Below are positions 1 through 44,182 of a stretch of DNA of 44,182 nt, in pieces. The notes beneath the pieces are model-generated. The model worked only from the letters and a program-made list of their open reading frames with translations, did no database searches and had not been told where the DNA came from. The first letter of the stretch is position 1. Each line of letters begins with the position of its first letter. Source of the stretch: Patescibacteria group bacterium. Lineage in GTDB: Bacteria > Patescibacteriota > Patescibacteriia > Magasanikbacterales > UBA922. The position numbers and the translations under genes were made by a program. The stretch covers positions 1 to 44,182 of the forward strand of contig JAQUAW010000008.1 of NCBI GenBank assembly GCA_028687045.1, given 5' to 3'.

Positions 1-119
1 TTATTTTAACAGACTTAAAAGTCTACTTAACGTACACAGAGGATTGAATCAAAAACGTAAAATGAAATTAGTTAACTTTATTCTTAGAAATTAGCTATTC
101 AGCCCCACCATTTTGTCTA

Positions 120-398
120 TTAACCCAGTTTTTTTGATAATTTGATTTGCTCTCTTGAAGTATCAATTCCAATTATGTTAGATCCTTGTTCAAAAAAATA
201 ACGAGTGTAAGCACCATTTCCACAACCAATGTCTAAAACTTTTGTGTTTTCAAATCTTGGTTTTAGTATAGTCGTTAAATTAGGCCATAATATAAATCTT
301 TGTGCTAGCACGTCTAGACCATATTTCTCTGCTAAGCTGTCCCATGGTTGGCTTGTATCAAGGGTGGTTTCTTCAAAGTGTTGTCCTTCTAGTCTCAT
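120..398 (-). pseudogene. N-terminal fragment of a class I SAM-dependent methyltransferase
   Basis: The 92 residues hold only the start of a Rossmann methyltransferase. SAM-binding motif I is VLDIGCGNGAY (about residues 54-64), followed by the acidic end of strand 2 in IIGIDTS. A complete enzyme of this class has 200 or more residues. Here the reading frame stops at a TAA just after the second beta-alpha unit, and none of the three frames downstream (positions 1-119 on the minus strand) continues the fold. It is therefore probably a truncated relic, though a frameshift near the window edge cannot be excluded. It is divergent from the regulator gene at 553. Substrate cannot be predicted. Confidence 0.7.
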
Positions 399-497
399 AA
401 TATTTATATTTTAATACTCTTATATTATCTTATATTAGAATAAAAAACAATTTTTTGAGATATTTTATATATTTTGAAGAGTGGACTATACAATCAC

Positions 498-526
498 TTG
501 ACAATTATCAAAAACTATGCTACAAT
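498..526 (+). promoter_or_regulatory. Sigma-70 type promoter of the HATPase regulator
   Basis: TTGACA (498-503), a 17-base spacer and TACAAT (521-526) with an extended -10 TG. Transcription should start near 533, about 20 bases before the ATG at 553. An in-frame ATG at 517 lies inside the spacer and so cannot be the start. Confidence 0.85.
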
Positions 527-532
527 ATAATT

Positions 533-549
533 GTACACTAAACGTATAC
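533..549 (+). promoter_or_regulatory. Possible operator between promoter and start codon
   Basis: GTACAC (533-538), five bases, GTATAC (544-549) form an imperfect dyad at the transcription start. It could be an autoregulatory site for the winged-helix domain of the downstream protein. The site is short and this is speculative. Confidence 0.25.
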
Positions 550-552
550 TAT

Positions 553-1593
553 ATGAACATAAAAAAGCTTATTTTAGCACAATTTGATAATCAAGAGCAG
601 GTTACCAACACAGAAATAGTCCAAAAAACTGGAAAAACTCGTGGTTGGGTCAATAGAATGTTTCAAGAATTGGTTGAAGAAGGCAAGCTATTGCGTCTTG
701 GTAATACTAAAGGTTCTTTTTATGTTTTGGCAAACAAAGAAAGTGTTAGAGTTGCCAAAGAACAAATACTGAAATTTCGTCGCGTATTCAAGAATGTTGA
801 GTTGAAAGAAGATAGTGTCTTGCAAGAAATAAAACATGAAACTGGAATCTTCTTTGATTTGACAAACAACATTTTGCATATTCTTGAATACAGTTTTACT
901 GAGATGCTAAATAACGCGATTGATCATTCTCAATCTGAAAAAATAATTGTTGAGATGGAAAGAACAACTAGTGATATATTTTTCAAAATCACTGATATTG
1001 GTATTGGTATTTTTAACAACATCAAAGAAAAGAAAAATCTGCCCGATGTGATGGTCGCTATTGGCAATTTGCTCAAAGGAAAAACAACGACTGATCCAGC
1101 ACGACACACGGGAGAGGGAATATTTTTTACTTCACGTATTGCTGACAATTTTATCATTCAGAGTTTTGGTAAAAAAATATTTTTCCACAATATTTTGGAA
1201 GATGTTTTTGTTGAAGACTCAAAAGATTTTCAGGGTACGGAAATATTTTTTATTATTTCTCTTGACTCAAAAAAAGATTTGAAAAGTTTATTTGATAAAT
1301 ACACTGATACTGCAACGGAGACTTATGCTTTCAATACTTCTGAAGTAATTGTAAAACTTTTTCAATTTGGCGACAACATGATTTCTCGTTCTCAAGCCAA
1401 ACGTGTTATGGAGGGTATGGAAAAATTTGAAAATATAACACTTGATTTCAAAGATGTTCATACTGTTGGTCAGGGATTTGCTGATGAGATATTTCGTGTC
1501 TGGCAAAATGAATATCCAAATGTAAAAATTGATTATAAAAATGCCAATGAGAATATTACTTTTATGTTGAAAAGAGCGAAAGGGGAAGTGTGA
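553..1593 (+). CDS. wHTH - GHKL ATPase - DUF4325 (STAS-like) regulator
   Basis: 346 residues in three parts. Residues 1-60 resemble a winged helix-turn-helix (EIVQKTGKTRGWVNRMFQEL, then a beta wing). Residues about 100-240 are a histidine-kinase-like ATPase domain: N box EMLNNAIDHS (117-126), G1 DIGIGI (148-153), G2 TGEGI (186-190). Residues about 265-340 match DUF4325, a STAS-like domain. No phospho-acceptor His or receiver domain is seen, so it is not a classical sensor kinase. The layout resembles the anti-sigma kinase plus STAS modules of partner-switching systems joined in one chain with DNA binding, which is an inference. The start at 553 was chosen because the promoter overlaps the earlier ATG. 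It ends in tandem TGA stops. Confidence 0.8.
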   Translation: MNIKKLILAQFDNQEQVTNTEIVQKTGKTRGWVNRMFQELVEEGKLLRLGNTKGSFYVLANKESVRVAKEQILKFRRVFKNVELKEDSVLQEIKHETGIFFDLTNNILHILEYSFTEMLNNAIDHSQSEKIIVEMERTTSDIFFKITDIGIGIFNNIKEKKNLPDVMVAIGNLLKGKTTTDPARHTGEGIFFTSRIADNFIIQSFGKKIFFHNILEDVFVEDSKDFQGTEIFFIISLDSKKDLKSLFDKYTDTATETYAFNTSEVIVKLFQFGDNMISRSQAKRVMEGMEKFENITLDFKDVHTVGQGFADEIFRVWQNEYPNVKIDYKNANENITFMLKRAKGEV

Positions 1594-1640
1594 TGAGGTC
1601 TTAGGTTGATTAGGTTCTAGGTATTAGTAAATTAGGAGTG

Positions 1641-1708
1641 ACAGGCGCAAGCCTGTTATGCGCGCGTTGTGACAAGCCTGTCTGTTGACAGTCAGGCTGG
1701 TGCTTGTC
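1641..1708. repeat. GC-rich intergenic palindromes
   Basis: Two adjacent hairpins: ACAGGC-gcaa-GCCTGT (1641-1656) and a longer imperfect one from GACAAGC (1671) to GCTTGTC (1708) containing AGCCTG...CAGGCT. They are GC-rich in an AT-rich gap and resemble the CTGCCGGCAG palindromes at 5250, 24580 and 26930. The rest of 1594-1811 holds no ORF. Confidence 0.6.
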
Positions 1709-1732
1709 ATTCTTCTTAATTTTATTGAAAAG

Positions 1733-1762
1733 AAAACTAGTTTTGAAAAAGACTGGTTTTTT
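1733..1762 (+). terminator. Rho-independent terminator candidate
   Basis: AAAACTAGT (1733-1741) pairs with ACTGGTTTT (1752-1760), with one G-U pair, followed by TT. It lies 140 bases after the HATPase regulator and 50 bases before the next promoter. Confidence 0.5.
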
Positions 1763-1811
1763 GTTTAAAAATTTAATGTCCACAGATTGTTTATAATTAA
1801 ATGACATAACA

Positions 1812-1840
1812 TTGACTTTTTGTTATAATGGTGGTATAAG
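1812..1840 (+). promoter_or_regulatory. Promoter of the 1873 gene
   Basis: TTGACT (1812-1817), 17 bases, TATAAG (1835-1840) with an extended -10 TGG. A second TATAAT at 1824 is too close to this -35 to pair with it. Confidence 0.65.
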
Positions 1841-1872
1841 ATAATTCTTAATTTACATCATTATTTAATTAT

Positions 1873-2490
1873 ATGCAGGAAGTTTTTTTAAAACTAATTG
1901 AGCAATTAAATGGTGCAGTTTTTATTTTATTGTTACTTCTTATTCTTGCTTTTTGGTTGGTAGTTAAAATAACAAGAGTTATCACAATTTTTGATAAATT
2001 TAAAGAAGAAAGAAAAGAAATGAAAGATGATATAAAAAATGATAGACAAGAGATGAAGGATGATGTAAAAAAAATTAATGATAATCTTTCAGAGATAAAA
2101 GCCACTGTTAAGTTGCTGTATGAAGGAGGCTTGCAAACTTTAAAAAGTCATAGCCCAGTATCTTTAACTAGCAAAGGTACTGAAATTTCTAATAATCTTA
2201 ATTTACAAAAAATGGTAGATGATCATTGGTCTACTATCAGAAGTAAACTTGAAAGTAAAAACTTATCTAATCCTTATGATATACAAGTTACCGCTATGGA
2301 GATTGCACACGATTGTTTTGAAAAAATTTTTACTAAGGAAGAGCAAGATAGAATTAAATTGCATGCTTATAATATAGGGATAAATATTTTAGAGATTATA
2401 CCAATAATTGGTGTATTGTCTCGCGATAAATATTTGTTAGAAAAGGGAATAAAAGTTGATGAAATAGATAAACATGCTCCTATTAAATAA
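1873..2490 (+). CDS. Membrane-anchored coiled-coil protein, unknown function
   Basis: 205 residues, not recognised. One hydrophobic helix at about residues 13-34 (AVFILLLLLILAFWLVV) is followed by a charged Lys/Glu/Asp heptad-rich coiled coil (about 40-80) and a cytoplasmic-looking helical region up to residue 205. A single N-terminal anchor with a long soluble tail fits a membrane-tethered scaffold or sensor, but nothing in the sequence gives a specific role. It has its own promoter (1812-1840) and shares a bidirectional terminator with the convergent gene at 2572. There is no Shine-Dalgarno motif; the start is preceded by TTAATTAT. Confidence 0.75.
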   Translation: MQEVFLKLIEQLNGAVFILLLLLILAFWLVVKITRVITIFDKFKEERKEMKDDIKNDRQEMKDDVKKINDNLSEIKATVKLLYEGGLQTLKSHSPVSLTSKGTEISNNLNLQKMVDDHWSTIRSKLESKNLSNPYDIQVTAMEIAHDCFEKIFTKEEQDRIKLHAYNIGINILEIIPIIGVLSRDKYLLEKGIKVDEIDKHAPIK

Positions 2491-2531
2491 ACTTAAATAA
2501 ATTTTGAAAAAAGCTGTTTTTGATAAAAATA

Positions 2532-2560
2532 AAAAATTCCTCCTAAAAGGGGGAATTTTT
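2532..2560. terminator. Bidirectional terminator
   Basis: AAAAATTCCTCC (2532-2543), loop TAAAA, GGGGGAATTTTT (2549-2560), a 12-bp stem with one wobble and A/T tracts on both sides. It lies between the convergent genes ending at 2490 and 2572. Confidence 0.85.
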
Positions 2561-2571
2561 AAATATAATTT

Positions 2572-2820
2572 TTAATTATTCCATAAAGGATGTCCAACAT
2601 CACTAGGTCCATTTATTTGTTCTCTGTAAACATCTTCAGCATTTTCTATAGACCCATATCTGTCAATAAGTTTTTGTTCTAGTTCTTTTTGTTCTTCAAT
2701 AGACATATACGTAGGTTTTTTGGGTTCTTCAAAAAATTTTGTATATATAAAACCACCAATCATAATTATAATTATACTTATAAAAAGTATTTCTCCTATT
2801 TTTTCTTTGATTTTTTCCAT
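2572..2820 (-). CDS. Small membrane protein, unknown
   Basis: 82 residues: a short charged N-terminus (MEKIKEKIG), one transmembrane helix (about residues 10-30, ILFISIIIIMIGGFIYTKFF), then an acidic soluble tail rich in Glu and Gln. No family is recognised. It begins 5 bases after the stop of the upstream minus-strand gene (2826-3287), so the two probably form a two-gene operon of single-pass membrane proteins. Confidence 0.65.
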   Translation of the reverse strand: MEKIKEKIGEILFISIIIIMIGGFIYTKFFEEPKKPTYMSIEEQKELEQKLIDRYGSIENAEDVYREQINGPSDVGHPLWNN

Positions 2821-2825
2821 ATACC

Positions 2826-3287
2826 TTATCTATAATTATTAATTAATTCTTCAAAATTTTTATTTTTTAGGTTTTGTTTAATATTATTTTCTTTTTGTTC
2901 TTTTGAAAGATCATCTTCTTTGCAACCAAATAAAGAAGATTCATCGCACTCATAATAAAAAGTTTCAAATTGTATTGTTTTAGTAGTTAGTACATCTTTA
3001 AAATTTTTAGTACTAAGATTAAGATGTTTATCATAGCTTTCACTTACATATAAACAAGAATTTAATTTATTACTATAAAATATTTCTATTAATTTTTCAT
3101 TTGAAAGGTTGTTTTTTGACACCTCTTCTTTTATTTGTTGAATAAATTTTCCACACTCTAATTTTGTTTCAAAAACAAACCTTTTTATATTTTCTTCTGA
3201 TTTTTTGTTTATAAAATAATAAAATAAAAATGATATAAAAAGTAGTAATATAAAAATTGAAATAATATAATTAATATTTTTTTTCAT
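2826..3287 (-). CDS. Single-pass membrane protein, unknown
   Basis: 153 residues from the ATG at 3285-3287, which encodes MKKNINYIISIFILLLFISF, an N-terminal signal-anchor helix. A 12-codon extension upstream is possible but would overlap the likely transcription start (extended -10 element at 3314-3319 on the minus strand), so the internal Met is preferred. The tail of about 125 residues is Lys/Asn/Glu rich with four Cys (two near residues 45 and 78, and CDESSLFGC) that could form disulfides if exported. No family is recognised. First gene of the operon with 2572-2820. Confidence 0.65.
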   Translation of the reverse strand: MKKNINYIISIFILLLFISFLFYYFINKKSEENIKRFVFETKLECGKFIQQIKEEVSKNNLSNEKLIEIFYSNKLNSCLYVSESYDKHLNLSTKNFKDVLTTKTIQFETFYYECDESSLFGCKEDDLSKEQKENNIKQNLKNKNFEELINNYR

Positions 3288-3313
3288 ATATTGAAAGTTA
3301 TTTTTATAAATTA

Positions 3314-3343
3314 AACATAGCATACAACTTAATAAAAAGTCAA
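3314..3343 (-). promoter_or_regulatory. Promoter of the 3287-2572 operon
   Basis: On the minus strand TTGACT (3343-3338), an 18-base spacer ending in TGC, and TATGTT (3319-3314). Transcription would start about 20 bases before the ATG at 3287. It is back to back with the plus-strand promoter at 3366. Confidence 0.55.
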
Positions 3344-3365
3344 TTTTTTAAATTTTTATTTTTTA

Positions 3366-3374
3366 TGATATAAT
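3366..3374 (+). promoter_or_regulatory. Extended -10 promoter with a nearly leaderless start
   Basis: TGA-TATAAT (3366-3374) lies only 9 bases before the ATG at 3384, and no good -35 is seen. If used, the mRNA starts within about 3 bases of the start codon. Confidence 0.55.
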
Positions 3375-3383
3375 ACATCTCAT

Positions 3384-4232
3384 ATGAAATTAAAAAAATT
3401 CTTCAAAATATTTTTTCTTATTTTATTAGTAGTTATTCTGATTTTATCAGTTTATGTTTGGTTACAAAAACCTAGTAACGTAAGAGATTGGAATGATGAT
3501 CAAAAAGTTTTGTCATATTTTGAAAGAGATAACAATTTGATAACAGTTTATAATATTAGAAATATAAATTATCGAAGTGTTAGTGATTTTGATGTAGATT
3601 ATTATGATAAGACTTTTGATTTGGAAAAAATAAAAACAGTAGATTATATTGTTGAGCCATTTGCTGATTGGCGTGGTTTGGCTCACACTTTTCTTTCCTT
3701 TGGTTTTGAAAATGAAAAAGGGGAGATGGATTATATCGCAATTTCAGTTGAAATTAGAAAAGAAAAAGGTGAAAGTTTTTCACCTTGGAAAGGTCTTTTG
3801 GATCAATTTGAACTTATGTATGTTGTGGCTGACGAAAACGATGTTATCAAGCTTCGTACCAATTATCGTAAGGATGAAATGTATTTGTACCCAATAGATA
3901 CTTATTTAGAAAAGAAACAACTTTTGTTTGTAGATATGCTGGAAAGGGCAAATCATCTAAAAAATAATCCAGAATTTTATAACACAATTTGGAGTACTTG
4001 CACTACCAATATTTTGGATCATATAAACAAAATTCGTCAAGACAAAATTAGCAAATGGGATTATAGAATATTTTTTCCAGGATACAGCGACAAAATTGCT
4101 TATGATGTAGAATTACTTGATACAGATTTGTCTTTCGAAGAAGCAAGAAAAAAATTTCAGATAAATAGTTTGGCAGAAGCTTGGCAGGAAGGTGAAAGTT
4201 TTTCCGAAGTGATAAGACAGAATTTAAAATAA
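3384..4232 (+). CDS. DUF4105-family (Lnb N-terminal domain-like) membrane-anchored protein
   Basis: 282 residues. An N-terminal signal anchor (residues 5-27, FFKIFFLILLVVILILSVYVWL) places the rest outside the membrane. The body shows the DUF4105 pattern: FADWRGLAHTFLSFGF, YIAISVEIRKEKGE, a VADENDVIKLRTNYR stretch, YLYP, a LFVDMLERANHL helix and NPEFYNTIWSTCTTNILDHIN. The family is related to the periplasmic N-terminal domain of lacto-N-biosidase-type proteins; its biochemical activity is not established. Conserved His, Cys and Asn residues suggest a papain-like or transglutaminase-like site, which is inference. Monocistronic, with its own promoter and terminator. Confidence 0.8.
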   Translation: MKLKKFFKIFFLILLVVILILSVYVWLQKPSNVRDWNDDQKVLSYFERDNNLITVYNIRNINYRSVSDFDVDYYDKTFDLEKIKTVDYIVEPFADWRGLAHTFLSFGFENEKGEMDYIAISVEIRKEKGESFSPWKGLLDQFELMYVVADENDVIKLRTNYRKDEMYLYPIDTYLEKKQLLFVDMLERANHLKNNPEFYNTIWSTCTTNILDHINKIRQDKISKWDYRIFFPGYSDKIAYDVELLDTDLSFEEARKKFQINSLAEAWQEGESFSEVIRQNLK

Positions 4233-4274
4233 ATTATTTTTCTGTTAATCGTAAATAGAAAATTATTTAAAAAT

Positions 4275-4306
4275 AAAACAACCTCGAATTCAATCGAGGT
4301 TGTTTT
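4275..4306. terminator. Bidirectional terminator
   Basis: Perfect 13-bp stem AAAACAACCTCGA (4275-4287) / TCGAGGTTGTTTT (4294-4306), followed by T on the plus strand and A-rich on the other side. It separates the convergent DUF4105 gene and rplA. Confidence 0.9.
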
Positions 4307-4338
4307 TATGTTTTTATGTTCTTGTGTTTTTATGAAAA

Positions 4339-5016
4339 TTATTCAACAACAACCTTCACACTTGGCCCCATACTACTTGTTAGGAAAATTCCTTTGATGT
4401 ATGTACCTTTTGATGATTGTGGTTTAGCTTTTCTCAAAGCTTCTAAGAAAGCAACTAAATTTTCTTCTAATTTTTTTGCATCGAAACTTACTTTACCAAT
4501 TACTTGGTGTACGTTTGAACCATCGTCATTTTTGAAAGCAGCTTTACCTTTTTTGATTTCTTCAATAATTTTTTTGATATTTTTGTCTACAGTACCTGTC
4601 TTTGGATTAGGCATAAGACCTTTTGGACCAAGGACACGAGCAGCTACCGCTAGTTTAGGCATCATTTCAGGTGTAGATACAGCAATTTCAAATTCTATTT
4701 TACCAGTATCTTTGATTTTTTTGATATCTTCTTCACCATAGACGAAATCAGCACCAGCTTCTTTTGCATCTTTTTCATCATTTGGACTGACGAAAGCAGC
4801 CACAGTTTTTGTTTTACCTGTACCATTTGGCATTACTACTGTAGCGCGGATTTGTTGATCTGTTTTCTTTGGATCAATTCCAAGTTTTACATGTACTTCT
4901 ACTGAAGCATCAAATTTTACAGTACTTGTTTTTTTTACTAATTCAATAGCTTCTGCTACAGAATATACTGTATCTTTGTTGACTTGTGTTTTCAAGTCTT
5001 TCATTCTTTTTGACAT
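4339..5016 (-). CDS. rplA: 50S ribosomal protein L1
   Basis: 225 residues, the usual length for bacterial L1. The N-terminal block has VAEAIELVKKTSTVKFDASVEV and the central block VAARVLGPKGLMPNPKTGTV, the hallmark of L1. The C-terminal part returns to domain I (GTYIKGIFLTSSMGPSVKV). L1 binds 23S rRNA helices 76-78 to form the L1 stalk and in many bacteria represses its own mRNA. Here it is not next to rplK: it stands alone behind its own promoter (5148-5176) and a leader with an rRNA-like L1-site hairpin (5032-5064). The neighbour downstream is convergent. The start ATG at 5014-5016 gives the canonical N-terminus. Confidence 0.98.
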   Translation of the reverse strand: MSKRMKDLKTQVNKDTVYSVAEAIELVKKTSTVKFDASVEVHVKLGIDPKKTDQQIRATVVMPNGTGKTKTVAAFVSPNDEKDAKEAGADFVYGEEDIKKIKDTGKIEFEIAVSTPEMMPKLAVAARVLGPKGLMPNPKTGTVDKNIKKIIEEIKKGKAAFKNDDGSNVHQVIGKVSFDAKKLEENLVAFLEALRKAKPQSSKGTYIKGIFLTSSMGPSVKVVVE

Positions 5017-5031
5017 AATTGTCTAAATTGT

Positions 5032-5064
5032 GTGGTGCAAACCTCCGAATGGTCGGAGTCCCAC
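5032..5064 (-). promoter_or_regulatory. Probable L1 autoregulatory mRNA site
   Basis: On the minus strand the leader reads GTGGGA, a hairpin CTCCGA-ccat-TCGGAG, then GTTTGCACCAC. The outer GTGG/CCAC helix, inner helix and asymmetric loop resemble the L1 site of 23S rRNA (GUGGGAG ... AUACCAC). It sits 16 bases before the rplA ATG, where bound L1 would block initiation. Confidence 0.6.
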
Positions 5065-5074
5065 TTATTTAAAG

Positions 5075-5265
5075 GCTTACACAAAGCTTACAAGGCTTAC
5101 ATTTCCGATAAATCGGAAAAGCTTACAAGGCTTTGTTTAGCGGATTATTTATACTATATTTGGATATTTTTGTCAAGGACTCAGTTAAAAGTCCATAAAG
5201 TCTATAAAGTCGAAAGTCAATATTTGTTTGATATTTGGATTCCTGACTACCGGCAGGCAGGTTGT
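5075..5265. repeat. Short-word repeats in the rplA upstream gap
   Basis: AGGCTTACA/AGCTTACAAGGCTT words (5075-5136) around a hairpin TCCGATAAATCGGA (5104-5117), then AAAGTC words (5184-5219), then part of the CTGCCGGCAGG palindrome (5250-5261). The rplA promoter is embedded here. No ORF is supported in 5017-5318. Confidence 0.6.
5148..5176 (-). promoter_or_regulatory. rplA promoter
   Basis: On the minus strand TTGACA (5176-5171), exactly 17 bases, TATAAA (5153-5148). It gives a leader of about 125 bases before rplA. Confidence 0.8.
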
Positions 5266-5318
5266 AATTTGAAATTTGTTTGTTACTTTTATCTTTTACC
5301 TTAAATAAAAAAGTTTAT

Positions 5319-6287
5319 CTAGCTTTTCAGACCTTTCTTTCCGTGGAAGCGTTTATGTACATTCTTCAACTCTTTATCCGTAATATGTGTATAAATTTGT
5401 GTAGTCGTGATAGAGGAGTGGCCGAGCATAGACTGGACACTACGGATGTCTGCGCCATTTTGGAGCAAATCAGTGGCGTAAGAGTGACGCATGGTATGAG
5501 GAGTCACCTTTTTGGTAATTCCTGCTTCTAGGGCGTGTTTTTGGACTATACGTTGGATTGAGCGAGGGGTCAGTGGTTCATCATGGTCTTTTTGTTTGCC
5601 AAAGCGTTTGTCATGAGAAATGAACATGTAAGTATTCATATCTTTGCGAGTGTCTAGATATTTTTGGAGCCAAATCTTAGCTTCGTCCGATAAAAATACG
5701 ACGCGAGATTTACCACCTTTGCCAAGAACAGTAAATTCATCACGTTTTAGATTGATATCTTCTTTTTCTAGGTTGGCTAACTCAGAAACACGTAAGCCAG
5801 TTGAAAATAATAATTCGAGTATTGCTTTGTCGCGGTAGGCGATAAGTAATGTCATTCCACCTCCATTTTCTTTTTCTAGACTTTTTTTACTGATATTTTT
5901 TATTGGCGCTTCCAAAATTCTAGTGATATCATCGCTGTCTAAAAAACTAACTTCGCGGTCTGGCATTTTCATTAGTTCTATTTTTTCAGGAGCAAGTGTA
6001 ATTACATCTTTTTTGGCTAGATATTTTAGGAAAGAGCGTAGAGCGATGAGGTGATAATTTTGCGTATTCTTTTTTAATTCTTCACCATGTGCATCGGTAA
6101 ACCTATTGAGCCAGAGACGAAATTTGCGTACGCTTTCTCCTGTGATATCTTTGGCAGTGGCGTCTTTGCCAAGCCATTCGAGAAAACGAGAAAGGTAAAA
6201 GTTGTAGTTTTCAACGGTTTTTTGACTTCTGTTTCTTTCTATTTCGAGGTGTTCCAAGAACTGTGTTAGATATTGTTTTAGAGACAT
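5319..6287 (-). CDS. xerD: Tyrosine recombinase, XerC/XerD type
   Basis: 322 residues. The N-terminal SAM-like core-binding domain (about 1-95) precedes the catalytic domain with the full tyrosine-recombinase set: Arg166 in STGLRVSEL, Lys190 in LGKGGKSR, His264 and Arg267 in HTMRHSY, His290 in LGHSSITTTQIYTH, and nucleophile Tyr299. It is slightly longer than typical Xer proteins because of an insertion of about 20 residues (130-150) before YRDKAILELL. As the only recombinase seen and not near phage genes, it probably resolves chromosome dimers at a dif site; no dif site was identified here. C versus D cannot be decided because many CPR genomes have a single Xer. Confidence 0.93.
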   Translation of the reverse strand: MSLKQYLTQFLEHLEIERNRSQKTVENYNFYLSRFLEWLGKDATAKDITGESVRKFRLWLNRFTDAHGEELKKNTQNYHLIALRSFLKYLAKKDVITLAPEKIELMKMPDREVSFLDSDDITRILEAPIKNISKKSLEKENGGGMTLLIAYRDKAILELLFSTGLRVSELANLEKEDINLKRDEFTVLGKGGKSRVVFLSDEAKIWLQKYLDTRKDMNTYMFISHDKRFGKQKDHDEPLTPRSIQRIVQKHALEAGITKKVTPHTMRHSYATDLLQNGADIRSVQSMLGHSSITTTQIYTHITDKELKNVHKRFHGKKGLKS

Positions 6288-6303
6288 ATTGTTTTGTTAA
6301 GAG

Positions 6304-6344
6304 AATGAAAACATTAAAGCATTAAAACATAAAAGCACGTGACC
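6304..6344 (+). repeat. Left inverted-repeat arm of the S23 cassette
   Basis: 41 bases starting AATGAAAACATTAAAGCATT and ending GTGACC, built from the word attaaaaca. It matches the reverse complement of 6777-6817 at 39 of 41 positions. Confidence 0.9.
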
Positions 6345-6358
6345 TGACCACCAATTAT

Positions 6359-6757
6359 TTAAATCTTTTCTGTTTGTGGAGGAAGAGCCGGTTTTTTAGG
6401 GTTTAAGGATTTTGAGAGTAAATCTATCTCTGACCAGAGCATGGCATTTATTTCATCGAGTTGTTTGCTTAGCTCATTGTAGTTATTTTCTGTTAAAAAA
6501 TTCAATTTTTTTGATAAATATAGCAGATATTCTGTTTCTTTGGCAGAGCCAAAGGCTGTACGCATAAAGTTTAGTTGATGTTTTTCTGTAAAACGAGCGT
6601 AGCCTTCGGTGTAGTTTAAAATTATAGACAAAGCGGCGCGCTTGAGTTGAGAAGTTGTGACGTATATTTCTTCTCTTGGAAAATTTTTTGTTTCCAAAAA
6701 TATTTTTTCAACAAAATTATGCATTTTTTGTTTTAAAATTTTCTTGAATCCCTCCAT
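6359..6757 (-). CDS. S23/IVP-family four-helix-bundle protein
   Basis: 132 residues matching the family first found as ORFs inside 23S rRNA intervening sequences: NFPREEIYVTTSQLKRAALSIILNYTEGYARFTEKHQLNFMRTAFGSAKETEYLLYLS. The family forms a pentameric basic four-helix bundle and is related to Avd of diversity-generating retroelements; its cellular role is unsettled, with nucleic-acid binding likely. The gene fills a 514-bp cassette (6304-6817) bounded by near-perfect 41-bp inverted repeats, unlike any other gene in the window except the second S23 gene at 26998. It is not inside an rRNA. The tail KKPALPPQTEKI looks unstructured. Confidence 0.92.
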   Translation of the reverse strand: MEGFKKILKQKMHNFVEKIFLETKNFPREEIYVTTSQLKRAALSIILNYTEGYARFTEKHQLNFMRTAFGSAKETEYLLYLSKKLNFLTENNYNELSKQLDEINAMLWSEIDLLSKSLNPKKPALPPQTEKI

Positions 6758-6776
6758 ATAACTTTTTAATTATTTA

Positions 6777-6817
6777 GGACACTTGCTTTTATGTTTTAAT
6801 GCTTTAATGTTTTCATT
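6777..6817 (-). repeat. Right inverted-repeat arm of the S23 cassette
   Basis: Mirror copy of 6304-6344, with mismatches only in the innermost 7 bases. No clear target-site duplication is visible outside the arms. Confidence 0.9.
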
Positions 6818-6863
6818 ATACCAAATTAATAAATATTTTACGACACGTCGCTATTTTTTGAGG

Positions 6864-6892
6864 TTGACAAAACCCATTTTTTGTGCTATAAT
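6864..6892 (+). promoter_or_regulatory. Strong promoter
   Basis: TTGACA (6864-6869), 17-base spacer, TGC-TATAAT (6887-6892). It drives a leader of about 160 bases before the small ORF at 7059. Confidence 0.9.
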
Positions 6893-6933
6893 GTATTTAT
6901 CAACGTTGAAATACAATTCAACAAAACCTCTTA

Positions 6934-6993
6934 AATAAGCCAAAATATAGCTTATTTCTTAAATAAGTCTAGCTTTCATTTCTAAGGGCTAGA
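6934..6993 (+). other. Structured 5' leader
   Basis: Two hairpins in the untranslated leader: AATAAGC...GCTTATT (6934-6956) and TCTAGC...GCTAGA (6968-6993). Role unknown; they could be mRNA-stabilising or regulatory. Confidence 0.45.
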
Positions 6994-7058
6994 TTATAAA
7001 AAAATTGCTCTTTCGTATTCTTTTTATCAATCAAAAATAAACACAAACACAAAAATTT

Positions 7059-7184
7059 ATGCAAAACAAAAACTTGGGAGTTTCTCCTGAAGCTAGTTTT
7101 TCGTCGGTTTATTTCTTCTTGACCGCAGGTATTGCTCTTTCTATTATGGTTTTCTTATTTGTCCCTAGAATTTCGATGGGTTAA
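7059..7184 (+). CDS. 41-residue membrane protein
   Basis: A small ORF directly behind a strong promoter: ATG at 7059, TAA at 7182-7184. The product has a polar start (MQNKNLGVSPEASFSS), then one hydrophobic helix (VYFFLTAGIALSIMVFLFV) and ends PRISMG. The open frame, the fit of the helix and the position between a 160-base leader and the next gene support it being translated. No family is recognised. It is likely co-transcribed with 7230-7574, 45 bases downstream. Confidence 0.6.
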   Translation: MQNKNLGVSPEASFSSVYFFLTAGIALSIMVFLFVPRISMG

Positions 7185-7229
7185 TTTAAAATTTAATTAT
7201 TTATTTTAATTTATATAATATAAAAATTT

Positions 7230-7574
7230 ATGGCATCATTACCAGAACAAGAAAATGTAAAACAAATAGAAGCTGCTATGATGGAAATTGCAAAAATTGT
7301 TAATAAAGATGTTTTGCTTGATTTGCTTCATACTATTGATATGAGTAAAGCAGAATTTGTTACCCAAGTTGGTGAAGATATAGACAACAGAGGTCAAATT
7401 ATCGATGCTTTATTAGGTCATATTGAAAGTGGTCATGTTTCTCTTTCCGAAGTCCTTACAGGTGAACCAATAGATGGTGATTTGGAGGAAGACATTTCTG
7501 ATTTAGATGATGAACAAGTATTAGCTTTATTTAAAAAACATTTAGAAAAAATAGGATTATTTAATATTAATTAA
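7230..7574 (+). CDS. Acidic cytosolic protein, unknown
   Basis: 114 residues, helical and strongly acidic (EPIDGDLEEDISDLDDEQ near residues 79-96), with no signal or membrane segment. No family is recognised. It shares the promoter at 6864 with the 41-residue membrane protein and is followed by a terminator, so the pair forms a small operon. An acidic partner for a membrane mini-protein, or a protein-protein adaptor, would be guesses. Confidence 0.7.
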   Translation: MASLPEQENVKQIEAAMMEIAKIVNKDVLLDLLHTIDMSKAEFVTQVGEDIDNRGQIIDALLGHIESGHVSLSEVLTGEPIDGDLEEDISDLDDEQVLALFKKHLEKIGLFNIN

Positions 7575-7594
7575 AATTTTTAAATAATAAAATT

Positions 7595-7618
7595 GACCTA
7601 TATTTTTAGGTCTTTTTT
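7595..7618 (+). terminator. Rho-independent terminator
   Basis: GACCT (7595-7599), loop, AGGTC (7608-7612), then TTTTTT. It closes the 7059-7574 unit. Confidence 0.75.
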
Positions 7619-7641
7619 ATTGCACAAAAATACATCCTTAT

Positions 7642-7649
7642 GCTATACT
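7642..7649 (+). promoter_or_regulatory. Extended -10 promoter
   Basis: TGC-TATACT (-10 hexamer 7644-7649), with a weak -35 (TTGCAC, 7620-7625) that overlaps the T-tract of the preceding terminator. It serves the exported coiled-coil gene at 7703. Confidence 0.5.
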
Positions 7650-7702
7650 AAAAATGTATTTTATTAATCCGCCCAAGGCGGACAAAGTTTATTAAATTTT
7701 AT

Positions 7703-8854
7703 ATGAACAAAAAATTTTTGTTAGTGTTTGTCTTCATGTTTGTAGTGAGTATGGCTTTTGCTGTTGTCACCAAAGCAGAAGAAGTTAGTAGTACAGTAGC
7801 TGTGCCAACTTTATATACAGAGGAATCTGTGGTTAGTACTTCTGTAGAAGTGGAAGTGACAGAATCTTTGGAAGGTGTGACTGTAACTCAAGTAGATAAA
7901 GTGCCATCTTCTTTTGGATTATTTTGGATTGGTCTAAAAGAACGTGTAAGTATTGCTCTTACTCTTGATCCTGTCAAAAAAGCTGAAAAGCAAGTATCTT
8001 ATGCTGAGCAAAGAATGAAAATTGCTGAAAAAATTGCAGAAAGTAGTGATGATCCACAAGTGCAAGAGAGAGTTCAAAAAATGGTAGACAGAGCTCAAGA
8101 GCTTATGGCTAAAGTAGAAGAAAAGAAAGATAAATTTTTGGAAAACAAAGATGAAAATACACAAAGACTTCTAAAAAATGTAGCAATTCATACTGAAAAC
8201 AAAGAAGCCTTGATGGACAAAATTGAAGCCAAACTTCAAGACAAACTTACCGAAGAACAAATGGTAAAATTTCAAGAAATGCGTGCTGATGGTATGGTCA
8301 AAGCACAGGGAATTTTGCGAGCGATGAGTAATCCAAATATGCCTGAAGATGTAAAGACAAAATTGGAAGAAGTAAAAACCAGAATTGAAAACAAAGCAGA
8401 AGAAACACAAAAATTTCGTGAAGAACAAAAACAAGCTTTGGAAGATTTGAAAAATGGGGTAGAAGGTGCCAAAGAAGATTTGAAAGATTTGTATGAATCT
8501 CGTAAAGAGGAAGTTAAACAGACTGTAGAAGAAACAAAAGTTAGATTGGAAGAAAGAAAAAATGTAGAACAAAAATTACGTGAAGATGCTATGTCTGGTG
8601 ATGAACAAGCTGAAAAAAGATTGGAAACAATGAAAAAAGTTGATGCACAAGTAAAAGAAAAAGTTCAACAAAAGGTTCAACAAAAAGCAGAAGAAAGAGT
8701 AGAAGTTAGACAAGAAGTAATGCCAAAATTACAAGAGAAAAAAGAAGATTTGAAAAAAATGGAAGAACAAAAAATGGAAAAGCTTAGAGAAACCGTACAA
8801 GAATTGAAAGAAAGAAAAATGGAAGATAAACCAGAAGTAGAAGTTCAGAACTAA
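7703..8854 (+). CDS. Exported DUF5667 coiled-coil protein
   Basis: 383 residues. A signal peptide (MNKKFLLVFVFMFVVSMAFAVVTKAEE, cleavage probably near AFA-VV or TKA-EE) leads to a Ser/Val/Thr-rich linker and a DUF5667 segment at about residues 75-115 (FGLFWIGLKERVSIALTLDPVKKAEKQVSYAEQRM). The remaining 260 residues are almost entirely Lys/Glu/Gln heptads, predicted to form one very long coiled coil. DUF5667 is common in CPR exported proteins and in some anti-sigma regulators; its function is unknown. A rod-like cell-envelope or periplasmic spacer is plausible. Own promoter and terminator. Confidence 0.82.
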   Translation: MNKKFLLVFVFMFVVSMAFAVVTKAEEVSSTVAVPTLYTEESVVSTSVEVEVTESLEGVTVTQVDKVPSSFGLFWIGLKERVSIALTLDPVKKAEKQVSYAEQRMKIAEKIAESSDDPQVQERVQKMVDRAQELMAKVEEKKDKFLENKDENTQRLLKNVAIHTENKEALMDKIEAKLQDKLTEEQMVKFQEMRADGMVKAQGILRAMSNPNMPEDVKTKLEEVKTRIENKAEETQKFREEQKQALEDLKNGVEGAKEDLKDLYESRKEEVKQTVEETKVRLEERKNVEQKLREDAMSGDEQAEKRLETMKKVDAQVKEKVQQKVQQKAEERVEVRQEVMPKLQEKKEDLKKMEEQKMEKLRETVQELKERKMEDKPEVEVQN

Positions 8855-8870
8855 TTATCTATATAAATAG

Positions 8871-8897
8871 AAAACTCGCTTGCCAAAGCGGGTTTTT
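8871..8897 (+). terminator. Rho-independent terminator
   Basis: AAAACTCGCT (8871-8880) pairs with AGCGGGTTTT (8887-8896), with one wobble, then TT. Confidence 0.8.
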
Positions 8898-8937
8898 TCA
8901 TATAAACTTTAAATAAAGTTTGAGAGGTATTTCGTAA

Positions 8938-8984
8938 AAGCCTTTCAAGCCTTTCTTGGCATTTTAAGCCTTTCAAGCCTTTAT
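8938..8984. repeat. aagcctttc word repeats
   Basis: AAGCCTTTCAAGCCTTT occurs twice (8939-8955 and 8966-8982) immediately before the SpoU methylase ATG. The same word recurs near 42090-42128. Confidence 0.6.
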
Positions 8985-8986
8985 CT

Positions 8987-9445
8987 ATGTTTTATTTAAT
9001 TTTACCGGACATTCGCTCTTGTCACAATGTTGGTGCGATGTTTCGAACAGCTGACGCTTGTGGTGTAGACAAGCTTTTTTTGGTTGGTTATACTGCTACG
9101 CCACCAAAACCACAGATAGACAAAGTGGCTCTTGGTGCTGAAACCTGGATTCCTTGGGAACATAAAAAAAATTTGAAAATACTTATTGCAAATCTCAAAA
9201 AGAAAGGATTTTTTGTTATAGGTTTGGAAAAAAATGAAAGAAGTATTGATATTTCAGAATTAAATTTAGCAGTAGAAAAAAATGTTGCTTTGATTGTTGG
9301 AAATGAAGTAGAAGGTGTAGAAGCTGAGATTTCCAAACTTTGTGATGAAGTAGTCCATATCCCGATGTATGGTAAGAAAGAGAGTTTTAATGTCAGTGTA
9401 GCAGCAGGAATAGCCATGTATTCTATTAAAACAAAATTTAGTTAG
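8987..9445 (+). CDS. SpoU/TrmH-family RNA 2'-O-methyltransferase
   Basis: 152 residues containing only the SPOUT catalytic fold. Motif 1 is NVGAMFRTADACGV (residues 14-27, with catalytic Arg), motif 2 is ALIVGNEVEGV (about 101-111), and motif 3 is IPMYGKKESFNVSVAAGIAMY (about 123-143), which forms the trefoil knot that binds SAM. It lacks the N-terminal substrate-binding domain of RlmB, so it resembles minimal TrmL/TrmH-like enzymes that methylate tRNA riboses. The exact target cannot be assigned. The stop codon overlaps the first base of a palindromic tacgaaa repeat. Confidence 0.9.
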   Translation: MFYLILPDIRSCHNVGAMFRTADACGVDKLFLVGYTATPPKPQIDKVALGAETWIPWEHKKNLKILIANLKKKGFFVIGLEKNERSIDISELNLAVEKNVALIVGNEVEGVEAEISKLCDEVVHIPMYGKKESFNVSVAAGIAMYSIKTKFS

Positions 9446-9519
9446 GATACGAAATACGAAAGGTACGAAATTACGAAAAAAACGAGTTCGTACTTTCGTA
9501 AATTTCGTATTTCGTATCC
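9445..9519. repeat. GGATACGAAATACGAA palindrome, copy 1
   Basis: 75-base inverted repeat. The outer 17 bases are perfect mirrors (GGATACGAAATACGAAA), and the inner part reuses the word TACGAAA with drift. It shares its termini with 16445-16559. It may also act as a terminator-like hairpin, but lacks a U tail. Confidence 0.85.
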
Positions 9520-9538
9520 AATTTGTAAGATTTATTTT

Positions 9539-10234
9539 ATGAGCAATACTATCGTTTTCGACATCGAAACAATTCCAAAAAATTTTGACAGCTTTGATCA
9601 AGTACAACAGACATATTTGATGAAGTTTGCTGAAGATGAACAAGGTATCGAAAAAGTCAAAGAACAAATGGCTCTTTGGGCTCCAACCAATGAAATTGTG
9701 GCAATTGGTGTGATGTCATTGGAAAGCAAAAAAGGTGCTGTCTATTTTTCTGCTTCTGCTGAAGCTCTGGCGGATAAACAAAACTTCGGTATTATGGATT
9801 TTGAGGAGAATGGTATCAAATATTTTTGTGGTACAGAAAAAGAAATTTTACAAAAATTTTGGCAAGTAATGGCTAAAGCTCACAAGTTCGTTACTTTCAA
9901 TGGTCGTGGTTTTGATTGTCCGGTACTCATGCTTCGTTCGGCAATGCTTAATGTAAAACCTAGTAAAAATTTGATGCCATATCGTTATGCGCACGATGTC
10001 CATGTGGACTTACTAGAACAAATGACTTTTTATAATGCTTATCGTAAATTTAATCTTGATTTTTATTGCAAAGCTTTTGGTATTGATTCACCAAAAGCCA
10101 ACGGTATTAACGGTCATGATGTAAAAAATCTTTTTGCCAATGAAGAATATCTAAAAATTGCTAAGTATTGTGCTGGAGATTTGTCTGCTACGAGAGAACT
10201 TTATTTGCGTTGGCGAGATTATATGACTTTTTAG
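9539..10234 (+). CDS. DEDD 3'-5' exonuclease (PolB exonuclease-like, DNA_pol_B_exo2 type)
   Basis: 231 residues. Exo I motif FDIETIP (Asp8, Glu10), Exo II FNGRGFDCPVL (about residues 119-129) and Exo III YCAGDLSATRELY near the C-terminus carry the acidic metal ligands of the DnaQ/DEDD superfamily. The whole protein is the nuclease domain, with no polymerase module. The family is annotated as a predicted 3'-5' exonuclease related to the PolB proofreading domain; it could act in DNA repair or RNA trimming, which is inference. It starts 20 bases after a palindromic repeat, with no Shine-Dalgarno motif. Confidence 0.9.
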   Translation: MSNTIVFDIETIPKNFDSFDQVQQTYLMKFAEDEQGIEKVKEQMALWAPTNEIVAIGVMSLESKKGAVYFSASAEALADKQNFGIMDFEENGIKYFCGTEKEILQKFWQVMAKAHKFVTFNGRGFDCPVLMLRSAMLNVKPSKNLMPYRYAHDVHVDLLEQMTFYNAYRKFNLDFYCKAFGIDSPKANGINGHDVKNLFANEEYLKIAKYCAGDLSATRELYLRWRDYMTF

Positions 10235-10257
10235 ACAGAGTTTGGTATAATTACTTG

Positions 10258-10366
10258 TGGAAAGGGGAACAAGGAATGTGGAATGAACATATTTTTTGTA
10301 AATTTAGATAGAGTTGCACATTTTTTTCAGTGTAATCTATTATTAAATCAGTGTAATCAGTGTCAT
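10258..10366. repeat. ggaatg and cagtgtaatc words
   Basis: GGAAAGGGGAAC-AAGGAATG-TGGAATGAAC (10259-10288) followed by three copies of the cagtgtaat word (10328-10363). The region is open in frame with the next gene, but its wording marks it as repeat, so the ATG at 10367 is preferred. Confidence 0.5.
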
Positions 10367-11068
10367 ATGAGTGACAAAGCCAAACAACATACTTTCAATA
10401 TTTTCAAGCAAGTACATCGCAACTTGCCACCTTTGGTTGACGAAAAATTGAGGGAAGAAATGAGATCCAAAATTGAAGATTTGATAGATACGGGCAATGT
10501 TACTTTGGAAGAATTGGAAAATATTATGATTTTTTATGGTAAAAAAGTTTGGCCTTATGTCCAGGCTTTTGAGGATATTTATCATGTTTATCATGAAAAA
10601 CTTTCGGAAAAAATATTTTTGGCTAAAGCTTCAAAAAAAATAATTAAAAAATATAATTTGGTAAAATCCACTGGTGTACATTTTTTTGATTTGTTTAGTG
10701 GTGCTATACATCATCTTTTTAGTGATGATGAAAGATTGGAACTTACAGAGTTGCTTATATCTTTGAAAAAAGATATTAGACAACATACTAAGCAGGCTGT
10801 TCTTACCCATGATAAAAGTCATTATGAAGAAAAAATAAATAAATATGGACAAATGATTCATGATATAAATAGAGTTATAGAAGATTTACATAAATTTGCC
10901 AATGATGAAGATGACAATAATTTGACTTTGGATATTCGTGATAAATTGAGATCAATTGAGTATAGTCTAGCTTTTTTGGGACCAAAGATAAATTTTTTTG
11001 AGATATTAGATTTGCCAGAGTATTATGTAGGAAAGAAGCATGAGAAAAAGATGAGAAGGATGATTTAG
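10367..11068 (+). CDS. Helical protein, unknown function
   Basis: 233 residues from ATG 10367 (MSDKAKQHTFNIFKQVHRNLPPLVDE). An upstream in-frame ATG at 10283 would add 28 residues encoded by short-word repeats and is rejected as the start. The protein is mostly amphipathic helix with many His, Lys and Asp residues, no membrane segment and a basic end (GKKHEKKMRRMI). A His-rich stretch (HQVHR, FGxxxYHVYHEK and GAIHHLFSDDE type segments) could bind metal, but no known domain is recognised. It is followed by a bidirectional terminator. Confidence 0.75.
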   Translation: MSDKAKQHTFNIFKQVHRNLPPLVDEKLREEMRSKIEDLIDTGNVTLEELENIMIFYGKKVWPYVQAFEDIYHVYHEKLSEKIFLAKASKKIIKKYNLVKSTGVHFFDLFSGAIHHLFSDDERLELTELLISLKKDIRQHTKQAVLTHDKSHYEEKINKYGQMIHDINRVIEDLHKFANDEDDNNLTLDIRDKLRSIEYSLAFLGPKINFFEILDLPEYYVGKKHEKKMRRMI

Positions 11069-11095
11069 GCATTAAAACATAAAAACATTAAAACA

Positions 11096-11121
11096 AAAAA
11101 ACAGCTACGGAGCTGTTTTTT
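11096..11121. terminator. Bidirectional terminator
   Basis: Perfect stem AAAAAACAGCT (11096-11106), loop ACGG, AGCTGTTTTTT (11111-11121). It lies between convergent genes and is preceded at 11070-11094 by attaaaaca-word repeats like the S23 cassette arms. Confidence 0.9.
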
Positions 11122-11587
11122 AATTAATATTTTTTGTCATTGTATACTTATGTTTTTTTCTAGAGACAATTTTATAACCACACTTTTTGTAAAAATACTT
11201 GGCTGGATTATTGTCCCAGACTTGAAGTTCAATTATTTTTAATTTTTCTTGTTTTGCTACCTCTTCAAAATAATTCATTAAGTATTTTCCTATCCCTTTG
11301 CTTTGATAGGCTGGAGAAACAAATAGACCATTGATTATCAATTTTTGATTTTCTTTTTTAATTTGAAAAAAACCAATTCTTCGAGTACCTCTTAGTAGTA
11401 TTTTTCTTTCTTTATAATCTTGATAAAAACGCTCGTCAAATAGTTTAACACTAGGTGTATAATATTTGGAGACGTAGGGGAAGAGAGTTTTTTTGAGTAG
11501 ATCAAGTACAAACTTTCGGTCTGTAATTTGGCAAGTTCTTTTTTTTATTTCAATATTATTTATAAAAAACTTGTTTTTTATTTTCAT
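11120..11587 (-). CDS. GNAT-family N-acetyltransferase
   Basis: 155 residues. The acetyl-CoA binding motif A is at about 90-112 (LFVSPAYQSKGIGKYLMNYFEEVA, Q/RxxGxG/A loop = QSKGIG), and motif B is LQVWDNNPAKYFYKKCGYKIV, typical of RimI-like GNATs. The substrate is unknown. It is the last gene of a three-gene minus-strand operon (12888-12565, 12561-11593, 11587-11120) with gaps of 3 and 5 bases. The N-terminal 20 residues (basic, Ile/Lys-rich) are not conserved in the family. Confidence 0.88.
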   Translation of the reverse strand: MKIKNKFFINNIEIKKRTCQITDRKFVLDLLKKTLFPYVSKYYTPSVKLFDERFYQDYKERKILLRGTRRIGFFQIKKENQKLIINGLFVSPAYQSKGIGKYLMNYFEEVAKQEKLKIIELQVWDNNPAKYFYKKCGYKIVSRKKHKYTMTKNIN

Positions 11588-11592
11588 ATAAA

Positions 11593-12561
11593 CTAAATAA
11601 TTTTAGCTTGAATACTCTTATTTTCTTTCATTATTTTGTCCAACTGTTTTTTGTTGAGTAAACCTTGTTGTGAACCAAACTCTTGTATAACAGAAGAAGC
11701 ATTGGCGGTGCCCCAGACCATAGCTTCTGTAAAATGTTTGCCTGAAAATATTGCTCCCAAAAATCCAGAAGTATAAGCATCACCAGCCCCAGTCATTGCT
11801 ATCATATTGACTTTGTAAATTGGCATAAAGTAGCTGTACTCACCATCGAAAGCGTAAGAACCATTTTCGTTGTCAGTTAGTACTATCATTTTTGCTCCAG
11901 CTTTATGTAGTGCAGATAGTAGTTGTTTGTGACTTTGTTTTTTGCCAGTTAGCTTTTCGGCTTCTTCCTTGTTGACTATTAGTAAATCTGTGAAAGGTAA
12001 AATTTGTTTAATTTTTTCTAAGCCCATGTTTATTTGGTAAGAACCTGGGTTTATTGCTAACTTGATTTCTGGATTTTTTTGTAAATGTTTTATTAATTTA
12101 TCTTGTATTTTTTCAAAAGATTTACCAAGAGAAGTATAATAAATCCATTTTGTTTTTGGTAAAATTGGTAGTGTATAGTTTCTTTTGGCATAGTAAGAAA
12201 GAATAGTTCTTTCTCCACAATAATTTAGCACTATGGAATAACGAGTTGTATTATTTTTCAATTTTTTTACCATGCTGGTGTCTACTTTCATTTCGGCTAG
12301 TTGTTCTTTGATAATGTGTCCGTTGATATCGTCACCAAGTTCGGTGACTATACTAGTTCTAAAACCTAATTTTCTAACAGCTACAGCTACATTGGCAGCA
12401 TTGCCACCAACTGATTGAGCTGTATTTTCGATAGGAGTTTTGTCTGCGTAATTGAAACAAAGTAATTTTTTGTTTTTACTTAAACTGCAGGCATTATTTT
12501 TTTCTTCTAAAATAAGAAAAGTATCAAAAGTTGAATCCCCAATTGTAATTAGATCAAACAT
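11593..12561 (-). CDS. PfkB-family sugar/nucleoside kinase
   Basis: 322 residues, the typical ribokinase-family length. Signature 1 is SVGGNAANVAVAVRKLGF (about 50-67). Signature 2 with the catalytic base is MTGAGDAYTSGFLGA (about 256-270; GAGD anion hole and Asp). INPGSYQINMG, LIVNKEEAEKLTG and VLTDNENGSYAF are also family-like. The substrate could be ribose, fructose, a nucleoside or a sugar phosphate and cannot be set from sequence alone. It is in an operon with a small membrane protein and a GNAT. With Rpe and RpiB 3 kb away, ribose salvage is a reasonable but unproven idea. Confidence 0.9.
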   Translation of the reverse strand: MFDLITIGDSTFDTFLILEEKNNACSLSKNKKLLCFNYADKTPIENTAQSVGGNAANVAVAVRKLGFRTSIVTELGDDINGHIIKEQLAEMKVDTSMVKKLKNNTTRYSIVLNYCGERTILSYYAKRNYTLPILPKTKWIYYTSLGKSFEKIQDKLIKHLQKNPEIKLAINPGSYQINMGLEKIKQILPFTDLLIVNKEEAEKLTGKKQSHKQLLSALHKAGAKMIVLTDNENGSYAFDGEYSYFMPIYKVNMIAMTGAGDAYTSGFLGAIFSGKHFTEAMVWGTANASSVIQEFGSQQGLLNKKQLDKIMKENKSIQAKII

Positions 12562-12564
12562 ATT

Positions 12565-12888
12565 TTATTGTTGTTTATTTTTTCCTAAATTTTTTACTCT
12601 TTTTAATTCATTTCTGTCATGTTTGTGAAGTCCTAGATAGATTTCTATAAATTCTACAAGGGAAGCTAATCCAAGTCCAGCACTTGCTATCATAAAGACC
12701 ATATTATCAATGTATAGAGCATATACAAAAAGACATGAGGCTCCAACGAAAAAAACCAAATCTTGACGTCTTTCTATTTCTAAAAATACAGCATAAGTGA
12801 TAAGTACAGAACCTAAGGCTGCGACAATATAAATCATTAGTTCAATAGTACTAGTTGGCAAATTTGGAAAAAGATTATTTAGGAACAT
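12565..12888 (-). CDS. Three-helix membrane protein, unknown
   Basis: 107 residues with three hydrophobic helices (about 15-33 ELMIYIVAALGSVLITYAVF, 44-60 LVFFVGASCLFVYALYI, 63-88 MVFMIASAGLGLASLVEFIEIYLG) and a basic cytoplasmic tail. The repeated helix spacing is reminiscent of small PQ-loop/LAB_N-like proteins, but no diagnostic PQ motif is present, so it is left unassigned. It is the first gene of the operon with pfkB and GNAT, expressed from an extended -10 promoter. Confidence 0.7.
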   Translation of the reverse strand: MFLNNLFPNLPTSTIELMIYIVAALGSVLITYAVFLEIERRQDLVFFVGASCLFVYALYIDNMVFMIASAGLGLASLVEFIEIYLGLHKHDRNELKRVKNLGKNKQQ

Positions 12889-12916
12889 ATTTTTTATATA
12901 ATTAAGTATTATAGGT

Positions 12917-12925
12917 ATTATAACA
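12917..12925 (-). promoter_or_regulatory. Extended -10 promoter of the PfkB operon
   Basis: On the minus strand TGT-TATAAT (12925-12917). There is no convincing -35. It lies about 30 bases before the ATG at 12888. Confidence 0.5.
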
Positions 12926-12948
12926 GAATTTGTTTGAATATAAAATAA

Positions 12949-14541
12949 CTATCTTTTTAAGAGGTATAAGTTGTTATTAGGATTCCAACCTTGGACTTTT
13001 TGTGATTGAAGAACTTGATAGTTTGGTAATGGTGAAAAACTAACAACATAGTCTGCGGTATTATTGATGAAAATGTGTTTTATCCACCAAGGTTGGTTTG
13101 GTAGATTATTTTTAACTTTTTCTTGGTTAAGCCAATATGTGTACCAGCCATCCCATTCATAACCAGCATCTAATTGGTTTAGATTAGTTATTTTATAGGT
13201 TATAACAGCTGTATTTGCCATTTGCCAACGTACTTTGTTCCAATTCAAATAGAATTGAGTTTGGCTGATACTGAATATAGCATAAATAAGTAAAAGTAGA
13301 ATTGTAAGGGGTATATAAATTTTTTTGAAATTTATTTTTTGACTCAATAAAACTAGGAATAAAACAAAAACAGGTAAATAATATTTATCAAAACTGTAAA
13401 GAGTAAGGATAGGCAATAAATATAGAATAATATTTAGATAAATAAATTTATTGAAAGATTTGATTTTATATTTTTTAGTTTTTTCAAAAAATAAAATATA
13501 GGTTAAGGTGCCAAAACTAACGGCAAATAGTAAACTCAAAATACCTAAAATTTTACTATGCAAAAGTGGCTGTAAATTACCTTGTAAAACCTCTTGCATA
13601 GGTCCAACACCAGAAAGATTTATAATATTTTTTATGTAAGGAAACTGTTGGTGCCAAGTTTGCCTAATAATTAAGGTGATAATTACAGGCCAAAAAATAA
13701 AATTCCACAATTTTATATTTTTTAATTTTTCTTTTGGTTTTTTTAGTAAGTAGGCAAGACTTATTGGTAAAACTAAGAATCCCAAATAGCTTGAAGTATA
13801 GAAAATCCACCAGATAATATTTTTTGCTAGTTGAATTATTGGTACATTTATATAATGAGAGGAAATGTTTTGCGGTAAAAGATTGTTTTGTAATAGTATT
13901 ATATATGTTATTAGCCAAATGATTGTAGGTAAAGCAAAAGCCAAAAATATTTTTAAAAAGTTGAATTTTTTTAGAGTGCTTAAAGAGTATAAGCCAGCTA
14001 CTAGCATGATTAGTATATTGGTTTGTCTGGTATAAAAACCGAGAACTGCTAAGAGAGATGCCACAAATAGATACCAAGATTGTTTTTTATCAAAACCTTG
14101 GTGATAAAAATACAATGAGGCAATAAAAAGAAAAAGGGCAATAATATCTGTTAAAAAAGTAAAAGAAAGATTATCAAAAATTGGATTGAAAAATAATAAC
14201 AAAGTAAGAATAAAGTTCAAATGATATTTTTTATTTATTTTATTCAAAAACAAAAAGAAAAGTAAGAGACTTCCAAGAGAAAAAAACAGAGTAGAAATTC
14301 TGAGTATAGAAAATGACATGCCAAATATTTTGATAAGCCCGGTGGCTAAAAGAATGGGAAAATAAAACGTTGGGCCTGCATAAGGACTCATTCTAAAGAC
14401 ACCTGTTTCTACTAGGTGGTAAGCTATTTCAGTATGAACCCAGGAATCATTTAGAGAAAATTCTCCTAGAGGATTTATAAAGATAAATTGTAATAAGAAT
14501 ATTGCAATAATTGCTAAGATGTATTTTGTTTGTTTTTTCAT
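12949..14541 (-). CDS. GT-C fold membrane glycosyltransferase (ArnT/PMT-like)
   Basis: 530 residues with about 11-12 transmembrane helices. The first extracellular loop has the acidic motif GEFSLNDSWVHTEIAYHLVETGVF, where GT-C enzymes place the catalytic Asp. Next come the family-like PYAGPTFYFPILLATGLIKIFG and a segment FYTRQTNI. The C-terminal part ends in a soluble domain (about 440-530). These enzymes move a sugar from a polyprenyl-phosphate donor to lipid or protein on the outer face of the membrane; donor and acceptor are unknown here. The gene is monocistronic or weakly linked to the downstream operon (60-base gap). Confidence 0.8.
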   Translation of the reverse strand: MKKQTKYILAIIAIFLLQFIFINPLGEFSLNDSWVHTEIAYHLVETGVFRMSPYAGPTFYFPILLATGLIKIFGMSFSILRISTLFFSLGSLLLFFLFLNKINKKYHLNFILTLLLFFNPIFDNLSFTFLTDIIALFLFIASLYFYHQGFDKKQSWYLFVASLLAVLGFYTRQTNILIMLVAGLYSLSTLKKFNFLKIFLAFALPTIIWLITYIILLQNNLLPQNISSHYINVPIIQLAKNIIWWIFYTSSYLGFLVLPISLAYLLKKPKEKLKNIKLWNFIFWPVIITLIIRQTWHQQFPYIKNIINLSGVGPMQEVLQGNLQPLLHSKILGILSLLFAVSFGTLTYILFFEKTKKYKIKSFNKFIYLNIILYLLPILTLYSFDKYYLPVFVLFLVLLSQKINFKKIYIPLTILLLLIYAIFSISQTQFYLNWNKVRWQMANTAVITYKITNLNQLDAGYEWDGWYTYWLNQEKVKNNLPNQPWWIKHIFINNTADYVVSFSPLPNYQVLQSQKVQGWNPNNNLYLLKR

Positions 14542-14599
14542 AAATATTTTATAATGATATTATTATTACATTTCTTCAAAGAAAAAACAACAGGAAAAC

Positions 14600-14628
14600 A
14601 AAAATCACCAGATTTTGAACTGGTGATT
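14600..14628 (-). terminator. Terminator downstream of the thioredoxin reductase
   Basis: Perfect stem AATCACCAG (14603-14611) / CTGGTGATT (14620-14628); on the minus strand it is followed by TTTTGTTTT. Confidence 0.8.
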
Positions 14629-14644
14629 CTTGATTAATTTATTT

Positions 14645-15616
14645 TTATTCCTCCCACTTATTGATATATTCAATAGCGCTTAGAGCAGCGGTAACTCCTT
14701 GTCCAGCGGAAATAACTATTTGTTTGTAAGGGATGTTGGTGACGTCACCAGCGGCAAATACACCTTTGCAACTAGTCTGACATTTGATATCTACTTCTAT
14801 TTCTCCGACTGGATTTTTGGTTCCACAGGTGACAAAACTTGAGTTTGGGATCATACCGATGTGGACCATAAGGCCATCTATTTCTATTTGTTTTTCTTCT
14901 TTTGTTTCTTTGTCTGTATATTTCAAACCTTCTAGTCTGTCTTTGCCTAGAATTTCTGTAGTTTCAGCATTGTAAATTATTTCTACGTTGGCTAATTTTT
15001 TTATTTTGTTGACAAGGATTGTCTCAGCTTTTGGGAAACCTCCCAAAGTTTCTTTGTTGTCTGGGAATTTGGTAATCAAATAAACTTTTTTGGAAATACC
15101 AGCCATCATCAAAGCTGATTCAATAGCAGCATTGCCAGCACCAATTGTAGCGGTAATTTTGTCTTTGAAAAGGGGACCATCGCAAACTGTACAATAAGTG
15201 ACACCACGACCACGAAGCTCTGTCTCTCCAGGAAGATTCAAATTTCTTGGGTGAATACCACTAGCAATAATGACTGATTTTGTATTATAAACTTTTTCTT
15301 CTCCTAGAAAATTTTTGGCAGTAATTGTGTGATAATTTTTTTCTTGTTTTATTGCTGTAACTTCGAAGCCTTCTTCAATTTTGTTGCCATAAGATTCGAC
15401 ATGTTTACGAAAATCTTGAGCTAGCTTATAACCTGTAGTTTCAATAATACCAGGCCAATTGCCTACATCACCAGACAAAGCGACTTCACCACCAATATCT
15501 TTGGCCACAATTTTGAAATTCAAATTTCTTCTTGAAGCATAAATGGCAGCAGCACTTCCAGCAGCAGCAGCTCCGATGATGACTAAATCTAGCAATTCTT
15601 CTTGTTTATTTTCCAT
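14645..15616 (-). CDS. trxB: Thioredoxin reductase, AhpF-C-terminal-like
   Basis: 323 residues. FAD-binding loop VIIGAAAAGSAAAIYASR (12-29, Gly pattern relaxed from GxGPAG), redox-active Cys142/Cys145 in YCTVCDGPLF, NAD(P)-binding TIGAGNAAIESALMMAG (157-173) and the FAD-contacting GVFAAGDVTNIPYKQIVISAGQG. The NADPH-specific HRRxxxR motif of classical TrxB is absent: that segment reads LITKFPDNKETLGG. The match to the reductase half of AhpF, including VPYKQI-like and LSAIEYI ends, suggests NADH use. No AhpF-type N-terminal thioredoxin domains are present. Extra Cys264, Cys279 and Cys283 are unusual. It recycles thioredoxin or a peroxiredoxin partner not seen in the window. Confidence 0.93.
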   Translation of the reverse strand: MENKQEELLDLVIIGAAAAGSAAAIYASRRNLNFKIVAKDIGGEVALSGDVGNWPGIIETTGYKLAQDFRKHVESYGNKIEEGFEVTAIKQEKNYHTITAKNFLGEEKVYNTKSVIIASGIHPRNLNLPGETELRGRGVTYCTVCDGPLFKDKITATIGAGNAAIESALMMAGISKKVYLITKFPDNKETLGGFPKAETILVNKIKKLANVEIIYNAETTEILGKDRLEGLKYTDKETKEEKQIEIDGLMVHIGMIPNSSFVTCGTKNPVGEIEVDIKCQTSCKGVFAAGDVTNIPYKQIVISAGQGVTAALSAIEYINKWEE

Positions 15617-15629
15617 ATTTTTTTATTAA

Positions 15630-15735
15630 TCCTGAGACGGCGAAGCACGTCGTGAGGATCTTTCTTGAGTATAAATGTTTTTATTTATGAAAGATTCTAA
15701 TCCAGATTTAATCGGGATAGGATGACATAAATTAA
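15630..15735. repeat. Dispersed intergenic repeat (gatctttcttgag family)
   Basis: CCTGAGACGG...CGTCGTGAGG followed by GATCTTTCTTGAG and, further on, GAAAGATTC. Related wording occurs at 24545-24606 and 31404-31485. No ORF is supported in 15617-15761. Confidence 0.45.
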
Positions 15736-15761
15736 TTTAACAACAGAATTTTATATTCTAA

Positions 15762-16412
15762 TTACTTTTTAGTCAAACTGTTGATAATTTTTTTCATGTT
15801 TTTTATATTTTGCTCGGGTTTGTTTTCATTGCCAAAGATAGCACTGCCTGGACAAATAGCATCTACTCCTGTTGCTATGATTTTTTCTAAATTTTGTTCA
15901 TTGACTCCACCATCTAATTCAACAAAGATATGAGGATATTTGGTTTTGAATTTTTTTATATTAGTCAAAACTTTTGGCAATAATTTTTGTCCTTGTTTGC
16001 CAGGATTTACTCCCATAAACATTACGCCTTTTATTTCACCAATATATTCATCCAAAATTTTTATATCAGTTTCAGGATTTAGTACAAGTCCAATTTCCCA
16101 ACCATAAGCATGAAGAGTTGGGAATATTTCATGTAAATTTTTTACAGATTCTATATGAATCAAGATTTTTTGAATTTGTTCTACCTTGTGCCATTTTAGC
16201 AGTTCTTTCAATGGCTGACTGACCATTAGGTGCAATTCTACTTTTGTTTCAACATATTTTTGGACAGTTGCTGGATCGCTTATTGTAGTATTATTTACAA
16301 AAACACCATCGGCGATGTCGATTTGGACTCTTTGGACAGACTTGTTGATAGATTGGAGTTGTTTTTGTAATTCTTCTGATGTGGAAACTAGGATTGAAGG
16401 GATTATTTGCAT
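15762..16412 (-). CDS. rpe: Ribulose-phosphate 3-epimerase family protein
   Basis: 216 residues, standard length for this TIM barrel. Family blocks: IIPSILVS, VQIDIADGVFVNNTTI, VELHLMVSQP (His61), ILIHIES, GLVLNPET, GVMFMGVNPGKQGQKLLPKVL, VELDGGVNEQN (Asp167) and GVDAICPGSAIFG (phosphate loop). Catalytic Asp32 and Asp167 are kept, but the metal-ligand His of the canonical HVDxMDG is Gln30 here, so activity or metal use may be altered. It pairs with RpiB (16563-17015) in the non-oxidative pentose-phosphate pathway, converting ribulose-5-P to xylulose-5-P. The two genes are co-oriented but separated by a 115-base palindrome. Confidence 0.88.
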   Translation of the reverse strand: MQIIPSILVSTSEELQKQLQSINKSVQRVQIDIADGVFVNNTTISDPATVQKYVETKVELHLMVSQPLKELLKWHKVEQIQKILIHIESVKNLHEIFPTLHAYGWEIGLVLNPETDIKILDEYIGEIKGVMFMGVNPGKQGQKLLPKVLTNIKKFKTKYPHIFVELDGGVNEQNLEKIIATGVDAICPGSAIFGNENKPEQNIKNMKKIINSLTKK

Positions 16413-16444
16413 AGGGTTTGTTTGATAAATTTGTTAGAATCGTG

Positions 16445-16559
16445 GGATACGAAATACGAACAGTACGAAATTACGAAATATAAAAAATAGTTAAAAATAA
16501 CTTAAATGTACAAAATCTTTCGTAGTTCGTACTTTCGTAAATTTTCGTATTTCGTATCC
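16445..16559. repeat. GGATACGAAATACGAA palindrome, copy 2
   Basis: 115-base inverted repeat: the outer 16 bases are perfect mirrors, the inner arms reuse TACGAAA, and the loop of about 45 bases is AT-rich. It has the same termini as 9445-9519, 7 kb away. Confidence 0.85.
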
Positions 16560-16562
16560 TTT

Positions 16563-17015
16563 TTATTTTTCAATTTCTGCGACCTTCTGTAGTCTGCGTA
16601 TATATCTTTTTGCCTCACCAAACTCAGTTTCCAGCCATTTTTTGACAATCGCCATAGCGTGTTCTTCAGAAGATAATTTGGAAGCTAAAGACAAAACATT
16701 GGTATTATCGTCGTTCATCATACTTTCAGCTACTGCAATGTTGTAGCCAATACCACAGCGAATACCTTTTACTTTGTTTACCGCCATACTGACACCGACA
16801 CCATTTTTGCAAATTACAATACCGCGAGCTTCATTTTCTACGACTTTGTGAGCTAGAGGAATTACATAATCAGGATAATCATCGTCTAAATCATTGGCAA
16901 AAGGTCCCAAATCTTCTATTTTCAAGTTTAGTTCATTTTCAATGAAACGAATCAAACGTTTTTTGAGTTGGTAGCCTCCATGGTCTGACGCGATGAATAG
17001 TTTTTTTGAGTACAT
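16563..17015 (-). CDS. rpiB: Ribose-5-phosphate isomerase B family (RpiB/LacA/LacB)
   Basis: 150 residues from ATG 17013-17015 (MYSKKLFIASDHGGYQLKKRL). A longer frame to 17099 adds 28 residues made of agcagaata repeats and is rejected. Family blocks: ASDHGG (Asp11, His12), YPDYVIPLA, ICKNGVGVSMAVNKVKGIRCGIG with catalytic Cys69, and NTNVLSLASK. It departs from the canonical CGTGIG (here CKNGVG, so Thr becomes Asn), and the ring-opening His of HND(A/T)N appears as Asp, so substrate or efficiency may differ. It interconverts ribose-5-P and ribulose-5-P and is adjacent to rpe. Confidence 0.88.
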   Translation of the reverse strand: MYSKKLFIASDHGGYQLKKRLIRFIENELNLKIEDLGPFANDLDDDYPDYVIPLAHKVVENEARGIVICKNGVGVSMAVNKVKGIRCGIGYNIAVAESMMNDDNTNVLSLASKLSSEEHAMAIVKKWLETEFGEAKRYIRRLQKVAEIEK

Positions 17016-17044
17016 ATGTATTTTATTAGTTATTGTGTATCTAT

Positions 17045-17098
17045 ATTGTAACATAGCAAGCAGAATAAGCAAAGTAAGCAGAATAGGCAGAATAAGCA
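17045..17098 (-). promoter_or_regulatory. rpiB promoter within agcagaata word repeats
   Basis: On the minus strand TTGCTT (17072-17067), 16 bases, TACAAT (17050-17045). The -35 is part of the repeated word; repeats extend to 17098. Another word set (gaactttac) fills 17107-17143. Confidence 0.4.
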
Positions 17099-17150
17099 AC
17101 TTTAGAGACTTTATGAACTTTACGAACTTTACAAACTTTTAACTCATGTC

Positions 17151-17178
17151 TTGACTTTTCCTCTAAAATTAGTATAAT
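17151..17178 (+). promoter_or_regulatory. ileS promoter
   Basis: TTGACT (17151-17156), 16-base spacer, TATAAT (17173-17178). Transcription starts near 17185, at the start of the T-box leader. Confidence 0.8.
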
Positions 17179-17184
17179 ACTAAT

Positions 17185-17380
17185 ACAATAATAAAAGCAT
17201 TATTACCTGTTATCAGCAGGTAGTCCTCCTTTGCTAAAGCTACGGGGGCATGCTAAGAGAAGAAAGTCCAAAAAACAAGTAGAACTCTTCGGATAAGCCC
17301 GTAATAGCAGTAATGAAGCACCAATTTGGGGTGGTACCGTCTTAAATATAAGGCCCCCAGCATGAAGAGTGCTTTTTTTG
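17185..17380 (+). promoter_or_regulatory. T-box leader of ileS
   Basis: The T-box core TGGTACCG (17332-17339) sits in GGGGTGGTACCGTC, preceded by a conserved-looking CCCGTAATAGCAG and an AGAGAAG segment. A terminator can form from AGCAC...TGGGG (17317-17331) with CCCCA...GTGCT (17355-17373), followed by seven T. The UGGU bulge complements ACCA, fitting the A73 discriminator of tRNA-Ile. The specifier is not certain: an ATC codon lies in the loop of the first hairpin (17205-17221). Uncharged tRNA-Ile should relieve termination. Confidence 0.85.
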
Positions 17381-17392
17381 TTGAATAAGAGT

Positions 17393-17430
17393 ACTTTATG
17401 AACTTTTAACTTTATAAACTTTTTAACTAT
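17393..17430. repeat. aactttata words before ileS
   Basis: ACTTTATGAACTTTTAACTT and similar words lie between the T-box terminator and the ileS ATG. A matching set (ACTTTATGAACTTTACGAAC) lies at 17108-17143, so the leader is bracketed by direct copies. Confidence 0.55.
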
Positions 17431-17435
17431 CACGT

Positions 17436-20414
17436 ATGCCATACAACTCCAACGAAAACGAATTAGAAATACTTAAATATTGGGATGAAAAAAAGATTTT
17501 TGAAAAATCTATTTTAGAACGTCCAGAAAACAAACCTTATGTTTTTTATGATGGTCCACCTTTTGCGACTGGTCTTCCTCATTATGGACATCTGGTAGGT
17601 ACGGTGATGAAAGATGTCGTGCCACGTTATTTCACTATGAAAGGTTTTCGCGTCGAGCGTAAATGGGGTTGGGATTGTCATGGTTTGCCTGTAGAAAATA
17701 TTATTGAAAAAGATTTGGGATTAAAATCAAAGAGAGAAATTGATGAAATGGGAATTGACAAATTCAACGAGGCTTGTCGTAGCACTGTGCTTACGTATGC
17801 TGAAGAATGGAAAAAAACAATTCATCGTATTGGTCGTTTTGTGGATATGGAAAATGATTACAAGACCATGGATTTGAATTTTATGGAAAGTGTTTGGTGG
17901 GTTTTCAAAGAATTGTGGAATAAAAACCTTATTTACGAAGGTAAGAAAGCCATGCATATTTGTCCACATTGTGTCACACCACTTTCTAATTTTGAAGTTA
18001 CTCAAGGTTATAAGGATATCAAAGATTTGTCAGCCACTGCCAAATTTCGTGTGACTGATGAAAAATTTAAGAGTAAATTTGATCTAGGTGACAGAGAATT
18101 ATATATTTTGGCTTGGACTACTACACCTTGGACTTTGCCTGGCAACGTCTTACTTGCGGTTGGTAAAGATATAGATTATGTCGTAGTCAAAGGTGAACAT
18201 AATTATTATATTGTAGCCAAAGAAAGAGTTGGAGATGTTTTCCAATCCAAAGATAAAGAAGAATATGTACTTATCAGTACGATGAAAGGTGAGGAATTAT
18301 TTGGTATCAAGTATGAACCACTTTTCTCATATTTTGCTAACACGGAAAATGCTTTCAAAGTAGTAACAGGAGATTTTGTAACTACTGAAAATGGTACAGG
18401 CATCGTGCATATCGCCCCCGCTTTTGGTGAAGACGATTACAGTCTTGGACAAGAACATCAAGTCGGTTGGGTGCAACATGTGACTATGGAAGGTAAATTT
18501 ACTGAAGATGTTTTGGATTTTGTAAATCAAGAAGTAAAACCAAAAGATGATCATACCAAAACAGATATTGAAATTATCAAATGGTTGGCACACAATGAAA
18601 AATTATTTAGTAAAGAAAAATTTGAACATAGCTATCCACATTGTTGGCGTTGTGATACACCGCTTCTCAATTATGCAACTTCTTCTTGGTTTGTCAGAGT
18701 AACGGAAATAAAAAATGAAATGTTGCGTAACAATAAAAAAACAAATTGGGTGCCAGATCATATCAAAGACGGACGTTTTGGTTTATGGTTAGAGGGTGCT
18801 CGTGATTGGGCTATTTCACGCAATCGTTATTGGGGTTCAGCTTTGCCAATTTGGCGTAGTCAAGATGGTGAGACTGTTTGTATTGGTTCTGTTGAAGAAT
18901 TAGAAAAATTGTCTGGACAAAAAATAACTGATTTACACAAACATATTATTGATAAAGTAACTTTTGAAAAAGATGGTAAGACTTTTACTAGAATTCCAGA
19001 AGTGCTTGATTGTTGGTTTGAATCTGGTGCAATGCCTTATGGTCAAATGCATTATCCTTTTGAAAACAAAGCTAAGTTTGAAGCTGGTTTTCCAGCTGAG
19101 TTCATTGCCGAAGGTCAAGATCAAACTCGTGGTTGGTTTTATACTTTGCATGTTTTGGCTACAGCTTTGACTACGGGCAAAAATCCTTCTATACCTTTGA
19201 AAGAAAGTGTGCCAGCTTTCAAAAATGTAATCGTCAATGGAATCGTTTTGGCGGAAGATGGTAAAAAAATGAGTAAACGTCTCAAGAATTATCCAGATCC
19301 TTTGGTCGTCCTTGAAAAATATGGTGCTGATGCTCTTCGTTATTATTTGGCTTCTTCTCCAGTGATGTATGCGGAAGGTTTGAATTTTTCTGAAAAAGAT
19401 GTGCGTGAAGTTTACAACAAAGTAGTAAATACTCTTTGGAATGTGTTTACGTTTTTTTCTATATTCAATACTGACGGCGGAATGAGGAATGAGGAACGGG
19501 GAATGGATTCTAAAAACATCTTAGACAAATGGATTGTTGCCAAGTTGCATGGGCTTTTGAAAGAAGTGACAGAAAAAATGGAAGAGTACAAGCTGGCAGA
19601 AGCTAGTCGTCCAATTCTTGATTTCATTACCGAACTTTCACAATGGTATGTTCGTCGTTCTCGTGATCGTTTCAAAAGTGGAATGGGGGATGAGGAACGA
19701 GGAATGGAAGATAAAGCTCAGGCTACTGCAACTTTACGTTATGTTTTGATGACACTTAGTAAAATCATGGCGCCATTTACACCATTTATTTCCGAAAAGA
19801 TGTATCGTGAACTTGGTGGTGAACTAGAATCTGTGCATCTTGAGTCTTGGCCAAATTTTGACAAAAAATTGATTGATGAAAAAGTTTTGAAAGAGATGGA
19901 AGATGTGAGAAAAGTGGTAGAGATGGGATTATCTCTTCGTGCAGAAAAAGGAATAAAAGTGAGACAAGTCTTGAAAGAATTTTATGTGACTGGTAGAGAT
20001 TTTTCTGAAGATGTAAAAAATATTATTGCTGAAGAACTCAATGTCAAAGAAGTTTTGTTTGAAAATTTTGACAAAGAAGATAATCACTTGAAGAAAAAAG
20101 AAGATTGGGGATTCAAAATAGCACTCAATACTCACATCACGGAAGAATTGAAAAAAGAAGGTTTGGTGCGTGAGATTGTGAGAACAATAAATCAAATCCG
20201 CAAAGAACAAGGTATGACTATTGAAGATCAAGTGCTAGTAGAATATCATACAGATGATGAAAATTTGCAAGCGGTTTTTGTAGATTATGAAGCTGAAATC
20301 AAAAAGAGTGTTTTGGCTAGAGAATTAATTGCTGAGAAAATTGTTTTGGATGAATCTGATGACAAAGGGTATGAGATTGATGGGGTGAAAGTTTTGTTGA
20401 GTGTGAAAATATAA
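17436..20414 (+). CDS. ileS: Isoleucyl-tRNA synthetase, IleS2 type
   Basis: 992 residues. Class I signatures: HYGH (49-52) in PPFATGLPHYGHLVG and KMSKR (about 610). GWDCHGLPVE, the CP1 editing domain (LAWTTTPWTLPGNVLLAVG), a CPHCVTPL Cys pair, and an anticodon-binding C-terminal half are all present. The ATGLPHYGH wording and length fit the eukaryotic-like IleS2 group, many members of which are insensitive to mupirocin (family knowledge). It charges tRNA-Ile with Ile and edits Val. Expression is controlled by the T-box leader. Two loops, near residues 682-690 and 749-757, are encoded by 28-bp repeats (see 19479 and 19680) giving MRNEERGM and MGDEERGM. Confidence 0.98.
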   Translation: MPYNSNENELEILKYWDEKKIFEKSILERPENKPYVFYDGPPFATGLPHYGHLVGTVMKDVVPRYFTMKGFRVERKWGWDCHGLPVENIIEKDLGLKSKREIDEMGIDKFNEACRSTVLTYAEEWKKTIHRIGRFVDMENDYKTMDLNFMESVWWVFKELWNKNLIYEGKKAMHICPHCVTPLSNFEVTQGYKDIKDLSATAKFRVTDEKFKSKFDLGDRELYILAWTTTPWTLPGNVLLAVGKDIDYVVVKGEHNYYIVAKERVGDVFQSKDKEEYVLISTMKGEELFGIKYEPLFSYFANTENAFKVVTGDFVTTENGTGIVHIAPAFGEDDYSLGQEHQVGWVQHVTMEGKFTEDVLDFVNQEVKPKDDHTKTDIEIIKWLAHNEKLFSKEKFEHSYPHCWRCDTPLLNYATSSWFVRVTEIKNEMLRNNKKTNWVPDHIKDGRFGLWLEGARDWAISRNRYWGSALPIWRSQDGETVCIGSVEELEKLSGQKITDLHKHIIDKVTFEKDGKTFTRIPEVLDCWFESGAMPYGQMHYPFENKAKFEAGFPAEFIAEGQDQTRGWFYTLHVLATALTTGKNPSIPLKESVPAFKNVIVNGIVLAEDGKKMSKRLKNYPDPLVVLEKYGADALRYYLASSPVMYAEGLNFSEKDVREVYNKVVNTLWNVFTFFSIFNTDGGMRNEERGMDSKNILDKWIVAKLHGLLKEVTEKMEEYKLAEASRPILDFITELSQWYVRRSRDRFKSGMGDEERGMEDKAQATATLRYVLMTLSKIMAPFTPFISEKMYRELGGELESVHLESWPNFDKKLIDEKVLKEMEDVRKVVEMGLSLRAEKGIKVRQVLKEFYVTGRDFSEDVKNIIAEELNVKEVLFENFDKEDNHLKKKEDWGFKIALNTHITEELKKEGLVREIVRTINQIRKEQGMTIEDQVLVEYHTDDENLQAVFVDYEAEIKKSVLARELIAEKIVLDESDDKGYEIDGVKVLLSVKI
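19479..19506 (+). repeat. In-frame 28-bp repeat inside ileS, copy 1
   Basis: Starts GGAATGAGGAATGAGGAACG and ends GGGGAATGG. It encodes GMRNEERGM in a linker before LDKWIVAKL. It matches copy 2 at 25 of 28 positions. Confidence 0.85.
19680..19707 (+). repeat. In-frame 28-bp repeat inside ileS, copy 2
   Basis: Starts GGAATGGGGGATGAGGAACG and ends AGGAATGG, 201 bases after copy 1 and so in the same frame. It encodes GMGDEERGM in a variable loop of the anticodon-binding region. Confidence 0.85.
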
Positions 20415-20490
20415 AAGCATGAAAACATAAAAACATTAAAACATTAAAACACTTGTCCCTACTTTGTCGGTGATTAAAATACATTAAATT

Positions 20491-20524
20491 AAAAAAAGAC
20501 GTTTTAGAAAAAGCGTCTTTTTTT
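20491..20524. terminator. Bidirectional terminator after ileS
   Basis: AAAAAAAGACG (20491-20501) / CGTCTTTTTTT (20514-20524), perfect 11-bp stem between convergent genes. attaaaaca-word repeats precede it at 20413-20451. Confidence 0.9.
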
Positions 20525-20526
20525 AT

Positions 20527-20619
20527 AATCAGTTTTTATCAGTTCAATCTGTTTAATCTGTGGGCTATCTGATTTTTTTAGTCTAGATAGAACACGGATT
20601 AAACTGATAAAACGGATTT
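20527..20619. repeat. Palindromic aatctg/cagttt word repeat
   Basis: Left arm TTTTTATCAGTTCAATCTG...TTAATCTGTG and right arm CACGGATTAAACTGATAAAA mirror each other. An inner CTATCT...AGATAG helix closes the loop. Confidence 0.7.
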
Positions 20620-20623
20620 GTTT

Positions 20624-22300
20624 TTAAACATTATCAATAATTTTCTTTTTTTGTAAGATTCTCACCGTCCCGTGATTTGCACGCACTTCGATTAGGTCGC
20701 CAGTAGATATGAGCTCAGTGGCATTGCCTGTGGCAATGATGCATGGCTTGTGGTTTTCTCTTGTGATGACGGCTGCGTGGCAGGTGATACCTCCTTCATT
20801 CGTCACAATCGCAGACGCTATTTTGATGAGTGGAGTGAATTCTGGACTCGTCATACTAGTGATAAGTATTTCATTTTTTTTGAATTTGGTAAAATCTTTT
20901 TCACTCACAATAATTCTCGCAATTCCTTTGGCATAGCCTTGGCTCGCGGTCTGTCCTCGGATAATAGAGTCACTTTTTCTGTGTAGTTTTTCTTCTAGCT
21001 CGTTTTTCACCGAAGTAGCTTGTGCTCCTTTGATAATTTTTATTCCGTTTTTTCTCACTGATACCAGCATACCATTTTTGTAACGAGTTCGTAGCTCCGG
21101 CTCTGTGAGAAGTCCTGAAAGGATACTTTCAATTTCTTCTGGGCTAATAAATTTGAGATATTTGGAGTCAATACCAGTCTCATCTTCTATTCGTTTGAGA
21201 ATATTGAGAAGTACATATACCCCCATCATATTTACTCTCTTTCTGTCTTCTCTCCAGTCGGTTAGCTTTGAGAAGAAATACAAGGGATTGATTTTTAGTT
21301 TGTGTTTTTTGAGTATTACTTGTTTTTTATTTTGTTTTTGTTGTTCAAATGATTGTAGTTCATGCATCTTTTTTTTGAGTATGTCTGGATCTTCACTGTA
21401 GTACAGGATTTCTTTTTTGAGTTCAGATTTTTTGATTTTATTTATGTGGACATAGTTCCCTTTGTAGTAGTCGTATGTATTGATATATTCTTGTATTTCT
21501 TTTAATTCTAAAAGTTGTTTAATATTTTCTTTTGTAATTTTTTTCTTTGCAATAATGTGCAACAACGCAAGGAGTCGTGTATCACTATATCCAAGTTTTG
21601 TTGGGGAGGTGAGCACAGCGATTTCTTTTTTGTCAAAGGTATATTTTTTGCTGATTTCGTTGATTACTTGCTCATCAAATCCAGAATCAAAGCTGTCTAT
21701 AAAGTAGCACATGGCCCAAAATTCGGCATATGCTTTTAACAATGTATTTAGAATTTGGAGCACTTCACGAATAGTCATGGTCATCTGTCTCTGATAGCTC
21801 GAGGTATCATAGATGTCTACAATGGTCTTTGTTGTCATACTATATTCATCGTAGAGTCTGTCAACGTCTTCTTTGTATTTGTATTTTTTGTATACACTTT
21901 GGGCGAGCTCATACATCTTTTCCTTGTAATAGAAGCATTGTCCATTACTGCCTTTAAAGTAAGCATCTATTTCACCATAATCTTTTTCAAAATATGTTGT
22001 ATTAAAATTATTTGACGCGAGCATCCATGTCCATCCTGTGAAGGGGACTGCTATGGCCTCTTGGCGATAGAGGTGTTCGGTTTTTGTATGTGTATTGTTG
22101 TCGTCTGTGTATTCTAGAATGTCGCCAATGTCGAGATCATAAAATTCACACAATTTTTCTAGAGTGGAGAATTTTATGCCATCTAACTTATTGTGGTAGA
22201 GGCTAGTGATGGTATTTCTGTTGATATCTGTCTCTCTTGCTATATCAGATATGGATTTGTTGAGTTTTTGGGCTAAATTAGCCAATTTTATTTTTATCAT
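20624..22300 (-). CDS. XRE-type HTH fused to a PEP-utilising phosphohistidine domain
   Basis: 558 residues. Residues 1-62 form a Cro/CI-type HTH (LAQKLNKSISDIARETDINRNTITSLYHNKLDGIKFSTLEKLCEFYDLDIGDIL). A long helical middle (about 80-430) has no sure match; RVNMMGVYVLLNILKRIEDETGIDSKYLKFISPEEI resembles linkers of PEP-synthase-like proteins. The C-terminal 100 residues are the swivelling PEP-utilising domain, with the phospho-acceptor in GGITCHAAV (His508) and the family end GDLIEVRANHGTVRI. ATP-grasp and PEP-binding barrel domains are absent, so it cannot be a PPDK or PEP synthase. A phosphotransfer-controlled regulator is inferred. It has its own promoter (22330-22358) with a dyad just upstream (22362-22381). 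Confidence 0.88.
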   Translation of the reverse strand: MIKIKLANLAQKLNKSISDIARETDINRNTITSLYHNKLDGIKFSTLEKLCEFYDLDIGDILEYTDDNNTHTKTEHLYRQEAIAVPFTGWTWMLASNNFNTTYFEKDYGEIDAYFKGSNGQCFYYKEKMYELAQSVYKKYKYKEDVDRLYDEYSMTTKTIVDIYDTSSYQRQMTMTIREVLQILNTLLKAYAEFWAMCYFIDSFDSGFDEQVINEISKKYTFDKKEIAVLTSPTKLGYSDTRLLALLHIIAKKKITKENIKQLLELKEIQEYINTYDYYKGNYVHINKIKKSELKKEILYYSEDPDILKKKMHELQSFEQQKQNKKQVILKKHKLKINPLYFFSKLTDWREDRKRVNMMGVYVLLNILKRIEDETGIDSKYLKFISPEEIESILSGLLTEPELRTRYKNGMLVSVRKNGIKIIKGAQATSVKNELEEKLHRKSDSIIRGQTASQGYAKGIARIIVSEKDFTKFKKNEILITSMTSPEFTPLIKIASAIVTNEGGITCHAAVITRENHKPCIIATGNATELISTGDLIEVRANHGTVRILQKKKIIDNV

Positions 22301-22329
22301 ATTATATTTTTGACTATTACACTAAGCAG

Positions 22330-22358
22330 ATAATAACAAAAATAAGAAAATTTGTCAA
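22330..22358 (-). promoter_or_regulatory. Promoter of the XRE-PEP gene
   Basis: On the minus strand TTGACA (22358-22353), 17 bases, TATTAT (22335-22330). The leader is about 20 bases. Confidence 0.8.
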
Positions 22359-22361
22359 TAA

Positions 22362-22381
22362 TTAACTAATAAACTAGTTAA
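22362..22381. promoter_or_regulatory. Operator-like dyad upstream of -35
   Basis: TTAACTA (22362-22368), six bases, TAGTTAA (22375-22381): a perfect 7-6-7 inverted repeat 3 bases upstream of the -35, a typical size for a dimeric XRE regulator. Confidence 0.5.
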
Positions 22382-22387
22382 AAAGGA

Positions 22388-22416
22388 TTGACGAAGATGA
22401 TTTTCTTTGTTAACTT
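22388..22416 (+). promoter_or_regulatory. Weak promoter candidate for the pentapeptide gene
   Basis: TTGACG (22388-22393), 17 bases, TAACTT (22411-22416). The -10 is poor. Confidence 0.3.
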
Positions 22417-22475
22417 GAACTATTCCCCAGTGCAAAGTGCCAGAGGGAATACACACAAATGTTGGAGGGAAAACC

Positions 22476-22856
22476 GTGTCAGGTCAGCAGGGCATGTTTG
22501 ATAAAACCAGTGAATTTATTGAATCAAAAGATTGGAGGGGGTTGTTCGAATGGTTGTTGACTTTAAGGGAGGGTAGGCCCTACTTGGATCTGTCCGGAGA
22601 GGACTTCTCCGGTCAGGACTTCTCTGGTTTGAACTTCTTTGGGGCAGTTCTCGAGAGAGCAAATCTGTCGGGTGCGAACTTGACTGGTGCGAACTTGACG
22701 GACGTGAATCTGTCGGGTGCGAACTTGACGGACGCGAAGTTCAATCCATCTCCCAACATGCTGGACACCATCGCCGGGTTCCGCGATGTGCATGGCCTGG
22801 AAGGACAATACTGGGAGTACGCGGTCAAGTATTACCGCAATCCCAGCAAGAAGTAG
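22476..22856 (+). CDS. Pentapeptide-repeat protein
   Basis: 126 residues from the GTG at 22476, which has GGAGGG 6 bases upstream, the only strong Shine-Dalgarno seen in the window; an alternative GTG at 22437 lacks one. A helical N-terminal part (MFDKTSEFIESKDWRGLFEWLLTLREG) precedes about nine A(D/N)LXX repeats (LSGEDFSGQDFSGLNFFGAVLERANLSGANLTGANLTDVNLSGANLTDAKF), then a short C-terminal cap with Trp and Tyr. Pentapeptide proteins form right-handed beta helices; some mimic DNA and protect gyrase, most are unassigned. Codons are GC-rich (over half G+C by eye) against an AT-rich background, suggesting recent transfer. Confidence 0.88.
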   Translation: MSGQQGMFDKTSEFIESKDWRGLFEWLLTLREGRPYLDLSGEDFSGQDFSGLNFFGAVLERANLSGANLTGANLTDVNLSGANLTDAKFNPSPNMLDTIAGFRDVHGLEGQYWEYAVKYYRNPSKK

Positions 22857-22872
22857 TTCTTCTGACACGGCC

Positions 22873-22938
22873 CGGTTGACATGCAACACACGCGTGTCGA
22901 CCAGAGCCTAAAAAACACGAGATTATCGTGTTTTTTAG
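22873..22938. terminator. Hairpin plus bidirectional terminator
   Basis: A hairpin GGTTGACA...TGTCGACC (22874-22902) is followed by a perfect 13-bp stem CTAAAAAACACGA (22908-22920) / TCGTGTTTTTTAG (22926-22938). It serves the pentapeptide gene and the convergent unit. Confidence 0.85.
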
Positions 22939-22951
22939 TTGGTATAAAAAT

Positions 22952-23039
22952 TTAAACCTTTATCCTCTCCAAAATATCCTTCACATGTACATTATAATCA
23001 ATCGTGGTTTGTAGTGGAATAAATTGTACTTGGTTTTTT
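22952..23039 (-). pseudogene. Duplicated 3' end of the P-loop ATPase gene
   Basis: On the minus strand this encodes KNQVQFIPLQTTIDYNVHVKDILERIKV and a stop, nearly identical to the last 28 codons of the ATPase at 24001-24534. 81 bases (22959-23039 versus 24008-24088) match at 76 positions. No start or upstream part is present. Confidence 0.9.
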
Positions 23040-23045
23040 GAAAAA

Positions 23046-23996
23046 TTAATTTTTAATACAATCTGTTTGTTTGTTTTTGGCTATAAAAGGAGCAAAAACA
23101 AATATGAAAATTATGATAATATTGTCAGATAAGAAATTATAAAAATAGTTTAGAGTTAAAAAAGAACACAACGTGGCTATAATTATTAAAGTTTCATTTA
23201 TGTTCATTTGTAATTTCTCATCATATTTTCTATTGAAAAGATCTGAAGTTTCAGGAATTTTTATATTATTTTTTTCTCTAAAGGCTTTTGAAGGAGTTTT
23301 TCCGTTGTTGTTTGGTAATAAACGTATAAATGATAACAAATATACAAAATTTATTAGTACAAAACAAAAACTCATACCTAAAGCTAAAGTTTTTTCAATC
23401 GTAAAATTATGATTAAGTACTATCAAATTGTTTAAATCAGAAAAATTAAAATGTGATAGTGGAATTGTTATTATTAAAATAAAATACCATGCAAACATAG
23501 ATCGTTCTTGCCATTTTTTTGGATGTTTATTTATAAAAGAGTTTATTATTACAAATAATGAAAATGTAATATATGTTATTAGTAAAATTGTTGGAAAATT
23601 ATTTTTAAAAATTAAGTAAAGTGTGATTATATTTATGGTTAATAAAGTTTTTTCATTTAATACAGGTATTATATTTTCTTCAAATAATATGGTTATTGAT
23701 AGTAAAAATAATGAAAGACTAAAAAATAAAGATCTTATCACTTCATAATCATTTTCATATTTTCCACTTAATATTGCAGGTAGTAATCCAATTATTGAAA
23801 GAAGTAAGGAAACTCCAAGTACTTCTTCTATGTTTTTTATTTTTTTAAAATTTATTAACAAAGACATTTGAATTAAAATCCCTGTAACAAAAATTATAAA
23901 AGAAATCCAATTTATATTTGGATATATTTTTATTGTCCATCCCCATAAAGATAAAAAAAATATTGATATCATTATTAAAAATGTTTTGGATTTCAT
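23046..23996 (-). CDS. Polytopic membrane protein, unknown
   Basis: 316 residues with about 8-9 hydrophobic helices and a cytoplasmic loop near 230-265 (RLLPNNNGKTPSKAFREKNNIKIPETSDLFNRKYDEKLQ). No transporter or enzyme motif is recognised. Codons are very AT-rich. The gene lies exactly between an intact ATPase 3' end (stop at 24001, 4 bases upstream of this ATG) and a duplicated copy of that 3' end (22959-23039). This suggests it arrived with a DNA segment that replaced the end of the ATPase gene. It is probably co-transcribed with the ATPase. Confidence 0.78.
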   Translation of the reverse strand: MKSKTFLIMISIFFLSLWGWTIKIYPNINWISFIIFVTGILIQMSLLINFKKIKNIEEVLGVSLLLSIIGLLPAILSGKYENDYEVIRSLFFSLSLFLLSITILFEENIIPVLNEKTLLTINIITLYLIFKNNFPTILLITYITFSLFVIINSFINKHPKKWQERSMFAWYFILIITIPLSHFNFSDLNNLIVLNHNFTIEKTLALGMSFCFVLINFVYLLSFIRLLPNNNGKTPSKAFREKNNIKIPETSDLFNRKYDEKLQMNINETLIIIATLCSFLTLNYFYNFLSDNIIIIFIFVFAPFIAKNKQTDCIKN

Positions 23997-24000
23997 ATTA

Positions 24001-24534
24001 TTATGTATTTATCCTCTCCAAAATATCCTTCACATGTACATCATAATCAGTTGTTGCTTGTAGTGGAATAAATTGTACTTGGTTTTTTTTTAAAAATTGA
24101 TTGATAAGACTGTCTATCAGATTGCGGAAGTCGTCATCAGTCGTGCGAAAGCCATCGTCTTCGGCTACTATATCTAGCTTGTGTGTTTTGAAAATAAAAG
24201 TGTAAGTCTTGCCGTGTTCAAAAGCAATTTGTTCGTATTCTCTTGATGTTTCTTCATCCGCAACTCGGTGTAAATAGGCAAAATTATCAATAGTGGCTCT
24301 GTCGGTGATAAGAATTTTGTCACTGTGGTCTACTTCACTTTCTTTGGCTATCTGATTGTCCTTGATCCATTTTTGCGCTTCAATAGTCGTGCCTTCGTGT
24401 ACTGGAAAGGGACAACTGCGAGCATGTTCTTGAATAATCATTACTTTTTTACCTAATTCTTCTAGTTTATTTTTTAATTTTTGAACTAGAGTTGTTTTAC
24501 CCGTAGAGTGGGTGCCGATGATGGCTATTTTCAT
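24001..24534 (-). CDS. P-loop ATPase/kinase, AAA_28 (NadR kinase-like)
   Basis: 177 residues from the internal Met of MKIAIIGTHSTGKTTLVQKL; the five codons before it come from the intergenic GTCATCCTGAG repeat and are left out. Walker A is GTHSTGKTT (7-15) and the Walker B-like strand is ILITDRATIDNFAYLH. Later come FIFKTHKLDIVAEDDGFRTTDDDFRNLIDSLINQFL, where Arg could act as a lid residue, and the C-terminal strand FIPLQATTDYDVHVKDILERI. The size and HSTGKTT pattern fit the AAA_28/NadR-like nucleoside-kinase group; substrate unknown. Its last 81 bases are duplicated at 22959-23039. Confidence 0.85.
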   Translation of the reverse strand: MKIAIIGTHSTGKTTLVQKLKNKLEELGKKVMIIQEHARSCPFPVHEGTTIEAQKWIKDNQIAKESEVDHSDKILITDRATIDNFAYLHRVADEETSREYEQIAFEHGKTYTFIFKTHKLDIVAEDDGFRTTDDDFRNLIDSLINQFLKKNQVQFIPLQATTDYDVHVKDILERINT

Positions 24535-24544
24535 AGGGGGACGT

Positions 24545-24606
24545 GTCATCCTGAGCCACCAGTTTAGCAGAGAAGGATCCCTGCCTGCCGGCAGGCAGGT
24601 TTCTTA
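24545..24606. repeat. Intergenic repeat with perfect 20-base palindrome
   Basis: GTCATCCTGAG, then CCTGCCTGCCGGCAGGCAGG (24580-24599, perfect palindrome), then TTTCTTAAG. Shorter relatives lie at 5250, 26930 and 1671-1708. The rest of 24550-24688 holds no ORF. Confidence 0.8.
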
Positions 24607-24688
24607 AGATTTAACGTATTTATTTAACTGATTTTTTCAAACTTATTATACATTGTCTAATACCTATTTTGCAAGTTGAGATTTTGGT

Positions 24689-24717
24689 TTGACTAGAGGT
24701 GTTTTTTTGGGTATGAT
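24689..24717 (+). promoter_or_regulatory. Promoter of the MazG-like gene
   Basis: TTGACT (24689-24694), 17 bases, TATGAT (24712-24717). Confidence 0.7.
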
Positions 24718-24771
24718 GAAAGAACATTTTATGGTACTTTTTAAGTTTATTAAATTTTTAAAAATATATTT

Positions 24772-25089
24772 ATGACTATAAAACAACTTGTGGAAATAAT
24801 AATGGAACAAGCAAAAGAGAAAGGCTTCGGAACAAAGCCAGATGAAATTAATGTTGCAGAAAAAATTGCCTTAATTCATTCTGAAATATCAGAAGCTTTT
24901 GAGGCTTATCGTCACAAAAATATTGATGGTAAAGATGGTCTTAAAGAAGAACTTGGTGATGCTATTCAGCGTATTTTGCATCTTTGTGGAGTATTAGATA
25001 TTGATGTAGAAGAAGCAATTTTAAAAAAAATGGAATACAATAAAGATAGAAAATGGGATTGGAATAATATAAATGAAACGCATTCTTAA
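24772..25089 (+). CDS. MazG-like nucleotide pyrophosphohydrolase
   Basis: 105 residues. The all-alpha NTP-PPase signature is present: Glu-rich helix AEKIALIHSEISEAFEAYRHK (about 29-49, ExxE) and the second metal-binding helix KEELGDAIQRILHLCGVLDI (about 58-77, ExxD), followed by KMEYNKDR, typical of the family. Such enzymes hydrolyse NTPs or dNTPs to NMP and PPi and may clean up damaged nucleotides or act in stress responses. The length equals a single MazG domain. Monocistronic behind its own promoter. Confidence 0.9.
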   Translation: MTIKQLVEIIMEQAKEKGFGTKPDEINVAEKIALIHSEISEAFEAYRHKNIDGKDGLKEELGDAIQRILHLCGVLDIDVEEAILKKMEYNKDRKWDWNNINETHS

Positions 25090-25165
25090 ATTTTATATTT
25101 TATAAAAAATAATAAGTTAGTTTGAAGAGTTGTTGCCGACGATAGAAGAATATAAAGTTAAATAA

Positions 25166-25322
25166 AAAGTGGAGTGACAAATTGAAAGAATTGAAATTTG
25201 TCGACGTTTTTGACGAAATCCACTTTGTTCATTTCGTCATTCCATTCTTTAAAAAAGAAAAATTTAATAACATAGTGCTCAGGGTCTACAGATCCCGCAC
25301 CCTCGTCCCTCGGTTGCGGGAT
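25166..25322. repeat. Intergenic hairpins before pepA
   Basis: AAAGTGGA (25166) ... TCCACTTT (25226) encloses the perfect stem GACAAATT / AATTTGTC (25176-25202). A second hairpin ATCCCGCA (25292-25299) / TGCGGGAT (25315-25322) lies 14 bases before the pepA ATG. No ORF is supported in 25090-25335. Confidence 0.7.
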
Positions 25323-25335
25323 GAATTGAAAACAT

Positions 25336-26856
25336 ATGACAAAATATAATATAAATAAAGAAATTAAAAAATCAGCTTGTCTGATTATTCCTATTTTTGA
25401 AGATGTAAGTTTGGATGATTTTAGTAAAAACTTGGATAAAGATTTGTCCAAGTTTGTTGCTAAAGTTTTTGCCAATAAAGATTTTGAAGCCAAGAAAAAA
25501 CAACTTAGTTTTTTTTATACAGATAGTGAAAAGTATGAAAGAGTTTTGTTGATTGGACTTGGCAAAGAAAAAGATTTGACTACAAAAAATTATAAAGAAA
25601 TTGTTGGTAGTGCTTTTTTGTTTGCACAAAATAAAAAATATTCTAAATTGAATTTTGTTTTAGTAGATGCTTTGCTCAAAAAATTTGAGGTCAAAAAATT
25701 GGCAGTAGAAACGGTGGTAGCTATCGAAATTGCCACTTATGCTTATGATGAATTCAAAACAAAAAAAGAAGACAAAGTCGTGAGATTAGAAGAAGTGAAT
25801 TTTCTAGGTAGTTTTGAAAAAAATGTTTTAAAAAATTTGCAAAAAGGAATAGAAGAAGGTCTAGTTATTGCCGAAGGGGTAAATTTCGCGCGTCATTTGG
25901 GTAATATTCCACCGACTGTCATGACACCAAGTTATTTGGCAAACGAAGCTTTGCAATTACAAAAAGAAAACAAAAATATAAAGACAAAAGTTTTGTCTGA
26001 AAAAGAAATTGAAAAATTAGGAATGGGTTGTTTGTTGGCTGTGGGACGTGGTTCTAAGCACGAAACAAAATTTATTATTGTAGAATACTTCGGAACTGAT
26101 AAAAATAAAAAACCTAGTGTGATTGTTGGCAAAGGTATTACTTTTGATTCTGGTGGACTTTCTCTCAAACCAGGGGATTATATGGTGGATATGAAATTCG
26201 ATATGTTGGGAGCAGCTTCAGTCTTGGGTACTATCAAAACCTTGGCAGCCTTGAAAGTGAAAAAAAATATTGTGGCGCTTATTCCTGCTGCCGAAAATAT
26301 GCCTGGTGGAGATTCTTATCGTCCCGATGATATTTTGCAAGCTATGAATGGTGCGACTGTAGAAATAAAAAACACGGATGCTGAAGGACGTCTTATTTTG
26401 GCTGATGCACTTTGTTATGCTGGTAAATATAATCCAAAAGAAGTAATTGATTTGGCGACTTTGACTGGTGCTTGTATGTCTGCTTTGGGATTAGAAAAAT
26501 CAGGACTTTTTACACCAGAAGAAAACATCTCAGAAAAAATGTTGAGTTTGGGTGAAGAAACTGGAGAAAATTTGTGGCGTCTTCCACTTGGTGAAGAATA
26601 TAGTGAAGCGATGAAAAGTGAAGTGGCTGATATCAAAAATATTGGTGGTGTTGGTGGTGAACGTTATGGTACTGCCAGTACTGCAGCCGCTTTTTTGCAA
26701 TTTTTTACACAAAACAAAGATACTGGTGAAAAAAATTATCCTTGGGCTCATATCGATTTGGCTAGTGCCATTTATGGTAGTAAAGGTAAAGCACATATTA
26801 GAGCTGGAGCAAATGGATTTGGAGTACAGGTGTTGGTTGAATATTTGCGTTCTTAG
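25336..26856 (+). CDS. pepA: Leucyl aminopeptidase (M17)
   Basis: 506 residues: an N-terminal macro-like domain (about 1-175) and an M17 catalytic domain. Diagnostic blocks are VGKGITFDSGGLSLKPGDYMVDMKFDMLGAA (Lys and Asp metal ligands) and NTDAEGRLILADALCYA (the family signature with Asp, Glu and catalytic Arg), plus LATLTGACMSALG and the C-terminal RAGANGFGVQVLVEYL. Forms a dimetal hexamer that removes N-terminal residues from peptides in the cytosol; in some bacteria it also aids Xer recombination, but no evidence for that is seen here. Transcribed alone after a set of hairpin repeats; no Shine-Dalgarno motif. Confidence 0.97.
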   Translation: MTKYNINKEIKKSACLIIPIFEDVSLDDFSKNLDKDLSKFVAKVFANKDFEAKKKQLSFFYTDSEKYERVLLIGLGKEKDLTTKNYKEIVGSAFLFAQNKKYSKLNFVLVDALLKKFEVKKLAVETVVAIEIATYAYDEFKTKKEDKVVRLEEVNFLGSFEKNVLKNLQKGIEEGLVIAEGVNFARHLGNIPPTVMTPSYLANEALQLQKENKNIKTKVLSEKEIEKLGMGCLLAVGRGSKHETKFIIVEYFGTDKNKKPSVIVGKGITFDSGGLSLKPGDYMVDMKFDMLGAASVLGTIKTLAALKVKKNIVALIPAAENMPGGDSYRPDDILQAMNGATVEIKNTDAEGRLILADALCYAGKYNPKEVIDLATLTGACMSALGLEKSGLFTPEENISEKMLSLGEETGENLWRLPLGEEYSEAMKSEVADIKNIGGVGGERYGTASTAAAFLQFFTQNKDTGEKNYPWAHIDLASAIYGSKGKAHIRAGANGFGVQVLVEYLRS

Positions 26857-26898
26857 TTTTGAAGATGTCTTTGTTTAATCAAAATTTTATTAATTTGC

Positions 26899-26966
26899 AA
26901 AGAGCTTACAAGGCTTACAGGGCTTACAACCTACCGGCAGGTAGGCATTGGGCTAACGAGGCTTAA
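26899..26966. repeat. Left gcttacaagg word arm of the second S23 locus
   Basis: AGAGCTTACAAGGCTTACAGGGCTTAC (26901-26927), then the palindrome CCTACC-GGCA-GGTAGG (26930-26945) and GGGCTAACGAGGCTTA. It mirrors 27361-27397 imperfectly. Confidence 0.7.
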
Positions 26967-26997
26967 TTTTTAGGTTTACATTTTTATTTATTTTTTT

Positions 26998-27360
26998 ATG
27001 CAAGATTATCACAATTTGAAGCTCTGGAAAGAAAGTTTGGAATTTGTTAAACTAGTGTATAGATTGGTCAAACTATTCCCACAGGATGAATTGTATGGTT
27101 TGACAAGTCAATTACGTCGTGCTGCAGTATCTGTTATGGCTAATGTGGTCGAAGGTCGTGGTAAACCAACTGACAAAGACTTTTTGAAATTTTTGTATAT
27201 TTCCAATGGCTCTTTGAATGAATGTCAATGTTATTTTGAGTTAGCTATAGAATTGGATTATATAAATAAAGAACAATTTGATTTTATTTATAAAAAAAGT
27301 AAAGAAGTAGGATTTTTATTATATAAATTAATAACTAGTTTGTCCCATCAGGGACAATAA
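26998..27360 (+). CDS. S23/IVP-family four-helix-bundle protein
   Basis: 120 residues, a second and divergent member of the family at 6359. Conserved blocks are YHNLKLWKESLEFVKLVYRLVKLFPQDELYGLTSQLRRAAVSVMANVVEGRGKPTDKDFLKFLYISNGSLNECQCYFELA. Compared with the first copy it keeps the common Y..L..WK N-terminus seen in most bacterial S23 proteins. Like that copy it lies between mirrored short-word repeats (26899-26966 and 27361-27397), though the arms are less perfect. No rRNA is nearby. Function unknown beyond likely nucleic-acid or protein binding as an oligomer. Confidence 0.93.
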   Translation: MQDYHNLKLWKESLEFVKLVYRLVKLFPQDELYGLTSQLRRAAVSVMANVVEGRGKPTDKDFLKFLYISNGSLNECQCYFELAIELDYINKEQFDFIYKKSKEVGFLLYKLITSLSHQGQ

Positions 27361-27397
27361 GTAAGCCTAGTAGGCCTTGTAAGCCTCGTAAGCTTTA
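27361..27397. repeat. Right gcttacaagg word arm of the second S23 locus
   Basis: GTAAGCCTAGTAGGCCTTGT, then AAGCCTCGTAAGCTTT; its reverse complement (AAAGCTTACGAGGCTTACAA...) resembles the left arm at 26899-26928. It starts directly after the S23 stop codon. Confidence 0.7.
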
Positions 27398-27405
27398 ATA
27401 AAATT

Positions 27406-28689
27406 ATGTCAAAAAAGAAATTAGAACTCCTCGCTCCCGCCGGATCTCCCGAAAAAATGCGTTACGCTTTTGCTTATGGTGCAGACGCAGTCTATATGGG
27501 AATTCCAGATTTTAGTATGCGTGTACGTATCAATACTTTTACTGATGACGATGTTAAACAATCTATTGAATATGCTCATTCTGTTGGTAAAAAAATTTAT
27601 GTGACAGTAAATATCGTGGCTCACAATGATCATTTGAAAAGATTACCACCTTATCTCAAAAAACTAAACGAATGGAAACCAGATGCTCTCATTGTCTCTG
27701 ATCCAGGTGTTATGTCTATGGTCAAGAAACATGCCCCAAATCTTGCTATCCACTTATCTACTCAAGCCAATGCGACGAATGCTGAGACGGTAAAATTTTG
27801 GTATAACCAAGGTTTGGAGAGAGTTGTTCTTGGACGTGAAGTCACTTTGGAAGAAATAAGAGAAATCCACAAAGCAGTACCAAAATGTGAAATAGAATAT
27901 TTTATTCATGGAGCGATGTGTATGAGTTATTCCGGTAGATGTATGCTTTCTTCTCATTTGGTTGGTCGCTCCGCCAATCTTGGTGATTGTGTTCAGCCTT
28001 GTCGCTGGAAATATGATTTGAATAATATTAAGTTTATAGAAACAACTATCAATGATCCTCTAAAAAAAGAAAGAGAAATGGATGTAGAAGAAGACATCAA
28101 TGGAACTTATATTTTCAATTCCAAAGATATGTGTTTCATCGAATATTTGCCAGAACTTTTTGAAGCTGGAGTAACAAGTTATAAGATAGAAGGTCGAGCC
28201 AAGAGTCCTGCTTATTTGTCTAGTGTGGTCAAAGCTTATCGCACTGCTTTTGATTATTTATTAGAAAGTGGCAAAACGGATGACATCAAACTCAAGAAAA
28301 AATATTTAAAAAATATCAAGAAAAATATTTTGGACAAACTCGTGCATCGTGGTTACACGACTGGTTTTCTTTTTGGTCGTGATAGTGTAGAACAAAATAC
28401 AAATGATAGTCATGAAGGTACTGAACAGCAGTATGTTGGAGAAATATTGTCTTGTGAAAAGGAAGGTAAACAATATAAAATTACTATGCGTGCACACAAT
28501 GCTTTGCGTATTGGTGATAAAGTTCGCATTATGCAACCATTTGAAAAAGACCTTTCTTTAACTATTAAAAAATTGTATAATGAAGTAGGTGGGGAAGTGG
28601 AAAGTGCTCATGGTGGAACTGACAAAAATACTTATTTTTATAGTACTAAACCTATCAAAGAATTTGGAATTTTATTTTTGAATAATTAG
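27406..28689 (+). CDS. trhP: Peptidase U32 family, tRNA 5-hydroxyuridine synthesis protein TrhP-like
   Basis: 427 residues. The U32 signature is EYFIHGAMCMSYSGRCMLSS (164-183), and four Cys (172, 179, 195, 199) are placed to hold the [4Fe-4S] cluster known for this family. The N-terminal TIM-like barrel begins LELLAPAGSPEKMRYAFAYGADAVYMG, and the C-terminal part carries the U32 C-domain (YVGEILSCEKEGKQYKI...IGDKVRIM). Family members formerly called collagenase-like act in tRNA U34 hydroxylation (TrhP) or 23S C2501 hydroxylation (RlhA). The length and C-terminal domain fit TrhP better. It heads a cluster with two unknown genes and ruvA. Confidence 0.9.
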   Translation: MSKKKLELLAPAGSPEKMRYAFAYGADAVYMGIPDFSMRVRINTFTDDDVKQSIEYAHSVGKKIYVTVNIVAHNDHLKRLPPYLKKLNEWKPDALIVSDPGVMSMVKKHAPNLAIHLSTQANATNAETVKFWYNQGLERVVLGREVTLEEIREIHKAVPKCEIEYFIHGAMCMSYSGRCMLSSHLVGRSANLGDCVQPCRWKYDLNNIKFIETTINDPLKKEREMDVEEDINGTYIFNSKDMCFIEYLPELFEAGVTSYKIEGRAKSPAYLSSVVKAYRTAFDYLLESGKTDDIKLKKKYLKNIKKNILDKLVHRGYTTGFLFGRDSVEQNTNDSHEGTEQQYVGEILSCEKEGKQYKITMRAHNALRIGDKVRIMQPFEKDLSLTIKKLYNEVGGEVESAHGGTDKNTYFYSTKPIKEFGILFLNN

Positions 28690-28693
28690 TAAT

Positions 28694-29218
28694 ATGAGTA
28701 GAGAACATGTTGGTTTTGATGAAAAAATGGGTATAAAGGCTACTACAAAAGAAATTTTGCGAAGTATTGAATTTAATGATGAATATGATAAAAAAACAAA
28801 GAAAGAAAAAGGCTGTCTTGGACCTTTAAGTGATAATGAACTTTTTTATATAGATGGTCCGAAGTTGGGTTCTTTATATTCGAGAATGGAAATATATTAT
28901 AACTATATTTTTCAAAATAATATTAATAATAAGGAAAATAGAGTTTTTTCTTTATTTTTAAATACTATACAAGATTTCAGACATTTTGAACGAGATATTT
29001 TAGAATTATTAACTGAACTCTCTAAGTTAGATATAACTTCGGAAGAATTTAAGAGTAAAAATTATATTAGAAAACAGATATTAGAAAAAGTAGAAGAAAT
29101 ATTAGAATGTATATTGGAAAAACCTTATTCTGCTTCTGATGAAATAAGTGGTACAGTAATTAAAAATTTTGCTGCTGAATCATTAGCAAAAATAAATGAT
29201 TTTATTTTTGAATTGTAA
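28694..29218 (+). CDS. Hypothetical helical protein
   Basis: 174 residues, not recognised. It starts 4 bases after the TrhP-like stop. No signal or membrane segments; the N-terminal third is charged (KEILRSIEFNDEYDKKTKKEKGCLG) and the rest consists of amphipathic helices rich in Glu, Lys and Ile. Its close packing with trhP, another hypothetical gene and ruvA suggests one operon, but gives no specific role. Confidence 0.7.
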   Translation: MSREHVGFDEKMGIKATTKEILRSIEFNDEYDKKTKKEKGCLGPLSDNELFYIDGPKLGSLYSRMEIYYNYIFQNNINNKENRVFSLFLNTIQDFRHFERDILELLTELSKLDITSEEFKSKNYIRKQILEKVEEILECILEKPYSASDEISGTVIKNFAAESLAKINDFIFEL

Positions 29219-29222
29219 TTTT

Positions 29223-29690
29223 ATGTCCATAGAAAATTCAGAAGGTTTTATTTTAAGTATAAAAGAAAGGGAACTTGCAAAGAAGCCTCATGATAGTTTA
29301 AAATTACCAAGAAAAGTTACAATACATGGTCCTGAAAAAAATGTAAGATTGGATATCCCTACTGATAATCCAGAATTAGACGATGTATATCATCGTGTTA
29401 TTTTGAATAATAATAAAGATTTTTTTTCAGATAGTATCTATGTTTTGGATTTTTTGGATAGAATCGTTGATATGATTTGTAGAGAGGCAAAGACTAGGAA
29501 TTTGAAAACTGCCAGTGTTGAAGAAAAAAAATTGATTAAATTAAAATTAGAGAGATCACAAAAAATACTTGAATTTTTAAAACAAAGTATGGTAGAGAAA
29601 GAAAGTCATATGGAAGAAGGAGTTTCTTTCCCAGGTTTAATAAAACAACAAATTGATTTAGTTCGTGAACAATTAAAAAGATATAAATAA
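29223..29690 (+). CDS. Hypothetical helical protein
   Basis: 155 residues from ATG 29223 (MSIENSEGFILSIKERELAKKPHD), 4 bases after the previous stop; an earlier in-frame ATG at 29196 would overlap the upstream gene and is less likely. A short beta-looking N-terminal part (PRKVTIHGPEKNVRLDIPTDNP) is followed by helices (DSIYVLDFLDRIVDMICREAKTRN, KLKLERSQKILEFLKQSMVEKE). It has weak similarity of layout to the preceding gene (both around 160 residues, helical, soluble), but no family is recognised. Likely in the trhP-ruvA operon. Confidence 0.7.
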   Translation: MSIENSEGFILSIKERELAKKPHDSLKLPRKVTIHGPEKNVRLDIPTDNPELDDVYHRVILNNNKDFFSDSIYVLDFLDRIVDMICREAKTRNLKTASVEEKKLIKLKLERSQKILEFLKQSMVEKESHMEEGVSFPGLIKQQIDLVREQLKRYK

Positions 29691-29693
29691 TTT

Positions 29694-30275
29694 ATGATAA
29701 GTTTCATCTCAGGTATCGTAAAATTTAAAGGTAAATCAGATGTGACTATTTTGACACAAGCTGGAGTTGGTTATGAAATAAATGTCACTACTTCATTTTT
29801 GGCTGAAGTAAAAATTGGTGAAGAAGTAGAAATTTATACTTATTTGAAAGTTGCCGAAACTGCACTTGAACTTTTTGGTTTTAGAAATTTGGAAGAAAAA
29901 ACTTTTTTTGAATTACTTATTTCAGTCAAAGGTCTTGGTCCTCGTGGAGCTCTCAATATTTTGGCACTTGGTAGTTTGGATGAAATTCAAGATGCGATTG
30001 GTAGGGGAGATGTCTCTTATCTGACCCAAGTTAGTGGTATTGGACGTAAGACAGCTGAACGTTTGGTAGTGGAACTAAAAAACAAAATTGGCAAAACTTT
30101 GAAATCTTCTTCAGATAGTGATGAAAAAGTTGGTGACAAATTGTCTGATGTCGTCGAAGCTCTTGTTGCTATGGGACATAGTAAAGAAGAGGCGAGAGAG
30201 ATCGTGAAGAATCTTGATGTGGGGGATAAGACGGTGGAGGAATTGTTGAAGATGGCGCTTACACGTAATAAATAG
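29694..30275 (+). CDS. ruvA: Holliday junction DNA helicase subunit RuvA
   Basis: 193 residues, the usual length. Domain I OB-fold (MISFISGIVKFKGKSDVTILTQAGVGYEINV and LELFGFRNLEEKTFFELLISVKGLGPRGALNIL) contains the acidic-pin region, domain II has the helix-hairpin-helix VSGIGRKTAERLVVELKNKI, and domain III is a UBA-like ending (LSDVVEALVAMGHSKEEAREIVKNL...VEELLKMALT) that contacts RuvB. It binds four-way junctions as a tetramer. RuvB and RuvC are not in the window. It begins 3 bases after the preceding hypothetical gene. Confidence 0.97.
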   Translation: MISFISGIVKFKGKSDVTILTQAGVGYEINVTTSFLAEVKIGEEVEIYTYLKVAETALELFGFRNLEEKTFFELLISVKGLGPRGALNILALGSLDEIQDAIGRGDVSYLTQVSGIGRKTAERLVVELKNKIGKTLKSSSDSDEKVGDKLSDVVEALVAMGHSKEEAREIVKNLDVGDKTVEELLKMALTRNK

Positions 30276-30395
30276 ATTTGGATATCCGGATATCCTGATA
30301 ATCCAGATTTACTGATTTGACCTACGTTTTTTTATTTGTGTTATCATTTTTAGACTAATCTCAGCTAAAATAAGCTAAAAAAGGGCTTATGGCTA

Positions 30396-30424
30396 TTGAC
30401 AAAGCATAGTGATTCTGATATATT
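30396..30424 (+). promoter_or_regulatory. rpsO promoter
   Basis: TTGACA (30396-30401), 17 bases, TATATT (30419-30424). The region between ruvA and this promoter carries a ggatatcc word palindrome (30280-30291) and agctaaaataagc words. Confidence 0.85.
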
Positions 30425-30430
30425 GATGTT

Positions 30431-30512
30431 GCTTTAATTCATCCCTATTTATATGGGATACGGACCTTGATAGACATGCCTACCATGTGCCCGTTAAAAA
30501 TATGCATGGCTT
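30431..30512 (+). promoter_or_regulatory. Probable S15 autoregulatory leader
   Basis: About 80 bases with hairpin ATCCC...GGGAT (30441-30462), then ACGG ... ACATG-cctac-CATGT ... CCCGT. It has the nested stem layout of known, though diverse, S15 mRNA leaders. Pairing was seen by eye; S15 recognition is inferred. Confidence 0.5.
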
Positions 30513-30848
30513 ATGTTGAACAAACAAAAAAAACAACGTCTAATTAAAAAGTATCAGACTCATGAAGGTGATACTGGATCTACTGAAGTTCAAATTGCTA
30601 TTTTGAGCGCAGAGATTGATGAGCTTGCAGAACATTTGAAAGCTCACCACAAAGATCATTCTTCACGTCGTGGTCTTCTTCGTAAAGTAGGTGAACGTCG
30701 TAAATTACTTAAATATTTACAACGTGAAAATGCTGCTTCATTTGAAGAATTGGTCAAAAAATTGAAATTGAAACAAGCAAAACAATTTGATAATGATGAT
30801 GTAGAAGAAGATATCGAAGAGTCTGTTGAAGAAGAAACTAATGAATAA
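30513..30848 (+). CDS. rpsO: 30S ribosomal protein S15 with acidic extension
   Basis: 111 residues. The S15 core is canonical: YQTHEGDTGSTEVQIAILSAEIDELAEHLKAHHKDHSSRRGLLRKVGERRKLLKYL (15-70), with the conserved HLKxHxKDHSSRRGLL block that binds 16S helices 20-22. Typical S15 has 89 residues; here a C-terminal tail of about 25 residues (DNDDVEEDIEESVEEETNE) is strongly acidic, which is unusual in an rRNA-binding protein. The tail overlaps the start of the NYN gene by 8 bases. Own promoter and structured leader. Confidence 0.97.
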   Translation: MLNKQKKQRLIKKYQTHEGDTGSTEVQIAILSAEIDELAEHLKAHHKDHSSRRGLLRKVGERRKLLKYLQRENAASFEELVKKLKLKQAKQFDNDDVEEDIEESVEEETNE

Positions 30849-31398
30849 TCAAATCAAAAAAAATCCTCTAAAACACCCCGAGCAACGCATTGGGGTGTTT
30901 ATTGATGTGCAGAATATGTATTATTCTGCCAAAAACCTTTTCAACAAAAAGGTAAATTTTGGTAATATTGTGGCTGAAGCTGTAGCTGGTCGCAAACTTA
31001 TCCGTAGTATTGCTTATGTAGTGCGCACAGAAACTCAAGATGAACAACCTTTTTTTGAAGCTTTGTACAATTTGGGGATAGAAACTCGTGAAAAAGATTT
31101 GCAGATTTTCAATTCTGGTATGAAGAAAGCTGATTGGGATGTAGGTTTGACAGTTGATGCTATTCGTCTATCAAATAGTCTTGATGCTATTGCCATTGTT
31201 TCTGGTGATGGTGATTATGTACCACTTATAGAATATTTACGCAGTATGGGTAAACAGGTAGAAGTCTTGGCTTTTGGTGAAACTACTTCTTCTCGTTTGA
31301 TTGAATCTACTGATGATTTCATAAACTTGTCCGAAAATAAAGAAAAATTTTTGATTGGGGCAGGTAAACCTATATTTATAAATAAGAAAAAAAAGTAA
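30841..31398 (+). CDS. NYN-domain (LabA/DUF88-like) predicted RNase
   Basis: 185 residues from the ATG at 30841, which lies inside the rpsO stop region (ATGAATAA overlap), implying translational coupling. The PIN-like NYN fold is clear: RIGVFIDVQNMYYSAKNLF (first catalytic Asp), KKADWDVGLTVDAIRLS, and IAIVSGDGDYVPLIEYLRSMGKQVEVLAF (second acidic patch). NYN proteins are predicted metal-dependent RNases. Its coupling to S15 and position before pnp fit a role in rRNA or mRNA turnover, which is inference. Confidence 0.9.
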   Translation: MNNQIKKNPLKHPEQRIGVFIDVQNMYYSAKNLFNKKVNFGNIVAEAVAGRKLIRSIAYVVRTETQDEQPFFEALYNLGIETREKDLQIFNSGMKKADWDVGLTVDAIRLSNSLDAIAIVSGDGDYVPLIEYLRSMGKQVEVLAFGETTSSRLIESTDDFINLSENKEKFLIGAGKPIFINKKKK

Positions 31399-31403
31399 AA
31401 AAA

Positions 31404-31485
31404 GTCATTCCGAATTTATTTCGGAATCTTTCTTAAGGAGAAATTATATTTGTTTAAATATTTTTTCTTAAGAAAGATCCCTCGT
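31404..31485. repeat. Intergenic repeat with nested hairpins
   Basis: GTCATTCCGAATTTATTTCGGAAT, then TCTTTCTTAAG ... CTTAAGAAAGATCC. Related to the repeats at 15630 and 24545. Confidence 0.6.
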
Positions 31486-31530
31486 CGTATTCTCGATTCA
31501 GGATTTATAATTAATTCAGATTTTGGTCTT

Positions 31531-31559
31531 GAGACACCTAGATCTCTGCACAGTATAAT
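31531..31559 (+). promoter_or_regulatory. pnp promoter
   Basis: GAGACA (31531-31536), 17 bases, TATAAT (31554-31559); leader of about 37 bases before the ATG at 31603. Confidence 0.65.
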
Positions 31560-31602
31560 GTGCTGGTCTATCGTATCAAGATCAATGTCGTAACAAAAAA
31601 AT

Positions 31603-33870
31603 ATGTTACAAACAAAACAATGGTCTTTGGACTGGGGTGGACGCACTCTAACTGTCGAAGTTGGCAAATTTGCTCTTCAAGCAAATGCAGCTTGTACAGT
31701 ACGTTATGGGGATACTACAATTTTGGCAACAGTTGTCAAAAGTAAAACAATTCGTGATGGTATAGATTATTTTCCTCTTATGACAGATTTCGAGGAAAAA
31801 CTTTATGCTGCCGGCAAAATAAAAGGTAGTCGTTTTATGAAACGTGAAGGACGTCCTAGTGATGAAGCTATTTTGACAGCTCGTCTAGTTGATCGTGCTA
31901 TTCGTCCTTTATTTGACGAAAGAGTTCGCAACGATATCCAAGTAATTACTACCGCTTTATCAGTGGATGGTGAAAACGATGCTTCAACTGTAGCATTACT
32001 TGCTGCTAGTTTTGTCTTGTCTATTTCTTCAATTCCTTGGGATGGTCCTATGGGAGCTGCTCGTGTAGGTATGGATGAAAATGGTGAATTCATTTTGAAT
32101 GTTACTTCAAGTCAGCTTGAAGCCAACAAAAAACTTGATTTAGTAGTTGCTGGTAATCCAGACAAATTGGTTATGGTAGAAGCTGGTGCTAACGAAGTTT
32201 CTGAAGAATTATTTTTCAAAGCTATGAAATGGGGATGTGAACAAACAGCTCCTGTGATTGAATTTATCAAAAAAATTCAAGCTGAAGTCGGACAGAAAAA
32301 AGAAACAATTGTTTCTATTGATGGTGTCGAAACTGTTGGTGATCAAGTGAAGAGAGTTGCTGAAAAATTCATTGCTGACAATGCCGAAAAACTTATTTTC
32401 AATTCTCCAAAAGTTAGTAAAGATGAACGTAAAAAAATGATAGAAAAAATTGAGGAAGCTTTGGCAGAACATTTGACTGCTCAAGGTTTTGAGGAAGCTG
32501 TTCAAAGGAAAGTTTTGTCAGAAGTCAAATATCTTATTTCTGTACAAATCACAAAAAGAATTTTGGAAAAAGATCAAAGATTAGATGGTCGTAAAATTAC
32601 TGAAATTCGTGAATTACAAAATGAAGTAGATTTGTTACCTCGTGTGCATGGTTCTGCTATGTTCATGCGTGGGGACACACAAGTATTGTCTGTAGTGACT
32701 CTTGGTGCTCCTGGAGATGTCCAAACTTTGGACAGTATGGAAGAAGATGGTACAAAACGTTATATGCATCATTATAATGATACACCTTTCACTTACGGTG
32801 AAGCTGGACCACTTCGTGGACCAGGTCGTCGCGCGATTGGTCATGGTGCTTTGGCCGAAAGAGCTTTGGAACCAGTACTTCCTGATGCTGCTGATTTTCC
32901 TTATGCTATGCGTGTAGTTTCTGAAGTAATGGGTTCAAATGGTTCTAGTTCAATGGCTTCTACTTGTGGCTCAACTTTGTCACTTATGGCCGCTGGTGTG
33001 CCTATCAAAAAACCAGTAGCTGGTATTGCTATGGGTCTTGCTTCTGATGGTGGTACCAACAATGGTACTGTAACAAAGTGGAAAGTTCTTACAGATTTGC
33101 AAGATGTAGAAGACGGTCCTGGTGGCATGGACTTCAAAATTGCAGGAACAGTGGACGGTATTACTGCTGTACAAATGGATACAAAAACAAATGGTCTTAC
33201 TTGGGATCTAGTTGAACAAACTGTCAAACAATCTCGTGAAGCTCGTCTAAAAATTCTTGAAGTAATGGCAAGTGTCATTGCTGAACCTAGAGCTGATCTT
33301 TCTCCATATGCTCCTCGTATCGTGACTGTACTTATTAATCCAGAAAAAATCAAAGATCTTATCGGTCCTGGTGGCAAGAATATCAACAAAATTGTGGAAG
33401 AAACTGGTGCCAAGATTGATATTGAACAAGATGGTCGTGTTCTTATCACTTCTAGTGATGCTGAAAAAATGAAGATTGCTGTAAAAAGAGTAAAAGATTG
33501 TACTCGTGAAGTAGAGGCTGGTGAAGAATTTGATGGCAAAGTTGTTCGTCTAGAAGACTTTGGTGCTTTTGTTGAACTTCTTCCTGGCAAAGATGGTCTA
33601 GTTCATGTTAGTGAAATTTCTTGGGAACGTGTCAATAAACCTAGTGATGTTTTGAAAATGGGAGACATTGTCAAAGTAAAAGTAAAAGAAATAGACAATC
33701 TAGGCAGAGTAAATCTTAGTATGAAAATTTTGAAAACAAAGCCAGAAGGCTTCGTTGCTCAAGATCCAGCACCTCGTCCAATGGGTGGTGGTAGTCGTGG
33801 TGGTTTTTCTGGAGGAAACAATAATCGTGGTGGTGATAGAAAACCAGGTTTCTTCAAAAAGAGAGACTAA
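31603..33870 (+). CDS. pnp: Polyribonucleotide nucleotidyltransferase (PNPase)
   Basis: 755 residues with full architecture: RNase PH domain 1 (about 10-145), all-alpha linker (about 245-320), RNase PH domain 2 (about 330-540; RVHGSAMFMRGDTQVLSVVTLG, EVMGSNGSSSMASTCGSTLSLMAAGVPIKKPVAGIAMGL), KH domain (VTVLINPEKIKDLIGPGGKNINKIVEETG), S1 domain (FDGKVVRLEDFGAFVELLPGKDGLVHVSEIS) and a Gly/Arg-rich tail (GGGSRGGFSGGNNNRGGDR). It degrades RNA 3' to 5' using phosphate. It follows rpsO and an NYN RNase, echoing the common rpsO-pnp neighbourhood, but has its own promoter. Confidence 0.98.
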   Translation: MLQTKQWSLDWGGRTLTVEVGKFALQANAACTVRYGDTTILATVVKSKTIRDGIDYFPLMTDFEEKLYAAGKIKGSRFMKREGRPSDEAILTARLVDRAIRPLFDERVRNDIQVITTALSVDGENDASTVALLAASFVLSISSIPWDGPMGAARVGMDENGEFILNVTSSQLEANKKLDLVVAGNPDKLVMVEAGANEVSEELFFKAMKWGCEQTAPVIEFIKKIQAEVGQKKETIVSIDGVETVGDQVKRVAEKFIADNAEKLIFNSPKVSKDERKKMIEKIEEALAEHLTAQGFEEAVQRKVLSEVKYLISVQITKRILEKDQRLDGRKITEIRELQNEVDLLPRVHGSAMFMRGDTQVLSVVTLGAPGDVQTLDSMEEDGTKRYMHHYNDTPFTYGEAGPLRGPGRRAIGHGALAERALEPVLPDAADFPYAMRVVSEVMGSNGSSSMASTCGSTLSLMAAGVPIKKPVAGIAMGLASDGGTNNGTVTKWKVLTDLQDVEDGPGGMDFKIAGTVDGITAVQMDTKTNGLTWDLVEQTVKQSREARLKILEVMASVIAEPRADLSPYAPRIVTVLINPEKIKDLIGPGGKNINKIVEETGAKIDIEQDGRVLITSSDAEKMKIAVKRVKDCTREVEAGEEFDGKVVRLEDFGAFVELLPGKDGLVHVSEISWERVNKPSDVLKMGDIVKVKVKEIDNLGRVNLSMKILKTKPEGFVAQDPAPRPMGGGSRGGFSGGNNNRGGDRKPGFFKKRD

Positions 33871-33886
33871 TTACAAAAATTAAAAT

Positions 33887-33914
33887 AAAAGAACGAGTTA
33901 AATGCTCGTTCTTT
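33887..33914. terminator. Bidirectional terminator
   Basis: AAAAGAACGAG (33887-33897), loop, CTCGTTCTTTT (33905-33915 region) with T and A tracts; lies between pnp and the convergent gene at 33925. Confidence 0.85.
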
Positions 33915-33924
33915 TTTATTTTAT

Positions 33925-34275
33925 TTAGTTATATTGTAGATATAATTTTGTGGTTTCATTTTTAATATCAGAAACAGGAATTATTATTTTTTCTGGTTCT
34001 AATTTTCCTGGGTGTTGTCCTTCAAGAATTGAAGGATTCCATTTTTGGATAGTAATTCCTTCATTAGATTTTCCTGTTATTTGGAAAGTATTATCTTTAT
34101 CAAAACCATTTCCAAATATTCTTACTTGTAAACCAGGAATTATATTATCTAGTGAAAGGCATCTATTTTCTGGAGTATTATTTTCTGTTCTATCTTTATC
34201 CTGTTGTTTTTGCTGTTTTTCCTTATGTAGTTTTTCATAAGCTTCTGCGACGTTGTCTATTTTTTCTCTACCCAT
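33925..34275 (-). CDS. Hypothetical cytosolic protein
   Basis: 116 residues, not recognised. The N-terminal 45 residues are a charged, Gln/Lys-rich helix (NVAEAYEKLHKEKQQKQQDKDRTE). The C-terminal 70 look like a small beta domain (LDNIIPGLQVRIFGNGFDKDNTFQITGKSNEGITIQKWNPS), with a run resembling a KOW/SH3-like barrel; that is a weak guess. Monocistronic, convergent with pnp. Confidence 0.65.
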   Translation of the reverse strand: MGREKIDNVAEAYEKLHKEKQQKQQDKDRTENNTPENRCLSLDNIIPGLQVRIFGNGFDKDNTFQITGKSNEGITIQKWNPSILEGQHPGKLEPEKIIIPVSDIKNETTKLYLQYN

Positions 34276-34345
34276 ATAAAGTATGTAATTATTTTGTTTA
34301 AAGCGTGTCTATAATATCATTTTTCAAAAAAAATGGCAATAACAT

Positions 34346-34837
34346 TTATTTGATAATATTTACATCACTTGCTAATCTCTTTTTGATAACTTCCAAATCT
34401 TGTGCAGAATAATTATTACCAGAAATATTTAAAGTTTTTAGATTTTTCAAGTTTCCTAGTTCATTTGGTAATCCAGTCAATTGATTATTGGATAAGTCTA
34501 ATATTTCTAGTTTTGACAATTGTCCAATTTCAGCAGGTACGCCTGTTAGATGATTGTTACTCATATTTAGTACTCGCAAGTTTTGTAAGTGTCTGATTTC
34601 AGCTTGTAGTGAACCTGTTAATTTGTTATTGGAAATGTCTAGTTCCTGTAGATTTGTTTGCTTGAATGTATTATCTGGAACTTTGGACAAATTTTGGCTA
34701 CTCAAATCTAATTTATTTGTTTTGTTAATAACAATATTTTTTGTTGGGGAACTATTAGTATTATTTGAGTTTGGTGTCAAACTACAGCCAGTCAAAAATA
34801 AACTAAGAATGATAATAGTAAAAAATTGTTTTTTCAT
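34346..34837 (-). CDS. Leucine-rich-repeat lipoprotein
   Basis: 163 residues. Type II signal peptide MKKQFFTIIILSLFLTGC with lipobox LTGC (Cys18), so it should be lipid-anchored outside the membrane. After a Ser/Asn linker come about four to five LRRs of the bacterial type (LQELDISNNKLTGSLQAEIRHLQNLRVLNMSNNHLTGVPAEIGQLSKLEILDLSNNQLTGLPNELGNLKNLKTLNISGNN), period 23. Likely a protein-binding surface, possibly host or partner contact; the target is unknown. Adjacent to the S66 peptidase gene (10-base gap), so probably co-transcribed downstream of it. Confidence 0.88.
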   Translation of the reverse strand: MKKQFFTIIILSLFLTGCSLTPNSNNTNSSPTKNIVINKTNKLDLSSQNLSKVPDNTFKQTNLQELDISNNKLTGSLQAEIRHLQNLRVLNMSNNHLTGVPAEIGQLSKLEILDLSNNQLTGLPNELGNLKNLKTLNISGNNYSAQDLEVIKKRLASDVNIIK

Positions 34838-34847
34838 ATTTTTTTGG

Positions 34848-35834
34848 TTAGTGTTTTATTATTTTCAATTCAACTTCATCGCCGACTTTCAAACTAGCGG
34901 TACCACCAATAGGGAAAGTAAACAATGGATTGGTGTGGCCAAAGTCAGCGTTGGCAATGATAGGCATATTTTGTAATTCTTTTTTGGTTTCAATAATATA
35001 TTTTAATTTTTCGAGAGTCATTTCAGTATTTTCTTGAAAGCGTCCCAGGACTAAACCTTTTACTTTATCAAAATTAGGTTGTTGAATAAGAGATTGTAAA
35101 TTTCTATCAAATTCTACCACAAAGTCTTTGCCTACATTATTATCTTCTTCAAGAAATAAAATTGAATCAGAAATATTTGGCATGAATTCTGTACCACGTA
35201 ACAGATTGAAAGTACCTAGATTAGCACCAAGTATTTTTCCAGTTGCTTCACCTTTTTGTATAATTATAAAACCTTCATTTTTTATTAAGTTTCTATTTTC
35301 TTGATCAAGATACCAAGCGTCATTTGACCAAGTAGGTGATGGTTTGATTTCAAATTCTTCTTCGCTCATCAAGCATTTTTTGAAGTATTCAAGATTATAT
35401 TCAATTTCTATTTTCATGGCAAAGTTCGAAAAGTGAATACCTGAGTAAGTTACCAAACCAGTTTTGGTAGTGATAGCATTGTTTAGAGCGGTAATATCGG
35501 AATAACCACATAAGATTTTGGGATTATTTTTTATCAAATCATAATCAAGATATTGTAAAAGTTGATTGGAGTTAAAGCCACCTATCACAGTCATAATTGC
35601 TTTGACATTTTTGTCAGCGAAGGCTTCGTGAATATCGTCTATTCTTGATTTTATTGAAGAAGACACAAACATATCCGATTCCATACAATTTTTGGAGTAG
35701 GTTACTTTGAAGCCTAAACTTTCCAATTTTGTTTTGGCTAAGTTTCTATTTTCTTCAGAAAGTAAAGACATACTTCTGGATGGAGCAATGATTCTTATTT
35801 CATCTCCGACGTTTAATTTTTGTGGGATTATCAT
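34848..35834 (-). CDS. S66 family LD-carboxypeptidase / MccF-like peptidase
   Basis: 328 residues. S66 blocks: GDEIRIIAPSRSMSLLSEENR at the N-terminus, VIGGFNSNQLLQYLDYDLIKNNPKILCGYSDITALNNAI with nucleophile Ser in GYSDIT (about 112), GKILGANLGTFNLLRGTEF (Glu region), and ADFGHTNPLFTFPIGGTASL with catalytic His. The length and IGGFNSNQLL wording are closer to MccF-like members (which cleave amide bonds in microcin-type adenylates) than to LdcA, though peptidoglycan tetrapeptide cleavage remains possible. Own promoter, divergent from tRNA-Leu. Confidence 0.92.
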   Translation of the reverse strand: MIIPQKLNVGDEIRIIAPSRSMSLLSEENRNLAKTKLESLGFKVTYSKNCMESDMFVSSSIKSRIDDIHEAFADKNVKAIMTVIGGFNSNQLLQYLDYDLIKNNPKILCGYSDITALNNAITTKTGLVTYSGIHFSNFAMKIEIEYNLEYFKKCLMSEEEFEIKPSPTWSNDAWYLDQENRNLIKNEGFIIIQKGEATGKILGANLGTFNLLRGTEFMPNISDSILFLEEDNNVGKDFVVEFDRNLQSLIQQPNFDKVKGLVLGRFQENTEMTLEKLKYIIETKKELQNMPIIANADFGHTNPLFTFPIGGTASLKVGDEVELKIIKH

Positions 35835-35862
35835 ATAATTTTGTATTTAATTGTATATTCCA

Positions 35863-35891
35863 ATTATCCCATACTTTGTCTACTCACACAA
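35863..35891 (-). promoter_or_regulatory. Promoter of the S66 gene
   Basis: On the minus strand TTGTGT (35891-35886), 17 bases, GATAAT (35868-35863). Its -35 abuts that of the divergent tRNA promoter. Confidence 0.5.
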
Positions 35892-35893
35892 GA

Positions 35894-35922
35894 TTGACAA
35901 AAATTTTAAAATATTGTATATT
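35894..35922 (+). promoter_or_regulatory. tRNA-Leu promoter
   Basis: TTGACA (35894-35899), 17 bases, TATATT (35917-35922). Confidence 0.85.
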
Positions 35923-35942
35923 ATGCTCGTTATTTGTAGAAA

Positions 35943-36024
35943 GCCGACGTGGTGAAACTGGTATACACGCCTGCCTTAGGAGCAGGTACCGCAAGGTGTG
36001 AGAGTTCGATTCTCTCCGTCGGCA
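35943..36024 (+). tRNA. tRNA-Leu(UAG)
   Basis: Acceptor GCCGACG / CGTCGGC, discriminator A, anticodon stem CCTGC / GCAGG with loop CTTAGGA (anticodon TAG), long variable arm ACCGCAAGGT and T-loop GTTCGATTC. The class II arm confirms Leu. CCA is not encoded (the next bases are CTATTT). Confidence 0.97.
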
Positions 36025-36095
36025 CTATTTTTACAATTATCAACTAACAATTAACAATTAGTAAACTATTTTTGATAGTTATCTTTCTGGGTTAT

Positions 36096-36121
36096 AAATT
36101 GCTTTAAAATAGCAATTTTTT
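36096..36121 (+). terminator. tRNA terminator
   Basis: AAATTGCT (36096-36103) / AGCAATTT (36111-36118), then TTT. Confidence 0.7.
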
Positions 36122-36123
36122 GT

Positions 36124-36152
36124 TTGACCATTTTTTTATTTTGTAATATAGT
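36124..36152 (+). promoter_or_regulatory. Promoter of the cfa-like gene
   Basis: TTGACC (36124-36129), 17 bases, TATAGT (36147-36152). Confidence 0.65.
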
Positions 36153-36188
36153 TAAAAGAGAAGTTATTATAAAGTAATATTTTTCATT

Positions 36189-37307
36189 ATGAGTAAACAA
36201 TCACAAGAATTAGCAGAAGAATTATTATCTTTAGCTGGAATAACTATCAATGGTGACAAAGATTTTGATATCCAGATTACTGATGACAGACTTTATGATA
36301 GAGTGTTTCGTGAAGGAACACTTGGTTTTGGTGAATCTTATATGGACTCATGGTGGACTGTAAAAAATTTGGATGAATTTTTTTATTCTATTTTCATGTC
36401 CAACTTGGACAAAGAAATAAGAGGAAATTGGTCAGTTCTTTTGCTAGCCATTACTTCTCGTCTTTTTAATCGTCAATCAAAAAAGCGTTCTTTCGTTGTG
36501 GGTGAAAAACATTATGATACTGGCAATGATTTGTTTACGAGGATGCTTGGGGGAACGATGGCTTATTCATGTGGTTATTGGGCTCAAGCGGACAATCTAC
36601 AAGATGCCCAAAAAGCTAAGTTTGATTTGATTTGTCGCAAACTTGGTTTGAAACCTGGTATGCATATTTTGGATATTGGTTGTGGTTGGGGGACATTTCT
36701 CAAATATGCGTCCGAAAATTATGGTGTTTCAGGAATTGGTGTGACTATCTCAAAAGAACAAGCTAAGTTTGCTCAGGATATTTGTAAAGGTTTGCCTATA
36801 GAAATTAGATTGCAAGATTATCGGGAGTTGGATGAAAAATTTGATAGAATAATTTCCGTTGGGATGATGGAGCATGTTGGCCATAAAAATTATAAAACAT
36901 ATTTGCATACAGCAAGTAATTGTCTCAAAGATGATGGTATGTTTTTGCTTCACACGATTGGTTCCAACAAGTCGGAAAAGGCAACTGACCCGTGGATAGA
37001 AAAATATATTTTCCCAAATAGTCATCTGCCTTCTATTAAGCAAATTGCCGAAAATTTGGAAGGCAATTTTGTCATGGAAGATTGGCACAACTTTGGTGTT
37101 GATTATGATAAAACCCTCATGGCTTGGTATGAAAATTTTGATAAATATTGGCCGGAGATAAAAGGTAATTATGATGAAAGATTTTACCTTATGTGGAAAT
37201 TTTATTTGCTTTCTTGTGCTGGACTTTTTCGTGCTCGTCGTATTCAGCTTTGGCAAATTGTTTTATCGAAAAAGGGTGTGTCTGGAGGGTGGAAGAGTGT
37301 GAGATAA
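36189..37307 (+). CDS. cfa: Cyclopropane-fatty-acyl-phospholipid synthase family
   Basis: 372 residues, like E. coli Cfa. A short N-terminal domain (ITDDRLYDRVFREGTLGFGESYMDSWW, typical of Cfa) precedes the SAM domain: GEKHYDTGNDLFTRMLGGTMAYSCGYW (Cys128 region), LDIGCGWGTF (161-170, SAM motif I), GVTISKEQ, IISVGMMEHVGHKNY and the terminal LFRARRIQLWQIVLSKKG. It would methylenate cis double bonds of phospholipid acyl chains using SAM. This is notable because CPR bacteria generally do not make their own fatty acids, so it may modify lipids taken from a host cell (inference). Monocistronic. Confidence 0.95.
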   Translation: MSKQSQELAEELLSLAGITINGDKDFDIQITDDRLYDRVFREGTLGFGESYMDSWWTVKNLDEFFYSIFMSNLDKEIRGNWSVLLLAITSRLFNRQSKKRSFVVGEKHYDTGNDLFTRMLGGTMAYSCGYWAQADNLQDAQKAKFDLICRKLGLKPGMHILDIGCGWGTFLKYASENYGVSGIGVTISKEQAKFAQDICKGLPIEIRLQDYRELDEKFDRIISVGMMEHVGHKNYKTYLHTASNCLKDDGMFLLHTIGSNKSEKATDPWIEKYIFPNSHLPSIKQIAENLEGNFVMEDWHNFGVDYDKTLMAWYENFDKYWPEIKGNYDERFYLMWKFYLLSCAGLFRARRIQLWQIVLSKKGVSGGWKSVR

Positions 37308-37363
37308 AGTATTTTTTTATTTGAAAATTTAGCTAAAATAAGCTATTTTCTGAACTAAGGGTC

Positions 37364-37392
37364 TTGACAAAAAGTCAATTTTGTGCTAGCTT
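37364..37392 (+). promoter_or_regulatory. Promoter with dyad over the -35
   Basis: TTGACA (37364-37369), 17 bases ending TGC, TAGCTT (37387-37392). The -35 is half of TTGAC-aaaaa-GTCAA (37364-37378), a possible repressor site. Confidence 0.55.
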
Positions 37393-37413
37393 TAGAATAT
37401 AAGAAGTCAATAT

Positions 37414-37449
37414 TACTTTAGATTCAAGTTTCATTTGAATTTTAAAGTA
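37414..37449 (+). other. 5'-leader hairpin of the first FG-GAP gene
   Basis: Nested stem TACTTTA-g-ATTCAA ... TTGAAT-..-TAAAGTA in the untranslated leader. May stabilise the mRNA. Confidence 0.55.
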
Positions 37450-37501
37450 TAGTTTAATCTTTAATTTAGGTAGATTTGTTCTATCTTAAAATATTTTAAA
37501 T

Positions 37502-38737
37502 ATGGAGAAACTTAAATTCTCTTTGGTTAGTAAAATCTCAGTCTTTTTTGTGTCTTTGTTAGTCGTTATTTTTGGTGTATCATTTGTTTCTGCTGCTTCA
37601 AACCAAAAATTGACAGCCAGTGATTTCAATAATGCTGATAGATTTGGGGACGTAGTTGAAGTATCTGGTAGTTACGCTGTTGTTGGTTCAAGTTTGGACG
37701 ATGACAAAGGAACTGACTCAGGTTCAGTTTATGTATATTATTGGACAGGATCTGTTTGGAAACAACATGCCAAGTTGACTGCTAACGATGGTAGTCAAGA
37801 TGACAAATTTGGTTATAGTGTTGCTATTTCTGGTAATACTATTGTAGTCGGTGCTCCTTTTGATGACAATAAAGCTGGTGTTGACGCTGGTGCTATTTAT
37901 GTTTTTGAAAAAGATAGTACAAACAAATGGATTCAAAAAAACAAACTTACTCCAAGTGATACCAAAGCTTATGATAATTTTGGTTTTAGTGTAGATGCTG
38001 ATGGCAATTATATCGTAGCAGGTGCTTATGTAAGTGATGATAGTGGTAGTGAATCTGGTTCTGCTTATGTTTATAACAAATCTTTAACAAATTGGTCTTT
38101 ACAAAAAAAGTTGACAGCAAGTAACGCTGCTTGGGGTGATAGATTTGGTCATAGTGTGGCTATTTCAGGTAAAACTGTGGTAGTCGGTGCTCCAAATTTT
38201 AGTAAAACATCTACAGATGATTGGGGAACAAACAAATTAGTAAGTTCAGGTGCTGTTTATCACTTTGCTTTAGAAAACAATGATTGGTCAGAAAAACAAG
38301 TTTTGCTTGCGAGTGACTCCAAAGCTTATGCTATCTTCGGTTATAGTGTAGATGTAAATGCCAACACTTTGGTAGTTGGTGCTCCTTATGATGGCAATGG
38401 TTCTGCTTATATCTTTGCAAAAAATAGAACAGGACTTTTCGCAGAAGAAAAGAAAATAGTTTCACCTATGGTTGGTAGATATTCTTACAAAGGTTTTGGT
38501 TTGGATGTTTCTGTCAGTGGTGATTATGTTGCTGTTAGTTCTGAAAACAAATCTTCAGTTTTGAATACTGGTTCTGTAAATATTTACAAAAAAGTTTTGA
38601 ACAATTGGTCACTACAAAAACAATTGATTTCAGATAGTACTTCCGCTGATGCTTTTGGTTATAGTGTGGCATTATACAATAATTCTATATTGGTTGGTGC
38701 TCCACAAAGTAGTGCAACTTACTTGTATTCTTTCTAA
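37502..38737 (+). CDS. Exported FG-GAP repeat protein (integrin-like beta-propeller)
   Basis: 411 residues. Signal peptide to about residue 32 (ISVFFVSLLVVIFGVSFVSAA). The mature part is about seven repeats of some 50-55 residues with the pattern FGxSVxISGxxxVVGAP-(D-rich loop, e.g. DDDKGTDSG)-SVYVY-W-KLTASD. DxDxDG-like loops should bind calcium. Seven blades give one closed propeller of integrin-alpha type. Surface adhesion or ligand binding is the natural inference in an episymbiotic lineage. It is followed by a terminator and then a longer paralogue at 38903, so the pair arose by duplication. Confidence 0.88.
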   Translation: MEKLKFSLVSKISVFFVSLLVVIFGVSFVSAASNQKLTASDFNNADRFGDVVEVSGSYAVVGSSLDDDKGTDSGSVYVYYWTGSVWKQHAKLTANDGSQDDKFGYSVAISGNTIVVGAPFDDNKAGVDAGAIYVFEKDSTNKWIQKNKLTPSDTKAYDNFGFSVDADGNYIVAGAYVSDDSGSESGSAYVYNKSLTNWSLQKKLTASNAAWGDRFGHSVAISGKTVVVGAPNFSKTSTDDWGTNKLVSSGAVYHFALENNDWSEKQVLLASDSKAYAIFGYSVDVNANTLVVGAPYDGNGSAYIFAKNRTGLFAEEKKIVSPMVGRYSYKGFGLDVSVSGDYVAVSSENKSSVLNTGSVNIYKKVLNNWSLQKQLISDSTSADAFGYSVALYNNSILVGAPQSSATYLYSF

Positions 38738-38751
38738 ATAATTAAAATATA

Positions 38752-38783
38752 AAAAAAGCCAGATAAATTTATCTGGCTTTTTT
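38752..38783 (+). terminator. Rho-independent terminator
   Basis: Perfect 14-bp stem AAAAAAGCCAGATA (38752-38765), loop AATT, TATCTGGCTTTTTT (38770-38783). Confidence 0.95.
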
Positions 38784-38809
38784 ATTGAATATAATATAAA
38801 TTTTTGTAC

Positions 38810-38859
38810 TTGACGTATTTTTATGAGTAGTGTAAGGTATATTAGACTATTTTAGTCTA
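38810..38859 (+). promoter_or_regulatory. Weak promoter and palindrome before the second FG-GAP gene
   Basis: TTGACG (38810-38815) with a poor -10 (TAAGGT, 38833-38838), followed by the palindrome TAGACTATTTTAGTCTA (38843-38859), which may be an operator or leader hairpin. Confidence 0.4.
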
Positions 38860-38902
38860 CTTTATTCTATTTTTATTAAAAATAAAATTTAATTATAATT
38901 TT

Positions 38903-41404
38903 ATGTTTGAAGCTAAAAGGGTTAAAAGGGGGTTTTTAGATAAAAGTATTTTGTTTTTATCTATGGTTGTCTTTTCTTTGTTCTTTTTTGTAGGTAAAGT
39001 AGATGCTGTCCAACAAAAAGTAACATCTTTTGATATGGGGTCTGGAGATAATTTTGGTAAAAAAGTAGCTATGTATGGGGATTATGCTGTAGTTACTTCT
39101 CCTAATGACGATGATATGGGAAGTGCTTCAGGTTCTGCTTATGTCTATCATTGGAATGGTGACGTTTGGGAATATACACAAAAGTTGGTTCCAACAGGAT
39201 TACAAACTTATGATTATTTTGGTTCCTCAGTAGCCATCTCTGATGAATATATAGCGATTGGTGCTACAGGTGATGACAGTATAAGTAAAGATTCTGGAGC
39301 TGTCTATGTATATAGTTTTGATAATATTAGAAAAATATGGTCAAGACCAATAAAACTAACTCCAGAGGATTTTATTGACGACAGTAGGTTTAATGGTGGT
39401 AGTGTATTTACTATTTATGATTTTGATGGTTTTGGTGAATCTGTTTCTATTTTGGATAACAATCTTTTTGTTGGTGCTCCAACTGAGGATAGTGCTGGTA
39501 TAAATGCTGGAGCTGTTTATCGTTATTTTTTTGATGGTGGTACTTGGAAATATATACAAAAAATTATAGCAATTGATGCTTCTGCTGGTAATAAATTTGG
39601 TAATTCTCTATCTAGTAACGGAATGTATATGGCTGTAGGTTCAAAATTTAGTGATGAAAACGGCAAAGATTCTGGTGCTGCTTATATTTTTACAGGTAAT
39701 GTAAAAAAGTGGTATCAACAATATAAAATTGTTCCAGAAGATGGCGCTAATGAAGATTATTTTGGTTTTGATGTAGCTATTCATGGGGATCTTGTAGCTG
39801 TTAGTTCAAACTATGATGACGATGTGGGTGTTGACTCTGGTTCTGTGTATGTTTTTCAAAAAAATAATACTCAATGGTTGCAATCTCAAAAAATTACAGC
39901 TAGAGATGGTCAATTCGAGGATTTTTTTGGTACTTCTGTGGATATTAATGGTAACAGATTGGTAGTAGGCTCAAAAGGAGTGGATGATAATGGTTTATCT
40001 TCTGGTTCAATGTATAAATATTATTTGGTTGATAATGTATGGTCTCAAGAAGAAAAAATAATTGCATATGATGGACAATCAGATGATGTGTTTGGGGGTG
40101 ATGTAGCTGTTTATGATTCTACTTTTTTAGTAGGTGCTTATGGAGATGATGATGGTGGTAGTAATGCCGGTTCAGCTTATTTTATTTATGGAGAATTATT
40201 TAGTGGTGAATTTGAAGTATATGAAGCAGATACTGTTGTTGGAAGTAGATATGGTAGTGTGGTGGATATATCTGGCGATTATGCTGCAGTTTCAATAATA
40301 AGTAGTAATGTATATATATATCATTGGAATGGTGCTACTTGGGTGATATCTCAAGTTTTAAGTAACAATGATACTGCTAGTAATTTTGGTTATTCTTTAG
40401 ATTTTGGAGGAGGATATCTAATTGTTGGTGCTAAAAATTATAAATTTGATGGAAAAGTCTGGAGTGGTGCTGTTTATATATATAAACTAGAAAATGGTTT
40501 ATGGGTATTAGACCAAGAGATACATAATGATTTTCCATTAGCATATGCAAATTGTGGTAATGCAGTTTCTATTACTGATACCTATGCTATTATGGGCTGT
40601 TTCCATTATAAATATCCTAATATGCCATCCAGCATACAGGGTACAGTATTTGTATTCAAAAATAATGCTGGTATTTGGGAGCAGGTTCAACAAATTGTTC
40701 CAGAATTACACACATTAGATGGTGTAGGACCACAGACTAGAAGTAATTTTGGAGTTGCTGTATCTATTAGAGGTGATAAGTTAATAATAGGTGATGATGA
40801 AGATAATAGTTATAAAGATAGTAATAAATGGAAACAGGGTAGCATAAGAATTTATGGTTTAGAAAATGGTCTATGGTTAGAAGAAGCTTTCTTTCATAAT
40901 ACAGAAATGAGTACTTTAGCTGGTGTATTAAGTGACTTTGGCACATCTGTTGATATAGAAAATGACGTGGCTTGTGTTGGAAATGCTTTTTCATCTGGGT
41001 TTTATAATAAACAGGATGCTGGCAAAGTTATTTGTTATAAGTATAATGGTTCAAATTGGGATATTATGCAGGAGATTGCTTTGGAAGATAGTGAAAGTGA
41101 TAGTGTGTTTGATGATCAATTTGGTAGAAGTGTGGTTATTGATAATGGTAAATTGATTGTTGGTGCTGAAGATAGATATACTGGTAATATAGAGACAGGT
41201 GTAATTTTTGTCTATAAGATAGGTGATAATGATTTAACATACTTTGATTCTTTTGTTGCTAGTGATGCTCATAAAGAAGATGACGGAGGAATTGATGTGG
41301 GTATATCTGGTGATAGAATAATATTTGGAGCTCTTCGTCATAAGCATCCTAATGCTTTTAATTATGGTGCTGCTTATATAAAGCATCTAGGATTTCAATA
41401 TTAA
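38903..41404 (+). CDS. Large exported FG-GAP repeat protein
   Basis: 833 residues. Signal peptide (DKSILFLSMVVFSLFFFVGKVDAVQQK, cleavage near DA-VQ). About fourteen FG-GAP repeats of some 50-60 residues follow (for example FGSSVAISDEYIAIGATGDDSISKDSGAVYVY and FGFDVAIHGDLVAVSSNYDDDVGVDSGSVYVF), i.e. roughly two seven-bladed propellers in tandem. The N-terminal half keeps the Asp-rich calcium loops; from about residue 440 on the repeats are longer, more divergent and contain Cys pairs. No anchor or sorting signal is seen. A paralogue of 37502-38737 with its own promoter region and terminator. Probably a secreted or surface adhesin. Confidence 0.88.
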   Translation: MFEAKRVKRGFLDKSILFLSMVVFSLFFFVGKVDAVQQKVTSFDMGSGDNFGKKVAMYGDYAVVTSPNDDDMGSASGSAYVYHWNGDVWEYTQKLVPTGLQTYDYFGSSVAISDEYIAIGATGDDSISKDSGAVYVYSFDNIRKIWSRPIKLTPEDFIDDSRFNGGSVFTIYDFDGFGESVSILDNNLFVGAPTEDSAGINAGAVYRYFFDGGTWKYIQKIIAIDASAGNKFGNSLSSNGMYMAVGSKFSDENGKDSGAAYIFTGNVKKWYQQYKIVPEDGANEDYFGFDVAIHGDLVAVSSNYDDDVGVDSGSVYVFQKNNTQWLQSQKITARDGQFEDFFGTSVDINGNRLVVGSKGVDDNGLSSGSMYKYYLVDNVWSQEEKIIAYDGQSDDVFGGDVAVYDSTFLVGAYGDDDGGSNAGSAYFIYGELFSGEFEVYEADTVVGSRYGSVVDISGDYAAVSIISSNVYIYHWNGATWVISQVLSNNDTASNFGYSLDFGGGYLIVGAKNYKFDGKVWSGAVYIYKLENGLWVLDQEIHNDFPLAYANCGNAVSITDTYAIMGCFHYKYPNMPSSIQGTVFVFKNNAGIWEQVQQIVPELHTLDGVGPQTRSNFGVAVSIRGDKLIIGDDEDNSYKDSNKWKQGSIRIYGLENGLWLEEAFFHNTEMSTLAGVLSDFGTSVDIENDVACVGNAFSSGFYNKQDAGKVICYKYNGSNWDIMQEIALEDSESDSVFDDQFGRSVVIDNGKLIVGAEDRYTGNIETGVIFVYKIGDNDLTYFDSFVASDAHKEDDGGIDVGISGDRIIFGALRHKHPNAFNYGAAYIKHLGFQY

Positions 41405-41413
41405 GATAAACAA

Positions 41414-41444
41414 AAAAACCAGTTTTTAAAATAAACTGGTTTTT
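41414..41444 (+). terminator. Rho-independent terminator
   Basis: AAAAACCAGTTT (41414-41425) / AAACTGGTTTTT (41433-41444). Confidence 0.85.
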
Positions 41445-41479
41445 GTTTGGTCAGATAAAACACTATTGACTATTTATTT

Positions 41480-41686
41480 TTATTTTTCCAATTCCTTCAA
41501 AGAATAATCATTCAAGTATAGAATAGTAACTCCAATAAAAGTAGAAACAATATAGCTTAATATCGGATAGGCGGGAAATAAATAGATATCGAGTAGTCCC
41601 CAGACACCTCGCCAAAAAAAGATAAAAGCTGAACCATTAATTAGATAGTATAAGAACGGATTTCTTTTTTTGTGTTTTTTGAACAT
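41480..41686 (-). CDS. Small two-helix membrane protein
   Basis: 68 residues: a basic start (MFKKHKKRNP), helix 1 about 10-32 (LYYLINGSAFIFFWRGVWGLLDIYLFP) and helix 2 about 37-57 (ILSYIVSTFIGVTILYLN), then an acidic end (SLKELEK). The motif FWRGVWGLLDxYLFP looks conserved in this type of genome from memory, but function is unknown. Divergent from the Smr gene. Confidence 0.7.
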   Translation of the reverse strand: MFKKHKKRNPFLYYLINGSAFIFFWRGVWGLLDIYLFPAYPILSYIVSTFIGVTILYLNDYSLKELEK

Positions 41687-41769
41687 ATTTTGATAAAATT
41701 ATTTTTTGTGTTAAACTGCTGTTATTATAATTTCATTATTACATATATTTTATTTTTAGACAATGTGTT

Positions 41770-42033
41770 ATGAAAGAAAATGATTTTCTTAGCTATGCTA
41801 GTCCGGATGTAATAATAGATTTGCATAATTACAAAAATGTAGAAGAAGCTATCATGTTTATGGACACTGAAATATATGAACCTTATAAAAACAAAAAAGA
41901 ATTTATTAGAGTAATTCATGGTATTGGTAGTGGCGTGATGAAAAATAAAGTGCATGAATCTTTGAAAAAAAATCCATTAATTTCAGAATTTTCTGTGGAT
42001 GAAAGTGGTGGAAGTACGATGTTGAAATTGTAA
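41770..42033 (+). CDS. Smr-domain protein
   Basis: 87 residues, a stand-alone Smr domain. IIDLHNYKNVEEAIMFMDTEI (the LDLHG-like start), IRVIHGIGSGVMKNKVHESLKKNPLISEF (the family core IHGxGxGxL) and the end GGSTMLKL match the C-terminal domain of MutS2. Smr domains nick DNA or RNA; in MutS2 they act in recombination suppression and ribosome rescue. The small size suggests a separate nuclease or binding module. It lies just upstream of the 23S rRNA leader. Confidence 0.92.
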   Translation: MKENDFLSYASPDVIIDLHNYKNVEEAIMFMDTEIYEPYKNKKEFIRVIHGIGSGVMKNKVHESLKKNPLISEFSVDESGGSTMLKL

Positions 42034-42128
42034 TGAATAATGAAGAATTATTCATTAAAAATCATAAAATTATCGTAGTCAAAGGCCTTTTCAACCTCTT
42101 TAGCATTTCTAGCTTTTTAAGCCTTTAA
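42032..42128 (+). terminator. Hairpin at the smr end and aagccttt words
   Basis: AATGAATAAT (42032-42041) / ATTATTCATT (42046-42055) includes the smr stop codon; a weak U tail. Word repeats (AAAGGCCTTTT, AGCTTTTTAAGCCTTT) fill 42080-42128. Confidence 0.45.
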
Positions 42129-42148
42129 ATTATCCACAGTATATACGC

Positions 42149-42177
42149 TTGACATATATTCTACTTTCAGCTAATAT
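42149..42177 (+). promoter_or_regulatory. Promoter upstream of 23S rRNA
   Basis: TTGACA (42149-42154), 17 bases, TAATAT (42172-42177). Transcription starts near 42181-42184 (GGGG). Confidence 0.8.
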
Positions 42178-42180
42178 ATC

Positions 42181-42379
42181 GGGGCGTGAATAAATAATCT
42201 CTTTCATTAGAGACCAAGTCCAAAGACACACGCTCTTCAAGTTTGGACCTCTGGGTAACTATAGTACTTTATACATCATGATGTACTTAACAAAAATTCG
42301 TTACTCATAGTATCCAAGCGGTAAGATAAAAAAGATAATAACATATCTTTGAACCGCTTTATCTGCGGTTCTTTTTTTT
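42181..42379 (+). ncRNA. Structured RNA or 23S leader with alternative hairpins
   Basis: AGAG...GTCCAAA (42209-42224) pairs with TTTGGACCTCT (42242-42252); its loop CACGCTC (42229-42235) can pair with the RNA 5' end GGGCGTG (42182-42188), a pseudoknot. CGCTCTTCAA (42231-42240) resembles rrn boxA. AAGCGGTAAGAT (42316-42327) pairs with ATCTT-tga-ACCGCTT (42345-42359), excluding the terminator GAACCGC / GCGGTTC plus eight T (42351-42379). It is either an independent small RNA or an attenuator for 23S. Confidence 0.6.
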
Positions 42380-42604
42380 CAAAAAAATTCAATTCATTTT
42401 ATTTCGTGATTTTGTATAGATTACAAAATGTATATAACTCACGATTAGAAATGTCAAAAAATTGAAGACCGAATGTACTTTACAATTCACTCAAGTTTAA
42501 ATAATATTTTCAAGAGTAAGTCGAGAATTTATCATTTCGATAAATGATAATAATTCACAAATTGCATAAAAAAGCAAAAGAAACAAACACGATTGTATGT
42601 TTCT
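42380..42604 (+). other. Pre-23S spacer with processing hairpins
   Basis: Stems ATTTTGTA / TACAAAAT (42413-42433 region), TTATCATTT / AAATGATAA (42530-42550) and AGAAACA / TGTTTCT (42579-42604). The last ends exactly at the predicted mature 23S 5' end. No ORF is present. Confidence 0.6.
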
Positions 42605-42833
42605 GTAGTGCACTTCAAGAGCGCACGGTGGATGCCTTGACACTGTCAGACGAAGAAGGACGTTGCAGGGTGCGATAAGTCTCGGTTAGGTCCCAAGCAA
42701 CCTTTGACCCGGGAATTTCCGAATGGGGGAACCCATTCCGAGTAACATCGGAATACTGTGTAGTAAATACATAGCTACATAGAGAAGACCTGGTGAAGTG
42801 AAACATCTCAGTAACCAGAGGACAAGAAAACAA

Positions 42834-42908
42834 AAAAAGACTTCTTTTTTCTTACCTTACCTTCATATCTTTTATTAGATGTAAGATAAGGTAGATGAGA
42901 GAAGTTGT
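42834..42908 (+). other. 23S expansion in the helix 9 region
   Basis: 75 bases where E. coli has four, between CAA and GATTCC. It folds as a long hairpin: ACTTCT...AGAAGT outer, TACCTTA...TAAGGTA inner. Helix 9 is a known site of intervening sequences. Confidence 0.8.
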
Positions 42909-42950
42909 GATTCCGTGAGTAGTGGCGAGCGAAAGCGGAACAGCCCAAAC

Positions 42951-43032
42951 CTATATATGTGTTGGGTACAGAAAGATTGGTCTTTTAGACTTTTTAGACT
43001 GTATCCTTAAAGGACAGGCCGTTGCAATATAG
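42951..43032 (+). other. 23S expansion between AAACC and GGGGTTGTAGG
   Basis: 82 bases closed by CTATAT / ATATAG, where B. subtilis has a hairpin of about 20 bases. Interior contains AGACTTTTTAGACT-type words. Confidence 0.6.
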
Positions 43033-43869
43033 GGGTTGTAGGTTATGACGTTGGCTACCTGTTATGCCAGTCATTTATATATATTTATAGCTGAAGATCT
43101 CTGGAAAGGGACATCAAAGAAGGTGATAATCCTGTAAGCGAAATGAATATATATCTTTGAGGTTGTATACCTGAGTAGGGCGGAACACGAGAAATTCCGT
43201 CTGAATCTGCCGCGACTATGCGGTAAGGCTAAATACTGACAGTGATCGATAGTGAACCAGTACCGTGAGGGAAAGGTGAAAAGCAGCCCGGAGAGGGCGG
43301 TGAAATAGTACCTGAAACCGTGTGCTTACAATGAGTTGGAGTCCAAGTTATCTTCGGATAACTGGATGACAGCGTTCCTATTGAAGAATGAGCCTGCGAG
43401 TTACTTCTATGTGGCAAGCTTAAGGACTTTTGGTCCGGAGGCGTAGCGAAAGCGAGTCTTAACGGGCGTTTTAGTCGCATAGAGTAGACCCGAAACTGAG
43501 TGAGCAACCCATGGTCAGGTTGAACCTCATCGAGAGATGAGGGGAGGACCGAACCGACTCGCCGTGCAACACGAGCGGATGAATTGTGGGTAGCGGAGAA
43601 ATTCCTATCGAACTCAGTAATAGCTGGTTCTCCTCGAAATAGCTTTAGGGCTAGCTGTATGTGTTCCTACTGGTGGTAGAGCACTGGATGAGATTTGGGT
43701 CCGCAAGGATACCAATCCCAATCAAACTCCGAATGCCAGTAATTAAAAGCATGCAAGTCAGACTGCGGGGGCTAAGCTTCGTAGTCTAAAGGGAAACAGC
43801 CCAGATCGCAAGTTAAGGTCCCTAAGTTGATACTAAGTGTATAAGGTGGTGTCAATTCTCAAACAACCA

Positions 43870-43927
<58 letters not shown>

Positions 43928-43980
43928 AGTTTTCGCGCCGAAAATGTACCGGGGCTCAAGTATCACACCGAAACTGCGAA

Positions 43981-44103
43981 ATGTCGTAAGAAACTTTATA
44001 TTCAAAATATTTTGTTCTAAGTATTTCTCAAAAAATTTCCTAAGAAATTTTTTGTGAATGAAAAAAATAAAGTATCCTTTGAGTCGAAAGTTTCTTACGG
44101 CAT
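43981..44103 (+). other. 23S intervening-sequence-like insertion in helix 45
   Basis: A 17-bp stem ATGTCGTAAGAAACTTT (43981-43997) / AAAGTTTCTTACGGCAT (44087-44103) with one wobble encloses 89 AT-rich bases containing CAAAAAATTT-cctaag-AAATTTTTTG. E. coli has about 22 bases here. Helix 45 is a classic IVS site excised by RNase III in Salmonella. No S23 ORF is inside. Confidence 0.85.
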
Positions 44104-44182
44104 TGGTAGAGGAGCATTCCTGTCTGCGTTGAAGTCGGACCCGTGAGGGCCGGTGGAGTGGCAGGAAGAGAGAATGCAGGCA

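What the first reader, a model, noticed from the sequence alone, without database searches (positions are those of the whole stretch)
6304..6817. S23/IVP gene packaged between near-perfect 41-bp inverted repeats
Seen directly: arms 6304-6344 and 6777-6817 are reverse complements at 39 of 41 positions and enclose only a four-helix-bundle gene. Known: S23 ORFs occur in the loops of 23S rRNA intervening sequences, whose ends are also complementary, and S23 is related to Avd of diversity-generating retroelements. Inference: this is an IVS-like or REP/RAYT-like mobile cassette living outside rRNA.
Basis: partly seen in the sequence, partly recalled or inferred. Interest (0 to 1): 0.78.

Follow-up and report, generated by a model that had tools for sequence, protein, structure and literature searches.

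The report
Self-packaged S23 cassettes with matching repeats
A small gene of unknown function (S23) sits between two mirror-image stretches of short repeated DNA words, and the same layout, with a different word for each gene family, recurs across most bacterial groups examined, which points to a widespread small mobile element that could explain several long-puzzling bacterial repeat families.

Summary
Arms 6304-6345 and 6776-6817 (42 nt, 95% complementary) enclose one ORF, 6359-6757(-), a member of PF05635 (23S_rRNA_IVP/S23).

It is one case of a general rule. The genome has 11 S23 genes. All 10 with sequence on both sides lie between their own, different inverted arrays of degenerate 7-12-nt tandem words. 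Each array family also occurs dispersed without the gene. The layout recurs in 68/85 Patescibacteria-like S23 loci and 48/79 loci from many phyla (controls 38/278). Arm sequence tracks protein similarity at non-orthologous loci.

Cyanobacterial STRR-type words and the unexplained TAACTGA repeats are arms of S23 cassettes. A 23S rRNA IVS in Azospirillum lipoferum 4B has the same anatomy: 473 nt replace a 19-nt hairpin tip, with identical flanks in a sister rRNA operon.

Best reading: a mobile element class in which S23 acts on its own repeats, comparable in logic to REP/RAYT but without a transposase; rRNA IVSs are a special case. Mobility is well supported by same-locus comparisons. How S23 acts is inferred. 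No tidy target-site duplication was found, and most dispersed copies are single arrays.

The parts
6304..6345 (.). Arm A of the cassette (3' side of the S23 gene): degenerate tandem 8-mers CATTAAAR
   Evidence: the repeat finder I1; sequence read directly
6359..6757 (-). S23 / 23S_rRNA_IVP four-helix-bundle gene, 132 aa
   Evidence: PF05635 3.3e-30, TIGR02436 4.7e-29; dN/dS 0.04-0.07 against the L046 and L062 copies
6776..6817 (.). Arm B of the cassette (5' side of the S23 gene), inverted copy of arm A
   Evidence: the repeat finder I1
5319..6287 (-). XerC/D-like tyrosine recombinase, the gene next to the cassette on the S23 strand; not part of the cassette
   Evidence: PF00589 1.2e-44; NF040815 above its cut-off
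26900..26929 (.). Left arm of a second S23 cassette, a different word (AAGGCTTAC-like)
26998..27360 (+). Second S23 gene in the window, 120 aa
   Evidence: PF05635 2.1e-35
27359..27396 (.). Right arm of the second S23 cassette
4300..4333 (.). Solo array of the CATTAAAR family, directly downstream of the ribosomal protein L1 gene
11063..11103 (.). Solo array of the CATTAAAR family
20404..20458 (.). Solo array of the CATTAAAR family, beginning at the ileS stop codon; different sequence at this position in G001 and G004
19479..19506 (.). Solo array of another S23 family (GGAATGAGG, the L012 cassette) inside ileS, reading frame kept
19675..19707 (.). Second GGAATGAGG-type array inside ileS, reading frame kept; absent from G003 and G004

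Best explanation
The cassette is one member of a bacteria-wide class of small (about 430-640 bp) mobile elements: one S23 gene between two inverted arrays of short degenerate tandem words that are specific to that S23 lineage. SHOWN: the anatomy, the protein-specific arms, dispersal of gene-less arrays, purifying selection on S23, different occupancy of the same locus in close relatives, and replacement of a hairpin tip by a cassette inside a 23S rRNA gene. INFERRED: S23, which by homology to XCC0516/2GSC is a ring of four-helix bundles, binds many copies of its own word at once in single-stranded nucleic acid and holds the two arms together as one long hairpin. That hairpin is then copied or exchanged into another small hairpin or variable intergenic stretch by host enzymes, because the cassette has no transposase and no RVT_1 reverse transcriptase was found in this genome. 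Gene-less hairpins and solo arrays are by-products or non-autonomous relatives that S23 may act on in trans. Landing between co-directional genes, or in rRNA helix tips, is tolerated because RNase III can cut the long stem out of the transcript, as shown for the Coxiella IVS (PMC4990558). Classical 23S rRNA IVSs, cyanobacterial STRR-type words and the TAACTGA repeats are then products of one element class.
For: Every scorable S23 gene in this genome has its own inverted arrays (10 of 10; L009 and L017 by alignment plus reading, since their scores overlap some controls). IR>=15 plus tandem signal: 68/85 Patescibacteria-like loci, 48/79 multi-phylum loci, 9/15 plasmid loci, against 38/278 control ORFs. 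Solo copies of each family against shuffled arms. 43 of 58 solo places are intergenic, against 16% of random positions. Protein-arm coupling at non-orthologous loci: Pearson 0.333, permuted sd 0.028, max 0.092. Arms dispersed in their own genomes in several phyla, nearly all listed hits to the own arm. Same-locus replacements between G000 and G002. A. lipoferum 4B 23S: 473-nt cassette in place of 19 nt, flanks of 337 and 491 nt identical. TAACTGA-type arms around S23 genes in about 8 of 26 loci from TAACTGA-bearing cyanobacteria. dN/dS mostly 0.04-0.13. S23 on the strand of its upstream neighbour in 77/83 loci against 227/300 baseline, Fisher p=0.0004. Coxiella IVS: tandem GACAGAT heptamers beside S23, RNase III excision.
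Against: No target-site duplication or perfectly clean single-copy empty site was found in the genus; alternative alleles carry other elements. Most dispersed copies are solo arrays, not hairpins: IR score >=20 in 19% of solo places and in 19% of random intergenic positions. About 20-40% of S23 genes fail the arm criterion, including conserved Lysobacteraceae copies and the DGR-type Avd L069. Arms of orthologous cassettes resemble each other more than the two arms within a cassette do, so there is no sign of concerted evolution. S23 has no known catalytic activity. Nothing here is experimental.
Confidence: 0.7

Rival explanations
1. Regulatory reading: S23 is a word-specific nucleic-acid-binding regulator. 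Arrays beside its own gene are autoregulatory sites and dispersed arrays form its regulon. The words multiply by slippage and selection, and S23 cassettes are not mobile themselves.
For: Arrays lie close to start codons of neighbouring genes; MacGregor 2015 proposed a translational role for TAACTGA repeats and also suggested that a repeat-binding protein could be the mobile element; protein-arm coupling is expected of any cognate binder.
Against: Does not explain why both flanks carry arrays in inverted orientation, replacement of whole cassettes at one locus with 94-95% identical flanks, insertion in a 23S rRNA gene, or gene-less arrays that differ between species, including in-frame arrays in ileS.
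Confidence: 0.13
2. Hitch-hiking reading: short-word arrays spread by an unrelated process (slippage, gene conversion, template switching) and S23 genes are passive cargo that inserts into, or is kept between, existing arrays.
For: Most dispersed arrays are single and without S23; arrays replace rather than insert in ileS; no transposase in the cassette.
Against: Arm sequence follows the S23 lineage across loci and genomes; S23 is under strong purifying selection; the arms are inverted on both sides of S23 far more often than of control ORFs.
Confidence: 0.12
3. The cassette is a strict 23S rRNA IVS that has escaped or been misassembled, specific to this organism.
For: Same gene family and stem-like ends as IVSs.
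Against: The orthologous locus carries it in G001 and G003; the genome has ten further S23 genes at ordinary loci; no rRNA lies at 6304-6817; the layout occurs in many phyla outside rRNA.
Confidence: 0.03

Closest known systems
23S rRNA intervening sequences (IVS) with S23 ORF (Coxiella, Leptospira, Azospirillum)
   Same: S23 ORF in the loop, complementary ends forming a long stem, short tandem words beside the ORF (three GACAGAT heptamers in Coxiella, PMC4990558), replacement of a small hairpin tip
   Different: The window cassette and most others are outside rRNA, at junctions between protein genes, with many word families per genome and dispersed gene-less arrays
REP/REPIN-RAYT (TnpA-REP) systems
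   Same: One small resident gene with cognate short repeats dispersed in intergenic DNA; some gene-less hairpins
   Different: No Y1/HUH transposase; the repeats are arrays of 7-12-nt words rather than a fixed palindrome; most dispersed copies are single arrays; several S23-word pairs coexist in one genome
Cyanobacterial STRRs and TAACTGA heptamer arrays (MacGregor 2015, PMC4679880)
   Same: Short tandem words, intergenic, near start codons, patchily distributed; GGGAGTA-, AAAAGCT-, AGTCAGG- and TAACTGA-type arrays are found here as arms of S23 cassettes
   Different: That report describes the repeats alone; no protein partner or element was assigned ('no mechanism is evident')
Diversity-generating retroelement Avd/bAvd proteins
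   Same: Same fold superfamily; the window protein has weak bAvd and Avd matches below cut-off
   Different: No reverse transcriptase in the cassette and none found in G000; the Avd-like gene next to an RT in G003 (L069) has no flanking arrays

Membership tests
S23 / 23S_rRNA_IVP protein family (PF05635, TIGR02436) | Profile match above the curated cut-off | tested here: met
   104.9 bits against a 33.8 cut-off; TIGR02436 100.8 bits against 24
23S rRNA IVS | Located inside a 23S rRNA gene helix | tested here: not met
   Rfam finds no rRNA at 6304-6817; the 23S gene starts at 42605. Met for the Azospirillum relative L211
23S rRNA IVS | Complementary ends able to form a long stem around an S23 ORF | tested here: met
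23S rRNA IVS | Excision from the transcript by RNase III | not testable with these tools
   Shown for Coxiella in PMC4990558; not tested for this locus
REP/RAYT | Y1 (HUH) transposase of the IS200-like superfamily | tested here: not met
   The only gene in the cassette is S23
REP/RAYT | Resident gene with cognate dispersed intergenic repeats | tested here: met
Insertion sequence (DDE, serine or tyrosine) | Transposase gene between terminal inverted repeats | tested here: not met
   Only S23 between the arms; the XerC/D-like gene lies outside and other cassettes have different neighbours
Insertion sequence (DDE, serine or tyrosine) | Target-site duplication | tested here: inconclusive
   None seen, but alternative alleles in relatives hold other elements; in A. 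lipoferum 19 nt are replaced
Diversity-generating retroelement | Reverse transcriptase with template/variable repeats | tested here: not met
   No RVT_1 match in G000; template repeats not searched
STRR-type short tandem repeat | Short (about 7-11 nt) degenerate tandem words dispersed in intergenic DNA | tested here: met
   43/58 solo places intergenic; arrays read directly

The most novel reading that the evidence does not exclude
S23 proteins are the mobility factors of a previously unrecognised, bacteria-wide class of mobile element without a conventional transposase. Each S23 lineage recognises its own short tandem word and moves or copies inverted-array cassettes, gene-less hairpins and solo arrays, by hairpin-for-hairpin replacement using host machinery. 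This one class would account for rRNA IVSs, cyanobacterial STRR-type repeats and the TAACTGA repeats.
Probability: 0.45. Interest if true: 0.95.

Novelty: new variant of a known kind. Interest (0 to 1): 0.86.

Why it matters
It gives a gene partner and a possible origin to bacterial short-tandem repeat families described without a mechanism, places 23S rRNA IVSs in a wider element class, and suggests a testable role for a large protein family (PF05635) of unknown function. It also predicts a system of many small protein-word recognition pairs, and an element class that appears to move without a known transposase.

Tried and rejected
Phage records: no S23 match to the L009 protein. A deep, diverse alignment could not be turned into search patterns; a tighter one was used, which biases the 80 loci towards SIPxNxAEG proteins. 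Concerted evolution of the two arms: not supported. The idea that dispersed copies are mostly hairpins, as in REPINs: rejected. The idea that a resident reverse transcriptase drives movement: no RVT_1 match in G000, G002, G004 or G018. Clean empty sites in the genus: sought with joined flanks, but alternative alleles mostly hold other elements. 23S IVSs among the fetched loci: only L211, using the 5' part of the window's 23S gene as probe. Literature: no paper joining S23 to dispersed short repeats in the held open-access library; subscription papers and preprints are not held.

Full report
WHAT IS THERE. The window carries a 42-nt, 95% complementary inverted repeat at 6304-6345/6776-6817 around one ORF, 6359-6757 on the minus strand, a 132-aa member of PF05635/TIGR02436. 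The score is far above flank-swapped controls and the strand folds with z=-9.0. Each arm is an array of degenerate octamers, CATTAAAG CATTAAAA CATAAAAG. The arm family occurs elsewhere in the genome without S23: 17 places in a 367-kb sample, 15 of them outside the cassette, against 0.05-0.25 for shuffled arms.

THE RULE IN THIS GENOME. The genome (1.15 Mb, 55 contigs, very probably Patescibacteria by size and relatives; not named by the tools) holds 11 S23 genes. All ten with both flanks present lie between inverted arrays, and each has a different word: AGCCAATAGCC, AGTAAACAG, AAGGCTTAC, GGAATGAGGTATG, CATTAAAR, GAGATAAAAT, TAATCACC, CACATAACA, AATATTAAACG and AATTTTCA. Alignment scores are 17-47 against 10-24 for mismatched flanks. 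L009 and L017 (score 17) overlap some controls by score and are accepted by reading. Each family also has gene-less copies in the sample. Of 58 solo places, 43 are intergenic against 16% of random positions, but they are not enriched in hairpins, so most are single arrays.

HOW GENERAL. In 39 related genomes 22 have S23 genes, up to 16 each. Over 85 such loci the mean score is 22.2 against 13.3 for control ORFs and 11.9 for mismatched S23 flanks. With a combined inverted-plus-tandem criterion the counts are 68/85 there, 9/15 on plasmids, 48/79 in a multi-phylum set, and 38/278 for control ORFs. The plasmid loci are mostly cyanobacterial, with arms such as (GGGAGTA)n, (AAAAGCT)n and (AGTCAGG)n, and sit between cas6 and cas4, cas10 and cmr3, or nrdB and nrdA. 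The multi-phylum loci come from Planctomycetota, Bacteroidota, Chloroflexota, Acidobacteriota, Clostridia, Proteobacteria and others. In a test of 13 arms against 13 genomes the listed hits fell almost entirely on the genome's own arm: 120 matches in a planctomycete, 55 in Phormidium, 9-21 in several others, self only in two.

PROTEIN AND WORD GO TOGETHER. At non-orthologous loci S23 similarity and arm similarity correlate (Pearson 0.333; 2000 permutations mean 0, sd 0.028, max 0.092). Strong arm matches rise from 0-1% of pairs at low protein similarity to 61% at high similarity. Spearman is near zero, because the relation exists only among close proteins. A few pairs counted as non-orthologous (the L062 pairs, cut by a contig end) may be orthologous. 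S23 genes are under purifying selection, dN/dS mostly 0.04-0.13; one nearly identical pair is uninformative.

MOVEMENT. The window site is filled in G001 and G003, while G004 lacks S23 there and has a REP-like palindrome. Between G000 and G002 (flanks 93-99% identical at most sites): an S23 cassette against a gene-less CCATTGT hairpin (L016/L179), an S23 cassette against a TACGAAAT hairpin (L012/L181), an S23-less cassette of the same family against the full one (L183/L054), and a bare GGCTTGAAA hairpin against an S23 cassette after a tRNA gene (L184/L055). At the junction of a YbaB-like and a recR-like gene, flanks are 94-95% identical but the two S23 proteins are 63% identical and have different words: one cassette has replaced another. 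In ileS, GGAATGAGG-type arrays replace or extend a variable stretch with the frame kept.

THE rRNA LINK. An S23 cassette in Azospirillum lipoferum 4B lies inside a 23S rRNA gene. A sister operon on another plasmid of the same strain is identical for 337 nt on the left and 491 nt on the right, and has a 19-nt hairpin tip where the first has 473 nt. The arms there are GACGGAT/GACAGAG words. The Coxiella IVS has three tandem GACAGAT heptamers beside its S23 ORF and is cut out by RNase III (PMC4990558). Thus rRNA IVSs and the window cassette share one anatomy.

THE TAACTGA LINK. TAACTGA arrays were described in 2015 with no mechanism; the author mentioned a repeat-binding protein as a possible mobile element (PMC4679880). 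They occur in 23 of 292 cyanobacterial genomes searched. In TAACTGA-bearing genomes about 8 of 26 inspected S23 genes have TAACTGA or its complement in their flanks, in the layout of cassette arms. This was read by eye and by motif; with a few dozen arrays per genome, roughly 1% would be expected by chance (own estimate).

MECHANISM, SHOWN AND INFERRED. Shown: anatomy, cognate coupling, dispersal, selection, replacement. Inferred: S23 binds its word many times over, possibly through its ring-shaped oligomer (2GSC, matched; the pentamer is from PMC4990558), joins the two arms as a hairpin, and host enzymes copy or exchange that hairpin for another hairpin or loop. No RVT_1 reverse transcriptase was found in G000, G002, G004 or G018. 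S23 lies on its upstream neighbour's strand in 77/83 loci (baseline 227/300, p=0.0004) and on its downstream neighbour's strand in 67/79 (p=0.10), with short gaps on both sides, which fits insertion into transcribed junctions where RNase III could remove the stem from the message.

LIMITS. No target-site duplication, no clean single-copy empty site in the genus, a control rate of 14% for the combined criterion, and 20-40% of S23 genes without detected arms (some at conserved loci, e.g. the Lysobacteraceae copies). The multi-phylum set is biased by the search pattern. The literature check covers open-access papers only.

Noticed in passing
L186 (G000:C55 about 10400-11100); L126/L188 (G004:C23 370-490); G000:C4:16340-16590: A second one-gene element: a DUF559-like ORF (by eye) between REP-like repeats (TCCCCCTCC...GGAGGGGG), with the REP-like palindrome also found alone at other loci, in the same intergenic sites that S23 cassettes use.
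   Followed up: no
window 19479-19506 and 19675-19707: Arrays of the GGAATGAGG S23 family sit inside ileS with the reading frame kept, replacing or extending a variable loop; the second is absent in G003 and G004.
   Followed up: partly
L219, L225, L228, L243: S23 genes in Lysobacteraceae (Xanthomonas and relatives, the source of structure 2GSC) show no flanking arrays and may be a domesticated copy.
   Followed up: no
L069/L214 (G003:C59): A weak S23/Avd gene next to a reverse transcriptase, probably a diversity-generating retroelement; it has no flanking arrays.
   Followed up: partly
L180 (G002:C33 9026-11983): The site that holds an S23 cassette in G000 (L017) carries about 2.9 kb of other coding sequence in G002.
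   Followed up: no
L200, L201, L208: S23 cassettes sit inside cyanobacterial CRISPR-Cas operons (between cas6 and cas4; between cas10 and cmr3) on plasmids.
   Followed up: no
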